Source of the DNA: Exiguobacterium sp. J17977
Lineage (GTDB): Bacteria > Bacillota > Bacilli > Exiguobacteriales > Exiguobacteriaceae
DNA: 64,000 bases
Reading direction: 5' to 3'
Assembly: GCF_018616375.1 (NCBI RefSeq)
Contig: NZ_JAEQBB010000001.1
Location: 62,001 to 126,000, forward strand
Position 1 is the first letter of the stretch. Every line of letters starts with the position of its first letter. Under the pieces are notes generated by a model that saw only the letters and a program-made list of their open reading frames with translations, searched no databases and was not told the origin of the DNA. Below, piece after piece: positions 1-64,000 of this stretch. The position numbers and the translations under genes are program-made.

Positions 1-2
1 CG

Positions 3-800
3 CTCGAGGCGAAACTGCGCGTCTTGTTGTTACCGAAAGATCCGAACGACGACAAGAACGTCATCGTCGAGATTCGCGGGGCAGCCGGTGGGGACGAGGC
101 GGCACTGTTCGCGGTCGACCTGTATAAGATGTACACCCGGTTCGCCGAGCGGCAGAACTGGAAGGCCGAATTGATTGACGCCAACTATACAGAACTCGGC
201 GGCTTCAAAGAAGTGACGTTCTTGATTAACGGGGCGGGTGCCTATTCGAAACTGAAGTTCGAGAACGGAGCGCATCGGGTCCAACGTGTCCCATCGACCG
301 AGTCGGGTGGACGGATTCATACGTCGACGGCGACGGTCGCTGTGTTGCCGGAAGCAGAGGACGTCGAAGTGCACATCGATATGAAAGACGTCCGCGTCGA
401 CACGTTCACATCGTCGGGGCCAGGTGGCCAGTCGGTCAACACGACCCAATCGGCCGTGCGCTTGACGCACATCCCGTCGGGGCTCGTCGTCTCGTGTCAG
501 GACGAGAAGTCGCAACATAAAAACAAGGACAAGGCGCTCAAAGTACTCCGGGCTCGCCTGTATGACAAGATGCAGAGCGAACACCTTCAAGAATTGTCGG
601 CGCAACGAAAGTCTGCGGTCGGAACGGGAGACCGCTCGGAGCGGATTCGGACGTATAATTTCCCGCAGAGCCGTGTGACCGATCACCGCATCGGTTTGAC
701 GCTCCAAAAGCTCGACCGCGTCCTCGCCGGAGAACTTGAAGATATCATCGACGCCCTCGTCATGGACGAACAGGCCCGTCTGATGGAGGATGTCGATTGA
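3..800 (+). CDS. prfA: Peptide chain release factor 1 (5' truncated by window)
   Basis: Releases the finished peptide from the ribosome at UAA and UAG. The frame is open from base 3, so about 265 residues of a protein that is usually about 355 are present; roughly the first 90 lie outside the window. The GGQ loop that enters the peptidyl-transferase centre is visible ([13 protein letters not shown]), as is the stop-codon-reading tripeptide region [14 protein letters not shown]; the PxT there marks RF1 rather than RF2 (SPF). The gene ends in an overlap with prmC, whose product methylates the GGQ glutamine. Identification is secure. Confidence 0.97.
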
Positions 801-1672
801 TGCGGATTGCAGCGAAGCTGAAACAAGCGGAACGGGAGCTTGCGGCCGCGGGGCGTGACGCCTCGACGGCGGAGTGGTGGCTCATGCACGTCCTTGACGT
901 CGATCGGACGGGACTGCTCATCCGTTTGTCTGACGAATTGACGCCGGAAGAGACGGCGTCGTTTGACGCCGGGCTCGAGCGTCTTTTGGCCGGCGAGCCG
1001 GTCCAACATTTGATTGGTCACGCCCCGTTTTATGGACGGATGTTCGAGGTCAATCGTGACGTCTTGATTCCGCGTCCGGAAACGGAAGAGCTGATTGAAT
1101 GGCTCGTCGAGCATGTGCATAACGTCTCCGACGATGACATCGTCGACATCGGGACAGGGAGCGGCGCGATTGCCGTCACGCTCAGTCTCGAGCTCGGTGT
1201 CCGTGTCCAAACGGTCGATATTTCCCGGGAAGCGATTGCGGTCGCCAAACGAAATGCAGCGACGCTCGGTGCCGACGTCATCTTCCATGAAGGCGATTGC
1301 CTGTCACCGATTGCTGACGACTCGATTCGTGTCCTCGTCTCGAATCCGCCTTATATTGAGGCGGACGAACTGCTCGATGAGACGGTGGCGGGATATGAGC
1401 CCCACCTCGCCTTATTCGGCGGAGCGGACGGGCTCGACTTTTATCGAACAATCATTGCCGACTCGATGCGCGTCCTGTGTGCCGATTGGCAATTGATTGT
1501 ATTTGAAATCGGGTATAATCAAGGACAAGTTGTGAAATCGTACCTGTCCGAACGTTATCCTGAAGCAGAAACGGGTATTTTAAAAGATATAAACGGCAAA
1601 GACCGAATCGTCTACGCCGTGAGGGAAGGGATTGCGCATGGAAACGAAATGGATCAAGCCGACAGAAGTTGA
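800..1672 (+). CDS. prmC: Release factor glutamine methyltransferase
   Basis: Methylates the glutamine of the GGQ motif in RF1 and RF2 with S-adenosylmethionine. Residues about 1-75 form the helical substrate-binding domain; the methyltransferase fold follows, with DIGTGSGAIAV for SAM and the catalytic NPPY (SNPPYIEAD). The ATG at 800 overlaps the prfA stop as ATGA, which suggests translational coupling; an in-frame TTG at 797 is a less likely start. At 290 aa the length is normal. The 3' end runs 35 bp into tsaC in another frame, a longer overlap than elsewhere in this cluster. Confidence 0.96.
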   Translation: MRIAAKLKQAERELAAAGRDASTAEWWLMHVLDVDRTGLLIRLSDELTPEETASFDAGLERLLAGEPVQHLIGHAPFYGRMFEVNRDVLIPRPETEELIEWLVEHVHNVSDDDIVDIGTGSGAIAVTLSLELGVRVQTVDISREAIAVAKRNAATLGADVIFHEGDCLSPIADDSIRVLVSNPPYIEADELLDETVAGYEPHLALFGGADGLDFYRTIIADSMRVLCADWQLIVFEIGYNQGQVVKSYLSERYPEAETGILKDINGKDRIVYAVREGIAHGNEMDQADRS

Positions 1673-2636
1673 GGAAGGGGTACGTCTCTTGAAGGCTGGC
1701 GAGGTGATTGCCATCCCGACGGAGACCGTCTACGGACTCGCCGGAGATGCGACGAACGATGTCGCCATCAAAAAGATTTTCGAGGCGAAAGGAAGACCAT
1801 CGGACAACCCGCTCATCGTCCACGTCGCCACGGTCGAACAGGCCGAACATTTCGCGCAAACCATCCCGCCGGTCGCGAGACGCTTAATGGACGCGTTTTG
1901 GCCCGGTGCCTTGACCATCATCTTACCGTCGAACGGTCGGGCGTCGTCACTCGTGACGGCTGGTCTTGATTCGATTGGATTGCGGATGCCGGACCATCCG
2001 GCCGCGCTCGACTTGATCCGCACGTCCGGTCTTGGACTAGCAGCACCAAGTGCGAACCGTTCGGGACGTCCATCACCGACGTCGGCCCGGCACGTGGCAG
2101 ATGATTTGACCGGTCGGATCGCGGGTATTATGGATGGGGGACCGACGGGCATCGGCGTCGAGTCGACCGTAATCGATTGCACGGCAGAACCGGCGACGAT
2201 TTTGCGTCCGGGTGGTGTCACGAAAGAAGCGATTGAAGCGGTCATCGGCCCGGTCATTCTCGATGCCAACTTGAGCGATGAAACAGCTGCGCCACGATCA
2301 CCAGGAATGAAGTACACCCATTATGCCCCGAGCGCACCCCTGTATTTAGTCGAAGGGGGACGCGCAGACCTCGTCCGTGTCGTCATGGCACGGCAGGAAG
2401 CGGGCAAACGAGTTGGCGCGCTCGTGTTCGATGAAGCGACGACCCCGGCTGACGTCACCCTCTCTCTCGGGACTTCGATGGAGACGGCGGCCCAGCGGCT
2501 ATATGAGGCGTTGCGCAAATTTGATGAGACGGATGTAGAAGAGATTTACGTGAATCGGATTGAACCGACGGGAGTCGCTCTTGCCGTTTATAACCGCCTC
2601 TATAAGGCGGCTGGCGGTAAAGTCATCCGTCCATAG
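1638..2636 (+). CDS. tsaC: L-threonylcarbamoyladenylate synthase, Sua5/YwlC type
   Basis: Makes threonylcarbamoyl-AMP from threonine, bicarbonate and ATP for the t6A modification at tRNA position 37. The YrdC domain fills about residues 1-200 (IPTETVYGLAGDAT near the N-terminus, APSANRSGRPSPT in the middle). The linker PRSPGMKYTHYAP leads into a C-terminal Sua5 domain, so this is the long two-domain form (about 332 aa). ATG 1638 is preferred over TTG 1632 because the GGGAAGGG ribosome site at 1622-1630 is correctly spaced only from the ATG. The start lies inside the end of prmC. B. subtilis ywlC sits in the same neighbourhood. Confidence 0.94.
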   Translation: METKWIKPTEVEEGVRLLKAGEVIAIPTETVYGLAGDATNDVAIKKIFEAKGRPSDNPLIVHVATVEQAEHFAQTIPPVARRLMDAFWPGALTIILPSNGRASSLVTAGLDSIGLRMPDHPAALDLIRTSGLGLAAPSANRSGRPSPTSARHVADDLTGRIAGIMDGGPTGIGVESTVIDCTAEPATILRPGGVTKEAIEAVIGPVILDANLSDETAAPRSPGMKYTHYAPSAPLYLVEGGRADLVRVVMARQEAGKRVGALVFDEATTPADVTLSLGTSMETAAQRLYEALRKFDETDVEEIYVNRIEPTGVALAVYNRLYKAAGGKVIRP

Positions 2637-2670
2637 GAAGAGGCTTAAGGACATAGAGGAGGATCACGCG

Positions 2671-3171
2671 ATGTCGATGAAACGCGTATTATTCATATGT
2701 AGTGGGAACACATGCCGAAGCCCGATGGCGATGGCCCTGCTCCGCTCGAAAGTGACGGGGGACGAGTTCGATATTCGTTCAGCCGGGCTTCGGACGATGC
2801 AAGGGTTTGACGCATCAGAAAATGCACTCCAAGTGTTGCGTGAACGAGGAATTGAGCTCGAGCACGTGACGCAGACGTTTGACGACGTCCTCGGACGCTG
2901 GTCGGACGTCATCTTGACGATGACACGGGCGCATCGTGAACAAATTCGGGATACGTATCCGGATTTGGCCGATCGCACATTCACATTATATGAGTTCGTC
3001 ACGGGACTCGAGCGCGATATCAACGACCCGTTTGGAGGGTCGATGAACGTCTATCGCCAAGTCCGAAACGAACTCGAACCACTCGTGAATCGACTTGTGC
3101 TAAAATTGACGAATGACGGGTCAAAGGTGACAAAACCACCGAGACGCCTACCAAAGAAGACGGGGGAATGA
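2671..3171 (+). CDS. ywlE: Protein arginine phosphatase, low-MW PTP fold
   Basis: Removes phosphate from phospho-arginine residues placed by the McsB kinase. The P-loop ICSGNTCRSPMA lies at the N-terminus; threonine after the asparagine is the residue that selects arginine phosphate in B. subtilis YwlE, where tyrosine phosphatases have a bulkier residue. The general-acid loop is visible as INDPFGGS. ATG 2671 follows AGAGGAGGA with good spacing; the open frame extends further upstream, but that would put the P-loop far from the N-terminus and overlap tsaC. At 166 aa the size is normal for the family apart from a basic C-terminal tail. Confidence 0.92.
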   Translation: MSMKRVLFICSGNTCRSPMAMALLRSKVTGDEFDIRSAGLRTMQGFDASENALQVLRERGIELEHVTQTFDDVLGRWSDVILTMTRAHREQIRDTYPDLADRTFTLYEFVTGLERDINDPFGGSMNVYRQVRNELEPLVNRLVLKLTNDGSKVTKPPRRLPKKTGE

Positions 3172-3175
3172 CGGA

Positions 3176-3616
3176 ATGAAAATCGCAATTGGCGCCGACC
3201 ATGGCGGCTTCAACTTGAAGAAAGAGATTGTAGGACTGTTAGAGGAGCTCGGTCACGAATATAAGGACTTCGGGACGCACTCGGCCGATTCAATTGATTA
3301 TCCGGACGTAGCCATCCCGGTCGCCGAAGCAGTCGCGGCCGGCGAGTTCGACCGTGGCATCTTGATTTGTGGGACTGGAATCGGCATTGGCATTGCCGCC
3401 AACAAAGTGAAAGGCATCCGGGCGGCACTCGTGCACGACTCGTTCAGCGCGAAAGCGACGCGTCAACATAACGACTCGAACATCATGACGATGGGCGAGC
3501 GCGTCATCGGACCGGGTCTTGCACTCGACTTAGTGGCGACATGGCTCGATACGGACTTCGAAGGCGGACGCCACTCGAACCGTGTCGACAAGATGAGCGC
3601 TTACGAAACGAAGTGA
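3176..3616 (+). CDS. rpiB: Ribose-5-phosphate isomerase B
   Basis: Interconverts ribose 5-phosphate and ribulose 5-phosphate. The N-terminus MKIAIGADHGGF and the catalytic-cysteine segment ILICGTGIGIGIAANK are diagnostic of the RpiB/LacAB family; 146 aa is the usual length. It starts four bases after ywlE and its stop overlaps the next gene as GTGA. The ywlE-rpiB-ywlG order is that of B. subtilis ywlE-ywlF-ywlG. Confidence 0.96.
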   Translation: MKIAIGADHGGFNLKKEIVGLLEELGHEYKDFGTHSADSIDYPDVAIPVAEAVAAGEFDRGILICGTGIGIGIAANKVKGIRAALVHDSFSAKATRQHNDSNIMTMGERVIGPGLALDLVATWLDTDFEGGRHSNRVDKMSAYETK

Positions 3617-4155
3617 CGACGATGAAGGCGGAGCTTTTGAACTTATTGACGGAGTTGCATGAACGGTTTCCGTTAGATGAGGAAAAGATGCTCGTCATCG
3701 GTTGTTCGACGAGCGAGGTCGTCGGCAAGACAATCGGGAAAGCGGGTTCGATTGATGTGGCGTCGGATTTGATTGAGGCGTTCCTTGCGTTTCGAGACAA
3801 GACTGGTGTCCATCTCGCCTTTCAAGGGTGCGAGCACATCAACCGTGCTCTTACCGTCGAACGTCGGACGCTCAAACAATTCGGGTTGACGGAAGTGACG
3901 GTCGTCCCGGTCCGCGCAGCGGGCGGGGCGATGGCGGAGAAAGCGTATGAACGCTTCGATGCCCCGTGCGTCGTTGAATCGATTCAAGCGGACGCCGGCA
4001 TCGATATCGGCTCGACGTTGATCGGCATGCATTTGAAGCCGGTCGCGATTCCGGTCCGATTGTCGGCGAAGCAGCTCGGGGAGGCGTACGTCACGTTCGC
4101 CATCACGCGACCGAAACTGATTGGCGGCCCGCGGGCCCACTATCCAGCGAAATGA
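3613..4155 (+). CDS. ywlG: YwlG/TIGR01440 family protein (UPF0340)
   Basis: Conserved protein of unknown function, about 180 aa. Family hallmarks seen here are VIGCSTSEVVGKTIG near the N-terminus, FQGCEHINRAL, and ADAGIDIGSTLIGMH towards the C-terminus. GTG 3613 overlaps the rpiB stop (GTGA) and is taken as the start; ATG 3622 is an equally possible in-frame alternative, and neither has a strong ribosome site. No signal peptide or membrane segment. It is the last gene before a strong terminator, so it closes the prfA-to-ywlG cluster. Confidence 0.88.
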   Translation: MTTMKAELLNLLTELHERFPLDEEKMLVIGCSTSEVVGKTIGKAGSIDVASDLIEAFLAFRDKTGVHLAFQGCEHINRALTVERRTLKQFGLTEVTVVPVRAAGGAMAEKAYERFDAPCVVESIQADAGIDIGSTLIGMHLKPVAIPVRLSAKQLGEAYVTFAITRPKLIGGPRAHYPAK

Positions 4156-4157
4156 CG

Positions 4158-4186
4158 AAAGCCGGTCGCATTGACCGGCTTTTTTG
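4158..4186. terminator. Rho-independent terminator, likely bidirectional
   Basis: AGCCGGTC / GACCGGCT stem with a short loop, flanked by A and T runs, between convergent ywlG and the esterase gene. Confidence 0.9.
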
Positions 4187-4188
4187 CG

Positions 4189-4974
4189 TTACAATTCTTC
4201 ACTGAATAGATAGGAAATGACCATCGGGAACCGTTCCCGCCAAGCGAGTTCGTTATGCACGCCCTCCTCGATGACCTCGAAGCGGATGTGGTCGACTTTA
4301 TCGCGCAACAGGGCGTAGACGCGCTCACTCGACTCGAGATACATCTCGTTCGTCGGACCGTCCGCTGACGGCTGTTCGACTTCTTTGCGACCGACGTCCA
4401 TGTATAGACGTTCGACGCCGTTCAAATCACTCGCGTCAATCAATTGCTCGAGTTCGGTCTGGTTGAACCAGAACGCCGAGGACAACGAGGCGACGCGCTT
4501 GAAGATATCGGGATAGACGCATGCGGCGTAAATCGAGATCAACCCACCCATCGAGCTACCCATCATCGCCGTCTCGTCCGGTTTCGTCCGGTAGTCCGCA
4601 TCAATCATCGGCTTCAACTCTTGGGCGATATATTCAATGTAGGCCGATCCTTGTCCGCCGAGCGTCACGTCCTGACTGAGCAGGCTCTCGCCGATGTACG
4701 GGTTCTCCCACGGACCGTACTCGTCGAGCCGCATCTCGCCGGGGGCGCTGTCGATGCCGACGATGATGATGTCGCGCTTCGAGGCGTCCATATATTCACC
4801 GGCGCGCCAGCTCATCTTATAGCTCGCGTCCTCATCGGCGAACACATTTTGCCCGTCGTGCATATAGAGCACGGGATATCGTTTGTCTGTCGTGTCATAA
4901 TCGGCCGGGGTATACACCCGAATCGTCCGCTCGCGCTCGAACGGGGTAATGGTGATTTGTTTTGTCTCAATCAT
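4189..4974 (-). CDS. Alpha/beta hydrolase, putative esterase (esterase D-like)
   Basis: Predicted cytoplasmic serine hydrolase of 261 aa. It has PVLYMHDGQNVF early, the nucleophile elbow MGSSMGGL (GxSxG) and a likely catalytic histidine in EGVHNELAW near the C-terminus, the layout of the putative esterase family that includes enterochelin esterases and B. subtilis YbbA-like proteins. No signal peptide. ATG 4974 is preceded by AGGAGG at good spacing; the frame extends upstream but without a better start. It stands alone on the minus strand between two plus-strand operons. Substrate unknown. Confidence 0.85.
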   Translation of the reverse strand: MIETKQITITPFERERTIRVYTPADYDTTDKRYPVLYMHDGQNVFADEDASYKMSWRAGEYMDASKRDIIIVGIDSAPGEMRLDEYGPWENPYIGESLLSQDVTLGGQGSAYIEYIAQELKPMIDADYRTKPDETAMMGSSMGGLISIYAACVYPDIFKRVASLSSAFWFNQTELEQLIDASDLNGVERLYMDVGRKEVEQPSADGPTNEMYLESSERVYALLRDKVDHIRFEVIEEGVHNELAWRERFPMVISYLFSEEL

Positions 4975-5103
4975 AAGTAGCCTCCTCTGATCGTCTTCTT
5001 TCATATGATACCCGACTTGCCCGTGGATTAGACGATACCCAAAAAAAGAAGCATATGTTACGATGGGGGTGTTGATTTTTAGACATTCAGAGGGGGTTTC
5101 AAC

Positions 5104-6357
5104 ATGGTAAACACGACGAAGTTGAAAGTACAGGATGCGGAATTGTTTGAAGCGATGCAACACGAGCTCGGTCGCCAACGCGAGAACATCGAACTCATTG
5201 CCTCGGAGAATTTTGTCTCAGAAGCAGTGATGGAAGCGCAAGGTGGCGTGCTAACGAACAAGTACGCGGAAGGTTATCCAGGCCGTCGCTACTACGGTGG
5301 TTGTGAGTTCGTCGACGTGGCAGAGAACTTGGCCCGCGACCGCGCCAAGGAGCTGTTCGGTGCAGAACACGCCAACGTCCAGCCGCATTCGGGTGCGCAG
5401 GCGAACATGGCCGTTTACTTCACCGTCCTTGAAGCAGGGGACACGGTGCTCGGCATGAACTTGTCGCACGGTGGCCATTTGACGCACGGAAGTCCGGTCA
5501 ACTTCTCAGGCGTTCAGTACAATTTCGTCGAATACGGTGTGGACAAAGAGACAGAACACATCGATTATGACGTCGTCGCAGCCCTCGCGAAAGAACATAA
5601 ACCAAAACTCATCGTCGCTGGTGCCTCGGCGTACCCGCGGACAATCGACTTCGCCAAATTCCGTGAAATCGCAGATAGCGTCGGTGCCTACCTCATGGTC
5701 GACATGGCCCACATCGCCGGTCTCGTCGCGGCCGGTCTTCATCCGAACCCGGTCGAGCACGCGCATTTCGTGACGACGACGACGCACAAGACGCTTCGCG
5801 GACCGCGCGGCGGCATGATTCTCTGTAAAGAAGAGTTCGCCAAGGCGATCGACAAGTCGATTTTCCCAGGCATTCAAGGCGGTCCGCTCATGCATGTCAT
5901 CGCGGCGAAGGCCGTGGCGTTCGGAGAAGCGCTCCAACCTGAGTTCAAAGAGTATCAGGCACAAGTCATCAAGAACGCGCAAGTGCTCGCACAAGGTCTT
6001 GAAGAGGAAGGGCTCCGCATCGTATCGGGCGGTACGGATAACCACCTTCTCCTCGTCGATCTCCGCGGCATCGACATCACCGGGAAAGCGGCCGAGCATG
6101 CGCTCGACGCAGCCGGCATCACGGTCAACAAGAACACGATTCCGTTCGATCCGGCATCACCGTTCGTCACGAGCGGGATTCGACTCGGGACGGCCGCGAT
6201 GACGACACGCGGATTGAAAGAAGACGATATGCGTGAAGTCGCTCGCTTGATCGGACGCGTCTTGACGAACCATGAAGATGAAGCAGTGCTGGCGGAAGCG
6301 CACGAAGCAGTTCGCGCGTTGACGTCGAAGTTCTCGCTCTATCCTGAACGAGGCTGA
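5104..6357 (+). CDS. glyA: Serine hydroxymethyltransferase
   Basis: PLP enzyme that converts serine and tetrahydrofolate to glycine and methylene-tetrahydrofolate. The N-terminal [13 protein letters not shown], the glycine-rich [13 protein letters not shown] and the PLP-lysine segment [15 protein letters not shown] are all present; length 417 aa is standard. AGAGGGGGT precedes ATG 5104. In B. subtilis glyA also follows ywlG and precedes upp; here an extra membrane-protein gene follows directly and upp lies about 8 kb away. Confidence 0.98.
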
Positions 6358-6360
6358 CGA

Positions 6361-7287
6361 ATGGACGTACGGACACTCGCAGAACGGGAACTTGCGGAAC
6401 TGCCGCTCATCGATATGACAGAATGGCTCGTCCGAAAAGGCGAGCACGACCCGACGTTTCGCCTCGTCGCGAACGAGTTCGGGGTCGTGACGACGCTGCT
6501 CGACCACGGGTATTATATCGAGGCAAGTGAACGGATTGTACCGCTTCTCGGAATGAAAGTGCCGGCGGCGTTTCATCGGCTCGGGCTTGCGCTCGAAGTG
6601 AAGGCGAACGGAAAGAAGGCGGCCCAGCGCCGCTTTCGTTCGTTCTCGCCGGCCGTCACCGGTCATGCGGACTTGTCGGCTTGGCGCAACGCCTTTAAAT
6701 GGAACAAATCTTGGCTCGGTCTGCCGCTCGTCGTCGGCCTCGGTCTGGTCGCCCTCTTCCTTTGGCCGGATGCGGAGCCGCCTGCCGTGACGCCGACCGC
6801 ATCCAACGAACGAGTCGAAACGGTGACGGAGGATGAGGCACTCGCGAAACGGTTAGAAGAGCTCGAACAAGAAGTCGCTCGACTCGAGGAGGCGAACGAG
6901 GCGCTCCAAACCGAGGACGAGACGACCGAAGCCCCTGAGGCGCCGGCCGTCATCCCACTCGGTGAAGTCGAGACGCTCGTCTCGGACAAGCGTTATGAGG
7001 AAGCCGACGCGCTCCTCGTCGGCAAGGCGAAAGCCGGCCAAGAACAGGCCGTCGGCTTTTATCGGTTGCTCGTCGACAACAAGCTCGGCGAAGCGAAGAT
7101 TGCCGATTATGCCGCCTATGTCGACACGTATCCAGAGTCGGGATATAAGGCGGACGTCTTATGGATGAAAGGCATCGCCGAGAAGAAGGCCGGGGACGAC
7201 ACGTACCGGACGACGCTCGCCGAAGTCGCCGCCATGGACGGGACATACTGGGCCCCGATTGCCAAATCGGTGCTCGAGGAAGACTGA
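6361..7287 (+). CDS. Unknown membrane protein with central coiled coil
   Basis: Not recognised. 308 aa with a soluble N-terminal domain of about 110 residues, one membrane span at about 118-138 (LGLPLVVGLGLVALFLW), then an acidic predicted coiled coil at about 150-185 (LAKRLEELEQEVARLEEANE) and a C-terminal segment of about 100 residues with helical, TPR-like spacing (EEADALLVGKAKAGQEQA, YAAYVDTYPESGYKADVLWMKG). The N-terminus (LAELPLIDMTEWLVRKG) faintly recalls the HARE-HTH segment of RNA polymerase delta; this is only a visual impression. It starts three bases after glyA and ends in a terminator, so it is co-transcribed with glyA. Confidence 0.75.
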   Translation: MDVRTLAERELAELPLIDMTEWLVRKGEHDPTFRLVANEFGVVTTLLDHGYYIEASERIVPLLGMKVPAAFHRLGLALEVKANGKKAAQRRFRSFSPAVTGHADLSAWRNAFKWNKSWLGLPLVVGLGLVALFLWPDAEPPAVTPTASNERVETVTEDEALAKRLEELEQEVARLEEANEALQTEDETTEAPEAPAVIPLGEVETLVSDKRYEEADALLVGKAKAGQEQAVGFYRLLVDNKLGEAKIADYAAYVDTYPESGYKADVLWMKGIAEKKAGDDTYRTTLAEVAAMDGTYWAPIAKSVLEED

Positions 7288-7313
7288 GGTCGCAGCCGTG
7301 CTGTGACCTTTTT
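7287..7313 (+). terminator. Terminator of the glyA operon
   Basis: AGGTCGCAG / CTGTGACCT nine-pair stem with one G-T, followed by five T. Its T-run touches the direct repeats of the next promoter. Confidence 0.85.
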
Positions 7314-7367
7314 CTCATCAAATTCTAATCAATTTCACCGCTCTTTCTCAGCTCGCTCCCGTACAGT
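7312..7367 (+). promoter_or_regulatory. Putative response-regulator site and promoter
   Basis: TTCTCATCA at 7312 and TTCTAATCA at 7323 form direct repeats 11 bp apart, with a weaker third TTCA at 7334; a -10-like TACAGT lies at 7362-7367, and no good -35 is present. The arrangement recurs at 9670-9724 with the same distances. OmpR-family regulators typically bind 11-bp repeats just upstream of the -10. Confidence 0.55.
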
Positions 7368-7395
7368 AAAGAAAAAGGATAAGGGAGAGGGACAT

Positions 7396-7665
7396 ATGCG
7401 CTCAACTAGCAGAGGAAAGATTGGAAGATTGATTCGAGGGGCGATGGTCGGTGCGCTCGCATTGACATTGATGTTGGCTGGGGTCGCCGGATTCTTATTA
7501 TTTACCTTGACGGGTAACGCGTGGCTCGACCAACTCGCCCAAATCGGGACTGATATGGCGTTTCGCGTAGAGGGATTTGAGTCGACGTTCGACCAAATCG
7601 GCGACTCGTTCGAATTGCGCGTCGAACAAGCGATTCCTGAAGCGGTTCGTCCGTTTTTTGACTGA
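7396..7665 (+). CDS. Small membrane protein of unknown function
   Basis: 89 aa: a basic N-terminus (MRSTSRGKIGRLIRG), one hydrophobic span at about 15-38 and a short extracytoplasmic tail of about 50 residues with the acidic stretch RVEGFESTFDQIGDSFELRVEQ. ATG 7396 is preceded by GGGAGAGGG; the frame runs back to 7303 but would pass through the promoter. It lies between putative regulator repeats and a terminator, just upstream of the two-component genes, so it is probably a separately controlled target or accessory of that system. Family not recognised. Confidence 0.7.
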   Translation: MRSTSRGKIGRLIRGAMVGALALTLMLAGVAGFLLFTLTGNAWLDQLAQIGTDMAFRVEGFESTFDQIGDSFELRVEQAIPEAVRPFFD

Positions 7666-7691
7666 GGAATCCGGGAACACTTAGAATGATG

Positions 7692-7719
7692 CGTCGGGCA
7701 GACTGCTCGGCGTTTTTTT
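7692..7719 (+). terminator. Terminator before the response regulator gene
   Basis: Nine-pair stem CGTCGGGCA / TGCTCGGCG (two G-T pairs), loop GAC, then seven T. Read-through would feed the downstream regulator and kinase genes. Confidence 0.8.
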
Positions 7720-7736
7720 GAGAAAGGATGAATGCC

Positions 7737-8414
7737 ATGCCTACGATTCTCGTCGTCGAAGACGATGCTAAAATTGCCAGACTGCTCGAACTGGAACTCA
7801 TGCATGCCGGCTATGAAGTCGAGGTCGCCCATGACGGGCGAGCCGGGCTCGACCGGGCGCTCGCCGGTGGGATTGACCTGATGTTGCTTGACGTCATGCT
7901 GCCGCAGATGAGCGGACTTGAAGTCGTGCGCCGCGTCAAAGAAGAGCAGCCGTTACTTCCGGTATTGATGGTGACGGCACGCGGGGACCGCTACGATAAA
8001 GTGAGCGGTCTCGACCTCGGGGCCGACGATTACATCACGAAACCGTTCGAGATGGAAGAGTTACTCGCGCGGATCCGGGCGTTCTTACGGATGCGGCAAC
8101 ACGTCCAAGTCGATACGAGTGAACGGGTTCTTACTTATGAAGGGTTGACTGTCGACGTCAATCGCCACGAAGTGATGTGTGAGGGGCAAAAAGTCGACTT
8201 GACCCGACGTGAGTTCGATTTGCTCGTCTATTTGCTCGAACATCCGGAGCGCGTACTCACGCGCGATCAACTCGTCGAGCACGTCTGGGGCTTTGACTAT
8301 TACGGGGACACGAACGTCGTCGATGTGTACGTCCGCTATGTCCGCAAGAAACTCGGAGGCTCTTGGATTCAGACGGTCCGAGGCGTCGGCTATATGTTGA
8401 AGCGTGGTGAGTAA
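7737..8414 (+). CDS. OmpR/PhoB-family response regulator
   Basis: 225 aa DNA-binding regulator. Receiver domain at about 1-118 with acidic pair ED at 8-9, phospho-acceptor D52 (LMLLDVMLP) and the conserved K in YITKPF; winged-helix output domain at about 130-225 with EFDLLVYLLEHP and RYVRKKLG. ATG 7737 is chosen over ATG 7728 because AGAAAGG lies directly against 7728 but is properly spaced from 7737. The kinase gene begins at the 3' end. Probable targets are the two neighbouring genes with matching 11-bp repeats. Confidence 0.93.
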   Translation: MPTILVVEDDAKIARLLELELMHAGYEVEVAHDGRAGLDRALAGGIDLMLLDVMLPQMSGLEVVRRVKEEQPLLPVLMVTARGDRYDKVSGLDLGADDYITKPFEMEELLARIRAFLRMRQHVQVDTSERVLTYEGLTVDVNRHEVMCEGQKVDLTRREFDLLVYLLEHPERVLTRDQLVEHVWGFDYYGDTNVVDVYVRYVRKKLGGSWIQTVRGVGYMLKRGE

Positions 8415-8415
8415 G

Positions 8416-9654
8416 ATGAAGCTACGGACGAAAATCGCCTTGGCGATGGCGGGATTCATGTTGTTCCTGCTGATCACCTCGTTCGGTGTCGCCTGGCTCG
8501 TCTCGCGCCAACAGATCGTCGACGCTCGTTATGACGTCTTGCGCCAGGCGCTCAGCTTGCTCGAGGAAGACGAGCGGAACCAACAAGCCGTCTTGTCGTT
8601 GCACGAGGACAGTGTCGTGCTCGAACGGCAGGCGAACGGCGATTGGGGCATCATCGGTGGACAGGCCGATGGCGCTCTTCGATTCCCGGTCAATTTCGGG
8701 GAACCGGCGCTCGTCGATGACTGGTTCGTCATCGCGACGTCGAATGGGCTTGGTTACGCCTTTCAAGACGCGGCCGTGAGTGAAACGCTGCGGACGCTGG
8801 CGACGATTTTCCTTGTCATCTTCCTGATTGCCGTGGCGGTGACGTTCCTCGGCAGTCTATGGATCGTACGCCAAGGGCTCGACCCGTTACGCCGTCTCGA
8901 ATCGACGATGGAACGAATCACCGAGTCAGGTACGCTTGAGACAATCGATGTCGGCAAGGACAAAGATGAGGTATCGACGCTCGCGACGGGCTTTAACCAA
9001 ATGATTGCGCGAGTCGAAGGGTCGATGGAGCAACAACGACGTTTCGTCGCCGATGTTTCACATGAACTGAAGACACCGCTCACCGTCATCGAAGGGTACG
9101 CCAAACTGCTTCGGCGCTGGGGTCAGAGCGACCCGGCCGTCCGCGACGAGGCGATTGACCATATCTTGACCGAGTCGCGGCAAATGCGTGAGGACTTGAT
9201 TGAACCGATGCTCGAGCTGAGCCGTTTCTCCTCGCTCGAAGACGTGGAGACCGAAGCGATTACCTTGACCGAGCTGGCCGAGCAGTTGACCGAGCGATTC
9301 GAGCGATCGCACGGTATCCACGTACCGATCGAGGCAATGGGGGAGTGGCACGGGCATCGCGATTCGTTGCAACGGCTCGTCGTCATTTTCATTGACAACA
9401 GTTTGAAATATGCGACCGACACGCGTGTCACGATGACGCCCGACCGCATCGAAGTACGGGACCATGGGACGACGCTCAGTGAGGAAGACCGGGCGCGACT
9501 GTTCGACCGCTTCTATCGACTCGATGAGGCGCGAGACCGGAGCGGCAGCGGACTTGGCCTCGCCATCGCCAAGGAAGTGGCGGATTTGAACGGATGGAAG
9601 GTCGGCAGTTATGCGAACGCGCCGGACGGCAGTGTCTTTTACGTCACAAAATGA
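8416..9654 (+). CDS. HAMP-domain sensor histidine kinase
   Basis: 412 aa partner of the preceding regulator. Spans at about 9-31 and 128-150 enclose an extracytoplasmic sensor of about 95 residues; a HAMP domain follows (RQGLDPLRRLESTMERI), then the phospho-acceptor helix VADVSHELKTPLTVIEGY and an ATP-binding domain with IDNSLKYA, DHGTTLS and GSGLGLAIAK. The N box and G2 are intact; the G1 box reads DHGTT rather than DxGxG, slightly degenerate. ATG 8416 follows GGTGAG; GTG 8407 is possible. It resembles the ArlS/CssS type of Gram-positive kinase in layout, but the specific system cannot be named. Confidence 0.9.
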   Translation: MKLRTKIALAMAGFMLFLLITSFGVAWLVSRQQIVDARYDVLRQALSLLEEDERNQQAVLSLHEDSVVLERQANGDWGIIGGQADGALRFPVNFGEPALVDDWFVIATSNGLGYAFQDAAVSETLRTLATIFLVIFLIAVAVTFLGSLWIVRQGLDPLRRLESTMERITESGTLETIDVGKDKDEVSTLATGFNQMIARVEGSMEQQRRFVADVSHELKTPLTVIEGYAKLLRRWGQSDPAVRDEAIDHILTESRQMREDLIEPMLELSRFSSLEDVETEAITLTELAEQLTERFERSHGIHVPIEAMGEWHGHRDSLQRLVVIFIDNSLKYATDTRVTMTPDRIEVRDHGTTLSEEDRARLFDRFYRLDEARDRSGSGLGLAIAKEVADLNGWKVGSYANAPDGSVFYVTK

Positions 9655-9669
9655 CAAATCTTTCGCAGA

Positions 9670-9724
9670 TTCTCATCATTTTCTAATGGAATCCTCGTGG
9701 TGCTCTAAGGTCACCGTTCTATGA
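9670..9724 (+). promoter_or_regulatory. Putative response-regulator site and promoter
   Basis: TTCTCATCA at 9670 and TTCTAATGG at 9681, 11 bp apart, with TCCT at 9692 and -10-like TATGAT at 9719-9724. Sequence and spacing match 7312-7367 (first repeat to -10 is 49 bp here and 50 bp there). Confidence 0.6.
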
Positions 9725-9770
9725 TGAAGATGTAGAACAAGTTCACCACATGAAACGAGGAGGAGACATC

Positions 9771-10487
9771 ATGAAATTAATCGGATGGATTTTAGGAGTT
9801 GGGTTGGCGGTACTAGCCGTCGCCGGGATTGGGTTGTATGTCGCGAACGACAAGACGGACACGGTCATCGTCCCACGGGCGGTCGATAGCGTGAACAACG
9901 GAACCGATGATGCCGCAGACGACACGCAAGATGATGCGAGTCAAGAGGCGGCCGCTCCGTCAGAAGGGTCAGCGTCGAACGATACGCCGGTTCGCTCGGT
10001 CGATGACGATGATTATGAATTGTATGGTACCCTCGTCAGCTTATCGGATCGTGACGTGACGATCAGCTTCAGCGGTAAAGAATCGACGTACCCGCTCGCG
10101 GCCCGTCATGAGATTGACGACGATACACCGAAAGCCGGTGACCGCGTCAAACTCGAATTCAATCAAAACGAAGAAGTGAAGGAAGTCGACCGTGAGAGTG
10201 ACGACTTCGATATCTACGGCACGTTCGTCAGCCTGTCGGACCGTGACGTGACCATCGAGCGTGACGGTAAGTCGGAGACATTTAAACTCGCGAGCCGCTA
10301 CGAACTTGACGACGAAGCGCCAAAAGCCGGTGACCGTGTCAAACTCGAGTTGAACCTTCAACAGCAAGTGAAAGAGATTGAACGTGACGATGACCGAAAT
10401 GACCAGGACGATCAAGATGATCAAAACGATGATGACCAAGATGACGACCGTGACGATGATCAAGAGGATGATCGCGACGACGACTAA
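9771..10487 (+). CDS. Membrane-anchored acidic protein with two internal repeats
   Basis: 238 aa. One N-terminal span at about 3-23 works as anchor or uncleaved signal, followed by a Ser/Thr/Asp linker and two tandem copies of a domain of about 60 residues (YGTLVSLSDRDVTISF...AGDRVKLEFN and YGTFVSLSDRDVTIER...AGDRVKLELN), reminiscent of the small beta-barrel DUF5666 type. The last 38 residues are almost only Asp with Asn, Gln, Glu and Arg. ATG 9771 is set by CGAGGAGGAG. The preceding repeats predict control by the adjacent two-component system. Extracytoplasmic cation or polymer binding is plausible but unproven. Confidence 0.7.
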   Translation: MKLIGWILGVGLAVLAVAGIGLYVANDKTDTVIVPRAVDSVNNGTDDAADDTQDDASQEAAAPSEGSASNDTPVRSVDDDDYELYGTLVSLSDRDVTISFSGKESTYPLAARHEIDDDTPKAGDRVKLEFNQNEEVKEVDRESDDFDIYGTFVSLSDRDVTIERDGKSETFKLASRYELDDEAPKAGDRVKLELNLQQQVKEIERDDDRNDQDDQDDQNDDDQDDDRDDDQEDDRDDD

Positions 10488-10495
10488 AAAATGCC

Positions 10496-10521
10496 AAAAT
10501 GCCACGCGAGTGGCATTTTTT
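10496..10521 (+). terminator. Terminator of acidic repeat protein gene
   Basis: AAAATGCCAC / GTGGCATTTT perfect stem, loop GCGA, followed by T. Confidence 0.9.
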
Positions 10522-10532
10522 GTTTATTCTTC

Positions 10533-10563
10533 TTAACATGGTCAATAATTATTATTGTATGAT
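10533..10563 (+). promoter_or_regulatory. Possible promoter of lipoprotein gene
   Basis: TTAACA at 10533-10538 and TATGAT at 10558-10563 with a long 19-bp, AT-rich spacer. Weak call. Confidence 0.35.
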
Positions 10564-10623
10564 AAAGTGAAAAAGAAAATTTTAGGCGATTCGAACCATA
10601 TAAATGTGAAAGGAGGGGGCGGG

Positions 10624-11853
10624 ATGAGAAGAGTCATCGGACTGATGAGTCTAGCTATGATGGTAGTCAGTGGCTGCGGGACGAGTGAAATCAATGCGCT
10701 CAATTTACGACCACTGTCGACGTATGCGATTCAACAAGACCGAGACGTTCCGTTGACGTCTGCGTTAAAGACGCGATTGTTGGCTTACTGTGAGCAACAA
10801 CCGACAGACGTGTTGCCGACACGTCGGGCCGAACTGGCGGCCATCACATTCCGTCATCCTTTCTATGATGAGTTAGGCAGCAAGACCGTCAAATATTGGC
10901 GGAGCGGGGATGACCGTTACATCTCTTGCTTGAACAGCAACGAACAAAATGAGCGTGTCTTCCGGACGGATGCACTCGAGGCGTTCGAGTCCTCGGCCAC
11001 GTCTGCGCCGAGGGAAGTCGATGTCGGGAACACGCTATCGTTCGTTCCTGAACCGGACGTCGCGACCGTGGCACGCGCCTTCGCGGTCAATGAGACGCAT
11101 GAGACGATTATTCCCGGTTCGGTCTTCCGGTATCACACGCCGGACCGTGGTGCGCTTCATGTCAACTATCTCGTCTATCAAGACGGTACTGAGGCGGGAC
11201 AATTGATTGAGCCGGGGCTGTTCGTCTTCGAGAGCGGCAAGAATGAAGGCGTGGCGTTCTTGACCCAATTGGCCGATCAACGGATCACGCTCCAGATGGG
11301 CACAAAACAGGCGTGGGACCGCACTGTATTACCTGCGTCGCTCGCGGGCGAGTACGTGCAAATCGACTCGAAAGAAGCGATTTTCAATTTAGACGCCGAA
11401 GGACAGCGTCTGTTGAAGCGAATCGTGCTCGCTGATAAACCGATTGAAGACGTCACGGAGAAAGACTCTGCCGTCTTATCAAGTCGGTATGGTACCGTGA
11501 TCGAGGTATGGGGCACCGTTCAACGACCAGGTGCCGGTGAATTGACGATCACATCGGAGCAAAAAGAGGTGATGCGGTTGGCAACGTATGAGACGGAAAC
11601 GAAGACGGCTCATCTCGGTGGCCCGAACACACGCGAGCTGTTCGAACTATTGTCCCGTGTGAAGACGACGAGCGCTGCACCGACAGGCGAACGACGCGGG
11701 ACGCTCGCGTTGTATGAACAGTTGACCGAGCAACGGTTCGACGTTTGGATTGAGGAAGGGAAAGAGTCCCTTCAATTGATGGACGTCGAGACGAAGCGGG
11801 TCTATTTGATTGATCAACTGGAATTTGAAGAATTGCTCGACACTTACATATAG
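10624..11853 (+). CDS. Unknown lipoprotein
   Basis: 409 aa. Signal peptide with lipobox VVSGC (MRRVIGLMSLAMMVVSGCGTS), so cleaved at Cys18 and lipid-anchored outside the membrane. The mature part has no motif I recognise; it is mixed alpha/beta and contains a single free cysteine pair region (LLAYCEQQ, ISCLNSN). ATG 10624 is preceded by AAAGGAGGGGGC; the open frame reaches back to 10555 but lacks a start that good. It is a single gene between two terminators. Confidence 0.7.
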   Translation: MRRVIGLMSLAMMVVSGCGTSEINALNLRPLSTYAIQQDRDVPLTSALKTRLLAYCEQQPTDVLPTRRAELAAITFRHPFYDELGSKTVKYWRSGDDRYISCLNSNEQNERVFRTDALEAFESSATSAPREVDVGNTLSFVPEPDVATVARAFAVNETHETIIPGSVFRYHTPDRGALHVNYLVYQDGTEAGQLIEPGLFVFESGKNEGVAFLTQLADQRITLQMGTKQAWDRTVLPASLAGEYVQIDSKEAIFNLDAEGQRLLKRIVLADKPIEDVTEKDSAVLSSRYGTVIEVWGTVQRPGAGELTITSEQKEVMRLATYETETKTAHLGGPNTRELFELLSRVKTTSAAPTGERRGTLALYEQLTEQRFDVWIEEGKESLQLMDVETKRVYLIDQLEFEELLDTYI

Positions 11854-11872
11854 GCTGAAAACTAAACCTATT

Positions 11873-11911
11873 CCCGTTTCATGACACTTTCATGTCGTGA
11901 GACGGGTTTTT
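11873..11911 (+). terminator. Terminator of lipoprotein gene
   Basis: Fourteen-pair stem CCCGTTTCATGACA / TGTCGTGAGACGGG with G-T pairs, followed by five T. Confidence 0.92.
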
Positions 11912-11920
11912 GTTGTCAAA

Positions 11921-11956
11921 TTGACACTATGTTTTCGTAAAAAACTATCCTATAAT
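11921..11956 (+). promoter_or_regulatory. Promoter region of GH114-like gene with long leader
   Basis: Consensus TTGACA at 11921-11926. A -10 could be TATCCT at 11946 (19-bp spacer) or the perfect TATAAT at 11951-11956, which would then need another -35. Either way the untranslated leader is about 165 bases; I see no known riboswitch in it. Confidence 0.45.
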
Positions 11957-12129
11957 TTTTTTTGCGAAGGTTCAACATTACATACACGAATCCGATACAT
12001 CCATAAAACACACAGCACTAACCTTCTCGTCATTTGAATATAAGAAAAGGGGGAGCAACGAGACACAACTCCATTCAACCATCATCGTCCGTCACCACGT
12101 TTTGTCAGTCATCAGGAGAGGAATAGGTA

Positions 12130-13590
12130 GTGAAATTGAAAAAGTTAATTATGTCTCTAACGGTAGTGTTGTTGATTGTTAGTCTGAACATGTCTAAAAC
12201 GGGGGCACAAACCATGAACCCACTCGACGGTGTGAAGAACTATCAAGTGTATTATGGCCATCCAACGGCAGCGATTTTGAAAGATATGCAAAACTATGAC
12301 CTCGTCATCATCGAGCCGCTCCATTACACGAAATCGCAAGTGGAGCAAATCAAAGCACGCGGGACAAAAGTACTCGGATATATTAGCGTCATGGAAGTTG
12401 CGACATGGAACACGGGTCTCATGTCAAAACTTCAGTCAGGTGACTTCTTTACGCGTAACGGACAACGTGTCCATTACTCGGAATGGGATTCGTACTTGAC
12501 GAACATCGCCTCACCGCACTTCCAAGGATTGCTCCTCACGGAAATCCAGAACCAAGTCATCGCCAAAGGCATCGATGGCGTGTTCATGGATACGGTCGGT
12601 GATATCGATAACGAACATTTGAACAACCCGACCGTGCTCAAGCAGCAACGGGACGGACTCGTCAACTTCTTGAAACAAGCACGGGCGCGCTATGGCGATA
12701 TCGCCATGGTTCAAAACTGGGGCTTCGACACATTGGAAACGTCAACGGCACCTTACGTCGATGGCATCATGTGGGAGAGCTTCAACGCCGACACGATCAA
12801 GAGTGACGCTTGGTCACAAAACATGATTAAGAAATTACAAGCGGTCGACGCGAAGCATTCGGTCAAGACGCTTACGATTTCGACACGTCTTAGCGCGGAT
12901 AGCCATAAACTGGCCAAAGATTCTGGATTCATCCACTTCCACGAAGCGGATGCTTACGTGAACTGGAATGCGGGTCTCGTGACGCGCACCAAGGACACGG
13001 CGCCGACAACGGCACCGGCCGCAGTAGCACCGGCGACGAAACCAGCTACGACGACAACGACAAAGCCAGCTACGACAACAACGAAGCCAGCTACAACGAC
13101 AACGACGAAGCCAGCTACAACGACAACAACAAAGCCAGCTGCGACGACAACAACGAAGCCGGCTACAACGACAACGACGAAGCCAGCTGAAACGACAACA
13201 ACAAAGCCGGCTACAACGACAACGACGAAGCCAGCTACAACGACAACAACAAAGCCAGCTGAAACGACAACAACGAAGCCGGCTACAACGACAACGACGA
13301 AGCCAGCTGAAACGACAACAACAAAGCCTGTCGCAAAGCCAGTCTCAGCACCGAAAGCGGATGCCTCGACGGACAAACCGACCGAGTCGAAACAAAAAGC
13401 AAAAGCGGACTGGAAGCAAGAGAAGAAAGACAAAAAAGAGAAGAAGAAGGCGAAGAAGCATGCCAAAAAACATGCTAAAAAGCATGCCGCCAAGCACAGC
13501 TCGTCTAACGACCATCACGCCGCCAAAGGAAACATGTGCGGAAAAGTGAAACACAAGACGGCCGGTTTCCTAAACTTCTTCAAATTCTAA
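12130..13590 (+). CDS. Secreted GH114-like (endo-alpha-1,4-polygalactosaminidase type) protein with TTTTKPA repeats
   Basis: 486 aa. Signal peptide at about 1-27 (ending KTGAQ). A TIM-barrel domain at about 28-290 shows the family features YYGHPTAAILKDMQNYDLVIIEP, VLGYISVMEV, acidic GVFMDTVGDID and GIMWESFN, as in GH114 and related predicted galactosaminidases. A linker of twelve Thr-Lys-Pro-Ala units follows (about 307-401), then a strongly cationic Lys/His tail (KKEKKKAKKHAKKHAKKHAAKH) and a short end with one Cys. GTG 12130 is set by AGGAGAGG. The linker and tail suggest the enzyme is held in the wall by charge; substrate is unproven. Confidence 0.8.
   Translation: MKLKKLIMSLTVVLLIVSLNMSKTGAQTMNPLDGVKNYQVYYGHPTAAILKDMQNYDLVIIEPLHYTKSQVEQIKARGTKVLGYISVMEVATWNTGLMSKLQSGDFFTRNGQRVHYSEWDSYLTNIASPHFQGLLLTEIQNQVIAKGIDGVFMDTVGDIDNEHLNNPTVLKQQRDGLVNFLKQARARYGDIAMVQNWGFDTLETSTAPYVDGIMWESFNADTIKSDAWSQNMIKKLQAVDAKHSVKTLTISTRLSADSHKLAKDSGFIHFHEADAYVNWNAGLVTRTKDTAPTTAPAAVAPATKPATTTTTKPATTTTKPATTTTTKPATTTTTKPAATTTTKPATTTTTKPAETTTTKPATTTTTKPATTTTTKPAETTTTKPATTTTTKPAETTTTKPVAKPVSAPKADASTDKPTESKQKAKADWKQEKKDKKEKKKAKKHAKKHAKKHAAKHSSSNDHHAAKGNMCGKVKHKTAGFLNFFKF
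13048..13332 (+). repeat. Coding minisatellite, twelve Thr-Lys-Pro-Ala units
   Basis: Eleven 24-base units and one 21-base unit encoding (T/A/E)TTTTKPA, with synonymous ACG/ACA and CCA/CCG changes and alternating T, A or E at the first position. Expected to vary in copy number in frame. Confidence 0.95.
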
Positions 13591-13608
13591 ACCGTGTGTC
13601 ACCTGAAC

Positions 13609-13639
13609 CCCGAGGGATCGATTTCGTTCCTTCGGGTTT
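13609..13639 (+). terminator. Terminator of GH114-like gene
   Basis: CCCGAGGGA / TCCTTCGGG nine-pair stem; only three T follow, so moderate strength. Confidence 0.65.
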
Positions 13640-13730
13640 CGTCTGACCTCTTAGAAAACAGAAGTTGACTCTACCTTTCTCAGAAAAGTTAGGGTACAAT
13701 GCTCAAGAGAGATTGAGAGAGGAGTGAAGC

Positions 13731-14363
13731 ATGATGGGCAAAGTACACGTTTATGACCACCCATTGATTCAGCACAAGATGACGATTATGCGTAAAGTAG
13801 AGACGGGGACGAAGCAGTTCCGTGAACTCGTAGACGAGGTTTCGTCACTCATGGCATATGAAATTACACGCGACCTTCCGCTTACTGATGTGGAAATCGA
13901 GACACCGGTCTCTGTATCGACACAGAAGATGATTGCCGGCAAGAAATTGGGAATCGTCCCAATTTTACGGGCAGGCCTCGGCATGGTGGATGGCTTCCTC
14001 AAAATGATGCCGAACGTCAAAGTCGGTCACATCGGTTTATACCGTGACCCAGAGACGCTCGAGCCGCACGAATACTATCTCAAGTTGCCGACGGACGTCA
14101 CAGAACGTGACTTCATCGTCGTCGACCCGATGCTCGCGACAGGCGGTTCAGCAGCCGACGCGATTGCCGCGCTTAAAAAGCACGGTGCCAAGTCGATCAA
14201 GCTCGCTTGCCTCTGTGCAGCCCCTGAAGGTGTGGAACGTGTTCAAGCAGAACACCCGGACGTCGAAATCTATCTCGCCGCACTTGACGAGAAGTTGAAC
14301 GACCACGGCTACATCGTACCAGGTCTCGGTGACGCAGGTGACCGTCTGTTCGGAACAAAATAA
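13731..14363 (+). CDS. upp: Uracil phosphoribosyltransferase
   Basis: Salvages uracil to UMP with [16 protein letters not shown] at the N-terminus, [11 protein letters not shown] and the PRPP loop [16 protein letters not shown] are typical; the C-terminal [17 protein letters not shown] binds uracil. 210 aa, normal. GAGAGGAGTG precedes ATG 13731; ATG 13734 is also possible. In B. subtilis upp lies between glyA and atp, the same order as here with insertions. Confidence 0.98.
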
Positions 14364-14376
14364 GCATGAACCCGAT

Positions 14377-14405
14377 GAGAGGATCCCAGTGATCCTCTCT
14401 TTTTT
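14377..14405 (+). terminator. Terminator of upp
   Basis: GAGAGGATC / GATCCTCTC perfect nine-pair stem, then six T. Confidence 0.93.
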
Positions 14406-14519
14406 ATGGGAATGTGCACCAATCGATTCAAATTAGTTGAGACGACGGAAGAGACGGCCGATAGTAGAAGAGGAAGAGACCGCAAGCCGGTCCGATGTCG
14501 GGATAAGGGAAGAGACACG

Positions 14520-15680
14520 ATGAAGACTAAATTCTCGCTACTGCAAAGATATTTACTCATCTCCTTGATGGCGTTGTTTTTGACGAGCGTCTGGAGCTAT
14601 AGTGCGTTTCAAGACATCGAGCAAGAGAACCGGCGGATTGTCGAAGAGGCGATTCCGATTTCGAACGCCGCCTCGGAACTGTTTCGATTATTGCTTGACC
14701 AAGAGTTATCGGTCCGTGGCTATACATATAACCAAGATGCGCAGTCGCTCGAACAATATGAGGCGACAAAACGGTCGTTAGTAGAGACGATTCAGGTGAT
14801 TCGTGAGCTCGACGATCGTCATCCCATCATGCAGCAATTGATTCAAGACGAGGCATTGCCGCTCATTCAACAGATGGAGGCGTTCCATGCGTCCCAAATC
14901 GAACTCATCGAGGCGGGGGATGTCGTCGAAGCGAACGCGCGCCGTTTTAGCGGGATCGATTATATCAATCAGTTTCGGGACGTCGATGCGGCCCTTCGTG
15001 AAGATATCGACAAGATCATCCAACAAGCCACGCTTCGAAGCGAAACCGCCTCGAATTCGGCGAAATGGGTCATCTTCATTGTCGTCGGCATCGCGTTGTT
15101 GTTGTTGTTGACGTTCATGCACACGTTCCGGCTCGAGCGCAGCAAACAGGCGCTCATCCATCGCTCGCTCCATGACGCCTTGACCGGGATTTGGAATCGT
15201 CGCGCGTTTGACGAGAAGCTAGAACGGATGTGGGACGAAGCGACCGATACCGGTGACGTGCTCGCACTTCTCTTACTCGATATCGATGCGTTCAAGACGT
15301 TTAACGATACATACGGTCATTTAGCCGGAGACGCTTGCCTCGAGAGAGTAGCGAAAGCGATTCATCGTGCGGTCGGGGAAGACGGGATGACGGCCCGATA
15401 TGGAGGCGAAGAGTTCGCGGTGCTCCTGCGGCCACGCCACGCGCGCCAACCGAAAGAAATCGCAGAACGGATTCGGCAGGCGGTGCTGAAACTGAACATC
15501 GCGCACGAGACATACACCCCGTTGCGGAAAGTGAGTGTCAGTATCGGTGTCGCCGAGCATGCGCCATCGCTAAGTGGTGATAAGACCGACTTGATTGCGG
15601 CAGCCGATCAAGCCCTCTATCAGGCGAAACAGAGTGGGCGCAACCGTGTCTCAGTCGGGCAGGCGACGAACGTTGGATAA
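14520..15680 (+). CDS. Membrane diguanylate cyclase
   Basis: 386 aa. Spans at about 8-28 and 178-200 enclose an extracytoplasmic helical sensor of about 150 residues of the CHASE3-like kind. The cytoplasmic GGDEF domain occupies about 215-380 and has the active signature ARYGGEEFAVLL plus DIDAFKTFNDTYGH. No RxxD inhibitory site precedes the signature. It should make cyclic di-GMP. ATG 14520 follows AAGGGA; the frame extends to 14406 but would start inside the upp terminator. A GCCGATAG at 14457-14464 resembles a sigma-D -10, though its -35 is poor. Confidence 0.9.
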   Translation: MKTKFSLLQRYLLISLMALFLTSVWSYSAFQDIEQENRRIVEEAIPISNAASELFRLLLDQELSVRGYTYNQDAQSLEQYEATKRSLVETIQVIRELDDRHPIMQQLIQDEALPLIQQMEAFHASQIELIEAGDVVEANARRFSGIDYINQFRDVDAALREDIDKIIQQATLRSETASNSAKWVIFIVVGIALLLLLTFMHTFRLERSKQALIHRSLHDALTGIWNRRAFDEKLERMWDEATDTGDVLALLLLDIDAFKTFNDTYGHLAGDACLERVAKAIHRAVGEDGMTARYGGEEFAVLLRPRHARQPKEIAERIRQAVLKLNIAHETYTPLRKVSVSIGVAEHAPSLSGDKTDLIAAADQALYQAKQSGRNRVSVGQATNVG

Positions 15681-15693
15681 ATACGGTGGCTAA

Positions 15694-15731
15694 AAAGACG
15701 ACCTTCCCGATTTTACGGGCAGGTCGTCTTT
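15694..15731. terminator. Shared terminator between convergent genes
   Basis: AAAGACGACCT / AGGTCGTCTTT stem with an inner CCCG/CGGG extension. The longer T-run reads on the minus strand, so it mainly serves the osmolyte transporter operon. Confidence 0.88.
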
Positions 15732-15740
15732 CGCATAGGT

Positions 15741-17327
15741 TTATTGTTCAATCAATCCTTCTTGGATGAGGAAGTCGCGGGCGACTTTCTCCGGACGTTG
15801 TTTCTCGACGTCAGCAAGATAATTGAGCTCTTGCATCGTCTCGTCCGTGATTTTCCCGCTCAGCAAGTTCAACACGTCCGCGAGCTCCGGATGCTCGGCG
15901 AGCGTCTCTTCACTGACGATTGGGACCGCGTAATACGGCGGGAAGAACTGTTTGTCGTCCTCGAGGACGGTCAAATCGAAGCGTTTAAGCAAGCCGTCGG
16001 TCGAGAAGCTGTCGATGGCGTTACTCTCATTGTTCATGAGTGCCGTATAGCGGAGTCCTCCGTCGACCGGTTTCACGTCCTGGAAGTTGAACGGATACGC
16101 TTCTTTCAAGCCGAGGTATCCGTCTTCACGGTTTGAGAACTCGATTGTCGGACCAAAGACGAGCTCGTCACTCACCGAGGCAAGATCTGAGACGGTCTTT
16201 AAACCGTATTTGTCGACGTCTTCTTGTTTGACGGCAATGGCATACGTGTTATTGAAGCCGATCGGGTCGAGCGTGCGGATATCGAAACGTTCGTTCACTT
16301 GTTTCACGACCTTGTCGTAGACGACGTCCGGGTCGTTCTCGACGTCTTGCTTCAATACATCGACGAACAACGTGCCTGTATATTCGACGTACGTATCAAT
16401 CTCACCGGTCCGCAGGGCGCTGAAAGCGACCTGGGTCCCGCCGAGGTTCAATTGACGTTTCACATCGAGGTCTGTCTTGTCTTCGATCAAGTCGGCGACC
16501 ATGTTCCCGAGAATCAATTGCTCGGTAAAGTTTTTCGATCCGACGACAATCGTGTCGTCTTCACGGGTGAAGGCGTAAATCGAACCGGCGAGGAGTAGGA
16601 CGAACGCCGTCGCGATGACGATGAGTGGTTTTGTGACTTTCTTCGCCGAACGACGCGTCTTTTTCTTCATCCGGCCATCCGCGAGGACGATGCCGTTCGG
16701 TGCGACCTTGTACTCGATGCGGCTGACGATGAAATCAATCAACAGTGCGAGCAGACCGGCCGGGATGGCACCGGCAAGGATTTGGTTGTTGTCAACGGTT
16801 TGAATCCCGGCGAAGACGAGATAGCCGAGACCACCGGCTCCGACGAACGCGGAGATGGTCATGAGTCCGACGGCTGTGACCGCCGAGATGCGAATCCCGG
16901 CCATGATGATCGGGAGTGCGAGCGGGAGCTGAATCTTACTCAAAATCTGACGGTCGGTTAGGCCGATCCCTTTAGCTGACTCGAGCGTATCACCCGGGAT
17001 GCTCGAAAGGCCAGTGTACGTGTTCTTCACGATCGGGAGGAGCGAGTATAAGACGACCATGATGATGGCCGGCGTCGAACCGATTCCGATGAACGGGATG
17101 AGGAAGCCGAGGAGAGCCAAACTTGGTACGGCTTGGACGACGCTCGTCAGTCCGAGAATCGGTTTCGCGAGGCGCGGAATCCGTAAGATGAGAATCCCGA
17201 GCGGTACCCCTAACAGGACCGCGAGTGAGACAGCGAACACCGTCAGTTGTAAGTGTTCGAGCAAGAGCGTTCCGATTTGATCGGTGTTGTTCGTGAAGTA
17301 ATCGAAAAATGATTGAATGGCGTTCAT
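15741..17327 (-). CDS. Osmoprotectant ABC transporter, fused permease and substrate-binding protein
   Basis: 528 aa fusion of two components that are separate genes in B. subtilis opuB/opuC. Residues about 1-215 are the permease, with six spans and the EAA-type loop (ESAKGIGLTDRQILSKIQLPLALP). A further span at about 233-253 leads to an extracytoplasmic binding domain at about 255-528 that opens IVVGSKNFTEQLILG, typical of the glycine betaine/choline/carnitine OpuAC family. The start overlaps the ATPase stop as ATGA, with GAGGAGG upstream. Such fusions are known in Gram-positive bacteria. Likely imports quaternary amine osmolytes; exact substrate not readable. Confidence 0.9.
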   Translation of the reverse strand: MNAIQSFFDYFTNNTDQIGTLLLEHLQLTVFAVSLAVLLGVPLGILILRIPRLAKPILGLTSVVQAVPSLALLGFLIPFIGIGSTPAIIMVVLYSLLPIVKNTYTGLSSIPGDTLESAKGIGLTDRQILSKIQLPLALPIIMAGIRISAVTAVGLMTISAFVGAGGLGYLVFAGIQTVDNNQILAGAIPAGLLALLIDFIVSRIEYKVAPNGIVLADGRMKKKTRRSAKKVTKPLIVIATAFVLLLAGSIYAFTREDDTIVVGSKNFTEQLILGNMVADLIEDKTDLDVKRQLNLGGTQVAFSALRTGEIDTYVEYTGTLFVDVLKQDVENDPDVVYDKVVKQVNERFDIRTLDPIGFNNTYAIAVKQEDVDKYGLKTVSDLASVSDELVFGPTIEFSNREDGYLGLKEAYPFNFQDVKPVDGGLRYTALMNNESNAIDSFSTDGLLKRFDLTVLEDDKQFFPPYYAVPIVSEETLAEHPELADVLNLLSGKITDETMQELNYLADVEKQRPEKVARDFLIQEGLIEQ

Positions 17328-18448
17328 AGCGTTTCCTCCTCTTGCATGAATTGCTCACTGAGGACGGAAAGCAAGCTGCTGCGTGTAATCAAGCCGTGAA
17401 GTATTGAACCGTCGACGACAGGGAGGTACCCTTGGTCGCTCGTGTTCATGACGTCTAAAATATCGAGAAGTGAGTCCTCGATTGAGACGAAGGCGTAATT
17501 CGTATTCATGACTTCCTCGAGTCGCTTCGTCTTGTCTTGGATGCTGTGGACGTCTTTCAATTTGATGAGTCCTTGGAGGACGCGATCACGGTCGGTGATC
17601 AACAGACTGTCGACTTTGCGCGAACGCATGATTTCAATCGCTTGAAGCACCGTCCGTTTCCCGCTGATTGATACCGGGTCGGTGATCATGATATCTTTCG
17701 CTTTGATGAATTCAGGACTGTTCCAAATTCGATTCTTCCCGATGAATGATTCGACGTACTCGTCTTTCGGGTTCCGAAGGATTTGTTCCGGGGTATCGAA
17801 CTGGACGATTTCCCCGTCGCGCATGATACAAATGCGATCGGCCAGCTTGATCGCCTCATCCATATCATGGGTGACGAATACAATCGTCTTTTTCACTTCT
17901 TCTTGCAGGTTGAACAGTTCTTCTTGCAGGTCGTTCCGAGTCACTGGGTCGAGGGCGCTGAACGGTTCATCCATCAAAATGACTTCAGGATCGTTCATGA
18001 GGGCGCGGGCGAAACCGATGCGTTGTTGTTGCCCACCGCTCAATTCGCTCGGATAGCGATCGATGAACTGATCCGGGTCGAGACCGACCATACGGAGAAG
18101 GTGTTCGGTGCGTGCGTCCATGTCTTGTTCGGCATGACCCTCGAGGCTCGCAATCAATTGAATGTTTTCGCGAATCGTCATATGCGGAAAGAGGCCGGTC
18201 TGTTGAATGACGTAGCCCATCTGGCGCCGCAGTTCAATCGGATCCATTTTGCGTGTGTCTTGGCCGTTGACGATAATCGTGCCTTCCGTCGGCTCAATCA
18301 AGCGGTTAATCATTTTCAACGATGTCGTCTTCCCACAGCCGGACGGGCCGATAAAGACGACGAGCTCACCTTTGTTGATTGTGAGGTTCATCTCTTTCAA
18401 GACGGTCGTCTGTTTGAACGTTTTCTTGACTTGTTTAAACTCAATCAT
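17324..18448 (-). CDS. Osmoprotectant ABC transporter ATPase with CBS domains (OpuCA type)
   Basis: 374 aa. ATPase at about 1-235 with Walker A GPSGCGKTTS, signature LSGGQQQRIGFARAL and Walker B VILMDEPFSALD. Two CBS domains at about 245-370 (ITDPVSISGKRTVLQAIEIM, FVSIEDSLLDILDVMNTS) sense ionic strength or nucleotide in related OpuA/OpuC proteins. ATG 18448 follows AAGGGTG; an ATG 30 bases upstream is less likely. First gene of a two-gene operon with the fused permease/binding protein. Confidence 0.92.
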   Translation of the reverse strand: MIEFKQVKKTFKQTTVLKEMNLTINKGELVVFIGPSGCGKTTSLKMINRLIEPTEGTIIVNGQDTRKMDPIELRRQMGYVIQQTGLFPHMTIRENIQLIASLEGHAEQDMDARTEHLLRMVGLDPDQFIDRYPSELSGGQQQRIGFARALMNDPEVILMDEPFSALDPVTRNDLQEELFNLQEEVKKTIVFVTHDMDEAIKLADRICIMRDGEIVQFDTPEQILRNPKDEYVESFIGKNRIWNSPEFIKAKDIMITDPVSISGKRTVLQAIEIMRSRKVDSLLITDRDRVLQGLIKLKDVHSIQDKTKRLEEVMNTNYAFVSIEDSLLDILDVMNTSDQGYLPVVDGSILHGLITRSSLLSVLSEQFMQEEETL

Positions 18449-18483
18449 GCAGTCACCCTTTTCAATAATTATTTTCACATAAC

Positions 18484-18513
18484 CTTATATGCCCGTTGTC
18501 AGATGATTGTAAA
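18484..18513 (-). promoter_or_regulatory. Promoter of the osmolyte transporter operon
   Basis: On the minus strand TTTACA (18508-18513) and TATAAG (18484-18489) with an 18-bp spacer, 36 bases before the ATPase start. Confidence 0.6.
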
Positions 18514-18590
18514 CATTATTTTCAAAAAAAGCGTTTGAACGTTTGATAAAGCGGGGATTATTATTATCCTTTTTTATTTTAAAACGTGAA

Positions 18591-18624
18591 AGGGAAGGAC
18601 ACTTGTAGCTACGTGTCCTTCCCT
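18591..18624 (-). terminator. Terminator of glcDF operon
   Basis: AGGGAAGGACAC / GTGTCCTTCCCT perfect twelve-pair stem. The T-run after it on the minus strand is interrupted. Confidence 0.75.
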
Positions 18625-18631
18625 CGGTTTG

Positions 18632-19963
18632 TTAGTTTGCAGGATGATTCATCGCTTCGACGAGTAAATCCGCCAAATGGACGGCACGCATCGAGTCAGT
18701 TCCATATTCTTGAATACCGAGCTGCATCTGCATATGGCAGCCCGGGTTCGACGTCACAATCGTTTGCGCCGCTGTGGCGTTGACGTGACCCATCTTCATC
18801 TCGAGGATGTCATTCGCAATCACCGGTTGCAACAAGTTGTAAACTCCGGCCGAGCCGCAACAGTGGTCGGCATGTTGCTGTTCGATATAGACGGCCCCTT
18901 CAATCGCCTGGAGCAATACCCGCGGGGCGAGTGCCCCTTTTTGCACGTTGCGGAGGTGGCACGAGTCTTGGTACGTGATGAGCTGCTCCGGTAGGGAGAG
19001 CGGTACGCGGTCGAGGAAGCCGACCTCAATCAAAATCGAGGCGAAGTCTTTAATCTTGGCCGTGAACCGTTCCGCGCGTTCGGCCCATTCCGGGTCGTGC
19101 TTCAACAGATGGTCATAGCCGACGAGGAACGCGCCGCAACCGCCGGCGTTCGTGATGATGTAATCGACGTCCCCGGCCTCGAACGCTGCGATATTCTGCT
19201 TGGCGAGCGTGACGGCGCCCGTCTGTTCACCAGCATGACCATGTAAGGCCCCGCAACATTGCTGCGTTTTCGGGATGACGATGTCGCAGCCCGCTGCTTG
19301 AAGCAGTTTGATCGTGTTCGCGTTTGTCTCATAAAACATCGTGTCCATCAAGCATCCACTGAAGAAGGCGACGCGGGCCGTCGTCGACCCCGTCCCAGAG
19401 ATTCGCTCCGGACGCCGTCGTCGCTCCGTCTTCGGCGGGACCGTCGGCAAAATCGTCTCCATCTTCTGTAGCTGGTCCGGGAACCAGTCGAGGATGCGGA
19501 GCTTGTGAGTAAGTGTCTGGACGCCAGACTGTTGATAGAAGCGGAGAAAACCCGTCGCCGTCTCCATCTTCGCCTTATTCAAGAACAGCCCGTCAAAGAC
19601 GACTTTCCTGACGAGCCGCTCGCGGACCGGCATTTGCCCCGTCGCACGTTTATGCTCAGTGATGGCGGCGCGTGCGTCCTCGAGCAAGACGCTATAGCGC
19701 ACACCGGCCGGGCATGCCGGCTCACAGGCGAGACAACCGAGACATTCGTTGAGCGTCTTCTCAACCCCTTCGTCCGGTTCGATCAACCCGTCGACGACAC
19801 CTTTCATGATGGCGATGCGACCGCGCGGGGAGGCAGACTCGTCTTTCGAGCGGATATACGTCGGGCACGTCGGCAGGCAGAAGCCGCAGCGCATGCAGCC
19901 GAGCATCTCTTCATAGTCGAGCTTCTCGGTCATGCGAGTGGTGAGTTCGGGCGTCTGCTTCAT
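18632..19963 (-). CDS. glcF: Glycolate oxidase iron-sulphur subunit
   Basis: 443 aa. Two [4Fe-4S] motifs near the N-terminus (CMRCGFCLPTCP, CLGCLACEPACP) and two cysteine-rich CCG domains (QCCGALHGHAGE, HCCGSAGVYNLL), the arrangement of GlcF and of heterodisulfide-reductase-like electron carriers. Passes electrons from the flavin subunit GlcD into the respiratory chain. Starts in an ATGA overlap with glcD. Two-subunit glcDF operons, without glcE, are common in Bacillales. Confidence 0.92.
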   Translation of the reverse strand: MKQTPELTTRMTEKLDYEEMLGCMRCGFCLPTCPTYIRSKDESASPRGRIAIMKGVVDGLIEPDEGVEKTLNECLGCLACEPACPAGVRYSVLLEDARAAITEHKRATGQMPVRERLVRKVVFDGLFLNKAKMETATGFLRFYQQSGVQTLTHKLRILDWFPDQLQKMETILPTVPPKTERRRRPERISGTGSTTARVAFFSGCLMDTMFYETNANTIKLLQAAGCDIVIPKTQQCCGALHGHAGEQTGAVTLAKQNIAAFEAGDVDYIITNAGGCGAFLVGYDHLLKHDPEWAERAERFTAKIKDFASILIEVGFLDRVPLSLPEQLITYQDSCHLRNVQKGALAPRVLLQAIEGAVYIEQQHADHCCGSAGVYNLLQPVIANDILEMKMGHVNATAAQTIVTSNPGCHMQMQLGIQEYGTDSMRAVHLADLLVEAMNHPAN

Positions 19964-21369
19964 GATTTACCTCCTTGGACGATGCGTTTTTTCGCCGCTT
20001 TGGCGAACATCTTCTGCGGGTTCATGATGCCGTGCGGGTCGAAGGAGAGTTTGATGCCTTTCATGACGTCAATCCCGGCCGGTCCGAGCTTCCATTCAAG
20101 ATACGGAGCTTTCATCGCCCCGACCCCGTGCTCGCCGGTGATCGTCCCACCGAGGTCGAGCGCGGCGGCGAAAATATCGGCGAACGCGGCCTCGACGCGT
20201 TCCATCTCTTCATGATTCCGGGCATCGGTCGCGACCGTCGGATGCAAATTGCCGTCACCGGCATGGCCGAACGTAGCGATTTGAATGTCGTACGCCCGTC
20301 CAATCGCTTCGATGCGCCGGACCATCTCGGCAATCTCGCTCCGCGGCACGGTCGCATCTTCTAAAATCGTCGTCGGGCTGAGGCGAGCGAGGGCGGATAA
20401 GGCGATGCGCCGCGCGTACCGTAGCGTCTCGGCATGCGCCTCATCTCGCGCCACTTCGACCGACAAGGCACCTTCTTCTAGACAGACCGCATGCATCGCC
20501 TCGATGTCTTGACGGACGACGTCATGCGGGCCGTCCTGTTCTAATAGAAGGAGGGCGCCGACGTCTGTCGGCAATCCGATGTTCGCATACGCCTCAACGA
20601 CCTCGATCGTCTTCTTGTCCATGAACTCGAGCGTCGCCGGGATGACGCGGTTCTCGATGATGCGGCTCACCGTCCGGGCCGCGCTGTCCAAGTCCTCGAA
20701 AAAAGCCAGCATTGTCTGTTTCGTCTCGGGGAGCGGGATGAGCTTGAGCGTCGCTTGCGTGATGACGGCGAGTGTACCTTCCGAGCCGACGAGGAGACGG
20801 GTCAAATCGTATCCGGCCACGTCTTTGGCGAGCTTGCCGCCCGTGTGCAGCATGTCGCCGTTCGGGAGCACCGCCTCGAGCGCGAGCACGTAATTGGCCG
20901 TCACGCCATACTTCAACCCGCGTAACCCGCCCGAATTCTCGCTAATGTTGCCGCCAATCGTCGAAATTTTCATCGAGCTCGGGTCCGGCGGATAGAACAG
21001 GCCCTTCGCCTCGACGGCTTGTGCCAAGTTGGCAGTGATGCAGCCCGGCTCGACCGTCACCGTCAAATTCTTCTCGTCGATTTCAAGGATGCGGTCCATA
21101 TAGCGGAAATCCATGACGACACCACCGGAAAGCGGCGTCGTCCCGCCGGCGAGGTTCGTCGCCGACCCACGGGGGACGACTGGGATTCGATGTGTGTGGC
21201 ACAGCCGCAACACGGCCTGTACATGTTCGGTCGAGCGGGGGGCGACGATTGCGTCAGGCATCGCTTGATAGTTCGGCGTCGCGTCAAACGAATAGGCGAG
21301 TCGGGTCGTCTGGTCCGTGAAGACCACGTCGGCACCAATTTCCTCACGTAATTGATTCATCCAGTCCAT
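19960..21369 (-). CDS. glcD: Glycolate oxidase FAD subunit
   Basis: 469 aa. PCMH-type FAD domain at about 40-220 (VVPRGSATNLAGGTTPLSGG, GNISENSGGLRGLKYG) and a C-terminal cap with FGHAGDGNLHPT and ITGEHGVG, the residues that bind the 2-hydroxy acid. Oxidises glycolate to glyoxylate; D-lactate is a possible alternative substrate in this family. ATG 21369 has GAGGAGGA at good spacing. A CcpA-like site lies about 80 bases upstream, so glucose repression is expected. Confidence 0.93.
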   Translation of the reverse strand: MDWMNQLREEIGADVVFTDQTTRLAYSFDATPNYQAMPDAIVAPRSTEHVQAVLRLCHTHRIPVVPRGSATNLAGGTTPLSGGVVMDFRYMDRILEIDEKNLTVTVEPGCITANLAQAVEAKGLFYPPDPSSMKISTIGGNISENSGGLRGLKYGVTANYVLALEAVLPNGDMLHTGGKLAKDVAGYDLTRLLVGSEGTLAVITQATLKLIPLPETKQTMLAFFEDLDSAARTVSRIIENRVIPATLEFMDKKTIEVVEAYANIGLPTDVGALLLLEQDGPHDVVRQDIEAMHAVCLEEGALSVEVARDEAHAETLRYARRIALSALARLSPTTILEDATVPRSEIAEMVRRIEAIGRAYDIQIATFGHAGDGNLHPTVATDARNHEEMERVEAAFADIFAAALDLGGTITGEHGVGAMKAPYLEWKLGPAGIDVMKGIKLSFDPHGIMNPQKMFAKAAKKRIVQGGKS

Positions 21370-21447
21370 GGAAGTTCCTCCTCACACGCATCAAAAATCT
21401 CATGATGCGGGCGTCGGTTTCGAAAGTCACAAAATCGACACATTTTT

Positions 21448-21461
21448 AGATAGCGCTTACA
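21448..21461. promoter_or_regulatory. Putative CcpA site (cre) upstream of glcDF
   Basis: AGATAGCGCTTACA matches the consensus TGWNANCGNTNWCA at all fixed positions but the first. It lies 79-92 bases upstream of the glcD start. Confidence 0.5.
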
Positions 21462-21586
21462 TCGTAATCGTAGCGATTCGAACTGGTATTGTCCACCCAT
21501 TTCGGCTTGATGGCAAGGGATTTCCAGACGAGCAGACGGCTAAAACCACCCTGTGAGATTCGTCACTACAAATTCGTCAGAACCCC

Positions 21587-21616
21587 TCGACACGACAAAA
21601 AGATAATCGGTATACT
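21587..21616 (+). promoter_or_regulatory. Strong-looking sigma-A promoter, target unclear
   Basis: TCGACA (5/6) and TATACT (5/6) with an 18-bp spacer, about 390 bases upstream of atpZ. Confidence 0.5.
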
Positions 21617-21863
21617 GATACAGGGCGATGTAAACGATTTCAAAATCGGGTCAACGTCCGTTTCAAAACCTTTTGTGAACGTAAGCCGTTTGTCATTGTG
21701 TTTTCCAAAACGTGGAGGTATAACTGAACTATTCTTCATCTGATTCGCAATGTGAAATGTTATAAAGTCAACATTTTTATTTCATCATTTCTTCATACTT
21801 TTTTAAAATTTAGCGATTTTAATTTAGTTTGTGAACTGCGTAAAAGCCTTGATACACCTTGAT

Positions 21864-21877
21864 TTAAAGCGCTTTTA
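21864..21877. promoter_or_regulatory. Imperfect CcpA-like palindrome upstream of atp
   Basis: TTAAAGCGCTTTTA: perfect core AAAGCGCTTT but T instead of G and C at the two symmetrical outer positions. It sits 16 bases before the putative atp -35. Confidence 0.3.
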
Positions 21878-21892
21878 TAATTGTGAAATTCA

Positions 21893-21921
21893 TTGACTTC
21901 TTATGCCATTTCCAGTACTCT
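21893..21921 (+). promoter_or_regulatory. Possible atp operon promoter
   Basis: TTGACT (5/6) at 21893-21898 with a 17-bp spacer to the weak -10 TACTCT. Confidence 0.4.
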
Positions 21922-22005
21922 GAACTTGTGTGACTTTTGATGGTCACGCGAGTGTGAATTCGATGAAGAAGATGGAAAGCATGGCAGCTCGAAAGGGGGA
22001 TTTGG

Positions 22006-22233
22006 ATGACGAAAAAAGACAATCGTTACCTATCCTACGCCTCGCTCGCCTCTCAAATTTCGACCGCGCTCGCTGGACCGATCGTCATCGGTTATCTCGT
22101 TGGCCAATACGGGGCGAGACGTGAATTTTGGGGCACGTTTGGTTGGAATGTGTCGGTGTTTCTGGGCATGGCTCTCGGAATCACGGCGCTTGTTCTCACC
22201 CTTCGAAGTTTATTGACAGGAGAGGACGAATGA
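22006..22233 (+). CDS. atpZ: AtpZ-type F0 accessory membrane protein
   Basis: 75 aa, two membrane spans (about 19-36 and 47-68) with GPIVIGYLVGQYG between them. Position and size match the small AtpZ/AtpI-like proteins at the head of bacterial atp operons, proposed to help c-ring assembly or magnesium supply. GGGGGATTTGG precedes ATG 22006. The stop overlaps atpI as ATGA, so both small genes are coupled. Confidence 0.8.
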   Translation: MTKKDNRYLSYASLASQISTALAGPIVIGYLVGQYGARREFWGTFGWNVSVFLGMALGITALVLTLRSLLTGEDE

Positions 22234-22658
22234 AGCTAGAACAAACGCAACTACAACAAGTGCAAGCAGACAGAAAAGCACAGCAGCAATTGATGAAACG
22301 CTATACGAAGTGGTTTATCGGATGGTTCGCCATTCTCCTCCTCGGAGCGCTCATCGTCCCTATGTACAAACCGGTCTTTCTCGGCTTGTTCCTAGGTGGG
22401 GTCGGTAGTCTCATAATTCTACATATGCAGAATCGAAGCGTCATTCGCATGTATGACGTCATCGAACATGGACGACGCCCAAAGTCGCACGGGACTGTTT
22501 CAAGAATGGCAGTCGGTGCACTAGCCGTGATAGTCGGCCTCTTTTATGAGGATCGAGTATCGCTGATTGCGGTGGTAACTGGTCTAATCGCCGGCCACAT
22601 CATACAATTTGGCGAGTTCACACTTGCCCAGCTCAGCAGGAAAAGAGGTGAATACTAA
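22230..22658 (+). CDS. atpI: ATP synthase subunit I
   Basis: 142 aa, four predicted spans after a polar Gln-rich N-terminus; matches the AtpI family by size and place directly before atpB. It is a c-ring assembly chaperone in other bacteria. ATG 22230 overlaps atpZ and follows GGAGAGGA; the frame is open upstream to 22128 but inside atpZ. Confidence 0.85.
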   Translation: MKLEQTQLQQVQADRKAQQQLMKRYTKWFIGWFAILLLGALIVPMYKPVFLGLFLGGVGSLIILHMQNRSVIRMYDVIEHGRRPKSHGTVSRMAVGALAVIVGLFYEDRVSLIAVVTGLIAGHIIQFGEFTLAQLSRKRGEY

Positions 22659-23395
22659 TGGGTCATGAGTTTCCCACATATTCTCTACAACTCGGAGACT
22701 ATACGTTATATGGGAGCTGGACGAACGTCATTACGGTGCTGATCGCATCACTACTCGTATTTACGTTTGCCGTTTGGGGAACGCGACGCTTGGCTATGAA
22801 GCCGACTGGTAAGCAGAACTTAATGGAATTCTTCGCAGAATTCACACGCGGGATTATCTCGAGTGCGATGGACTGGAAGACTGGGGGCCGTTTCATCGGG
22901 TTTGGAATGACGTTGATTTTGTTCATTCTCTTCTCGAACTTGATGGGTCTACCGTTTAACGTCATTTCTGGTCACTATCTATGGTTCAACTCACCGACGG
23001 CCGATCCTTACGTCACGTTGGCATTGTCGACACTCGTCGTTGCAATGTCGCACTATTACGGCGTGAAGCTACACGGTTTGAAGCACTACTCGGCGGAATT
23101 CGTGAAGCCGGTCTGGTTCTTATTGCCGATCAAGCTCATCGAGGAGTTCGCGAACACCTTGACGCTCGGTCTGCGTCTTTACGGTAACATCTTTGCCGGT
23201 GAAATCATGATTACCATCATCTTGGGACTCGCAATTACCGCAGAAGGGGCACTTAACCCGCTCGGTGCTGTGTTCGCAGTTCTCCCAATGATTTTATGGC
23301 AAGGCTTCTCAATCTTTATCGGGGTTATCCAATCCTATATTTTCCTGACGCTTGCAATGGTGTACATCGGGCATAAAGCTTCTGCCGAGCATTAA
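22658..23395 (+). CDS. atpB: ATP synthase F0 subunit a
   Basis: 245 aa integral membrane subunit forming the proton half-channels. The conserved arginine helix is seen in EEFANTLTLGLRLYGNIFAGEI, and the C-terminal helix in GFSIFIGVIQSYIFLTLAMVYI. Start overlaps the atpI stop by one base (TAATG). Confidence 0.97.
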   Translation: MGHEFPTYSLQLGDYTLYGSWTNVITVLIASLLVFTFAVWGTRRLAMKPTGKQNLMEFFAEFTRGIISSAMDWKTGGRFIGFGMTLILFILFSNLMGLPFNVISGHYLWFNSPTADPYVTLALSTLVVAMSHYYGVKLHGLKHYSAEFVKPVWFLLPIKLIEEFANTLTLGLRLYGNIFAGEIMITIILGLAITAEGALNPLGAVFAVLPMILWQGFSIFIGVIQSYIFLTLAMVYIGHKASAEH

Positions 23396-23443
23396 TTCGG
23401 ACAGGTCTCGCCAAAGCGTTGAACAAAAAAACTATTTACTTAA

Positions 23444-23686
<243 letters not shown>

Positions 23687-23697
23687 TTACGAGTTAA

Positions 23698-24284
<587 letters not shown>

Positions 24285-24285
<1 letters not shown>

Positions 24286-24818
24286 TGAACACATCGTTAG
24301 CAAAACGCTATGCCAAAGCGCTCTTCGACTTAGCGCGGGAACAAGGCACGCTCGACCAAGTCGAAGCGGAAGTGCGTCTGCTCGATGAAGTGCTCCACGC
24401 GACTCCTGAACTTGCGAATCTCTTAGAGAATCCGGCAATCAGTGACAGCGAGCTTGCACAGCTTTTAACACATAGCTTTGGTGACATGACAGATATCGTG
24501 CTCAACACACTTCTCGTCATGGTCGAAAACGACCGTGCGAGCGAGGTTCGCGGCTTGTCGCGCTACGTCCTTGATTACATCAACGACTACCGTGGCATCG
24601 CCGAAGGGTTCGTCACGAGTGCTTACCCGTTGTCGGCAACAGAGTTGAAAGAAGTCGAACTCGTCTTCGGTCAGAAGATGAACAAGACGCTTCAATTGAA
24701 GAACGTCGTCGATGAAGACGTCATCGGTGGACTCCGTGTCCAGATCGGCTACACGACGTATGATGACACAATCGAAAACAAACTAACACGCCTCGAGCGT
24801 GAATTGTTGAATGCGTAA
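24285..24818 (+). CDS. atpH: ATP synthase F1 subunit delta
   Basis: 177 aa OSCP/delta subunit joining the stalk to F1. Starts LAKRYAKALFDLAREQG and ends with GGLRVQIGYTTYDDTIENKLTRL, both typical. One-base overlap with atpF (TGATG). Confidence 0.96.
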
Positions 24819-26345
<1,527 letters not shown>

Positions 26346-26381
26346 TCCGGTGACGAGCGTCTATTAAGGTGGTGAATCGAA

Positions 26382-27239
26382 ATGGCATCATTACGTGAGA
26401 TCCAGATGCGGATCACCTCGACCCAAAGCACGAAGCAAATCACGAAAGCGATGAACATGGTGTCGGCCTCGAAATTGAACCGCGCTCAAGGGAGCAACGC
26501 CAACTTCAAGCCGTACATGACCAAGTTGCAGGAAGTCATCTCGTCGATTGCCGGCGGTACTTCAGGCGCAACACACCCGATGCTTCAAGTCCGTCCCGTC
26601 AAACGGACCGGCTATATCGTCATCACGTCAGACCGCGGACTTGCTGGTGGATACAACGCCAGCGTCCTTCGTGACGTGTATCGCGAGTTGAAAGCCAAAC
26701 ACGATTCAACAGACGAGTATCGTCTGTACGTGATCGGGAAGGTCGGCGTTCAGTTCTTCAAGGCCCGTAACATTCCGGTGTACAGTGCCATGACAGGACT
26801 CAACGACCAGCCATCATTCGTTGAAGTCGCAGAGATCGTCAAACAGACGGTCGGCGCGTTCAGTGAAGGCGAGATTGATGAATTGAAGCTCTGCTACAAC
26901 TCATTCATCTCTGTCATCAGCCAAGAAGTGAAGATTGATCGATTGCTTCCGCTTGGGAATATCGAACAGACCGCATCCAATGTGATGTATGAATACGAAC
27001 CAGAAGAAGAAACGATCTTAGCAGCGCTTCTCCCGCGTTACGCGGAAGGACTCATCTACGGCGCGCTCCTCGATGCGAAAGTATCGGAGCACGCGGCTCG
27101 GATGACGGCGATGTCGAACGCGACAGACAACGCGGATGAACTCATCCGTGGACTCAAGCTCAAGTTCAACCGCGCGCGTCAAGCGGCGATCACACAAGAA
27201 ATCACAGAGATTGTCGGAGGTGCGGCTGCGCTTGAATAA
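26382..27239 (+). CDS. atpG: ATP synthase F1 subunit gamma
   Basis: 285 aa rotor shaft. N-terminus [25 protein letters not shown] split across two helices and the C-terminal signature [24 protein letters not shown]-like segment ([16 protein letters not shown]) are present. AAGGTGGTG precedes ATG. Confidence 0.97.
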
Positions 27240-27261
27240 GCGCACGCCCTCTAGATTGTAG

Positions 27262-28692
<1,431 letters not shown>

Positions 28693-28720
28693 GACCTACA
28701 CGGAAGGGGGAAACTAGACG

Positions 28721-29131
28721 ATGAATACTCTTCACGTCAACGTCGTCACCCCGGATGGTGCAGCCTATGAGGGCGAGGCACGGATGGTGATTGCCAAATC
28801 GGTGACCGGTGAACTCGGTATCTTACCGAAACACATCCCGATGGTGACACCACTCGATATCTCAGTTCTCAAACTGCGCCACGAAGATGGTGGACGCACG
28901 CTGATCGCACTCAGCGGCGGTTTCATGGAAGTTCGTCCCGACACGGTGACGATCTTAGCTGAAACAGCCGAAATGGCGGATAAAATCGACTACGACCGTG
29001 CTTCTGCGGCTAAAGTTCGTGCCGAGCGTCGTCTTCAAGACACGAAGCTCTCGGATCTCGAATTCCGTCGTGCCGAGCTCGCGCTCAAAAAAGCGATTAA
29101 CCGCTTGAGCATTCGCGATATCAAAGAATGA
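28721..29131 (+). CDS. atpC: ATP synthase F1 subunit epsilon
   Basis: 136 aa. Beta-sandwich at about 1-88 ([16 protein letters not shown]) and a C-terminal helical pair ([20 protein letters not shown]) that can insert into F1 and inhibit hydrolysis. Last gene of the operon, before a strong terminator. Confidence 0.96.
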
Positions 29132-29136
29132 CCAAC

Positions 29137-29169
29137 AGCCTTTCCCGCATTTGCGGGGAAGGCTTTTTC
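29137..29169 (+). terminator. Terminator of the atp operon
   Basis: AGCCTTTCCCGC / GCGGGGAAGGCT twelve-pair stem with one G-T, loop ATTT, then five T. Confidence 0.95.
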
Positions 29170-29308
29170 TGTGACATTAGACCGAATCAATCACGTTCCT
29201 TCATTATATATGGGTCTAAAGCATCAAAAGTTTTACGCCCAAATAGTGGAAGATAGGCGCACCTTATCCGATAATATAGATGGGAACTACGGTAAAGGAG
29301 ACAATGGG

Positions 29309-30505
29309 ATGAAAGTTTATGTTGCGCGCCAACCGATCTTTGATCAAAAACTACGCATCTGTGGCTATGAACTGTTATATCGCCGCAGTGAGAAAAATAT
29401 ATTTGAACACGTCGATGATTCGCTCGCGACCGCTGACGTGATTCATAACGCCTATCTCGTGTTCAACTTTCGTGAGTTGACGGAAGGGACGAGGGCGTTC
29501 ATCAACTTTCCACAAAACTTGATTGAGAGTGAGGTCCCGGCGTTATTGCCGCGGCAGACGCTCGTCGTCGAGGTGCTCGAACACGTCGAACCGACGGAGA
29601 AGGTGCTGGCGGCCCTGCGCTCGTTGCGTCGGAAAGGCTACACGATCGCCCTCGATGACTTCGTGTTCGAAGAGAAATATCGACCGCTCATCGGACTCGC
29701 CGACATCATTAAAATCGACTATCAGGCGACGCCGGTCGACCAACAGAAGCGTTTAATCGACGCGCTCGGGCACCGGGTCGAGTTTTTAGCCGAAAAGATT
29801 GAGACACCGGCCGAGTATGAGATTGCGAAGAAGCTCGGCTATCACATGTTCCAAGGATACTTCTTTAGCCGGCCGACGGTCGTCCACGGCGCCGAGGTCC
29901 ATCCGCTCCGCCATACACTTACAGAAGTGTTGAAAGAGCTCGATCGACCGGAACCAGACTTCCGTCGCATCGCCAGCCAAATCGAACGCAGTGTCGATTT
30001 GTCATATAAGATGCTGCGCTCGGTCAATACGGTGTATCAAAAGGGACGTCACACGATTCAATCGATCGAACAGGCCGTCGCGCGTATCGGGCTCGATGAG
30101 ATGCGGCGTTGGTCGTATTTGATGCTGTTGCGTGAGCTGCAGACGTCCGAATCGAAAGAATTGATTAAACAGAGCGTCATCCGTGGCAAGATGATGGAAC
30201 TGATTGCGGCTGATACGCTGCCACACGTGGCGGCGTTCGACGCGTTCATCACGGGCATCTTTTCGTCGCTCGACGTCATCCTGGATGAGACGATGCAGAC
30301 GCTCGTGTCGGAGCTTCCGGTCGAACCGATCGTCAAGGCGGCTCTCCTCGGGGACGACAACGAATTGCGCGGGTTACTTGAGACCGTTCTCGCCTATGAG
30401 CAATTAACGGTCGACGTCGATGAGACGATGCCAGACTTGTCTCGTTATTATGTCGAGGCTATCCGTTGGAGCCAAACTTATGATGCTGAAGTGAATAATG
30501 TTTGA
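29309..30505 (+). CDS. EAL-HDOD signalling protein (YuxH-like)
   Basis: 398 aa. EAL-like domain at about 1-195 and HDOD domain at about 200-398. Residues corresponding to the c-di-GMP phosphodiesterase site are largely recognisable: YELLYR, VEVLEHVEP, IALDDF, IKID, AEKIET and FQGYFFSRP. The usual glycine after DDF is valine, so activity is uncertain; this family is often degenerate and signals by binding. ATG 29309 follows AAAGGAG; the frame is open from 29171 but overlaps the promoter area. TAAA at 29217 with GCCCAAAT 16 bases on faintly resembles a sigma-D promoter. Confidence 0.85.
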   Translation: MKVYVARQPIFDQKLRICGYELLYRRSEKNIFEHVDDSLATADVIHNAYLVFNFRELTEGTRAFINFPQNLIESEVPALLPRQTLVVEVLEHVEPTEKVLAALRSLRRKGYTIALDDFVFEEKYRPLIGLADIIKIDYQATPVDQQKRLIDALGHRVEFLAEKIETPAEYEIAKKLGYHMFQGYFFSRPTVVHGAEVHPLRHTLTEVLKELDRPEPDFRRIASQIERSVDLSYKMLRSVNTVYQKGRHTIQSIEQAVARIGLDEMRRWSYLMLLRELQTSESKELIKQSVIRGKMMELIAADTLPHVAAFDAFITGIFSSLDVILDETMQTLVSELPVEPIVKAALLGDDNELRGLLETVLAYEQLTVDVDETMPDLSRYYVEAIRWSQTYDAEVNNV

Positions 30506-30512
30506 AATGTTG

Positions 30513-30563
30513 AAGGGACGTCAATTACTGTACTAAGGCCATGCGCCGATTGACGTTCCTTTT
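30513..30563 (+). terminator. Terminator of EAL-HDOD gene
   Basis: AAGGGACGTCAAT / ATTGACGTTCCTT thirteen-pair stem with one G-T and a 23-base loop, ending in a short T-run. Confidence 0.7.
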
Positions 30564-30702
30564 GTATGCGGTTTTTGGAGAGAAAGCGAGTTGATCGGAT
30601 GAACCCATTCAACCACTCACTTGAACGCTAAGTCTTTTTTTCTCTGACGTGACATGCTATGATTAAAAATGGTACGAATTTTTGAAAAGAGGGGAATCGT
30701 CG

Positions 30703-30921
30703 ATGCTGAACACCGTATTATCGCTCGTCATCTACGTCGTAGCGATCTACGTCGCTTGGTGGGCGCTCATGCCGGTCAAATGGGACCGTTTGCTCAATCA
30801 AGTGAGGAGTCCGCAAGCTGCTGTCTTGCGTGTCCTCGTGGCCGTCGTCTTCGGTTCACTGATCGCCCAGTTCTTTTTGGAGTATATCCGATTGGCACAG
30901 GCACTCGCACCATTACAGTAG
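30703..30921 (+). CDS. DUF1146 family membrane protein (YwzB-like)
   Basis: 72 aa, two spans (about 4-22 and 42-64) separated by the polar, basic segment PVKWDRLLNQVRSPQAA. Matches the DUF1146/YwzB family found between the atp operon and murA in Bacillales. AAAAGAGGGGAA precedes ATG 30703. Function unknown. Confidence 0.8.
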   Translation: MLNTVLSLVIYVVAIYVAWWALMPVKWDRLLNQVRSPQAAVLRVLVAVVFGSLIAQFFLEYIRLAQALAPLQ

Positions 30922-31167
30922 GCAGGGAAATGATTACTAAACTGTAATCCTGCTGTAACGTATCGTATATGTTTATCGTGATAGGATAAATTCGTCTGAC
31001 ATGACGATATTTTTCATCAGAATTTTATGGTTGCTTTTATTATTATTTTTCTCTCTGATGAAGCGTCACGTAATACAAACCATCATAGTAATCGACACAA
31101 CCACATCCGGTAACGGATATCGACGTATAAAACAAAAAATCAACGAAGTTGGAGGACAAAGAGAGAT
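30922..31167. other. murA leader region with distant inverted repeat
   Basis: AT-rich 246 bases without a gene. TTCATCAG at 31013-31020 and CTGATGAA at 31055-31062 form an eight-base inverted repeat around a T-rich loop of 34 bases. GATTAC / GTAATC lies just after the DUF1146 gene. No clear -35/-10 pair could be fixed. Confidence 0.4.
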
Positions 31168-32469
31168 ATGAAGGATTTGATTGTAGTCCGTGGAGGACGT
31201 AAATTGTCAGGTACTGTGCGTGTTGAAGGAGCTAAAAACGCCGTACTCAAAACATTGGTTGCCACTCTTTTAGCAGGTGAAGGAAAGTCGGTACTTCAAA
31301 ACGTGCCGCGCCTCGCTGATGTGTACACGATTAACAAAGTGCTTCGTCACCTCGGTGCAGAGGTTGCATTTGACGAAGCGAGCAATGAAGTCACTGTCGA
31401 TGCGTCGGGCACAATCAAAGACGAGGCGCCACTTGAGTACGTCCGTAAGATGCGTGCTTCAATCCTCGTCATGGGTCCTCTTCTCGCTCGCCTTGGGCAC
31501 GCACGAGTTGCGATGCCGGGCGGTTGCTCAATCGGCTCACGTCCGATTGACCTTCACTTAAAAGGGTTCGAAGCAATGGGTGCAAAGACGGTCATCGGCA
31601 ACGGTTTCGTTGAAGCTTCGGTTGACGGTCGCTTGAAAGGTGCGAAAATCTACTTGGACTTCCCATCTGTCGGCGCGACAGAGAACATCATGATGGCTGC
31701 TGTCCTTGCGGAAGGCACGACGATCATCGAGAACGTCGCCAAAGAGCCTGAAATTGTTGACCTTGCCAATTTCTTGAACGGTATGGGCGCACACGTGCGC
31801 GGTGCCGGTACAGAAACGATTCGCATCGAAGGTGTCGATAAGCTTCACGGCGCTGAGCATTCAATCATTCCTGACCGCATTGAAGCAGGTACGTTCCTCG
31901 TCGCTGGAGCCATCACAGGCGGCGACATCGAAGTCATCGGTGCTGAGCGCGAGCACCTTCGTCCGCTCATCTCGAAGATGGAAGAAATGGGCGTCAAGTT
32001 CGAGGATACAGCAGAAGGCATGCGTGTCATGGCACCGGATGAGTTGAAGCCGGTCGACGTGAAGACAATGCCACACCCTGGTTTCCCGACTGACATCCAA
32101 GCTCAAATGATGGCACTCGTCTTGAAAGCTGGCGGTACATCGGTCATCACAGAAACAGTGTTTGAGAATCGCTTCATGCACGTGGAAGAGTTCCGCCGCA
32201 TGAACGCAGACATTAAAATCGAAGGCCGTTCGGCCATCATCAAAGGTGGCGTTCGCCTCCAAGGTGCTGAAGTCGTCTCGACTGACCTTCGTGCTGGTGC
32301 TGCCCTTGTCCTCGCTGGACTCATCGCGGACGAAGAGACACGCGTTGGTGATCTCTACCACATCGACCGTGGGTACGTCGACTTCCACAAGAAATTGCAA
32401 GCTCTCGGTGCTGACATCGAGCGCATCCAAGGGAACGTCGAAGTTGCCGAAGAAATGGTTAAGAACTAA
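31168..32469 (+). CDS. murA: UDP-N-acetylglucosamine 1-carboxyvinyltransferase
   Basis: First committed step of peptidoglycan synthesis: adds enolpyruvate from PEP to UDP-GlcNAc. 433 aa. The N-terminal GAKNAVLK and the loop [17 protein letters not shown] are diagnostic; the catalytic and fosfomycin-binding Cys120 is present, so no intrinsic Asp-type resistance. By position after atp it is the murAA copy of Bacillales. GTTGGAGGA precedes ATG. Confidence 0.98.
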
Positions 32470-32484
32470 TCAATAGACTCATAG

Positions 32485-32513
32485 GAGCGAGGAGAGACTC
32501 TTCTCGCTCTTTT
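32485..32513 (+). terminator. Terminator of murA
   Basis: GAGCGAGGAG / CTTCTCGCTC ten-pair stem with one G-T, loop AGACT, then four T. Confidence 0.85.
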
Positions 32514-32546
32514 CAATGAAGTAATGAACGGAGGAACCTACACACC

Positions 32547-33533
32547 ATGTTTTCAAAAGATATCGGGATTGATTTAGGAACAGCAAACGTCGTCATCCAC
32601 GTCAAAGGTCGAGGCATCGTCCTCGATGAGCCATCGGTCGTTGCCATCAAGCGTTCGACAGGGAAAGTACTCGCTGTCGGGACGGAAGCTTACGAAATGG
32701 TTGGACGTACACCAGGTGACATCGTCGCCATCCGTCCACTCCGTGACGGCGTTATCGCCGACTTCGCGACAACTGAAGAGATGCTTCGTCACTTTGTCGA
32801 GAAGATTCAGGTCCGCGGTTTCTTTGGCGGCATCCGCATGCTCATCTGTACGCCGGCGAACGTGACGCCGGTCGAAGCGAAAGCCATCCGTGAAGCGGCC
32901 GAGAAGGCCGGCGCAAAAGAGGTCTTCCTCGCCGTAGAACCGAAAGCAGCAGCCGTCGGTTCGGGCATGGACATCTGGAAGCCGGTCGGTCATATGATCG
33001 TCGATATCGGTGGCGGAACGACAGACGTTGCCATCCTCTCGATGGGTGACATCGTCTGCGGCGAAACGATTAAAATCGCCGGAGACCGTTTCGACACGGA
33101 CATCCTCCGCGCCATCAAAGACAAGCATAAGCTTGTCATCGGTGAGCGGACAGCCGAACAAATCAAGAAAGAGATTGCGACGGTCTTCCCAGGCGGTCGT
33201 AACGAGACGATGGATATCCGAGGTCGTGACATGGTGCGTGGGCTTCCACGTACGGTAACCATCACATCGGAAGAACTCCGTGAAGCGATGGCCGAATCGG
33301 CGAATGAGATCGTCGAAGCGACGAAGCGCGTCCTTGAACAGACGCCTCCGGAACTTGCGGCCGATATTATCGACCGCGGCATCATCATGACAGGTGGCGG
33401 CTCGCTCCTCCACGGCATCGATCAGCTCGTCGCCGAGCGTGTCGGTTTGCCGGTCATGATCGCCGAAGAGCCGACGCTCAGCGTCGCGCACGGCACGGGC
33501 ATCATGCTCGAGCACCTGGATCGTTTGAAGTAA
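32547..33533 (+). CDS. mbl: MreB-like cell-shape actin (Mbl type)
   Basis: 328 aa actin-fold protein that guides lateral wall synthesis. Phosphate loops DLGTANVVIHVKG and DIGGGTTDVAILS, adenosine motif TGGGSLLHGI. Called mbl rather than mreB because B. subtilis mbl also lies directly before flhO-flhP in this neighbourhood; paralogue assignment by sequence alone is less certain. GGAGGAACC precedes ATG 32547. Confidence 0.9.
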   Translation: MFSKDIGIDLGTANVVIHVKGRGIVLDEPSVVAIKRSTGKVLAVGTEAYEMVGRTPGDIVAIRPLRDGVIADFATTEEMLRHFVEKIQVRGFFGGIRMLICTPANVTPVEAKAIREAAEKAGAKEVFLAVEPKAAAVGSGMDIWKPVGHMIVDIGGGTTDVAILSMGDIVCGETIKIAGDRFDTDILRAIKDKHKLVIGERTAEQIKKEIATVFPGGRNETMDIRGRDMVRGLPRTVTITSEELREAMAESANEIVEATKRVLEQTPPELAADIIDRGIIMTGGGSLLHGIDQLVAERVGLPVMIAEEPTLSVAHGTGIMLEHLDRLK

Positions 33534-33544
33534 TCTCCTCCACA

Positions 33545-33576
33545 GGTACGACGTCTACATGCGTCGTGCCTTTTTT
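33545..33576 (+). terminator. Terminator of mbl
   Basis: GGTACGACG / CGTCGTGCC nine-pair stem, then six T. Confidence 0.9.
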
Positions 33577-33634
33577 GCGTTCAGGACTGTCCGAATTCCC
33601 TGGAAATGGATAGACTAAAGAGGGAGGAATGCAG

Positions 33635-34069
33635 ATGAATCCATTGATTGAGCGATTGACTGCGAAAGGGGTCGTGGTCACAGAGTTTGAAGGCCGTGGC
33701 CAAGAAGCGCGTCAGACGTGGGGGGCGCACTTCATCCGACCGAAACAGCGGACACGACGTTCCCCTTACCTGTGGGAAGACATCGTGACAGGGACTGATG
33801 GCTGTCTCGTCGGCACAGTTGCTGACCATGCGTTCGAACGGGCCGGGAAGTGGAAAGCGATCCTCTTTTTTCAACACTCGGACGATGTGCTCGAGCTCGA
33901 CTTGACGCAAGCAAAACCACTCACTAAGAGAGACTTGATTGTTGAGACCATGGACTATGCGGATGTCTATATCGTCGACCCAACTTACACGTGGACGTAT
34001 GTCATTCCGCACGAAGCAGACTGGGGACCATACTTTCTCTCCAAATTTGGGACTAAAGGGGATCATTAA
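33635..34069 (+). CDS. DUF4275-like protein
   Basis: 144 aa soluble protein of unknown function. The pattern WGAHF near residue 28 and the C-terminal DVYIVDPTYTWTYVIPHEADWGPYF resemble the DUF4275 family of Bacillales. ATG 33635 has AGGGAGGA at proper spacing; ATG 33629 touches it. The stop is adjacent to the SDR gene, so the two are co-transcribed. Confidence 0.7.
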   Translation: MNPLIERLTAKGVVVTEFEGRGQEARQTWGAHFIRPKQRTRRSPYLWEDIVTGTDGCLVGTVADHAFERAGKWKAILFFQHSDDVLELDLTQAKPLTKRDLIVETMDYADVYIVDPTYTWTYVIPHEADWGPYFLSKFGTKGDH

Positions 34070-34831
34070 ATGGCACGACCACTCACACTCATTACCGGCG
34101 TCAGCCGGACACAAGGCATCGGGGCGGCCGTCGCGCGAAAACTCGCTACGTCAGGCTATGACTTGTATATCACGCACTGGAGCCCGTTTGACGGCACGGA
34201 AGGTGTCGGGGCGGAACCGGAATTCATCGACGGCTTCGTCGACGAATTACGGACATCAGGAGCCCGTGTGGCCCATGAGGCGTACGATTTGTCGTCTGGA
34301 GACGTAGAGGGGCTGCTCAACCGCGTCGAAGCGGCGCTCGGTACGCCGAGCCGTCTGATTAACAATGCGACGTATGAGCGGCACGTGAGCGTCGATACGT
34401 TCACGACCGAGACACTCCGCCGGCATTATCTCGTCAATAACGAAGGGACGCTTGGTCTGACGTTTGCCTTCATCGAGCGATACAAACGAGCGGGGCATAC
34501 GGACGGACGAATTTTATTCATGGTATCTGGCGGTGCGGATGCATCCAACTTGGCTTATATCGCCTCAAAAGGTATGCTGATTGCCATCACGCCGGCACTC
34601 GCCAACGGGGCCGGGCAGTACGGGATTTCTGTGAACGCGCTCGACCCGGGCCCGACCGATTCGGGTTGGATTGATGACGCGCTTCGCGAACAGCTCGAGC
34701 CGCTGTTCCCGCATGGGCGCGTCGGCACGCCTGAGGACACGGCCCGCTATATCGCCTTCCTCATGGGGCCGGACGGGGCATGGGTCAACGGCCAACATCT
34801 TCATGTCGACGGTGGCTTCGTCGGACGCTGA
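34070..34831 (+). CDS. Short-chain dehydrogenase/reductase
   Basis: 253 aa. NAD(P)-binding loop TGVSRTQGIGAAV, NNAT (NAG-type) motif INNATYE, catalytic serine near FMVSGG, YIASKG active site (Tyr-x-x-x-Lys) and the C-terminal GTPEDTARYIAFLMGPDGAWVNGQ of FabG-like SDRs. Extended loop after strand 2 (HWSPFDGTEGVGAEPE). Substrate unknown. It forms a pair with the DUF4275-like gene. Confidence 0.88.
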   Translation: MARPLTLITGVSRTQGIGAAVARKLATSGYDLYITHWSPFDGTEGVGAEPEFIDGFVDELRTSGARVAHEAYDLSSGDVEGLLNRVEAALGTPSRLINNATYERHVSVDTFTTETLRRHYLVNNEGTLGLTFAFIERYKRAGHTDGRILFMVSGGADASNLAYIASKGMLIAITPALANGAGQYGISVNALDPGPTDSGWIDDALREQLEPLFPHGRVGTPEDTARYIAFLMGPDGAWVNGQHLHVDGGFVGR

Positions 34832-34867
34832 AAAGAGCTTCTCCCTTGAATTGGGAGAAGCTCTTTT
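34831..34867. terminator. Bidirectional terminator
   Basis: AAAAGAGCTTCTCCC / GGGAGAAGCTCTTTT perfect fifteen-pair stem between convergent genes. Confidence 0.95.
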
Positions 34868-35646
34868 CAATGCCATGTATAGTCTTTGTCGACAAAGAGT
34901 CGAGTGGACAATTCCGTTTGCGGGAACGGCTTTTCTTTTGCATCTAACCAGTCATGGTAATCGCAAAGACAGGCGTCATCCAAATGGAGCGAGTAGCCGT
35001 TGTTAATCGTCTGAACCGTGATGCTCAAATCATACTCGGCGAGCGTCTTTTTCAACCGATAGATGAGGTTATAGACGTTATGGAGCGCCCGCTGCGGCTC
35101 GTCGATATCTGGATAAAGCGTCTCGGCAATGAGCCATTTGTTGACGACTTTATCGCGGTGGAAAATCAAGTAGGCGAACAGTTCCTCGGTTTTTTGCGTC
35201 GGCCATTTGACGAGGTCGCCGTCTTGTGTCTTGACTGAGAAGTGGTCAAGACATTGAATCGTACACGTCCGGTGATGATCGGTCGATAGTGTCTCCGCGT
35301 ATCGCTTCGAGACGCGCGGGATCAGGTCGTGAATCATCTGTTCGGTGATTGGTTTAAGCAGGTAGTGTGTCGCTTGTAAGTTGAACGCTTCGACCGCATA
35401 TTGGCTGTGTGCCGTCGTAAAGACGACTTGCGTTGTTTCGGGTAAACGTTTGGCGAAATCAAGGCCGCTCATCTGTGGCATCTCGATATCGAGAAACACG
35501 AGGTCGACTTCCTGGTTTGCTAAAAAATCAAGCGCTTGGAACGGATCGTGGAACGAGCCCATCCATTTTAAGTTCGGTTCGGCTTGGATGAGGCGTTCCA
35601 TCATCCTCAAAATATGGTGTTCATCTTCAATCAAAATCGTGCGCAT
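34867..35646 (-). CDS. Response regulator with SARP-like winged-helix output
   Basis: 259 aa. Receiver at about 1-118 with EDE near residue 7, phospho-acceptor in LVFLDIEMPQMSG and YLLKPI. The output half is a winged helix followed by a helical stretch (ALHNVYNLIYRLKKTLAEY, TINNGYSLHL), as in the SAPR/BTAD-like regulators rather than the LytTR domain normally paired with LytS-type kinases. Its start lies inside the kinase 3' end, a 20-bp overlap, so it is translationally coupled. Confidence 0.85.
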   Translation of the reverse strand: MRTILIEDEHHILRMMERLIQAEPNLKWMGSFHDPFQALDFLANQEVDLVFLDIEMPQMSGLDFAKRLPETTQVVFTTAHSQYAVEAFNLQATHYLLKPITEQMIHDLIPRVSKRYAETLSTDHHRTCTIQCLDHFSVKTQDGDLVKWPTQKTEELFAYLIFHRDKVVNKWLIAETLYPDIDEPQRALHNVYNLIYRLKKTLAEYDLSITVQTINNGYSLHLDDACLCDYHDWLDAKEKPFPQTELSTRLFVDKDYTWH

Positions 35647-37438
35647 GTTGCGAATTCATCCTTTCTCGTTTTGGAAGTCGAATATGCACATGCGTACCGA
35701 CCCCAGGCTCAGAATTTAATTTAAACGTGGCACCTGGCAAGAAACCGATCCGATTTCTGACATTCGGGATACCGATTCCATTTGATTGTTTCAAATGCGG
35801 CGTTGGATCGAAACCGATGCCGTTGTCGGCAATCCGGATATCGATTGAATCGTCCGATGCCTGGACCGATAACATGAGCCGTTTCACACCTTCTTGTTTC
35901 ATCAACCCGTGTTGAACCGCGTTCTCGACGAGCGGTTGCAATAAGAGCGGTGGGATTGAAGCGTTGAGCACAGATTCATCGATATCCTTCGTGATGGTGA
36001 AGGCGTCATTGAAACGAGTTTGCTCGATCATTAGGTACGAATCGATGACCTCAAGTTCTTGACCAAGTGAAATGTCATTCTCAGTGCGGCCGTTCTCAAA
36101 GATGAAGCGGACGTATGTGCTCAAGTGACTGAGTAACCGTGCTGCCTCGGTCGGTGCCGTATAGCAGAGCGCGATGACGTTCCCAAACGTGTTGTATAGG
36201 AAGTGTGGTTTGATTTGGGCGTTGAAAAATGAGATTTCACTTTGATTGGCGAATGTTTGAACTTCACGCTTTTGTCGCTTATCGGTCGATAAGTGTATCG
36301 GAAGTAACGTGAACATGAGCAAGAAATAAATGAGTGACATGACACTCGTATACAGTTCCTGATTCGGGTGATCAATCAAGGCGTTCAACAACTGCCCGAT
36401 GTACCCGATAATGAGTGCCACCGTGAAAACTAAAAATTCAAACGGATAGCCGTTATCTTTCCGCTCGAACAACCAGTTGATATTCAGACCGGTCCAAAAG
36501 AACGTGATGAACAGCACGTAAAGCCATGCAAACTGGTCAAACGTGGTATGTGCATTGTAAGGTAGCACCAAGGCAATCAGGCTAAGTGCATAAAACGGAT
36601 ACGCCACGTACGTCAAAAAGCGACGGAATGGGACGCGTTCGAGCTTGAGCGCAAAGTTAATGAGCATGGCAATGCTTAAGAGCGCTGTAATCAAATTCAA
36701 TTTATGGGCAAAGACATAAGTCATCAGTGGGATAAGTTCGAAGACAATCATTTGATCGCTCGTCAACAGTGAAATACTGACAAGGAAAAAGAAAGCGGCT
36801 CCATACAAATAAAGCGCTTCTTTGCGATGAAATAGCCAAACGATCGCATAGAACGAGAAAATAAGTAGCGAGATGAGGACGATGACAAACTCATAACTGA
36901 AATATTTATTATGGTACGTCATCATATTGCTCGTCGGTCCGATGAGCAAACTGTCGGAAACGCCAGTTGCGAGCTCCTCCGTCTCGGCTGTTTGAATCGT
37001 CAAACGAAACGTCGGGGTATGCGTATCCAGGAGAACGAGGTAAGCATGCCGAGGGTCTTCAACTGTCGATGCGTAGACGGGCGAGACGTTTTTTCCATCA
37101 ATGAGGAGATTGACATGTGGGTGGTTACGCGGGACGCGTAGTGCATATTGTCCCGGAGGTAGGCTAATGTCAGCCTCATAGGTCGCCGTTTTGTGTGGCG
37201 TCATATGCGGAACGCTTCGATAGGATTCACGGTCTACTTGATCGAGAAAGCTCGATTGGAAGCGCCATGTCCCATCCAGACGCATGATGTGTTCGGTCAC
37301 GCGGGAATCGGTCAAATCGGCCGTTCCTTGTGTGACGGTGACTGCGTCGTCGATGGTTTGTCCTCGTGTCAAGGCGAGCCCGCCTGCGAGTGCAAAGACA
37401 ATCATCAATACGACCAGCCCAATCGATTTAGGGGTCAT
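35627..37438 (-). CDS. LytS-like sensor histidine kinase with 7TM-type sensor
   Basis: 603 aa. One N-terminal span, an extracytoplasmic beta-rich domain at about 30-180 of the 7TMR-DISM type (LDGTWRFQ, YEADISLPPGQYALRVPRN), then seven spans at about 185-390, and a cytoplasmic His_kinase domain with phospho-acceptor FFNAQIKPHFLYNTFG and ATP site VENAVQHGLM, DNGIGFD, GIGIPNVRNR. ATG 37438 is preferred, as GAAGGGA is spaced correctly; ATG 37444 is two bases from it. Ligand unknown; carbohydrate-like domains of this type often sense small solutes. Confidence 0.87.
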   Translation of the reverse strand: MTPKSIGLVVLMIVFALAGGLALTRGQTIDDAVTVTQGTADLTDSRVTEHIMRLDGTWRFQSSFLDQVDRESYRSVPHMTPHKTATYEADISLPPGQYALRVPRNHPHVNLLIDGKNVSPVYASTVEDPRHAYLVLLDTHTPTFRLTIQTAETEELATGVSDSLLIGPTSNMMTYHNKYFSYEFVIVLISLLIFSFYAIVWLFHRKEALYLYGAAFFFLVSISLLTSDQMIVFELIPLMTYVFAHKLNLITALLSIAMLINFALKLERVPFRRFLTYVAYPFYALSLIALVLPYNAHTTFDQFAWLYVLFITFFWTGLNINWLFERKDNGYPFEFLVFTVALIIGYIGQLLNALIDHPNQELYTSVMSLIYFLLMFTLLPIHLSTDKRQKREVQTFANQSEISFFNAQIKPHFLYNTFGNVIALCYTAPTEAARLLSHLSTYVRFIFENGRTENDISLGQELEVIDSYLMIEQTRFNDAFTITKDIDESVLNASIPPLLLQPLVENAVQHGLMKQEGVKRLMLSVQASDDSIDIRIADNGIGFDPTPHLKQSNGIGIPNVRNRIGFLPGATFKLNSEPGVGTHVHIRLPKRERMNSQHAHDFD

Positions 37439-37618
37439 CTGCATATTCCCTTCGTGATTTGTGAGTTTCTTGTGAGAAACGGACGATATACTGACACTAG
37501 TCGTTCACTTTTAGAAGTGACCAATGTTTTCTTATCGTACACGAAACTGACTTTTTTGAATAGCCGAACATACTGAAATGACAATCTGATTACTCACCAA
37601 TATGAAAGAAGGCAACAT

Positions 37619-39550
37619 ATGAAACGCTGGATTGAACAACGAATTAGCCGCCAAGTGCTCACCGTGTTTTACGTATTGATCGCGTTAATCACGTTGACGT
37701 CACTCGGCACATATTTTTATACCCAGCAGGCAATCCGAGACACGACAGTCGAACTCGAGCGCATCAGTGAGCAGCGGGCCCGGGCGACCGACTTGTTCGA
37801 GACGTGGCAGTCGATGCAGTACGAGATGCGCGGTCACGTCTTGCTAGGGGAAGATGCATTGCTGGCTGAAGTCAAACGAGCCCAAACTCGCATCGACGAC
37901 CAAACGAGCTGGTTCGAACAGAACGCAGAGACGAAAGAAGAGACGACCTTCGCGGAAGATGCGCGTCTTTTGTTCACCATCTATACGACACGGGTCATGC
38001 CCGGCCTCGAGCGTTATGTCGTCGCTAAATCGAATGGTGAGGTGGACGAGCCGTTCTTACAGATGGCGACCGTTGGCCAGCTTATGCCGAAAAACGCGTC
38101 ATCAAATCAAACGCGATTCAAATTTAATTCGAATAGTGCGGCCGACATGAGTGCGAGTATCGTTGATATGGAATCGGTGTTCACAGACTATCGCTCTGAG
38201 CTCGACTTTCAAGAGACGGGACTGCGTGAGCAGTTATCGGAACAACTCGCAAAAGCCCAGTGGATGTGGCTACTCATTCTACTTGGCGCCTTATTCATCC
38301 TGTTCGTCAGCTTACAGCCTTATATTGTGCGGTTGACGAAACAGCTTGAGGCGCTCATCACGAACAGTGAGCGGCTTGCCGTTGACCCGCACGCCACGCT
38401 GATTCCGATTGAGCCAATGAAAAACGAGGTCGGCCAACTGTCGAAGTCATTCACGGAGATGTCGAGCTCGTTGATTCATCAACATGATGAACTTGAGCGT
38501 GAGCGCGAAAAGACGGCCCGCATTCTTCATACGATGCGCGACGCGATTGTCTTCGTCGAGGTGGACACGAATCAACGCTTTGGAAACGAGGCGCTGTTTG
38601 ATTTGTATGACCAACCGTTCCCGTTTGGGGACCGCCAAAGCTTATATCCGATTGACGCGTTCTACAAACCGTTTATGGATCAAATCGATGACCAGGACGG
38701 ACTCAATCGCTTCACGCATCGTGCCAAAAATTGCGGAATATTCGATGAAACGTTTACGTATTCGATGCAAGGGGGAAGACGTATCATACGGATGTACGCC
38801 GAACCGATTGAACTGCAGGACGAACGTTTCGGCGTGATGTTTGTGTCGCGGGACATTACGAAAGAGATTGAGATTGACCGGTTGAAGACGGAACTCGTTG
38901 CGACGGTGTCTCACGAACTTCGGACCCCGCTCACATCCATTCTTGGCTTTACCGAACTGCTTGAACATCGACACGTCGACGAAGAGAAGCGGAAACGCTA
39001 CTTGAGTATGATTCATAGCGAGACGACCCGGCTCGAGCGGCTCGTCAGCAACTTGCTCGACGTACAGAAGATGGAAGCTGGTAAAACGGAGCAAGACTTT
39101 AAAGTCGAGAGTTTGTTCGAAATGTTGTCCGATATTCTTGAGATTCATGCCGGTTCGACCGAGTTGCATGCGTTCCATTTTGATTGCGATGAAACGATTC
39201 GTGTTTCCGGAGACCCGGCGCAACTGCGTCAGGTGTTCTCGAACATCTTGAATAACGCCATTAAGTATTCACCCGACGGCGGCAATATCGCCGTGAACGT
39301 CTCGTGTGATGACGATGTCATCCGGATCGCCATCGAAGACGAAGGCATGGGTGTGGCACCCGCAGATGCCGAACGATTGTTTGAGAAGTTCTACCGTGTC
39401 CAGAACGAGCAGAGTCGCAATATTGGAGGCACCGGCCTTGGACTTGCGATCTGTAAGGAAATCATCGAATCGCACGGCGGAACGATCAGCGTCAGTTCTG
39501 AACTTGGGAATGGGACGACCATGACGGTCGAACTCCCGATTGTCGATTGA
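37619..39550 (+). CDS. Orphan PAS-containing sensor histidine kinase
   Basis: 643 aa. Spans at about 14-34 and 218-238 surround an extracytoplasmic helical sensor of about 185 residues (four-helix/CHASE3-like). Then HAMP, a PAS domain at about 290-410 (ILHTMRDAIVFVEVD, VMFVSRDITKEIE), phospho-acceptor VATVSHELRTPLTSILGF and ATP-binding boxes NILNNAIKYSP, DEGMGV, GGTGLGLAIC. No response regulator adjoins it. It is divergent from the LytS-like gene and directly precedes flhO, where B. subtilis does not have a kinase in this order. A GCCGAACA at about 37562 recalls a sigma-D -10. Confidence 0.88.
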   Translation: MKRWIEQRISRQVLTVFYVLIALITLTSLGTYFYTQQAIRDTTVELERISEQRARATDLFETWQSMQYEMRGHVLLGEDALLAEVKRAQTRIDDQTSWFEQNAETKEETTFAEDARLLFTIYTTRVMPGLERYVVAKSNGEVDEPFLQMATVGQLMPKNASSNQTRFKFNSNSAADMSASIVDMESVFTDYRSELDFQETGLREQLSEQLAKAQWMWLLILLGALFILFVSLQPYIVRLTKQLEALITNSERLAVDPHATLIPIEPMKNEVGQLSKSFTEMSSSLIHQHDELEREREKTARILHTMRDAIVFVEVDTNQRFGNEALFDLYDQPFPFGDRQSLYPIDAFYKPFMDQIDDQDGLNRFTHRAKNCGIFDETFTYSMQGGRRIIRMYAEPIELQDERFGVMFVSRDITKEIEIDRLKTELVATVSHELRTPLTSILGFTELLEHRHVDEEKRKRYLSMIHSETTRLERLVSNLLDVQKMEAGKTEQDFKVESLFEMLSDILEIHAGSTELHAFHFDCDETIRVSGDPAQLRQVFSNILNNAIKYSPDGGNIAVNVSCDDDVIRIAIEDEGMGVAPADAERLFEKFYRVQNEQSRNIGGTGLGLAICKEIIESHGGTISVSSELGNGTTMTVELPIVD

Positions 39551-39553
39551 CGA

Positions 39554-39590
39554 AAACCACTTCATCGCGGAGTGGTTTTTTAGTTTTTTT
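39554..39590 (+). terminator. Terminator of orphan kinase gene
   Basis: AAACCACT / AGTGGTTT stem with a nine-base loop, then two T-runs. Confidence 0.85.
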
Positions 39591-39667
39591 CAAAAAACGG
39601 TGAATGAAACGTTCCTTTGGTACGATATAGAAAGTGAAGACTTTGAACGATGAAAGGAAGACGAACC

Positions 39668-40441
39668 ATGCTACGCGGATTATATACGGCGGCGGGCGCG
39701 ATGAACGCGCTCCAACGTCAACAAGAGATTTTGAGCAATAACCTCGGTAACGTCCGGACACCTGGATTCAAGGCATCGAACGGCGTCGTCCGCTCGTTCC
39801 CAGAAATGTTGCTCGCCCAAGTGAGCCATCCAGGGAATTCGGGGTCACGCGTCCAAGGCGAGGTCGGTACGTTGTCGACGGGCGTATATCTGCAAGAGAC
39901 GATGCCGCGTTTCTCGACGGGCAGCATCTCGGAGACGGGCAGCCCGACCGACGTATATATGAAAGTGCCGGCTGACGCGACGGGTGCGGCGATGTTCGCC
40001 GTCGAACAGAACGGTGAGACGCTCTATACGACGAACGGACGCTTTGCAGTCGATGAAGAGCGCTTCCTGCGCTCAGCGGATGGCGGCTACATCCTCTCAG
40101 ACGCCGGCGAACGGATTCAATTGCCGTCGAGTGAGTTCACGTTGTCAGGCGACGGTCAAATCACGTCGCTCGGTCAGAACGTGGCGACGCTCGGTACCGC
40201 CCAAATCGATGACTTGGCGACACTCGAGCAAGTCGGGAACGACTATCGGGTCAATGGAGACGCTCCGCCTGCTGCGAACGTTTTGTTCCAGCAAGGGTTC
40301 ATTGAAGAGGCGAACGTCGATCTCGATCGGACGATGGCCGACTTGATGACGACGTACCGTCAGTTCGAGGCGAACCAAAAAGTTGTCCAAGCATATGACA
40401 AGAGTGCCGAGCGGGCCATTGAAATCGCTCGGATTCGTTAA
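39668..40441 (+). CDS. flhO: Flagellar rod/hook-basal body protein FlhO
   Basis: 257 aa FlgF/FlgG-like rod protein. N-terminal helix MLRGLYTAAGAMNALQRQQ with LSNNLGNVRTPGFK (the conserved ANNLANxxTxGYK-type motif) and C-terminal helix DLMTTYRQFEANQKVVQAYD. ATG 39668 follows AAGGAAG. Upstream TGAA and TACGATAT (39622-39629) sixteen bases apart are a fair sigma-D promoter candidate. Pairs with flhP as in B. subtilis. Confidence 0.93.
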   Translation: MLRGLYTAAGAMNALQRQQEILSNNLGNVRTPGFKASNGVVRSFPEMLLAQVSHPGNSGSRVQGEVGTLSTGVYLQETMPRFSTGSISETGSPTDVYMKVPADATGAAMFAVEQNGETLYTTNGRFAVDEERFLRSADGGYILSDAGERIQLPSSEFTLSGDGQITSLGQNVATLGTAQIDDLATLEQVGNDYRVNGDAPPAANVLFQQGFIEEANVDLDRTMADLMTTYRQFEANQKVVQAYDKSAERAIEIARIR

Positions 40442-40452
40442 GGAGGAAGCTT

Positions 40453-41232
40453 ATGCAATCGATTTATAACTCGGTCTCTTCGCTCACGCAGCTTCAGCGC
40501 CAGCTCGATGTGACCGGTCACAACATCGCCAACGTCGACACGGCCGGCTATAAGCGGGAACAGACTCACTTCGCCTCGCTCTTGTCTCAGGCGTATGATA
40601 ATCAACCTCGCGCCGAACTCGAGGTCGGGCGCGATACGCCGAATGGGATTCGGATCGGCGTTGGCGGTCACGTCGCCGATATTAGCCAACAGTTCAATAT
40701 CGGCCAGATTCGCAAGACGGACCGTGGCCTTGATGTGTTCTTAAAAGCGAGCCGTCAGTTCTTCGCCGTCGAGACGGAGAACGGTGTCGGATTGACTCGG
40801 AGTGGGAACATGCAGCTCTCGGTCGGTGACACGACGACGCTCGTCGACGTGAACGGCAACGCCCTCCTCGGTGCGGACGGCAACCCGATCACTATGCCGA
40901 ACGAGGCGACGGCGCATCGCGTCCGTCAAGACGGCACGGTCGTCGCCAGCGTGAACGGGATCGAGCAAGAGTTCGGCCGTCTCGATATCGTCGAGGTGCG
41001 TAACACGTCGGCGCTCCGTCCGCTCGGTGACAACGTCTATGCGGCTGATTTGGGGGCGGACGTCGACCGTCCGCTCGGCAATCTGTTGATGGAAGGCACG
41101 CTCGAGTCGTCGAACGTCGATTTGACGAAAGAGATGACCGATATGACGATCACGCAACGTGCGTATCAGATGAATTCACGAGCGTTGTCGATGAGCGACC
41201 AGATGATGGGACTCGTCACATCACTGCGTTAA
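40453..41232 (+). CDS. flhP: Flagellar hook-basal body protein FlhP
   Basis: 259 aa, paralogue of flhO. VTGHNIANVDTAGYKREQ near the N-terminus and MTITQRAYQMNSRALSMSDQMM at the C-terminus are the flanking helices that build the rod coiled-coil. AAGGAGGAAGCTT precedes ATG 40453. Confidence 0.93.
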   Translation: MQSIYNSVSSLTQLQRQLDVTGHNIANVDTAGYKREQTHFASLLSQAYDNQPRAELEVGRDTPNGIRIGVGGHVADISQQFNIGQIRKTDRGLDVFLKASRQFFAVETENGVGLTRSGNMQLSVGDTTTLVDVNGNALLGADGNPITMPNEATAHRVRQDGTVVASVNGIEQEFGRLDIVEVRNTSALRPLGDNVYAADLGADVDRPLGNLLMEGTLESSNVDLTKEMTDMTITQRAYQMNSRALSMSDQMMGLVTSLR

Positions 41233-41238
41233 TCACGG

Positions 41239-41266
41239 ACCGCTCTTCTTCGGAAGGGCGGTTTTT
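41239..41266 (+). terminator. Terminator of flhOP
   Basis: ACCGCTCTTC / GAAGGGCGGT ten-pair stem, loop TTCG, then T-run. Confidence 0.9.
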
Positions 41267-41296
41267 GCGTTACACTGAATAGGAGGAGGGATGGAC

Positions 41297-41572
41297 ATGC
41301 GAATTGTCGTGGCGATGGATTCGTTCAAAGGGTCGTTGACGAGCGTGGAAGCGAATCGGGCGGTTTGTCGGGCACTCGCTGGAAACGATGTCATCGAGGT
41401 GCCGATTTCAGACGGCGGCGAAGGATTTTTAGATGCGTGGCTCCTGACACATCCGTATGCCGAGACCATCACACAAGACGTCATGTCGCTTGATGGGACG
41501 ATGCGACAAGCGGCGCCGCTGTTGACTGACGCCGTCAGCCGAGCGTACCGTTTACTCGACAAAGACGCCTGA
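41297..41572 (+). pseudogene. Glycerate kinase remnant with internal deletion
   Basis: Only 91 aa against about 370-380 for the GlxK family. The first 60 residues are a normal glycerate kinase start (VAMDSFKGSLTSVEANRA, PISDGGEGFLDAW). After residue about 75 the sequence jumps to APLLTDAVSRAYRLLDKDA, which resembles the extreme C-terminus of the same family (a helix with LLTDAAE-RVARLL character). So the middle 280 or so residues seem to be missing in frame. A fine ribosome site (AGGAGGAGGG) remains. Enzyme activity is not expected. The 3' end is inside the terminator stem. Confidence 0.7.
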
Positions 41573-41597
41573 ACCGAAGTCGGTTCAGGCGTCTTTT
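41561..41597. terminator. Terminator shared by glycerate kinase remnant and mscL
   Basis: AAAGACGCCTGAACCG / CGGTTCAGGCGTCTTT perfect sixteen-pair stem; it contains the last codons and stop of the remnant. Confidence 0.93.
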
Positions 41598-41599
41598 GG

Positions 41600-41977
41600 T
41601 TACGGGCGTTCTTTCAACAGGTCGCGAATCTCGGAGAGGAGCTGTTCCTCACGCGACAGTTCCGGTTCCGGTGTCTCTTCGACCGCTTGCTCACGTTTCA
41701 GACGGTTCAACACTTTGACCATCATGAACAAGGCGAAGGCGACGAGGAAGAACTTGACGACTTCTTGCAAGAAGTTGCCGTACGTCACGTTCACGCCGAG
41801 CACTGACGCCGTGAGCGTCGAGAAGTCGATGCCGCCGATGAGGATGCCGAGGAACGGCATGAAGATGTCATTGACGAGCGACGTGACGATGGCCGTGAAG
41901 GCAGCCCCGAGGATGAAGGCGACGGCGAGGTCGATCACATTGCCTTTAATCGCAAACTCTTTGAATTCTTTCCACAT
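41600..41977 (-). CDS. mscL: Large-conductance mechanosensitive channel
   Basis: 125 aa. FKEFAIKGNVIDLAVAFILGAAFTAIV is the pore-lining first span; the second span is FFLVAFALFMMVKVLNRLKR; a cytoplasmic helix ends the protein (SREEQLLSEIRDLLKE). Releases solutes on hypo-osmotic shock. ATG 41977 has AGGAGG ten bases upstream. B. subtilis mscL (ywpC) has the same neighbours. Confidence 0.97.
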   Translation of the reverse strand: MWKEFKEFAIKGNVIDLAVAFILGAAFTAIVTSLVNDIFMPFLGILIGGIDFSTLTASVLGVNVTYGNFLQEVVKFFLVAFALFMMVKVLNRLKREQAVEETPEPELSREEQLLSEIRDLLKERP

Positions 41978-42184
41978 AAAAATAATACCTCCTAAACGAT
42001 GAATACTCTTACGGTAGCACAGCATAGGCGGAAGCGGGCAGGAATTTTTCACAGAAGCGTCGCCCTTGCCCTAGGCCGGGCGCTTGTTCGACGTATGGTA
42101 GATACGTTACACTTATATAGAACTCATGCAATAGTTTTATTACCAGGTACTAATATGTTATGATTAATTCAGCTGAAAGGATGT

Positions 42185-42436
42185 ATGGACGTGGCGAACG
42201 AAGAACAGAACGGCTCGGAACAGACCGAGTCCAAAGAGCGGACGGAGCGGAAGCGATTATCGAACCATCGACGTTTCCCGATCTTGTTGCGCGTCATCGT
42301 TGTCCTGCTGTTGGCTTTCGTGATGCTTGCGATTGGGGCCATCATCGGGTACAGCGTAATTGGCGGAGGCGAGTGGAAGGACGTGTTCAACATCGACACG
42401 TGGCGCCATATCACCGATTTTTGGCTAACATCATAA
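42185..42436 (+). CDS. EpuA-type small membrane protein (annotated elsewhere as RNA polymerase beta-like)
   Basis: 83 aa. A charged N-terminus (about 1-35) precedes one span ([28 protein letters not shown]) and a short tail ending WRHITDFW. Matches the EpuA/PF11772 family, often mislabelled as RNA polymerase subunit beta because of its neighbours in other genomes. AAAGG precedes ATG 42185. Function unknown. It lies 13 bases before fabZ. Confidence 0.75.
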
Positions 42437-42449
42437 GGGTGGTGGAACC

Positions 42450-42872
42450 ATGTACACGATTGAACAGATTAAAGAAGTGATCCCGCATCGGTACCCGTTC
42501 TTGCTCATCGACCGAATTCTTGAAGTCGAAGAGGGCAAACGGGCCGTTGGATTAAAGAATGTAACGGCGAATGAAGAGTTCTTCAACGGACATTTCCCGG
42601 ACTATAACGTCATGCCTGGCGTCTTGATTGTCGAGGCGCTCGCACAAGTCGGTGCGTTCGCGATGCTCAAGCAAGAGTCGAATCGCGGAAAACTCGCGTT
42701 CTTCGCAGGCATCGATGGATGTCGCTTCAAACGTCAAGTCGTCCCGGGCGATCAATTGCGCCTCGAGGTCGAAATCTTGAAAGTGCGTGGACCAATCGGT
42801 AAAGGACGCGCCGTAGCGACAGTCGACGGAGAAGTTGCTTGTGAAGCGGAACTCACTTTCGCCTTGAAGTGA
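42450..42872 (+). CDS. fabZ: 3-hydroxyacyl-ACP dehydratase FabZ
   Basis: 140 aa hot-dog fold enzyme of fatty acid elongation. Catalytic histidine in [20 protein letters not shown] (with the paired glutamate) and N-terminal [11 protein letters not shown] are diagnostic. GGGTGGTGG precedes ATG. In B. subtilis ywpB (fabZ) also follows flhP. Confidence 0.98.
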
Positions 42873-42884
42873 GGAGAGGACGAG

Positions 42885-43334
42885 ATGCGCGTATTGGTGA
42901 TTGCCTTGATTCTCGGATTGGCGACCATCGTCGGTTGCCAACAAGTACAAGATGACCCAGCCGAGGAGAACGTCGTATTCGAACAGGATGTCGATGATGC
43001 GATGATTGACAAGCGGGCCGGTCAATCGGAATCGATTGCCGTCTCGCTCGAGCGGACGAACAGCTCGACGATGCTGTTCACGATTCGGATGCTCGAAGAC
43101 CGTCGCCTCGATCCGACGACGATCATCAGTTATGAAGTCGACGGCACGCGTGTCCCGATTCCGTTCGGTGAACTCGTCGCGGAACGTGAAGGGGACGTGC
43201 GGACGTACGTCTATCAAGCGGATTTGAACCCTGACTTATTCGTCACCGAGACGTTGCCGCTCTTCCATATTGGAGAAGAGGGCGAGGCCGAGTTGTCGAT
43301 GCCGCTCGAGGTTGTGAATTCGACAAACGAATGA
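42885..43334 (+). CDS. Unknown small lipoprotein
   Basis: 149 aa. Signal peptide with lipobox ATIVGC (cleavage at Cys18). The mature part, ending EVVNSTNE, seems a single beta-rich domain ([34 protein letters not shown]). No family recognised. Closely follows fabZ and ends in a terminator, so it belongs to the same transcript. Confidence 0.7.
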
Positions 43335-43338
43335 ACGG

Positions 43339-43371
43339 ACGGATGGTTTTGTCGAAAATCATCCGTTTTTT
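43339..43371 (+). terminator. Terminator of fabZ transcript
   Basis: ACGGATGGTTTT / AAAATCATCCGT twelve-pair stem with one G-T, loop GTCG, then six T. Confidence 0.93.
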
Positions 43372-43429
43372 GTGCAGTTTTCTCGAAAATCGTCCGATAC
43401 ATACAGTAAGGACGATTGGAGGGAATCAC

Positions 43430-45169
43430 ATGAAACGTAACAAACCACAGTCGCTGCAGAAGCGAATCTTGGCGATGATGCTGGCGTTCATCACGCTGCT
43501 CATCGTCACGTTCGGCGTGTTGCAGTACGTCAGTACGAAACATACGGTACAGAGTTCGATGCAAGCCGTTCTATTGGAAGACGGGGCCCGCATCAGCGAG
43601 GCGATTGATGCGGAGGCGTATGCGGCCTTCATGCAAAATCCGACGAAAGATGAACGGTTCGAGCAGTTTCGGGAACAGCTCGACACATATCGGACGCAAA
43701 TCGGGGCGATGTATGTATACACACTCGCAGCCGACGGCGAAGAGCTTCAAATCATCGTCGATGGGATGAGCGCGGCCGATGCGGTCGAAATCGGCACGCC
43801 GACGACGGCAACGTCGTTCGAAGATGCCAAAGCGGCGTTTGAAGGCGGGACCGTCACGACACCGATCGTCGAGGACCCAGAGTACGGGGACTATATGACG
43901 GTGCTCGTTCCAATCAAACAAGGCGGGGACGTCATCGGTGTCCTCGGCATCGATAAAGGGGCGAGTGACGTCGCCGCGGTGACGGAAGACGTGTTGCAAG
44001 AGAGTTTGCCGCCGATTCTCATCGGACTCGTCGTCTTGCTCGGGGTCGCCTCGGTCATCATTTGGCGCTACCTTGGCTGGAAACTTCGTCCACTCCGTGA
44101 GCTCGAGCGTGTCGCGACCCATATCGCGAGTGGGGACTTGGCGACGGCTGCTTGTGAGATGGACAACATCCAGTTGAAGGCGAACGATGAGATCAAGCGG
44201 CTTACCGCTTCGATGGATCAGATGACAAAAATGCTCCGCGACTTGATATCCGGATTACAAACGTCCGCTCAGACGGTGCGCGATGAGAGCGGCAACGTGG
44301 CGAGTATCTCGGAAGAAGTGAACGATGCCTCGCGTCAAATCGCGTTCACGATGGAAGAAATCGCGGGCGGTGTCGAGAATCAGAGCGTGCTCACGATGAA
44401 ACTGTACGGACACATGAATGAGTTTTCGGGACTCGTCGACCAGACGGCGCACGACGGGAACGGCGTGAGCGAACAAGCGGAAGTCGTCAGTCGGGTGACG
44501 GCAGAAGGTCTTGAACTGATGGAGTATTCCGTCGGCAAGATGACAAACATCCATTTGCAAGTGCGTGAGTCGCAAGGCCAGGTGAAGGATTTCGAACAAC
44601 AGGCGGACGAAGTGACTGCGCTCGTCACGATGATCCGTCAAATCTCGGAGCAGACAAACTTGCTCGCCTTGAACGCGGCTATCGAGGCGGCTCGTGCCGG
44701 GGAGCACGGGAAAGGCTTCGCCGTCGTCGCCTCTGAGATTCGGAAGCTGTCGGACAGTGTCGCCCATTCGGTCAGCGAGATCTCGGAGATTGTCGGTAGC
44801 GTCAAACGGAACTCGATTGCGCTCGGTGAGACGTTCACGGACAGCATGAACGCCGCCGAGGACGGCAAGCGGACACTCGAGGAGACGAAGCGCGCCTTCA
44901 ACGAGATCGAGCAGAGCGTGCGGGAAATGCAGCGCCTGACGAACTCGATGCAAGGGCAACTCGGGCGCGTCAAGACGAATCAAGACGACATCAAACGCGG
45001 GCTATCGGATATCGCGTCGATCTCCGAAGAGAGTACGGCCGGCAACGAGGAAGTCGCCGCCTCGACCGAACAGATGTCGGCGACGAGCGAGACGATGAAC
45101 CGGCTCGTCAAAGATTTATCGCACACGGCCGAGGACATGCAGAGCATGAGCCGACAGTTCAAGTTGTGA
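43430..45169 (+). CDS. Methyl-accepting chemotaxis protein
   Basis: 579 aa. Spans at about 12-32 and 199-220 enclose a ligand-binding domain of about 165 residues of the single CACHE type ([47 protein letters not shown]). HAMP follows, then the coiled-coil signalling domain with the hairpin tip [24 protein letters not shown] and [10 protein letters not shown]. No C-terminal CheR pentapeptide. ATG 43430 follows GGAGGGA. GTCCGATA at 43392 resembles the sigma-D -10, without a TAAA at the right distance. Confidence 0.93.
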
Positions 45170-45188
45170 GCAGTCTCAAGTCAGACAG

Positions 45189-45231
45189 ACCTCCGTTGCG
45201 TCCGGTATACTAGGCGGAAGGGAGGTTTTTT
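45189..45231 (+). promoter_or_regulatory. Hairpin containing the ribosome site of the C45 gene
   Basis: ACCTCC at 45189-45194 can pair with GGAGGT at 45221-45226, the Shine-Dalgarno of the next gene, and six T follow. It could act as a weak terminator of the chemoreceptor gene or hide the ribosome site. A TATACT at 45206 inside it could be a -10. Confidence 0.4.
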
Positions 45232-45232
45232 C

Positions 45233-46282
45233 ATGCAACGTGTCTCTAGTGAACTCACACAATTCCGCGGCAGTCATTACGACTTTGGCCGCTTTCAAGG
45301 CAAATACATCAAGCGCAGCAAACTGCTCGAGAACCGGACCGACCAGTGGAAGCTCCGTGTCCCACGCTTCGAGATTGACGAGCGTGAGGCGAAGCAGGCG
45401 TTCTACCGGTTCGCCCCGAAGATTTGGGAAGAACTGCTCGGACTCCAAGACGAGCTCGATTTGACGCTCGCCGACACGCTCCTTCACTTCGGTCATTTCC
45501 GGGTCAATAATCCAATCAGTGGCTGTTCGATTTTGACGGGCGACAACTTCCTCGTCCGCAACTATGACTATCACCCGATGACGTACGACGGACGCTATAA
45601 CGTGTTCCAGCCTGATGAAGGTTACGCCGTCATCGGTCCCGTCTCGCGTGTCACCGGCCGGATGGACGGGATGAATGAGAAAGGGCTCGCCATGGGCTAT
45701 AACTTCATCAACCGACGCCGGCCTGGGGACGGGTTCGTCTGCCAGATGATCGGCCGGATGATTCTCGAGACGTGCGCCACGGTCGAGGAGGCGGTCGATT
45801 TGCTTCAAGAGATTCCGCACCGCGGCTCATTCACATATGTCGTCCACGACAAGTCGTCGAAGACGCGTGTCATCGAGGCGACACCGCGCGATATTCGCGT
45901 CCGCGAGTCGAACATCTGCACGAACCATTTCGAGTTGTTGCAGCACGAGAACCGTTACCATCTCGACGACTCGACGCGACGGATGATGGAGATCAAGATG
46001 TATCAACATATCGTCCAAGACGCCGAGAGCGCGTTCCGACTCATGAACGACTCGGACAAGGGCGTCTTCTCGGAGCTGTATAAGAGTTGGGCCGGTACGA
46101 TTCACACGGCCGCTTACTTCCCGGAGACACTCGAGACGTGGTTTGCCCTCGGCGGCGACCGCGACCCGGTCATCTTCGATTTTCAGGAGTGGCTCGACGG
46201 TAAGGATTTCGATTTACATGCCCTCGACGGGGAAATCGCGACCGATATCGAGTTCGCGAACACGGTCCAACTTTGGCGCTAA
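45233..46282 (+). CDS. C45-family Ntn-hydrolase (acyltransferase/amidase)
   Basis: 349 aa. After a propeptide-like N-terminal part of 97 residues comes Cys98 in PISGCSILTGDNFLVRNYDYHP; the cysteine and downstream RNYD are the hallmarks of self-processing C45 enzymes such as isopenicillin N acyltransferase and Bacillus YkrA-neighbourhood amidases. Other pieces: GMNEKGLAMGYNFI and YVVHDKSSKTRVIEATP. No signal peptide, so cytoplasmic. Strong GGGAGG before ATG, possibly hidden in a hairpin. Substrate unknown; such enzymes in Firmicutes often hydrolyse acylated amino compounds. Confidence 0.82.
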   Translation: MQRVSSELTQFRGSHYDFGRFQGKYIKRSKLLENRTDQWKLRVPRFEIDEREAKQAFYRFAPKIWEELLGLQDELDLTLADTLLHFGHFRVNNPISGCSILTGDNFLVRNYDYHPMTYDGRYNVFQPDEGYAVIGPVSRVTGRMDGMNEKGLAMGYNFINRRRPGDGFVCQMIGRMILETCATVEEAVDLLQEIPHRGSFTYVVHDKSSKTRVIEATPRDIRVRESNICTNHFELLQHENRYHLDDSTRRMMEIKMYQHIVQDAESAFRLMNDSDKGVFSELYKSWAGTIHTAAYFPETLETWFALGGDRDPVIFDFQEWLDGKDFDLHALDGEIATDIEFANTVQLWR

Positions 46283-46285
46283 CAC

Positions 46286-46322
46286 AAACAAGCAGCGACT
46301 CTTCATGAGCCGCTGCTTGTTT
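46286..46322 (+). terminator. Terminator of C45 gene
   Basis: AAACAAGCAGCG / CGCTGCTTGTTT perfect stem with a 13-base loop. Confidence 0.88.
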
Positions 46323-46395
46323 TGTTCGTCTGGCGCACGTTAGCCCGTACTGAATTCTTTAAAACCGGGAATACTACAAGCAGGAGGGATTTATT

Positions 46396-46674
46396 ATGAA
46401 ACGAATCGGATTATTAGCCATCATGCTCAGTTTGATGCTCGTCCTCGGCGGCTGTGTGCCGGGCGACGGGACGTACACGACCGACCCGGCCGGATTCTTT
46501 TGGGGTGTCTGGCACGGTTGGATTGCACCGGTGTCACTCATTTTAGGATTGTTCAATGACACGTATCGCATCTACGAAGTGAACAACACCGGCTGGTTCT
46601 ACGATTTGGGTTTCTATATCGCCATCATCAGTGGCTTTGGCGGGATTGCGGTCACCAGGAAGAGCCGAGGTTGA
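46396..46674 (+). CDS. Small conserved membrane lipoprotein
   Basis: 92 aa. Lipobox VLGGC (Cys20), then PGDGTYTTDPAGFFWGVWHGWIAPVSLI with a span, and a second span FYIAIISGFGGIAV near the end. I have the impression that this type is widespread among bacteria, but its function is unknown. AGGAGGG precedes ATG. It ends two bases from the convergent methyltransferase gene, with no terminator in between. Confidence 0.75.
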   Translation: MKRIGLLAIMLSLMLVLGGCVPGDGTYTTDPAGFFWGVWHGWIAPVSLILGLFNDTYRIYEVNNTGWFYDLGFYIAIISGFGGIAVTRKSRG

Positions 46675-46676
46675 CG

Positions 46677-47303
46677 TTAGACGGGTTTTCGTCCGGACAC
46701 GGCAACCGTATGATAATCGCGCGAGTCAGGACCGCGTGTCTCGACGACGTCGGTCAGGCCGAGTGCAGAGGTGGCGGGGATGAATTGTTCCTGCACGATG
46801 GATGCGATGCCGTCCCACGTCACGTCACCTTTCCCATCACAGTAAGTGATAACGAATGACCCGCCCGGAACGAGAACGCGATCAATCTCGGCAAGCACCG
46901 CAGGCACGTCTTCCCAAAAGTAGAGGGTGTGGATGCTGAAGACGCGGTCAAACCACGCGTCCGGAAACGGGAGCGTTCCGAGGTCGCCTTCGACGACATC
47001 GGCTCGCCCGGCTTGCACGTTCGTTCGATTTCGTCGGAGCGCCGAGCGGACGATGGTCGGGGAACGATCGAGTCCGGTCACATGCACGTGCTCAAAGCCA
47101 CGCAGCATCTGTGCCAGTGCGTCGCCGGCCCCGCAACCGAGGTCGAGGACGCGATGGTCGGGCTGAAGGTCAAGTTGCTCGATTGTCCAATCGACTTCGA
47201 TCCGGTGTTGACGCACCATCTTCTCGCCGATATATGTCCCGACGATGCCGCGCGGGTTCTCGTATTGGCTGTCAATCCATGTTTGGAGACGTGTGAAGCG
47301 CAT
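46677..47303 (-). CDS. Class I SAM-dependent methyltransferase
   Basis: 208 aa. SAM-binding VLDLGCGAGDAL (motif I), acidic GLDRSPTIV, DVVEGDLGTLPFPDAWFD and FSIHTLYFWED as in the UbiE/Methyltransf_11 group. No substrate-specific domain visible. It begins about 75 bases from the divergent photolyase gene. Confidence 0.87.
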   Translation of the reverse strand: MRFTRLQTWIDSQYENPRGIVGTYIGEKMVRQHRIEVDWTIEQLDLQPDHRVLDLGCGAGDALAQMLRGFEHVHVTGLDRSPTIVRSALRRNRTNVQAGRADVVEGDLGTLPFPDAWFDRVFSIHTLYFWEDVPAVLAEIDRVLVPGGSFVITYCDGKGDVTWDGIASIVQEQFIPATSALGLTDVVETRGPDSRDYHTVAVSGRKPV

Positions 47304-47377
47304 CGAACCATTCCTTTCCGAATCCAGTAGATGTAGATTGAGTGTAGCATAACCATTTTGGGAGGAGAGTTGAATCG

Positions 47378-48865
47378 ATGCGTTCTTTTTGGATTTTCGG
47401 CAATCAGCTGTCGCATGAGCTCGAGCTATTCGATCACGTCGAGAGCGATGACGTCATCGTCATGATTGAGGCGACGTCACGGGCGACGTGGCGGCCGTAT
47501 CATAAACAGAAGCTCATCCTCATTTTCTCGGCGATGCGCCACTTCGCTGAGGAACTGCGAGAAAAGGGCTACACGGTCGACTATCATGAGGCCGACTCGT
47601 TCCAGGATGCATGGGACGACCACTTCACACGATATGAACCAGAAGAGATTCATTACACGGCCGTCACCGACGCCGCGATGGAGAAAAAGTTGCAACAGTT
47701 TGGTCAGAGCCACAAGCTCGTCGAACATTCGGACGTGCCGCTCTTCTATTTAACGAAGAAGGAAGCGGTCGACACAATCGGCAACGCGCCGTGGCGGATG
47801 GATCGTTTCTATCGTCAGATGCGGAAACGGTTCGACGTGTTGCTTGAAGACGGGAAGCCGCGCGGTGGGAAATGGTCGTTCGATGCGGACAACCGTCAGC
47901 CGCCGAAAGACGGGCTGACGTTCCCGGCACCGATTCATTTCCGGCCGGACGCCATCACGAAAGACGTCATCCAAAAAGTCGAGACCGGCTTTAAGGACCA
48001 TCCGGGAGAAATCACCCCGTTCGTCTGGCCGGTGACACGTAGCGAGGCACGCCGGACGCTCGCTCGTTTCGTCGAAGAGCGGCTCGAGACGTTCGGTCCT
48101 TATCAGGACGCGATGCTGTCGGACAATCAAGAGATGTCGCATAGCCTGTTGTCCGCGGCCATCAACATCGGGCTGTTGACACCGGACGAGGTCGTCCGGG
48201 CGGCGGTGGCTTCGGACGCGCCACTCGCCTCGGTCGAAGGATTCGTCCGTCAACTCCTCGGCTGGCGCGAATATATGCGCGCCGTCTATGTGGCATCGAT
48301 GCCGGGCTATGAATCGGTCAACACGTTCAAACATGAACGCGATTTGCCGGGTTATTTCTGGGACGCCGAGACGGACATGTATTGCGTCCATCAGAGCGTG
48401 AAGCCGGTCATCGAGCGGGCGCACAATCATCACATCCAACGGCTCATGGTGCTCGGCAACTTCGCGACGCTGTTCGAGGTGTCGCCGCAACAGACGAGCG
48501 ACTGGTTCAACGAGATGTATATCGACGCCTACGACTGGGTCGTCTTGCCGAACGTGCTCGGGATGGCGCTCCATGCCGACGGCGGCAAGCTCGCGACGAA
48601 ACCGTATATCGCCTCGGGGAAGTATATCGACAAGATGAGCGATTACTGTAAAAGCTGCAAGTATAATCCGAAACATACGACCGAAGAGGATGCTTGTCCG
48701 TTCAACGCGCTCTATTGGAACTTCATCGACAAGCACGAGGAACGGTTCGCGAAGAATCAACGCATGAAGATGATGGTTCGCAACTGGCAAGGCCGCGATG
48801 ATGAGGTCAAAGCCGATATTTTGGCGAAGGCGAGACAGACGCTCGACGAAACCGACTCCTTATGA
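47378..48865 (+). CDS. Iron-sulphur bacterial photolyase/cryptochrome (PhrB-like)
   Basis: 495 aa flavoprotein of the FeS-BCP class, whose studied members repair (6-4) photoproducts. N-terminal Rossmann domain (SFWIFGNQLSHELELF) and C-terminal FAD domain with LLGWREYMRAVY and HNHHIQRLMVLGNFATLF. Four cysteines fit the Agrobacterium PhrB cluster exactly in spacing: MYCVHQ, then 88 residues to YCKSCKYNP (C-x2-C), then 12 intervening residues to DACPF. GGGAGGAGAG precedes ATG 47378. The class is best known from proteobacteria and cyanobacteria. Confidence 0.92.
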   Translation: MRSFWIFGNQLSHELELFDHVESDDVIVMIEATSRATWRPYHKQKLILIFSAMRHFAEELREKGYTVDYHEADSFQDAWDDHFTRYEPEEIHYTAVTDAAMEKKLQQFGQSHKLVEHSDVPLFYLTKKEAVDTIGNAPWRMDRFYRQMRKRFDVLLEDGKPRGGKWSFDADNRQPPKDGLTFPAPIHFRPDAITKDVIQKVETGFKDHPGEITPFVWPVTRSEARRTLARFVEERLETFGPYQDAMLSDNQEMSHSLLSAAINIGLLTPDEVVRAAVASDAPLASVEGFVRQLLGWREYMRAVYVASMPGYESVNTFKHERDLPGYFWDAETDMYCVHQSVKPVIERAHNHHIQRLMVLGNFATLFEVSPQQTSDWFNEMYIDAYDWVVLPNVLGMALHADGGKLATKPYIASGKYIDKMSDYCKSCKYNPKHTTEEDACPFNALYWNFIDKHEERFAKNQRMKMMVRNWQGRDDEVKADILAKARQTLDETDSL

Positions 48866-48877
48866 GTCGGTTTTTTT
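48849..48877 (+). terminator. Terminator of photolyase gene
   Basis: AAACCGACT / AGTCGGTTT stem, overlapping the last codons, then more T. Confidence 0.93.
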
Positions 48878-48993
48878 ACGTCGTCTTCACAAACTTTTGC
48901 ATCTGCTTCACGGCCGCTTTACATTCATCCGGTACGATATGACTTGTGAGACCCCTCATGCCAAGTGAATAGCAACCGGTAGAACATTCGAGA

Positions 48994-49046
48994 GACCAAC
49001 AGAAGCCCGTACGTCGATGACGTCCTGTTTCTGTTGGTCCTTTTTT
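48994..49046 (+). promoter_or_regulatory. Leader terminator, probable GlpP antitermination target
   Basis: GACCAACAGAA / TTCTGTTGGTC perfect eleven-pair stem carrying an inner ACGTC-GAT-GACGT hairpin, followed by six T, 20 bases before the glpP start and about 120 bases after the preceding terminator. A complete terminator between promoter and first gene of a glpP operon fits GlpP-type control. Confidence 0.7.
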
Positions 49047-49065
49047 CTAGGGAAGGATGATTCAA

Positions 49066-49649
49066 GTGAATGAAACACTTCGCACAATCGGACAAGAGAA
49101 GATGATTGCCTCCATCAAATCACCGAAACAACTCGAGAAGTTCCTGCAGTCGGACGTGACGACGACGTTCCTCATGATGGGGACGCTCAGTACGCTCGAC
49201 CGCTATGTCGCGCATTTGAAGCGTGAGAATCGGACCGTGTTCCTGCACGCTGAACGTATCAACGGCATCAGTCTCGACCGGGACGGCATCGACTATTTGG
49301 CGAAACGGGTCGGTGCCGACGGGATTGTGACGACGAAGGCGTCTGTCATCCAACACGCCAAACGGGCCGGCCTGATGACGGTGCAACGCCTATTCCTCGT
49401 CGACTCGGACGCCATCACCTCAGGCATTAAGATGGCGCGTGACCAACAGCCGGACGCGCTCGAACTGATGCCGGGTCTCATTCCGAGTGTCATCGAGCAC
49501 GTCGCGGAACACGTCTCGCTACCGATTGTGACGGGTGGGATGATCCGAAAACCGATTCACGTGCATGAAGCTTTGTCCCACGGAGCGTTCGCCGTCTCGA
49601 CTGGGGACGAGCAATTATGGGCGGCGCAAGGAATGAAGGAGGATATCAT

Positions 49650-49653
<4 letters not shown>
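49066..49653 (+). CDS. glpP: Glycerol-3-phosphate-responsive antiterminator
   Basis: 195 aa TIM-barrel RNA-binding regulator that with glycerol 3-phosphate prevents early termination in glp leaders of Bacillus. Seen: ASIKSPKQLEKFLQS, VFLHAERINGI, KRAGLMTVQRLFLVDSDAI, DALELMPGLIPSVIEHV and LPIVTGGMI, all at GlpP positions. GTG 49066 is the likely start because GGGAAGG is spaced nine bases from it; ATG 49057 abuts that site. Head gene of the ugp operon, with an ATGA overlap into ugpC. Confidence 0.88.
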
Positions 49654-50737
<1,084 letters not shown>

Positions 50738-50741
<4 letters not shown>

Positions 50742-51643
50742 CGGTCGCCTTACCGAGACAGCGCGTCCGGGCACGATTGTCGGACGCGGCAAGTGGGCTA
50801 CTCTACTTATCCCCGTCGATCGCGCTGTTCGGGATTTTTCTCGTCTATCCGCTGTTCCGGACGATTTACTTGAGCTTCTTTCAGACGGACACGCAAGGGA
50901 CGCCGCTCAGTTATGTGGGGGGCGAGCATTACGCCAAGCTGTTCACGAGCGCCTCGTTTTGGCAGAGCATTCAGGCGACGATCGGCTTCGTCCTGTTGAC
51001 CGTACCACTCACAATCGTCATCGCGCTCGGACTCGCGCTGCTCGCCAACGAGAAGTTACGCGGCATCGGCATCTTCCGGACGGCATTCTCGGCGACGATG
51101 GGGATGAGCGTCGCAGCCTCATCCGTCATCTGGATGTTCATGTACAACCCGTCGATCGGCATCTTCAACCGTTTCTTGGAAGCGGTCGGGGCGAGCGGGG
51201 TGCAGTGGCTCCTCGACCCGCAGTACGCGCTCTTATCCGTGTCGCTCGCGACCGTCTGGATGAACATCGGCTTCACGTTCTTGATTCTCCTCGGCGGCCT
51301 GCAAAACATCGACCGGACGCTTTACGAGAGTGCGGACATCGCCGGGACGGGGTATTGGACCCAACTCCGAGCAATCACCATCCCGATGCTGTCCCCGACG
51401 CTGTTCTTCGTCGGCATCATCTCGCTCATCAACGCGTTCCAGACGTTCGGACAGATTGATTTGCTCACGAAAGGCGGGCCGACGAACTCGACGAACGTCA
51501 TCGTCTACGCCATTTACAAAGATGCGTTCATCAACTATAACGTTGGCGGAGCGAGTGCGCAGGCCGTGCTCTTGTTCCTCGCGGTGCTGGCATTGACGTG
51601 GCTCCAGTTCAAGCTCGTCGAAAGGAAGGTGCATTACCAATGA
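50738..51643 (+). CDS. ugpA: Glycerol-3-phosphate ABC transporter permease UgpA
   Basis: 301 aa, six spans, MalF-like fold without a long periplasmic insert. The EAA loop that contacts the ATPase reads YESADIAGTGYWTQLRAITIPMLSP. ATGA overlaps on both sides couple it to ugpC and ugpE. Confidence 0.9.
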
Positions 51644-52449
51644 CGCTACGGAAAGTAGTCACGTATACGCTCCTCGTCTTGAGCGCCGTCGTCATGCTGT
51701 TCCCGATTGCCTACGCGTTCTCGATCAGTCTGATGGACGGGAGTGAGGTGTTAAAAGGAAACCTCATCCCGCGTGACGTCACGTTCGACAACTATATTGC
51801 CGCGTTCGAGCGCATCCCGCTCATGACGTACTTATGGAACAGCCTCGTCGTCGCGCTCCTTGTGATGGTCGGCCAGGTCGTCTTGTCGAGCCTAGCCGCC
51901 TTCGCGTTCGTCTTCATCGACTTCAAAGGGAAAGGGCTCATCTTCATGCTCTTCCTCGCGACGATGATGGTGCCGTGGGAAGCGACGATGGTACCGAACT
52001 TCTTGACGATTCAGTCGCTCGGGTGGCTCAACTCGGTGTGGGGGCTGTCGGTGCCGTTCTTCGCGCTCGCGTTCGGGACGTTCTTGCTCCGGCAACAGTT
52101 CAAGACGATTCCGTACGAGATGTACGAGGCGTCACAAATCGCCGGCATCAGCCGCTTCCGCTTCTTTTGGAACGTCGTCTTGCCGGTCTCGAAGACGCCG
52201 CTCGTCACGCTGTCGGTATATAGCTTTTTGACGACATGGAACATGTACTTATGGCCGCTCCTCGTGACAAACACGGAGCAGGCGCGCACGGTGCAAATTG
52301 GGATTAAGCAGATGCAGTCGAACGAGGTCGCCTCGGATTGGGGCGTCGTCATGGCGGCGGTCATCCTGATCATCATCCCGACACTGATGCTGTTATTCGC
52401 AGGACAAAAGCAGTTACAGGAAGGCTTGACGCAAGGCGCCATCAAATAA
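51640..52449 (+). CDS. ugpE: Glycerol-3-phosphate ABC transporter permease UgpE
   Basis: 269 aa, six spans, MalG-like. EAA loop YEASQIAGISRFRFFWNVVLPVSKTP. ATG 51640 overlaps ugpA; AAAGGAAGG is the ribosome site. Frame upstream to 51598 lies within ugpA. Confidence 0.9.
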   Translation: MTLRKVVTYTLLVLSAVVMLFPIAYAFSISLMDGSEVLKGNLIPRDVTFDNYIAAFERIPLMTYLWNSLVVALLVMVGQVVLSSLAAFAFVFIDFKGKGLIFMLFLATMMVPWEATMVPNFLTIQSLGWLNSVWGLSVPFFALAFGTFLLRQQFKTIPYEMYEASQIAGISRFRFFWNVVLPVSKTPLVTLSVYSFLTTWNMYLWPLLVTNTEQARTVQIGIKQMQSNEVASDWGVVMAAVILIIIPTLMLLFAGQKQLQEGLTQGAIK

Positions 52450-52464
52450 TAGGGGGAAACGTTC

Positions 52465-53775
52465 ATGAAAAAGAAAGCATTACTCGCAGGGTTGGCCAGT
52501 TCGGTATTATTACTCGGGGCATGTGGCAGTCAAGAAGCGGAAGAGGCCGCGGCGACCACGACGACGGACGGGAAGACAGAAGTCGTGTTCTGGCACGCGA
52601 TGAGCGGGGACTTAGAGACCGCACTCAACAACCAAGTCGACGCCTTCAACGAGTCGCAAGAGGAATATGAAGTGAAACCGGTGTTCCAAGGCACGTATGA
52701 AGAGGCGCTCACGAAGTTCAACGCCGTCGCCGGCTCACCAGACGCACCGGCCATCATGCAGACGTTCGAGGTCGGCACGAAGTATATGATCGACTCGAAC
52801 AAAATCACGCCGGTCCAAGAGTTCATCGATAAAGAAGACTTTGACACGAGCGTCTGGGAAGAGAATATCTTGAGTTATTACCAAGTCGACGGCAAGCAGT
52901 ACTCGATGCCGTTCAACTCGTCGACACCGGTGCTCATCTACAACAAAGACGCGTTCGAGAAAGCAGGGCTCGACCCGGAGAAGGCGCCGCGCACGTATGA
53001 CGAGTTGAAACAAGCGGCGAAGGCGCTGACGACCGATGGCCAGACCGGCTTCACGATGCTCAACTACGGTTGGTTCTTCGAGCAACTCGTCGCCGCGCAA
53101 GGCGGGCTCTATGTCGACAACGACAACGGCCGTAGCGGGGCACCTACGAAAGCTGTCTTTGATGGGGAAGAAGGGCAGAACGCCTTCAACTTGATTAAAG
53201 AGATGTATGACGAGAAGACGTTCCTAAACGTCGGTCAAAACTGGGACGACATGCGTGCCGCTTTCCAATCAGGGAAAGTCGCCATGTATCTCGACTCGTC
53301 GGCCGGCATTCGGACCGTCGCGGACAACACCGACTTCGAGGTCGGGGCGTCATACTTGCCGGTCCCGAACGAAGCCGATCGGGAAGGTGTCATCATCGGC
53401 GGAGCCTCGCTCTGGATGGGTGACGGCATCGCCGACGAGACGAAGCAGGGCGCATGGGAGTTCATGAAGTATGCGGCGTCGAAAGAAGCGCAGGCCAAAT
53501 GGCACGTCGAGACGGGCTACTTCGCCATCAACCCGGACGCGTATGACGAGCCGGTCGTCAAAGAGATGTGGGCCGAGTATCCGCAGCTGAAAGTGACGGT
53601 CGATCAATTGAGCGAGACGAAGGCCTCACCAGCGACACAAGGCGCACTCATCTCGACGTTCCCGCAGTCACGTCAAAGCGTCGTCAACGCCATGGAGAGC
53701 CTATACCAAGGCGTATCGGTCGAAGAGGCGTTGAAGAGTGCGGCCGATGAGACAACTTCCACCTTGGGGCAATGA
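52465..53775 (+). CDS. ugpB: Glycerol-3-phosphate-binding lipoprotein UgpB
   Basis: 436 aa solute-binding protein (cluster B, CUT1). Lipobox LLLGAC; the opening VVFWHAMSGDLETALNNQVDAFN and the central PFNSSTPVLIYNKDAFEKAGLDPEKAPRT-type segment are strongly UgpB-like, supporting glycerol 3-phosphate or its diesters as ligand. AGGGGGAAAC precedes ATG 52465. Confidence 0.9.
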   Translation: MKKKALLAGLASSVLLLGACGSQEAEEAAATTTTDGKTEVVFWHAMSGDLETALNNQVDAFNESQEEYEVKPVFQGTYEEALTKFNAVAGSPDAPAIMQTFEVGTKYMIDSNKITPVQEFIDKEDFDTSVWEENILSYYQVDGKQYSMPFNSSTPVLIYNKDAFEKAGLDPEKAPRTYDELKQAAKALTTDGQTGFTMLNYGWFFEQLVAAQGGLYVDNDNGRSGAPTKAVFDGEEGQNAFNLIKEMYDEKTFLNVGQNWDDMRAAFQSGKVAMYLDSSAGIRTVADNTDFEVGASYLPVPNEADREGVIIGGASLWMGDGIADETKQGAWEFMKYAASKEAQAKWHVETGYFAINPDAYDEPVVKEMWAEYPQLKVTVDQLSETKASPATQGALISTFPQSRQSVVNAMESLYQGVSVEEALKSAADETTSTLGQ

Positions 53776-53776
53776 T

Positions 53777-54466
53777 ATGTTGATTTACGCACATCGCGGC
53801 TATAGCGCCAAATATCCGGAGAACACATTAAGCGCGTTCAAGGCGGCGTTGCCTCACGTCGACGGCATCGAGCTCGATGTCCAGTTGACGCGCGACGGAC
53901 GTCTCGTCGTCATCCATGACGAGACGGTCGACCGGACGACGAACGGGAACGGCTTCGTCAAAGATATGACGCTTCGACAGCTCCGCTTGCTCCGGACGGA
54001 GAGCGGGGAACGGATTCCGACGCTCGAGGAAGTGCTCGTCTTGATTGAACCGTCCGACGTCACGCTCAACATCGAGCTGAAGACGGATCGATTTGATTAC
54101 GAGGGCATCGAGTATTTGACATGGCTCGCCGTCACCGAGTTCAAGTTAGAAGAGCGTGTCGTCTTCTCGTCGTTCAACCCGGACACACTCGTCCGGTTGC
54201 GGGACGTCGCCCGTGACGCGAGAATCGCCGCCTTGACCGGGGATGGTCATCCGGGATTAATCGACCTTGTCGAGCGAATTGGGGCCGAGGCGGTCCACGC
54301 CCAGCCCGAGTTCGTCGGGACGAAAGATGCGGCGACGCTACGCGAACAGAATCGCCTGCTACGCCTCTACACAATCAACGACCCGAGCGAGCTGCCGGAC
54401 ATGACCGGTGTCGACGCCATCATGACGGACGAGGTTGAGCGGTTCCAATCGAAGTCGCATCACTAA
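53777..54466 (+). CDS. ugpQ: Cytoplasmic glycerophosphodiester phosphodiesterase
   Basis: 229 aa GDPD-family TIM barrel. Catalytic motifs YAHRGYSAKYPENT and ELDVQLTRDGRLVVIHDETVDRTTNG are complete. No signal peptide, so it cleaves glycerophosphodiesters after import, like E. coli UgpQ. It starts one base after ugpB and closes the operon. Confidence 0.92.
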   Translation: MLIYAHRGYSAKYPENTLSAFKAALPHVDGIELDVQLTRDGRLVVIHDETVDRTTNGNGFVKDMTLRQLRLLRTESGERIPTLEEVLVLIEPSDVTLNIELKTDRFDYEGIEYLTWLAVTEFKLEERVVFSSFNPDTLVRLRDVARDARIAALTGDGHPGLIDLVERIGAEAVHAQPEFVGTKDAATLREQNRLLRLYTINDPSELPDMTGVDAIMTDEVERFQSKSHH

Positions 54467-54467
54467 A

Positions 54468-54497
54468 TAACACCCGAGACACTAGTCTCGGGTGTTA
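54468..54497. terminator. Bidirectional terminator after ugpQ
   Basis: TAACACCCGAGAC / GTCTCGGGTGTTA perfect thirteen-pair stem, loop ACTA, between convergent genes. Confidence 0.9.
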
Positions 54498-54501
54498 TTG
54501 A

Positions 54502-55779
54502 TTAAAAGCGGTGTAAGGTTGCCGATAGGTCGCCATGTAGTTGATGGGTGCGTGAAGACGTCGGATAGACCCGGCTCGAGAAGACGAACTCCCCATCGTT
54601 CACGAATACTTCCATGGAAGACGCATCGACGAAGATTCGGAACGTCGTGCCCGTTGCCTGTAGCCGACGAACATCTCTGCCTCGTGTCAATTCGAGCCAA
54701 TCGCCTGTCTTCGAGAAAGTAGCGGCTTTCCCGAAACAGTCGAATTGAAAATCGCCATGCGTCGCAAACGACAACTCGAACGCATCGCCTTCAAACTTCG
54801 GACCAGCCAACACGTGACTTTGTTGTCGAAGCGAAATCATCTCTTCAATCGGTGTCATATATAGATGACCGTCGCGAAGTGACAGTTCACGAGGAATCGT
54901 CATCTGGTTCGTCCATCCCTCGGCTTGTTCCGGCCACTCGCGTTCCCACATCGCGTTCCATCCGATTAAAATCCGACGGCCGCGCTCGTCGAGAAATGTT
55001 TGAGCCGCGTAAAAGTCATGGCCATAATCGAGCTCGGTGAACGGACCATGCGTGAAACGCGGGAGTTCGAGATCGAGCGTGCCGACGAAATAGCCGCATT
55101 GATGCAAATTGTGATACCGGTCACCGTCGGGCTCCATACCTTGGGGGGATAGGAGCAGGACGTCTTGACCGTCAAGCGAGAAGAGGTCGGGGCATTCCCA
55201 CATCCAACCGTGGCGTCCGGTTTCGCCGGCAATGACGCCGCGCTCGGACCAATGGATAGCGTCATCAGAGTCGTACAAGACGACTTTCCCGTCCGTCGCG
55301 TCACGCGTGCCGAGTACCATATAGAAACGACCGTCTGCCTCCCATACTTTCGGGTCCCGTACGTGAGCGTTTCCACGTTGTGGTATTTCAGAAATGAGCG
55401 GATTCTGCGCAGCCTTTTCAAACGTCACGCCGTCGACGGACGTGGCGAGGCACTGGACTTGATGCAGCGCCTCCCGCTTCTCGTCGAGCCACGTATTACC
55501 AGTGTAGTAGAGGTGAATGACGTCGTCTTTCACCAAGGCGCTTCCAGAGAAGACGCCATCACGATCATAGTCATGATCTGGCCGCAGTGCAATCGGCTTA
55601 TGTTCCCAATGAAGGAGGTCGGTCGATGTGGCGTGTCCCCAGTGCATATCGTCCCACTCCACACCGAATGGATGATATTGATAAAACAAATGATAGACAC
55701 CGTTGAACTGACAGAGTCCGTTCGGGTCGTTCATCCAACCGAAGGGCGGAGCGAAATGGTAACGGGGACGATAGCTCAT
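54502..55779 (-). CDS. GH32 beta-fructofuranosidase (sucrose / sucrose-6-phosphate hydrolase type)
   Basis: 425 aa, shorter than the usual 480-490 aa. Five-bladed propeller with nucleophile Asp18 in GWMNDPNG, transition-state residue in HVRDPKVW and acid/base Glu in ECPDLF; a C-terminal beta-sandwich follows (VFVNDGEFVFSSRVYP). No signal peptide, so intracellular. With no PTS gene here and an ABC importer instead, unphosphorylated fructosides are more likely than sucrose 6-phosphate. Overlaps the GH65 gene stop as ATGA. Confidence 0.9.
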   Translation of the reverse strand: MSYRPRYHFAPPFGWMNDPNGLCQFNGVYHLFYQYHPFGVEWDDMHWGHATSTDLLHWEHKPIALRPDHDYDRDGVFSGSALVKDDVIHLYYTGNTWLDEKREALHQVQCLATSVDGVTFEKAAQNPLISEIPQRGNAHVRDPKVWEADGRFYMVLGTRDATDGKVVLYDSDDAIHWSERGVIAGETGRHGWMWECPDLFSLDGQDVLLLSPQGMEPDGDRYHNLHQCGYFVGTLDLELPRFTHGPFTELDYGHDFYAAQTFLDERGRRILIGWNAMWEREWPEQAEGWTNQMTIPRELSLRDGHLYMTPIEEMISLRQQSHVLAGPKFEGDAFELSFATHGDFQFDCFGKAATFSKTGDWLELTRGRDVRRLQATGTTFRIFVDASSMEVFVNDGEFVFSSRVYPTSSRTHQLHGDLSATLHRF

Positions 55780-58130
55780 ACGGACAACACTTCGCTTGTG
55801 AACGTATCTGTGATTTCTCGTGTCTCTCCATACACTTCGATGACGAGCGGTTCGGTCGAAGGCGTGCGACGCGTGATCGTGACTTGATCTTGAGACGCGT
55901 GAACGTCGAGTGTCTCACCTTTCCAATCAATCGAGTACGTCAGGGCGTTCCACGCTTGCGGGAGCATTGGCGAGATGCGTAAGTTTCCACCTGTCATCCG
56001 GACACCGCCGAATCCGTTGACGACCGCTTGCCAAATCCCACCGAGCGATGCCGCATGGATTCCTGCGTCAGATGTCTTCATGTTCGGTCCGAGATCGATT
56101 TCAGACGCGCGACGGAATAAGTCGTAGGCAAGCTCCTGGTCACCGAGGTCTGAAGCAAGGACGCTATGTGTCGACAGAGAGAGCGACGAGTCATGTAGCG
56201 TCTTCGGCTCATAGTACTCCCAGTTGGCACGTTTGACGTCTGCCGAGAACAAGTCTTCGAGCAAATACATCAAAATCATGACGTCTGCTTGTTTCGATAC
56301 TTGAATCTCGTTCACTTGTTCGAGGTTGTAGTCATAAAACATCGAACCGACGTTTTCTTGGTTTTTGTATTTCGTTAAATCGATGATCTCTTTTTGCAAA
56401 TACGTGTCATCTTGTGGCAAGACCCCGTCTTCACGGACTTGCGGCAAGTAAATCAAATCGAGGACGTGGCGGAATCGTTCCTCGGCTGTCTCGAGATCTA
56501 GTTTTTCGTTCAACTGTTCGAACAGTTCCGGCTTCTCTTGACGGAGCAGTTCCACATACTGAATTGCTGTTTGGATGTTCCAGTGCGCCGTGTAGTTCGT
56601 GAAAGCGTTGTTGTCGACATGTTCCTTATACTCGTCAGGACCGACGACTTGATTGATGTCATAGCGCCCTTCAGCTTCATTCCACTCGAGCCGGCTCGCC
56701 CAGAACTTGGCCGTATCGATGAGCAGTTCATAGCCGTAACTGTCCATGAAATCTTGGTCACCGGTGACATGATAATATTGCCAAGCCGCGAAGGCGATGT
56801 CGGACGTGATATGTTGCTCGATGAAACCTGACCAAATCTTCGTCGCTTCACCTGTCACGATATCGGCGGCACCCCAGACCGGTGTCACTTCACCATCGTC
56901 GAGCCATGCCGATTCCCATGGGAACATTGCCCCTTCGTATCCATTCTCTTTCGCTTTACGGTGCGCTCCCGGCAATGATAGATAGCGATATTCGAGCAGA
57001 CTGCGCGCGATTTTCGGGTTCGTGTACGTATAGTAAGGCAAGATGAAGATTTCAGTGTCCCAGAACGTATGACCTTTATAGCCTTCACCGGACAATCCTT
57101 TCGCCGCGACATTCATCCGGTGATCATGTTTCGGTGTCATGACAGCTAAATGGTACTGAGCGAAGCGGATCGCCAACTGATCGAACATTTCTTCCGATTC
57201 AATCGTAATGGGTGCGTGCGACCAGACGAGTTCGTCCCAAGCATTGACATGGTCATTGAATAAACGATCGTAGCCTTGTGCTTCGACGTCACGTGTCGCG
57301 TTCAATGCGAAGTTGGCAAGTTCTTCTGTCGTTTCGACCGAGATATCTTTGTCACGTGAAGTAAAGACGGTCGAATATTTCTCAATCGTCAACGTTTCAT
57401 TTGCAGGGACGTCGATGTCTGAGAAGTCGAAATAGATTTGACGACGATCCATTTTAATAATCGATTTTGGCTCGAACGGAACGTTACGAGTGAAACGATG
57501 AACGCTGTGGAAGGCAAAGTCGATGCCGGATTCTGTCGTCGTCTGTAGTTGCTGCATGAATCGACCGTCATAGAGACGTTTGTCGCCTTCTAAAAAGTGT
57601 TGGACCCCACTATTCGTCATTTGTCCATTAATCCCCGATGTCATCGTCAACACGCTCTCTTGTTTTGGTGTGATGGTGATACGTTGGGCGATGACATGCA
57701 AATTGTCCATCGATACGAAGCGACGGAAGGTGAGGTCATAGACATCACCGTTTGGACTCTGCCAAGTGACGTCACGAACGAGTTCGGCCTGTTTTACGTT
57801 CAACGTGCGACGGTAGGCGAGAATCTCACCTTGCGTCAAATCAAAGCGGACCCCATTCAATGTGAACTCCATCCATAACACATCCGCCGCGTTCGGCAGT
57901 TCGGTCACTTCGTTATCAGCAAATTTATTGAACGTTCCCGCGACAAATAAATTTCGTTGCTCGTTGGCATAGTGCTCCTCTGTGACTGAACGAAGTCCCA
58001 TGTAGCCGTTTCCGAGTGAAAACACAGCCTCCCCTTTGCCAAGCCAATTTGTACGGAACCCGTCCTCTGCAACGAGCCAATGTTGTAACTCTCCAGTACC
58101 AGTCGTATAGTTCATCAGTGTATTCGTCAC
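55776..58130 (-). CDS. GH65 alpha-glucoside phosphorylase
   Basis: 784 aa inverting phosphorylase producing beta-glucose 1-phosphate. N-terminal beta-sandwich (FSLGNGYMGLRSVTEEHY), catalytic (alpha/alpha)6 barrel with GLSGEGYKGHTFWDTEIF and the general acid in VVGPDEYKEHVDNN (around residue 485), and phosphate-binding SLSLSTHSVLAS. The family covers maltose, trehalose, kojibiose, nigerose and glucosylglycerol phosphorylases; the segment EVTELPNAAD looks more kojibiose-type than maltose-type to me, but specificity is unresolved. GTG 58130 is set by AGGAGG seven bases upstream. No signal peptide. Confidence 0.9.
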   Translation of the reverse strand: MTNTLMNYTTGTGELQHWLVAEDGFRTNWLGKGEAVFSLGNGYMGLRSVTEEHYANEQRNLFVAGTFNKFADNEVTELPNAADVLWMEFTLNGVRFDLTQGEILAYRRTLNVKQAELVRDVTWQSPNGDVYDLTFRRFVSMDNLHVIAQRITITPKQESVLTMTSGINGQMTNSGVQHFLEGDKRLYDGRFMQQLQTTTESGIDFAFHSVHRFTRNVPFEPKSIIKMDRRQIYFDFSDIDVPANETLTIEKYSTVFTSRDKDISVETTEELANFALNATRDVEAQGYDRLFNDHVNAWDELVWSHAPITIESEEMFDQLAIRFAQYHLAVMTPKHDHRMNVAAKGLSGEGYKGHTFWDTEIFILPYYTYTNPKIARSLLEYRYLSLPGAHRKAKENGYEGAMFPWESAWLDDGEVTPVWGAADIVTGEATKIWSGFIEQHITSDIAFAAWQYYHVTGDQDFMDSYGYELLIDTAKFWASRLEWNEAEGRYDINQVVGPDEYKEHVDNNAFTNYTAHWNIQTAIQYVELLRQEKPELFEQLNEKLDLETAEERFRHVLDLIYLPQVREDGVLPQDDTYLQKEIIDLTKYKNQENVGSMFYDYNLEQVNEIQVSKQADVMILMYLLEDLFSADVKRANWEYYEPKTLHDSSLSLSTHSVLASDLGDQELAYDLFRRASEIDLGPNMKTSDAGIHAASLGGIWQAVVNGFGGVRMTGGNLRISPMLPQAWNALTYSIDWKGETLDVHASQDQVTITRRTPSTEPLVIEVYGETREITDTFTSEVLSV

Positions 58131-58148
58131 TTTGTAACCTCCTGTATA

Positions 58149-58162
58149 ATAAAGCGCTTTCT
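58149..58162. promoter_or_regulatory. CcpA-like site just downstream of GH65 promoter
   Basis: AAAGCGCTTT core with 11/14 agreement to the cre consensus, placed about +6 to +19 of the minus-strand promoter, where CcpA would act as a roadblock. Confidence 0.4.
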
Positions 58163-58174
58163 TGATTCGACCCC

Positions 58175-58203
58175 ATTCTATCCGAAACGTTTCGGATATT
58201 CAA
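58175..58203 (-). promoter_or_regulatory. GH65-GH32 promoter with embedded LacI-type operator
   Basis: Minus strand TTGAAT (58198-58203) and TAGAAT (58175-58180), 17-bp spacer. The spacer is almost filled by a perfect palindrome centred on CCGAAACGTTTCGG; the full symmetry runs 20 bp (58179-58198). Confidence 0.8.
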
Positions 58204-58257
58204 CACCAATTTTCATTCGATTCCTTCCCTTACCTCAAGAAACGTGATTAAATGGGG

Positions 58258-58273
58258 TCAGAAACGTTTTAGA
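58258..58273 (+). promoter_or_regulatory. Imperfect copy of the operator before the DUF1189 gene
   Basis: TCAGAAACGTTTTAGA keeps the GAAACGTTT core with degenerate arms, 14 bases before the DUF1189 start. Confidence 0.5.
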
Positions 58274-58286
58274 AAAGAGGTTTGAC

Positions 58287-59000
58287 ATGGAACAGGTGAT
58301 TGCTAGTCTGGGGTTTCAATTCGAGAAGGTACAAGCATGGAGAAAGCAATCGATTTGGAAATCGATTTTTTATGTCATCATCGCGGTATTGATGGCGAAT
58401 GTACTCGTATTTGGTTTGAAATGGGTGAACCAATCAAACGAAGCTGCGACGAATTTGCCGGCGTTTACAGTCACGGATCAAGGGATCCGTTATGAAGAAC
58501 CATTTATGTTTAACATGGAAGTACTGGATTTGACGGTGATGGTAGGGGAAGAGCGGGAAACGGACGCATTGCAGACGCTCTTACTAGACGATTCGGGTTG
58601 GGTATTCAAACGTAGTGGCGTCTCGACCGAGTTGAAAGAATATAGTAGCTTGCTTGGATTTTTAGGCGAGACGGAAATGACGGAACGAGATGTCGTGCGG
58701 ATTTTAGAGGATTTGAAATGGTTCTATCCGCTCTACATTTATGGGGCGATCGTCGTGGACATGTTGATTCATCTCGTCGTCATTTCTTTCCTTGCCCTCG
58801 CAGGACTCGGATTCCGTCGCTTCGTGCCGATTCGCTATAAAGAGGCGTGGACGATTACGGCTTATGGCATCACGGCGCCGCTGTTAGTGCGAACGGTTAT
58901 CGCTTTATTGCCGGTCACTGTGCCGATGCTATCTGTTCTATATTGGGCTACCGTCGGCATCTTTGCGTTTATGACGATACGAAAAATCGGCGATGAATGA
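58287..59000 (+). CDS. DUF1189 membrane protein (YvdJ-like)
   Basis: 237 aa. One span at about 24-44, an extracytoplasmic domain of about 100 residues (LPAFTVTDQGIRYEEPFMFN), then three or four spans to the C-terminus. Fits DUF1189; a member, YvdJ, lies in the B. subtilis maltodextrin operon next to a GH65 enzyme, as here. Function unknown. AAAAGAGG precedes ATG 58287; an operator-like site suggests control by the neighbouring LacI protein. Confidence 0.78.
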   Translation: MEQVIASLGFQFEKVQAWRKQSIWKSIFYVIIAVLMANVLVFGLKWVNQSNEAATNLPAFTVTDQGIRYEEPFMFNMEVLDLTVMVGEERETDALQTLLLDDSGWVFKRSGVSTELKEYSSLLGFLGETEMTERDVVRILEDLKWFYPLYIYGAIVVDMLIHLVVISFLALAGLGFRRFVPIRYKEAWTITAYGITAPLLVRTVIALLPVTVPMLSVLYWATVGIFAFMTIRKIGDE

Positions 59001-59016
59001 TCATCGCCGATTTTTT
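58982..59016. terminator. Bidirectional terminator holding both gene ends
   Basis: Fifteen-pair stem around AATCGGCGATGA / TCATCGCCGATT with loop ATGA. The DUF1189 stop and the LacI-type gene stop are directly adjacent and both lie inside it. Confidence 0.93.
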
Positions 59017-60017
59017 GCGACCGATTCTCTTAGAATCAGCTCATTATTGACGAACGCCTCGTGCGGCACGTCTTGTCCCTCGACGATATGGACGACCATC
59101 GAAGCGGCCTTCCGTCCCATCTCATACGGCTGTTGTCCGACAGTAGTGAGAGGCGGGGACACATATTGGGACAACAAAATGTTATCGAACCCGATAATCG
59201 ACAGATCCTCTGGCACATTCAAGCCGAGTTCGCGCGTGGCCTGAAGGACACCGAGCGCCATCACGTCAGAAGCGCAGAAGAACGCGGTCACCTCGGGATG
59301 ATTCAACAAAAACGGCAAGGCCGCGCTTTTTGAGGCGAGTTCTTCGAAATCACCGTTCAATACGTAATCATCACGAAACTCGATCCCGTTTTCTTGAAGC
59401 ACTTGACGATAAGCGTCATATCGGACCGTCGAGACATACGCATGGGCAGCACCGTTCATGAAGGCGATGTGACGGTGTCCGAGTCGAATCAAATAGCGAA
59501 CGGCCTGCTTGGCGCTTTCGAGTTGATTTGAAGTCACGTATCCGGTGTTCACGCCTTCGACGGGGATGTCGACTAACACGCAAGGGACTGTGCTCTCGAT
59601 GGCTTCGAGCAAATAAGGGTCATCGCGTTTCAAGCCTTGAATGACGACACCGTCAAGCTGGCGTTCGGCGCACATCTGGCCGTATGTCTTATTTTTTTGT
59701 TTAGAAGTCGTCGTTGAGAGGAGGACGAACTCATAATCGAGTGTGGACAGCTCATCCGATACGCCACAGAGCGTCTCGAACAGAAAATTATCCTTTACAC
59801 TTTCTCGTTTCAAGTCGGTGACGAGAAAGCCGATTGTCTTTGATTGCTTCTTGACTAGGCTACGGGCGAGGATGTTCGGGCTGTAACCGAGCTCTTTCGC
59901 GACGTTCATAATCTTGTCCCGCGTCTCTTTATTTACATCATCATACCCGTTCAACGCGCGGGACACGGTTGTGACGGAAAAGCCTGACGCTTTGGAGACA
60001 TCTTTCAAAGTGGCCAT
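59001..60017 (-). CDS. LacI-family transcriptional regulator
   Basis: 338 aa. HTH at about 1-48 (ATLKDVSKASGFSVTTVSRALNG, then hinge SPNILARSL) and a periplasmic-binding-like effector domain (SIIGFDNILLSQYVSPPLTTVGQ). The hinge helix leucine typical of LacI minor-groove insertion is present. Likely binds the CCGAAACGTTTCGG palindromes on both sides. AGAAGGAG precedes ATG 60017. In place of B. subtilis MdxR, which it parallels in position. Confidence 0.93.
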   Translation of the reverse strand: MATLKDVSKASGFSVTTVSRALNGYDDVNKETRDKIMNVAKELGYSPNILARSLVKKQSKTIGFLVTDLKRESVKDNFLFETLCGVSDELSTLDYEFVLLSTTTSKQKNKTYGQMCAERQLDGVVIQGLKRDDPYLLEAIESTVPCVLVDIPVEGVNTGYVTSNQLESAKQAVRYLIRLGHRHIAFMNGAAHAYVSTVRYDAYRQVLQENGIEFRDDYVLNGDFEELASKSAALPFLLNHPEVTAFFCASDVMALGVLQATRELGLNVPEDLSIIGFDNILLSQYVSPPLTTVGQQPYEMGRKAASMVVHIVEGQDVPHEAFVNNELILRESVAKNRR

Positions 60018-60037
60018 GGTGGTAGACTCCTTCTCTA

Positions 60038-60051
60038 TGAAAACGTTATGG
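60038..60051. promoter_or_regulatory. Operator- or cre-like site before the LacI-type gene
   Basis: TGAAAACGTTATGG, 12/14 match to the cre consensus, within the 5' leader 21 bases before the regulator start; may serve autoregulation. Confidence 0.4.
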
Positions 60052-60108
60052 TTAATATTCGGATTTTATTTGGATATCTATAGTCTAGACGCAGAGTGCA
60101 AGGTCTGT

Positions 60109-60134
60109 AAACCTCTAAAAATAGGGGTTTTTAA
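60109..60134. other. Terminator-like hairpin between divergent genes
   Basis: AAACCTCT / AGGGGTTT stem with one G-T and loop AAAAAT, then T-run on the plus strand. No plus-strand gene ends here, so its role is unclear. Confidence 0.4.
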
Positions 60135-60152
60135 CCCGTTTGAAAATAATAC

Positions 60153-60180
60153 TTGATTTCCGAAACGTTTCGGGTATAAA
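60153..60180 (+). promoter_or_regulatory. Importer operon promoter with embedded LacI-type operator
   Basis: TTGATT (60153-60158) and TATAAA (60175-60180), 16-bp spacer, with CCGAAACGTTTCGG at 60160-60173 inside the spacer. Confidence 0.82.
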
Positions 60181-60194
60181 ATCAGGTTGTGAGT

Positions 60195-60208
60195 TGAAAG
60201 CGTTTACT
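60195..60208. promoter_or_regulatory. CcpA site (cre) of the importer operon
   Basis: TGAAAGCGTTTACT matches TGWNANCGNTNWCA at all but the last position; lies about +9 to +22. Confidence 0.7.
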
Positions 60209-60247
60209 TTAATTCGGGTTTGATCATCCATGAGGAGGAAATTACAC

Positions 60248-61525
60248 ATGAATAAAAAAGTATCAAAGCCATTATCTGTTTTCGTGCTATCGGGTCTTGT
60301 CTTTACTGCCGCGTGTGGCGGCGAGGAGGAAGCGCAAGTCGCTTCAGACCCGTCTGAGCTCGAAGGAAAAGAAATCACGGTCGGGACATGGAAAGGGACA
60401 GACGCTGAAGTCAAAGCGTTCGATGAATTGCTAGCGGCTTTCACGGACGAGACGGGCATCAAAGTGAAGAAGAAAGTGTATAACGACTATCAAACACAAC
60501 TTCAAACTGACCTTGTCGGTGGAACAGCACCAGATGTCTTTTACGTCGATGCGTTTCTCGCTCCTGAACTTTCGAAGCAAGGGGTACTCGAGCCAATCGA
60601 TCAATATGTAGAGCAAACCGAAAAAGATTTGGGCGACTTTTATGAGCCGGCCATCAATGCGTTCAAATCAGAAGACCAGTTGTTCGGGCTACCGAAAGAC
60701 TACTCGACGCTCGGTCTCTATTATAACAAGAAGATGATTGAGGATGCCGGATTCACAGCGGACGACATTCCGACAGAAATGGAAGACCTTCCTGGTTTCT
60801 TGAAAGAGTTGCAGGGCGAGCTCCCATCAGGTGTGACACCAGCTATCACATCATCTGAGTTGGCGCGTCATATGTTCGTACTTCAGTCAGGTGGCACGGA
60901 TATCGTGGACGGTGACGGGAAAGCGGTCTTGTCGCAACAAGATCAACTCGCCGCCTTGCAACCGCTTGTGGATGCTTACCAAGACAAACTTGTTCAACGA
61001 CCAGCCGACCTTGGTCAAGGTTGGGCCGGTGACTCGTTCGGAGCTGAAAAAGCCGCCATCATGATTGAAGGGAACTGGGCGATTTCACATATCCAGCAAA
61101 ACTTCCCGGATGTCGAGATGGGAACGAAAGAAGTCCCGACAATTGGTGGCGATAGCGGTTCAATGATGTTCACGGTATCGTACTCACTCAATAGTGATTC
61201 GGAAGAAAAAGCTGCGGGTTGGGAGTTCATCGATTACGCGACATCAAAAGATGGCATGAAAATTTGGTCTGAAGGAGCAGGTGTCTTGCCTTCACTCAAA
61301 TCAATTGCAGAAGAATTGAATCTTCAAGACGATGAGTTGAAAGCACCGTTTGTTGCAGCTGGAGCGTATGCGACTCCTTGGCAAAAAGGGGACTCCCTCT
61401 CAATCGTTGCCCGTGAGTACAACAACTTGTTGCCGGCAGCGTTAAAAGGCGACATGACGCTTGAAGAAGCGATGAAAAAAGCAGAAGAGACAGCAAATAA
61501 AGATATCGAGACGCAATTGCAATAA
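60248..61525 (+). CDS. Sugar ABC transporter substrate-binding lipoprotein
   Basis: 425 aa CUT1 binding protein. Lipobox FTAAC (Cys22), then ITVGTWKGTDAEVKAFDELL, GGTAPDVFYVDAFLAPELSKQG and GLPKDYSTLGLYYNKKMIEDAG, typical of oligosaccharide binders. Not obviously MdxE-like, so the ligand may be an alpha-glucoside other than maltodextrin. ATG 60248 follows GAGGAGGAAA. First gene of the importer operon. Confidence 0.9.
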   Translation: MNKKVSKPLSVFVLSGLVFTAACGGEEEAQVASDPSELEGKEITVGTWKGTDAEVKAFDELLAAFTDETGIKVKKKVYNDYQTQLQTDLVGGTAPDVFYVDAFLAPELSKQGVLEPIDQYVEQTEKDLGDFYEPAINAFKSEDQLFGLPKDYSTLGLYYNKKMIEDAGFTADDIPTEMEDLPGFLKELQGELPSGVTPAITSSELARHMFVLQSGGTDIVDGDGKAVLSQQDQLAALQPLVDAYQDKLVQRPADLGQGWAGDSFGAEKAAIMIEGNWAISHIQQNFPDVEMGTKEVPTIGGDSGSMMFTVSYSLNSDSEEKAAGWEFIDYATSKDGMKIWSEGAGVLPSLKSIAEELNLQDDELKAPFVAAGAYATPWQKGDSLSIVAREYNNLLPAALKGDMTLEEAMKKAEETANKDIETQLQ

Positions 61526-61536
61526 AGAAACAATTG

Positions 61537-61558
61537 GGCTCGCGTAACCGCGCGAGCC
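61537..61558 (+). other. Intercistronic hairpin after binding-protein gene
   Basis: GGCTCGCG / CGCGAGCC stem, no T-run. Probably stabilises the binding-protein mRNA or gives partial termination, so that more binding protein than permease is made. Confidence 0.6.
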
Positions 61559-61585
61559 TCGTTGTGTTCGGAGAGGGAGGATCAT

Positions 61586-62551
61586 ATGGGCACACAGCTC
61601 GAAATCAATCGGCGTACGGATGCGGCATCGCAAGCACCACCGCCTAAAAAGAAAAAAGGTAGTGAGCGCAACCGTCGTGAATCGATGCAGGGCATCACGT
61701 TCATGTTGCCGACGCTGATCATCTTAGTGACATTCACGTTACTTCCGATTGCGTACTCGCTGTTCTTGTCGTTTACGCGCGTCAATTTATTTGGCGGCAT
61801 CGATTTTCAATGGGTCGGCTTTGATAACTATGTCAACGCGTGGAACGACGACCGGGTCTGGACCGCATTGAAAAATACGTTCCGATATGCAGTGTTCGTC
61901 GTCCCGATTCAAACGGCGATCGCCCTGTTGATGGCCGCCGTCCTTAATTCTGGGATTCGGTTCCAAAACACGTTCCGGACGATTTACTTCTTACCGACAC
62001 TCACATCGAGTTCGGCGCTTACGATGATTTTCATGTTCTTATTCAGTTTGAACGGTCCGATTAACAACGTTCTCGTCAGCCTTGGGTTTCTTGAGGCACC
62101 TGTCAACTTTATCAACGAGACCGACTTTGCGCTCACGACCATCATGGTCATGAACATCTGGTCGACGGTCCCGTTCTTCATGACCATCTATTTGGCGGGA
62201 CTGCAAGACATTCCGTCGTCACTCTATGAAGCGGCATCCCTCGATGGGGCGAACGCGTGGCAGAAATTGATGAAAATCACGGTGCCGAACTTGACGCCGG
62301 TCACAAACTACGTCTTATTGATGGGAATTATCGGTTGCTTCCAACTGTTCGATCAGGCGTATATCATCTCCGGAGGGACCGGGGGACCGAACAATGCGAC
62401 GCTCACCTTCTCGCTCATCATCTATCAATACGCGTTCAAGACGATTGGGACGATGGGTTATGCGTCAGCGCTCGCCATCATCTTGACGGTCATCATCTTC
62501 GCGGTGTCGATGCTTGCCCGTAAGTTGAACAAGGAAGAATCCAACTATTAA
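61586..62551 (+). CDS. Sugar ABC transporter permease (MalF/MsmF type)
   Basis: 321 aa. A Pro/Lys-rich cytoplasmic N-terminus (about 1-38), then six spans; EAA loop YEAASLDGANAWQKLMKITVPNLTP. It lacks the long extra N-terminal spans of MdxF/MalF. ATG 61586 follows GAGGGAGG. Confidence 0.9.
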   Translation: MGTQLEINRRTDAASQAPPPKKKKGSERNRRESMQGITFMLPTLIILVTFTLLPIAYSLFLSFTRVNLFGGIDFQWVGFDNYVNAWNDDRVWTALKNTFRYAVFVVPIQTAIALLMAAVLNSGIRFQNTFRTIYFLPTLTSSSALTMIFMFLFSLNGPINNVLVSLGFLEAPVNFINETDFALTTIMVMNIWSTVPFFMTIYLAGLQDIPSSLYEAASLDGANAWQKLMKITVPNLTPVTNYVLLMGIIGCFQLFDQAYIISGGTGGPNNATLTFSLIIYQYAFKTIGTMGYASALAIILTVIIFAVSMLARKLNKEESNY

Positions 62552-62563
62552 GGAGGAATGGAT

Positions 62564-63388
62564 ATGAAAAAGAAAACATGGCCGCGTATCGTGATGTATG
62601 TCATTCTCATCTCCTATGCGCTCGTCACACTGTATCCATTCCTATGGGCAGTGCTCGCCTCGTTCAAACCGTATAGTGAGATTGTGGCCGGGGGACTGAC
62701 GCTTTGGCCGGAAAACCCGACGCTCGCCAACTTTGAACATATCTTTACGAAAGACCCGTTGTTCCCGCGTTGGATCATGAACTCGTTTCTGATTGCGACG
62801 GTCGGGACAATCGTGAACGTCATCTTCAACACGATGGCGGGTTATTCACTCGCACGGCTTCGGTTCCCAGGACGGAACTACTTATTCCTCTTGATTCTCG
62901 CCGTCATGATGGTACCGGGACAGATTTTGCTCATCCCGAACTATTTGATTATGCGCTCGCTCGGGATTCTCGATACGTATTCCGCCTTGATTATTCCCGG
63001 GGCAATCAACTTCGCGTACATCTTCTTGATGCGACAGTTCTTCATCAACTTCCCACGCGAAGTCGAAGAAGCGGCACAAGTCGATGGGCTCAACCGGTTC
63101 CAGACGTTTTGGCGCATCGTTTTCCCGATGGCGAAAGCCTCGGTCGCGACGCAAGCCGTCTTCGTATTCCTTGGCTTCTGGAACGAGTTCTTAAAACCGC
63201 TCCTCTACATCACATCGCCTGAGAAATACACACTGACGCTCGGGCTGCAGTCGTTCCAAAGTCAAAACGCAACACAGTGGAACTACATCATGGCGGCCTC
63301 GGTTGTCAGTATCATTCCAATCATCATTTTGTATATCTTGCTGAATAAGTACTTCATGCAAGGATTGCGAATCGGTGGGGACAAATAA
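62564..63388 (+). CDS. Sugar ABC transporter permease (MalG/MsmG type)
   Basis: 274 aa, six spans, EAA loop VEEAAQVDGLNRFQTFWRIVFP. ATG 62564 is chosen since AGGAGGA at 62551-62557 touches ATG 62558. No ATPase gene follows, so the importer must borrow a MalK/MsmX-type ATPase. Confidence 0.9.
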   Translation: MKKKTWPRIVMYVILISYALVTLYPFLWAVLASFKPYSEIVAGGLTLWPENPTLANFEHIFTKDPLFPRWIMNSFLIATVGTIVNVIFNTMAGYSLARLRFPGRNYLFLLILAVMMVPGQILLIPNYLIMRSLGILDTYSALIIPGAINFAYIFLMRQFFINFPREVEEAAQVDGLNRFQTFWRIVFPMAKASVATQAVFVFLGFWNEFLKPLLYITSPEKYTLTLGLQSFQSQNATQWNYIMAASVVSIIPIIILYILLNKYFMQGLRIGGDK

Positions 63389-63399
63389 GGAGATTGACG

Positions 63400-64000
63400 A
63401 TGAAAGCTTTCATTTTTGATTTAGACGGTGTCATCACCGATAGTGCCGAATATCATTATTTGGCTTGGAAGGCACTCGGCGAAGACCTCGGTATCCCGTT
63501 TGACCGTGAATTCAATGAGACGCTCAAAGGAGTCAGTCGGACCGAGTCACTTGAACGAATCCTTCGTCACGGAGGTCGGGAGAACGATTTTTCGTCCGAA
63601 GAGAAGGAGCAACTCGCTACGAAAAAGAATGAACATTATGTAACGCTCATTTCAAAGATTACGAGTGATGATATTTTGCCTGGAATTGAGGCGTTGTTGA
63701 GCGAACTCAAAGAAGCAGGCTATAAGGTCGGGATGGCGTCGGCGTCAAAGAATGCACATATGGTGACACGCCAACTCGGTTTGCTCCATGCGTTTGACCA
63801 TATCGTCGATGCGGCAACCGTCGTAGACTCGAAACCACATCCAGAAGTGTTCTTGAAAGCAGCCGAAGCGTTAGCTGTCGATCCGAAAGACTGTGTCGGT
63901 GTCGAGGATGCGGTCGCGGGAGTTGAAGCAATCCATGCGGCAGGCATGTTCGCCGTCGGTATCGGCGATCCGCTTGTATTGACCGAAGCGGACATTGTCT
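63400..64000 (+). CDS. pgmB: Beta-phosphoglucomutase (3' truncated by window)
   Basis: Converts beta-glucose 1-phosphate, the GH65 product, to glucose 6-phosphate. 200 residues are visible of about 220. HAD fold with FDLDGVITDSAEYH (nucleophile D8, acid D10), TSDDILPGI cap region, MASASKNA and DSKPHPEVFL, VEDAVAGVEA. AAGGAG precedes ATG 63400, 11 bases after the permease gene. The T of ITD at the DGVxTD site is typical of beta-phosphoglucomutases. Confidence 0.95.
   Translation, partial: MKAFIFDLDGVITDSAEYHYLAWKALGEDLGIPFDREFNETLKGVSRTESLERILRHGGRENDFSSEEKEQLATKKNEHYVTLISKITSDDILPGIEALLSELKEAGYKVGMASASKNAHMVTRQLGLLHAFDHIVDAATVVDSKPHPEVFLKAAEALAVDPKDCVGVEDAVAGVEAIHAAGMFAVGIGDPLVLTEADIV

Follow-up and report, generated by a model that had tools for sequence, protein, structure and literature searches.

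Within a 64,000-nt stretch of the genome of Exiguobacterium sp. J17977 (hereafter the window), a two-component system of the OmpR/PhoB family was identified which, judging from the sequence, probably regulates its own expression and, by way of a PhoB-like operator, activates acidic proteins anchored in the membrane (Table 1). The first-pass annotation had described the locus as a two-component system bracketed by two matching repeat promoters. As a whole this reading is largely supported, both by the joint absence of site A and the small gene from one genus member (G003) and by the linkage of the element to homologous regulator-kinase pairs in other families.

Table 1. Features of the two-component locus (positions are those of the window)
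Feature	Position	Strand	Remarks
Terminator-like hairpin	7286..7310	+	after upstream 308-aa gene; T-run directly ahead of repeat 1 of site A
Operator A	7312..7351	+	heptamers 7312 TTCTCAT, 7323 TTCTAAT, 7334 TTCACCG (degenerate), 7345 TTCTCAG
-10-like hexamer TACAGT of site A	7362..7367	+	+50 from repeat 1; no -35
Small membrane protein, 89 aa	7396..7665	+	one TM segment (by eye), ~50-aa tail ending IPEAVRPFFD
Terminator-like hairpin and T-run	7691..7713	+	between small gene and regulator gene; fold z -3.1
OmpR/PhoB-family response regulator, 225 aa	7737..8414	+	Pfam Response_reg 1.3e-29, Trans_reg_C 3.7e-29
Sensor histidine kinase, 412 aa	8416..9654	+	HAMP 3e-10, HisKA 2.9e-16, HATPase_c 5.5e-15
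Operator B	9670..9709	+	heptamers 9670 TTCTCAT, 9681 TTCTAAT, 9692 TCCTCGT (degenerate), 9703 CTCTAAG
-10-like hexamer TATGAT of site B	9720..9725	+	+50 from repeat 1
Membrane-anchored acidic protein, 238 aa	9771..10487	+	N-terminal TM (by eye), low-complexity linker, barrel repeats, Asp-rich tail
Terminator-like hairpin	10496..10519	+	after acidic gene

The regulator combines a receiver with a winged-helix Trans_reg_C domain, as expected of the OmpR/PhoB family, and in the kinase the HAMP, HisKA and HATPase_c domains follow a membrane sensor region in that order. In a low-confidence model of the kinase (mean pLDDT 63.7), two long helices at the N-terminus flank a sensor region of ~70-90 aa, and the structures that it matches are kinase cores and entries of the WalK/BceS type. 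The small membrane protein matched no Pfam or NCBIfam family. The acidic protein is predicted to fold into two 5-stranded barrel repeats (~81-205). The hairpin that separates the small gene from that of the regulator, possibly a partial terminator, is kept across an 18-genome alignment (by eye), with its T-run missing in G003.

The repeat TTCTCAT-N4-TTCTAAT had been reported at 7312 and 9670; it is exact at both positions, and apart from these 18-mers the window has no match when up to three mismatches are allowed. An exact 18-mer is expected from base composition 0.0003 times per window and 0.013 times per genome. At three mismatches, at least two matches were obtained in 8/100 shuffles, which makes the window, taken by itself, weak support for the repeats. 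In the whole genome, exact matches to TTCTMAT-N4-TTCTMAT are confined to sites A and B, and with two mismatches there are 68 matches versus 49 in a reversed control. The -10-like hexamer, placed by the first-pass annotation 49-50 bp from the first repeat, lies at exactly 50 in both cases, and its view that no usable -35 is present was borne out, as hexamers at spacers 15-19 match TTGACA in at most 2/6 positions at both window sites. Both repeats of the proposed two-repeat operator are present, but the operator is larger, having four half-site positions in 11-bp steps (0, 11, 22, 33) of which the third is degenerate. The in-phase heptamer at +33 matches at 6/7 (site A) and 5/7 (site B) positions and that at +22 is weak (4/7 and 5/7, respectively); at site A offsets +20 and +27 also score 4, and +22 does not stand above these neighbours. 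Sites A and B were the sole matches at E<=10 when the window was scanned with the promoter model R2, whose training set includes them, and the only ones scoring at E<=0.5 in their own genome with the promoter model R1. Two single-mismatch matches in this genome (L003 and L004) were rejected as sites, both lying within genes. Exact TTCTAATGTGATTCTCAT matches in G002, G010 and G016 were considered as a third regulon member and likewise rejected; they overlap the initial codons of an opposite-strand gene and are taken as a coding coincidence.

It had been stated at the outset that repeats not conserved in relatives would speak against the proposal; they were found to be conserved, at fixed spacing, before the orthologues of both target genes. 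Site A is present in 17 of the 18 genus loci and site B in all 18 (17 by pattern, and that of G006, with CACTCAT as repeat 1, missed by the pattern and caught by other scans), and TANNNT occurs at +50 in 34/34 listed genus sites. In G003 the small gene and site A are both missing, site B is kept and the acidic protein has one repeat. R1 was trained on genus sites only, with those of the sister genus outside its training. Applied to 38 genomes of the order at E<=5.9e-5, it recovered both locus sites in 17 members of the genus and a single one in G003. Each of 17 sister-genus genomes also gave one match, which lies before a fused gene in 16 and is a relic in G024; the next best match anywhere in the 38 has an E value of 0.018. 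A kinase-profile search gave no orthologue at E<=1e-40 in G013, G024, G026 and G034; G013, G026 and G034 have no R1 site either.

In the sister genus, a single protein combines a membrane segment resembling the small protein with three acidic domains. This fused protein was identified in 16/19 sister-genus genomes, its gene preceding those of the regulator and kinase (recognized by short sequence motifs and, for the G023 kinase, by profile as well), and the four-repeat promoter with TATTCT at +50 occurs in 16/16. Over 50 aligned columns and few diverse sequences, alignment of the small protein with the N-terminus of the fusion gave an hhalign score of 36.9; none of 100 column shuffles exceeded 16.5. 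The small and acidic proteins would be the two halves of this single protein and, for that reason, most likely cooperate on the outer side of the membrane. A class search with the fusion profile outside the family matched 1/360 genomes, marginally (G081, E 8.6e-6).

The same element was identified in other families of Bacilli. Scanning with R1 gave 32 sites, 31 of which have a response regulator (43-57% identical) and a histidine kinase within 3.6 kb in the fetched region; for the remaining site (G168) the regulator is 7.2 kb away. TANNNT is found at +50 in 31/32 of these sites, and the -10 is present in 12 of the 13 R1 matches whose score fell short of it (nine of the 13 from one genus). The mean heptamer match over the 32 sites was 6.9 at offset 0, 6.7 at 11, 4.3 at 22 and 5.5 at 33. 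R2, from whose alignment G127 was left out as having no -10, yielded among the matches listed a second set of at least 60 sites in 57 genomes outside its training set. Here TANNNT occurs at +50 in 59/60 and a regulator of at least 190 bits within 5 kb in 49/60; ten sites have no regulator of at least 170 bits within that distance, one of them (G384) having a 144-bit regulator fragment and a kinase. The 92 sites are partly redundant (77 distinct 56-mers); grouped by their variable bases they form 47 groups, with TANNNT at +50 in 45 and a regulator near at least one member in 41. Across families the first two heptamers and the -10 are near-invariant, as are parts of the heptamer at +33, and the intervening bases vary. 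A -35 matching at least 4/6 was found at spacer 16 in one of the 92 sites, at 17 in three and at 18 in one. The class-wide scans used stricter filters, and 112/360 sampled genomes outside the family have a site at E<=0.001.

PepSY proteins are encoded by 23/31 scanned downstream genes of the R1 set and make up 43/51 downstream proteins of the second set. The downstream protein was taken as the longest ORF starting 50-250 nt past the site or, failing that, no more than 420 nt past it, and some picked ORFs may therefore not be the true first gene; none was picked for 1/32 and 9/60 sites, respectively. The idea of a self-contained module fits the genome under study, with its two sites, but in other Bacilli the element lies mostly ahead of PepSY genes and some sites are distant from any such kinase.

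Tandem 11-bp direct repeats with conserved heptamers, in fixed phase to the -10 and with no -35, are the features of PhoB-like class II promoters; PhoB promoters have a -10 ~10 bp downstream and no -35. The phosphorylated regulator would bind the four-half-site operator head to tail, as two adjacent dimers. Of the half-sites, the upstream pair is near-consensus and the downstream pair weaker; ending 10 bp before the -10, the latter would substitute for the missing -35 contact as in PhoB-activated promoters. Promoter A would drive the small membrane protein and probably, reading through the hairpin, the regulator and kinase as well (positive feedback), and promoter B the acidic protein. The sequences themselves show how the operators are built, their fixed spacing and conservation, the joint absence of gene and site, the fusion and the linkage to the two-component system, whereas phosphorylation, binding, the direction of regulation and the function of the proteins are inferred. 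The regulator and kinase genes may not depend on promoter A, because the hairpin at 7691-7713 could block read-through and a promoter-like TTGACT-N18-TAGAAT match is present at 7658-7687. G003 retains both genes without site A, an observation that counts against such dependence.

Four other explanations were weighed. It is hardly credible that the repeats are due to chance, or are a by-product of the T-run of a terminator together with common descent at one locus: loose matches are common, as the reversed control showed, and repeat 1 of site A does abut a T-run, but no such terminator was found ahead of site B, and heptamers and -10 are near-invariant amid varying bases; the conservation of the sites in relatives makes chance untenable. 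Binding by another, paralogous or global, OmpR-family regulator, with the neighbouring system linked by position only, is improbable. Such regulators are numerous and recognize similar direct repeats, and the ten second-set sites lacking a nearby regulator would fit, but 80 of the 92 out-of-family sites (31/32 and 49/60) lie near one regulator type. Regulators of this type (E<=1e-60) number at least 35 in 32 genomes, no more than 92 candidates having been scored in some large genomes, and the top-scoring one adjoins the site in 19 of 25 genomes with a regulator match (20 counting G168) and lies elsewhere in five; moreover, four genomes of the family lack the kinase, and among these a site is absent from three and the fourth has a relic.

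That the regulator represses both promoters is equally unlikely. The operator covers the would-be -35 region, from which OmpR-family proteins can repress, but there is no good -35, either in the window or, with few exceptions, among the 92 sites, and a repressor would not require the strictly fixed spacing to the -10; this geometry points to activation. A more serious alternative, though still the less probable one, is that the small protein and the acidic protein modulate the kinase by feedback, in the manner of MgrB and PhoQ, rather than acting as envelope effectors. It agrees with their placement in the same operon or next to it, with their anchoring in the membrane, with the predicted autoregulation and with the fusion in the sister genus, as well as with the PepSY genes adjoining kinases elsewhere; against it, the Asp-rich tail and tandem barrels resemble a binding surface, and G003, which has no small protein and a single acidic repeat, is viable.

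The operators of the autoregulated activating system proposed here resemble PhoB-type (class II) pho box promoters in their 11-nt repeat units of conserved heptamers. The pho box is described as built of 11-nt direct repeat units, each with seven conserved bases and four that are less so, to which binding is head to tail (PMC4415409). They differ from it in the heptamer (TTCTCAT/TTCTAAT), in having two tandem boxes at every aligned site and in that no phosphate genes were seen. Among the 60 solved-structure matches listed, Staphylococcus aureus ArlR gave the highest per-residue receiver score (140.8 bits/118 residues), and its recognition helix TNVVDVYIRYLRNKL is nearly identical to TNVVDVYVRYVRKKL of the regulator; by pairwise scores only, the full-length regulator matched RegX3 best in this list, not ArlR. 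Crosby et al. are said to have given the ArlR consensus in 2020 as TTTTCTCAT-N4-TTTTAATAA. ArlR is described as driving mgrA and spx (PMC8774646), and in one account rArlR gave no shift of its own promoter fragment (PMC6455253), whereas autoregulation is predicted for the Exiguobacterium system.

The TCS-linked PepSY systems of Bacilli share with the present locus the operator and the placement of a regulator-kinase pair beside a secreted, mostly acidic protein of tandem small domains; an example is presumably B. subtilis ykoGH with ykoI/ykoJ. The difference is that the acidic domain of Exiguobacterium is not PepSY. No description of the element or of a PepSY-TCS operator was found in the open-access literature, judged from search listings. 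VisP is an OB-fold protein. In Vibrio cholerae, the sensor kinase VC1639 controls this conserved periplasmic protein (YgiW; PMC5636140). The likeness, one of description, lies in a sensor kinase controlling such a protein; unlike the Exiguobacterium system, that of V. cholerae is Gram-negative and polymyxin B-responsive.

The acidic protein has no PepSY (PF03413) match at E<=0.1 and no Pfam match, its hhalign probability against PepSY is 0.4%, and a profile search of solved structures returned none at E<=10. Foldseek matched it to cold-shock, Mpa and S1-like barrels at query TM <=0.23; assignment of a function from these matches was rejected, the barrel being a common one. Comparison of the barrels with OB proteins was weak (VIA Z <=7.0), with many unrelated OB proteins tied. 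An acidic binding surface for cations or cationic peptides, or a kinase partner, is a role to which somewhat less than even confidence is given, and the term "envelope response" reflects the membrane segments and the acidic domains predicted to be extracytoplasmic.

On the best reading, acidic OB-like proteins would occupy in Exiguobacterium the slot usually held by PepSY. Tentatively, this may extend to a unit found across the Bacilli, in which one operator design, of four 11-bp half-sites with the -10 at +50, ties an ArlR-like two-component system to tandem-domain, mostly acidic membrane-facing proteins, usually PepSY; in Exiguobacterium an acidic repeat protein, OB-like and unrelated to PepSY, would have taken the place of the latter and later been split from or fused to its membrane anchor. 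If this is true, unrelated folds in one slot would mean that charge and placement are the conserved function, exerted on the kinase by feedback or on cations and peptides outside the cell. The split or fused pair predicts an interaction between the small and the acidic protein. PepSY proteins occur widely and for the most part have no settled role; the DNA element links many of them to one kinase-regulator type across a sizeable part of the class, and the common promoter would offer a direct handle on what the kinase senses.

The paired direct repeat claimed for both promoters in the first-pass annotation, TTCTCAT-N4-TTCTAAT, is present in exact form at sites A and B, which bracket the two-component system. 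A -10-like hexamer lies exactly 50 bp from the first repeat at both sites, narrowing the 49-50 bp originally given, and a search for a -35 element at the two window sites found none, as had been stated. Within the operator, the heptamer at +33 is in phase with the strong repeats and matches them well (6/7 at site A, 5/7 at site B), while that at +22 is weak (4/7 and 5/7, the site A value being matched by two neighbouring offsets). Among 32 sites from other families, mean heptamer matches were 6.9, 6.7, 4.3 and 5.5 of 7 at offsets 0, 11, 22 and 33; the only other offset to exceed 4 was +5 (4.4), which is internal to repeat 1. Loose matches to the repeat are common across the organism's own genome and therefore the evidence rests on conservation.

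Features of the locus and its 3' flank, in order along the window
Feature	Position	Remark
glyA	5104-6357	recognised by eye
308-aa gene		
Terminator-like hairpin		between 308-aa gene and site A
Site A	7312	repeat promoter
Small membrane protein gene	7396-7665	
Second hairpin	7691-7713	between small gene and response regulator gene
Response regulator (RR) gene	7737-8414	
Kinase (HK) gene	8416-9654	
Site B	9670	repeat promoter
Acidic protein gene	9771-10487	
Hairpin		3' of acidic protein gene
409-aa lipoprotein-like gene	10624-11853	3' of module
GH114-like glycoside-hydrolase protein	12130-13590	long TTTTKPA-type repeat tail, Lys/His-rich end

The window is part of contig C1 in a genome of 2.94 Mb. 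Nine of twelve named loci with kinase relatives belong to Exiguobacterium (73-98% identity), the other three, from an actinobacterium, Pyrinomonadaceae and a cyanobacterium, being only 24-29% identical. The kinase and acidic protein were identified in 18 of 19 genus genomes and the small protein in 17; profile and site searches of the remaining genome (G013) found no kinase, small protein, acidic protein or site. The exact repeat pair occurs in 17/19 genomes (reversed control, 0/19); three exact matches away from the locus were dismissed as coding coincidences. Site B is present at all 18 genus loci and site A at 17, the sole exception being G003, whose locus alone lacks the small gene and whose acidic protein is also cut down to a single repeat domain of 158 aa. 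The -10 at +50 fits TANNNT in all 34 listed genus sites, with differing middle letters (TACAGT, TATGAT, TATCAT, TATAGT, TATAAT, TAAAGT, TACGAT). The scan of relatives proposed earlier thus finds the repeats at both genes with the -10 spacing unchanged. At one locus (L124), an insertion of approximately 1.4 kb splits the regulator and kinase genes and carries an opposite-strand TnpB-like reading frame (by eye). Relatives of the 409-aa gene follow the module in the 17 other loci (42-89% identity, some partial); a Pfam scan of its product gave no match.

R1, a 61-bp model built from these genus sites, was run over the order's 38 genomes. All matches at E<=5.9e-5 were at this locus or at a relic in one sister-genus genome (G024), the next having an E value of 0.018; in its own genome, R1 at E<=0.5 recovered only the two window sites.

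The acidic-protein profile identified relatives in 16/19 genomes of the family's second genus. These proteins (285-301 aa) open with a membrane segment resembling the small protein, followed by three acidic domains. Their gene lies ahead of a regulator gene and a kinase gene, and in 16/16 it has a single promoter in which the four half-sites are complete and TATTCT stands at +50. The small protein aligns by profile with the N-terminus of this fusion (hhalign probability 90%, score 36.9; maximum 16.5 in 100 column shuffles, membrane half and remainder shuffled separately; 12.0 reversed; 10.1 for the acidic-protein N-terminus against the fusion), so the small and acidic proteins on either side of the window's system match two portions of a single protein. 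Two sister-genus genomes (G026, G034) were searched and have neither kinase nor site. In G024, kinase and fusion gene are gone, and the operator and -10 are intact at the usual flank, with the next sizeable reading frame beginning ~210 bp downstream. At L180 (G035), promoter and fused gene are separated by an inserted TnpB-like gene (by eye, IS200/IS605 type).

Over 200 genomes of the class, R1 matched in 32 genomes outside the family, the best site per genome being taken forward. In 31 of these 32, an RR 43-57% identical to that of the window and an HK are found no more than 3.6 kb away; in the last (G168) the RR is 7.2 kb distant. As just 35 RRs at E<=1e-60 occur across the 32 genomes, far fewer than 1% of random 10-kb stretches would be expected to contain one. 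TANNNT is found at +50 in 31/32 sites. Thirteen matches, nine of them from one genus, were local and stopped short of the model's -10; twelve still have TANNNT at +50, and other offsets from 44 to 69 have it in 0 or 1 site each. Pfam PepSY was detected in 23 of the 31 chosen downstream proteins, others including NlpC/P60 (2) and peroxiredoxin (2).

A later model, R2, trained on 48 sites, matched 147/398 genomes at E<=0.001 (112/360 outside the family). From the R2 matches listed, a second set of 60 sites in 57 genomes outside the training data shows TANNNT at +50 in 59, an RR of >=190 bits within 5 kb at 49 (at a further two the RR is partial, scoring 144 and 173 bits) and a PepSY match in 43 of 51 scanned downstream proteins. 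Related genomes being redundant, 92 sites collapse by their variable bases to 47 groups; TANNNT stands at +50 in 45 groups, and 41 have an RR near at least one member. At four sites (L260, L281, L366, L370), each placed where the kinase gene ends, a peroxiredoxin (AhpC/TSA) gene follows 280-390 bp further.

Speaking against the simple picture are five second-set sites of genus g23 (L342, L343, L347, L373, L374) with a confirmed PepSY gene downstream and no homologous RR within 5 kb; near four other sites, no RR scores above 140 bits. Three of the five g23 sites are in genomes that also hold a site adjacent to an RR gene and divergent to it. As read from sequence, the regulon in g23 would extend beyond the locus.

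Contact with sigma and a 10-bp distance to the -10 are features of PhoB-type promoters. The operator has a PhoB-like class II activation layout, with two boxes of two 11-nt repeats each, the downstream box stopping 10 bp short of the -10. The pho box is defined in PMC4415409; PMC11645427 places the ArlR site at ica 11 bp upstream of the -10, but describes it as an inverted repeat. Among the structure matches listed, ArlR is closest per residue to the window regulator's receiver and RegX3 scores best against the full-length protein. The regulator's recognition-helix pattern occurs both in ArlR and in RRs beside sites (77 reading frames, the selecting pattern itself fixing some helix letters).

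Promoter A would transcribe the small gene and then RR-HK past the second hairpin. The stretch 7655-7713 is strongly conserved (a TCGGGAA block, then the hairpin), and the stem is kept, by eye, in 18/18 aligned genomes, including G003, where bases have changed on both sides and the T-run is missing. Because hairpin and block are conserved, the amount of RR-HK may be controlled at this point, or else from a promoter of its own.

In the predicted model of the acidic protein, the first third is unstructured and of low confidence, and two five-stranded barrels follow (strands 81 to 205; pLDDT 76-92 by block, 65 for the whole model, with pTM 0.41). By VIA-align, the solved structures nearest in fold are OB-like barrels, CusF and SilB among them, at Z <=7.0, within the tool's common range. 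The acidic protein does not belong to PepSY; it shares with the PepSY targets an N-terminal membrane or signal segment, tandem small domains, an Asp-rich end and negative charge (net -18.9 per 100 residues, against a median of -8.4, range -21.1 to +1.7, in 57 PepSY-like proteins motif-picked from 82). Our preferred guess gives such acidic proteins one of two roles: binding of cations or cationic peptides at the membrane face, or an action on the kinase.

No description of the combined system, operator and PepSY pattern was found among the open-access papers that the searches listed. The proposal that the regulator acts on both promoters is upheld as far as sequence can show; judged on conservation, the two-gene module is real and is part of a wider pattern joining two-component systems, this operator and PepSY proteins.
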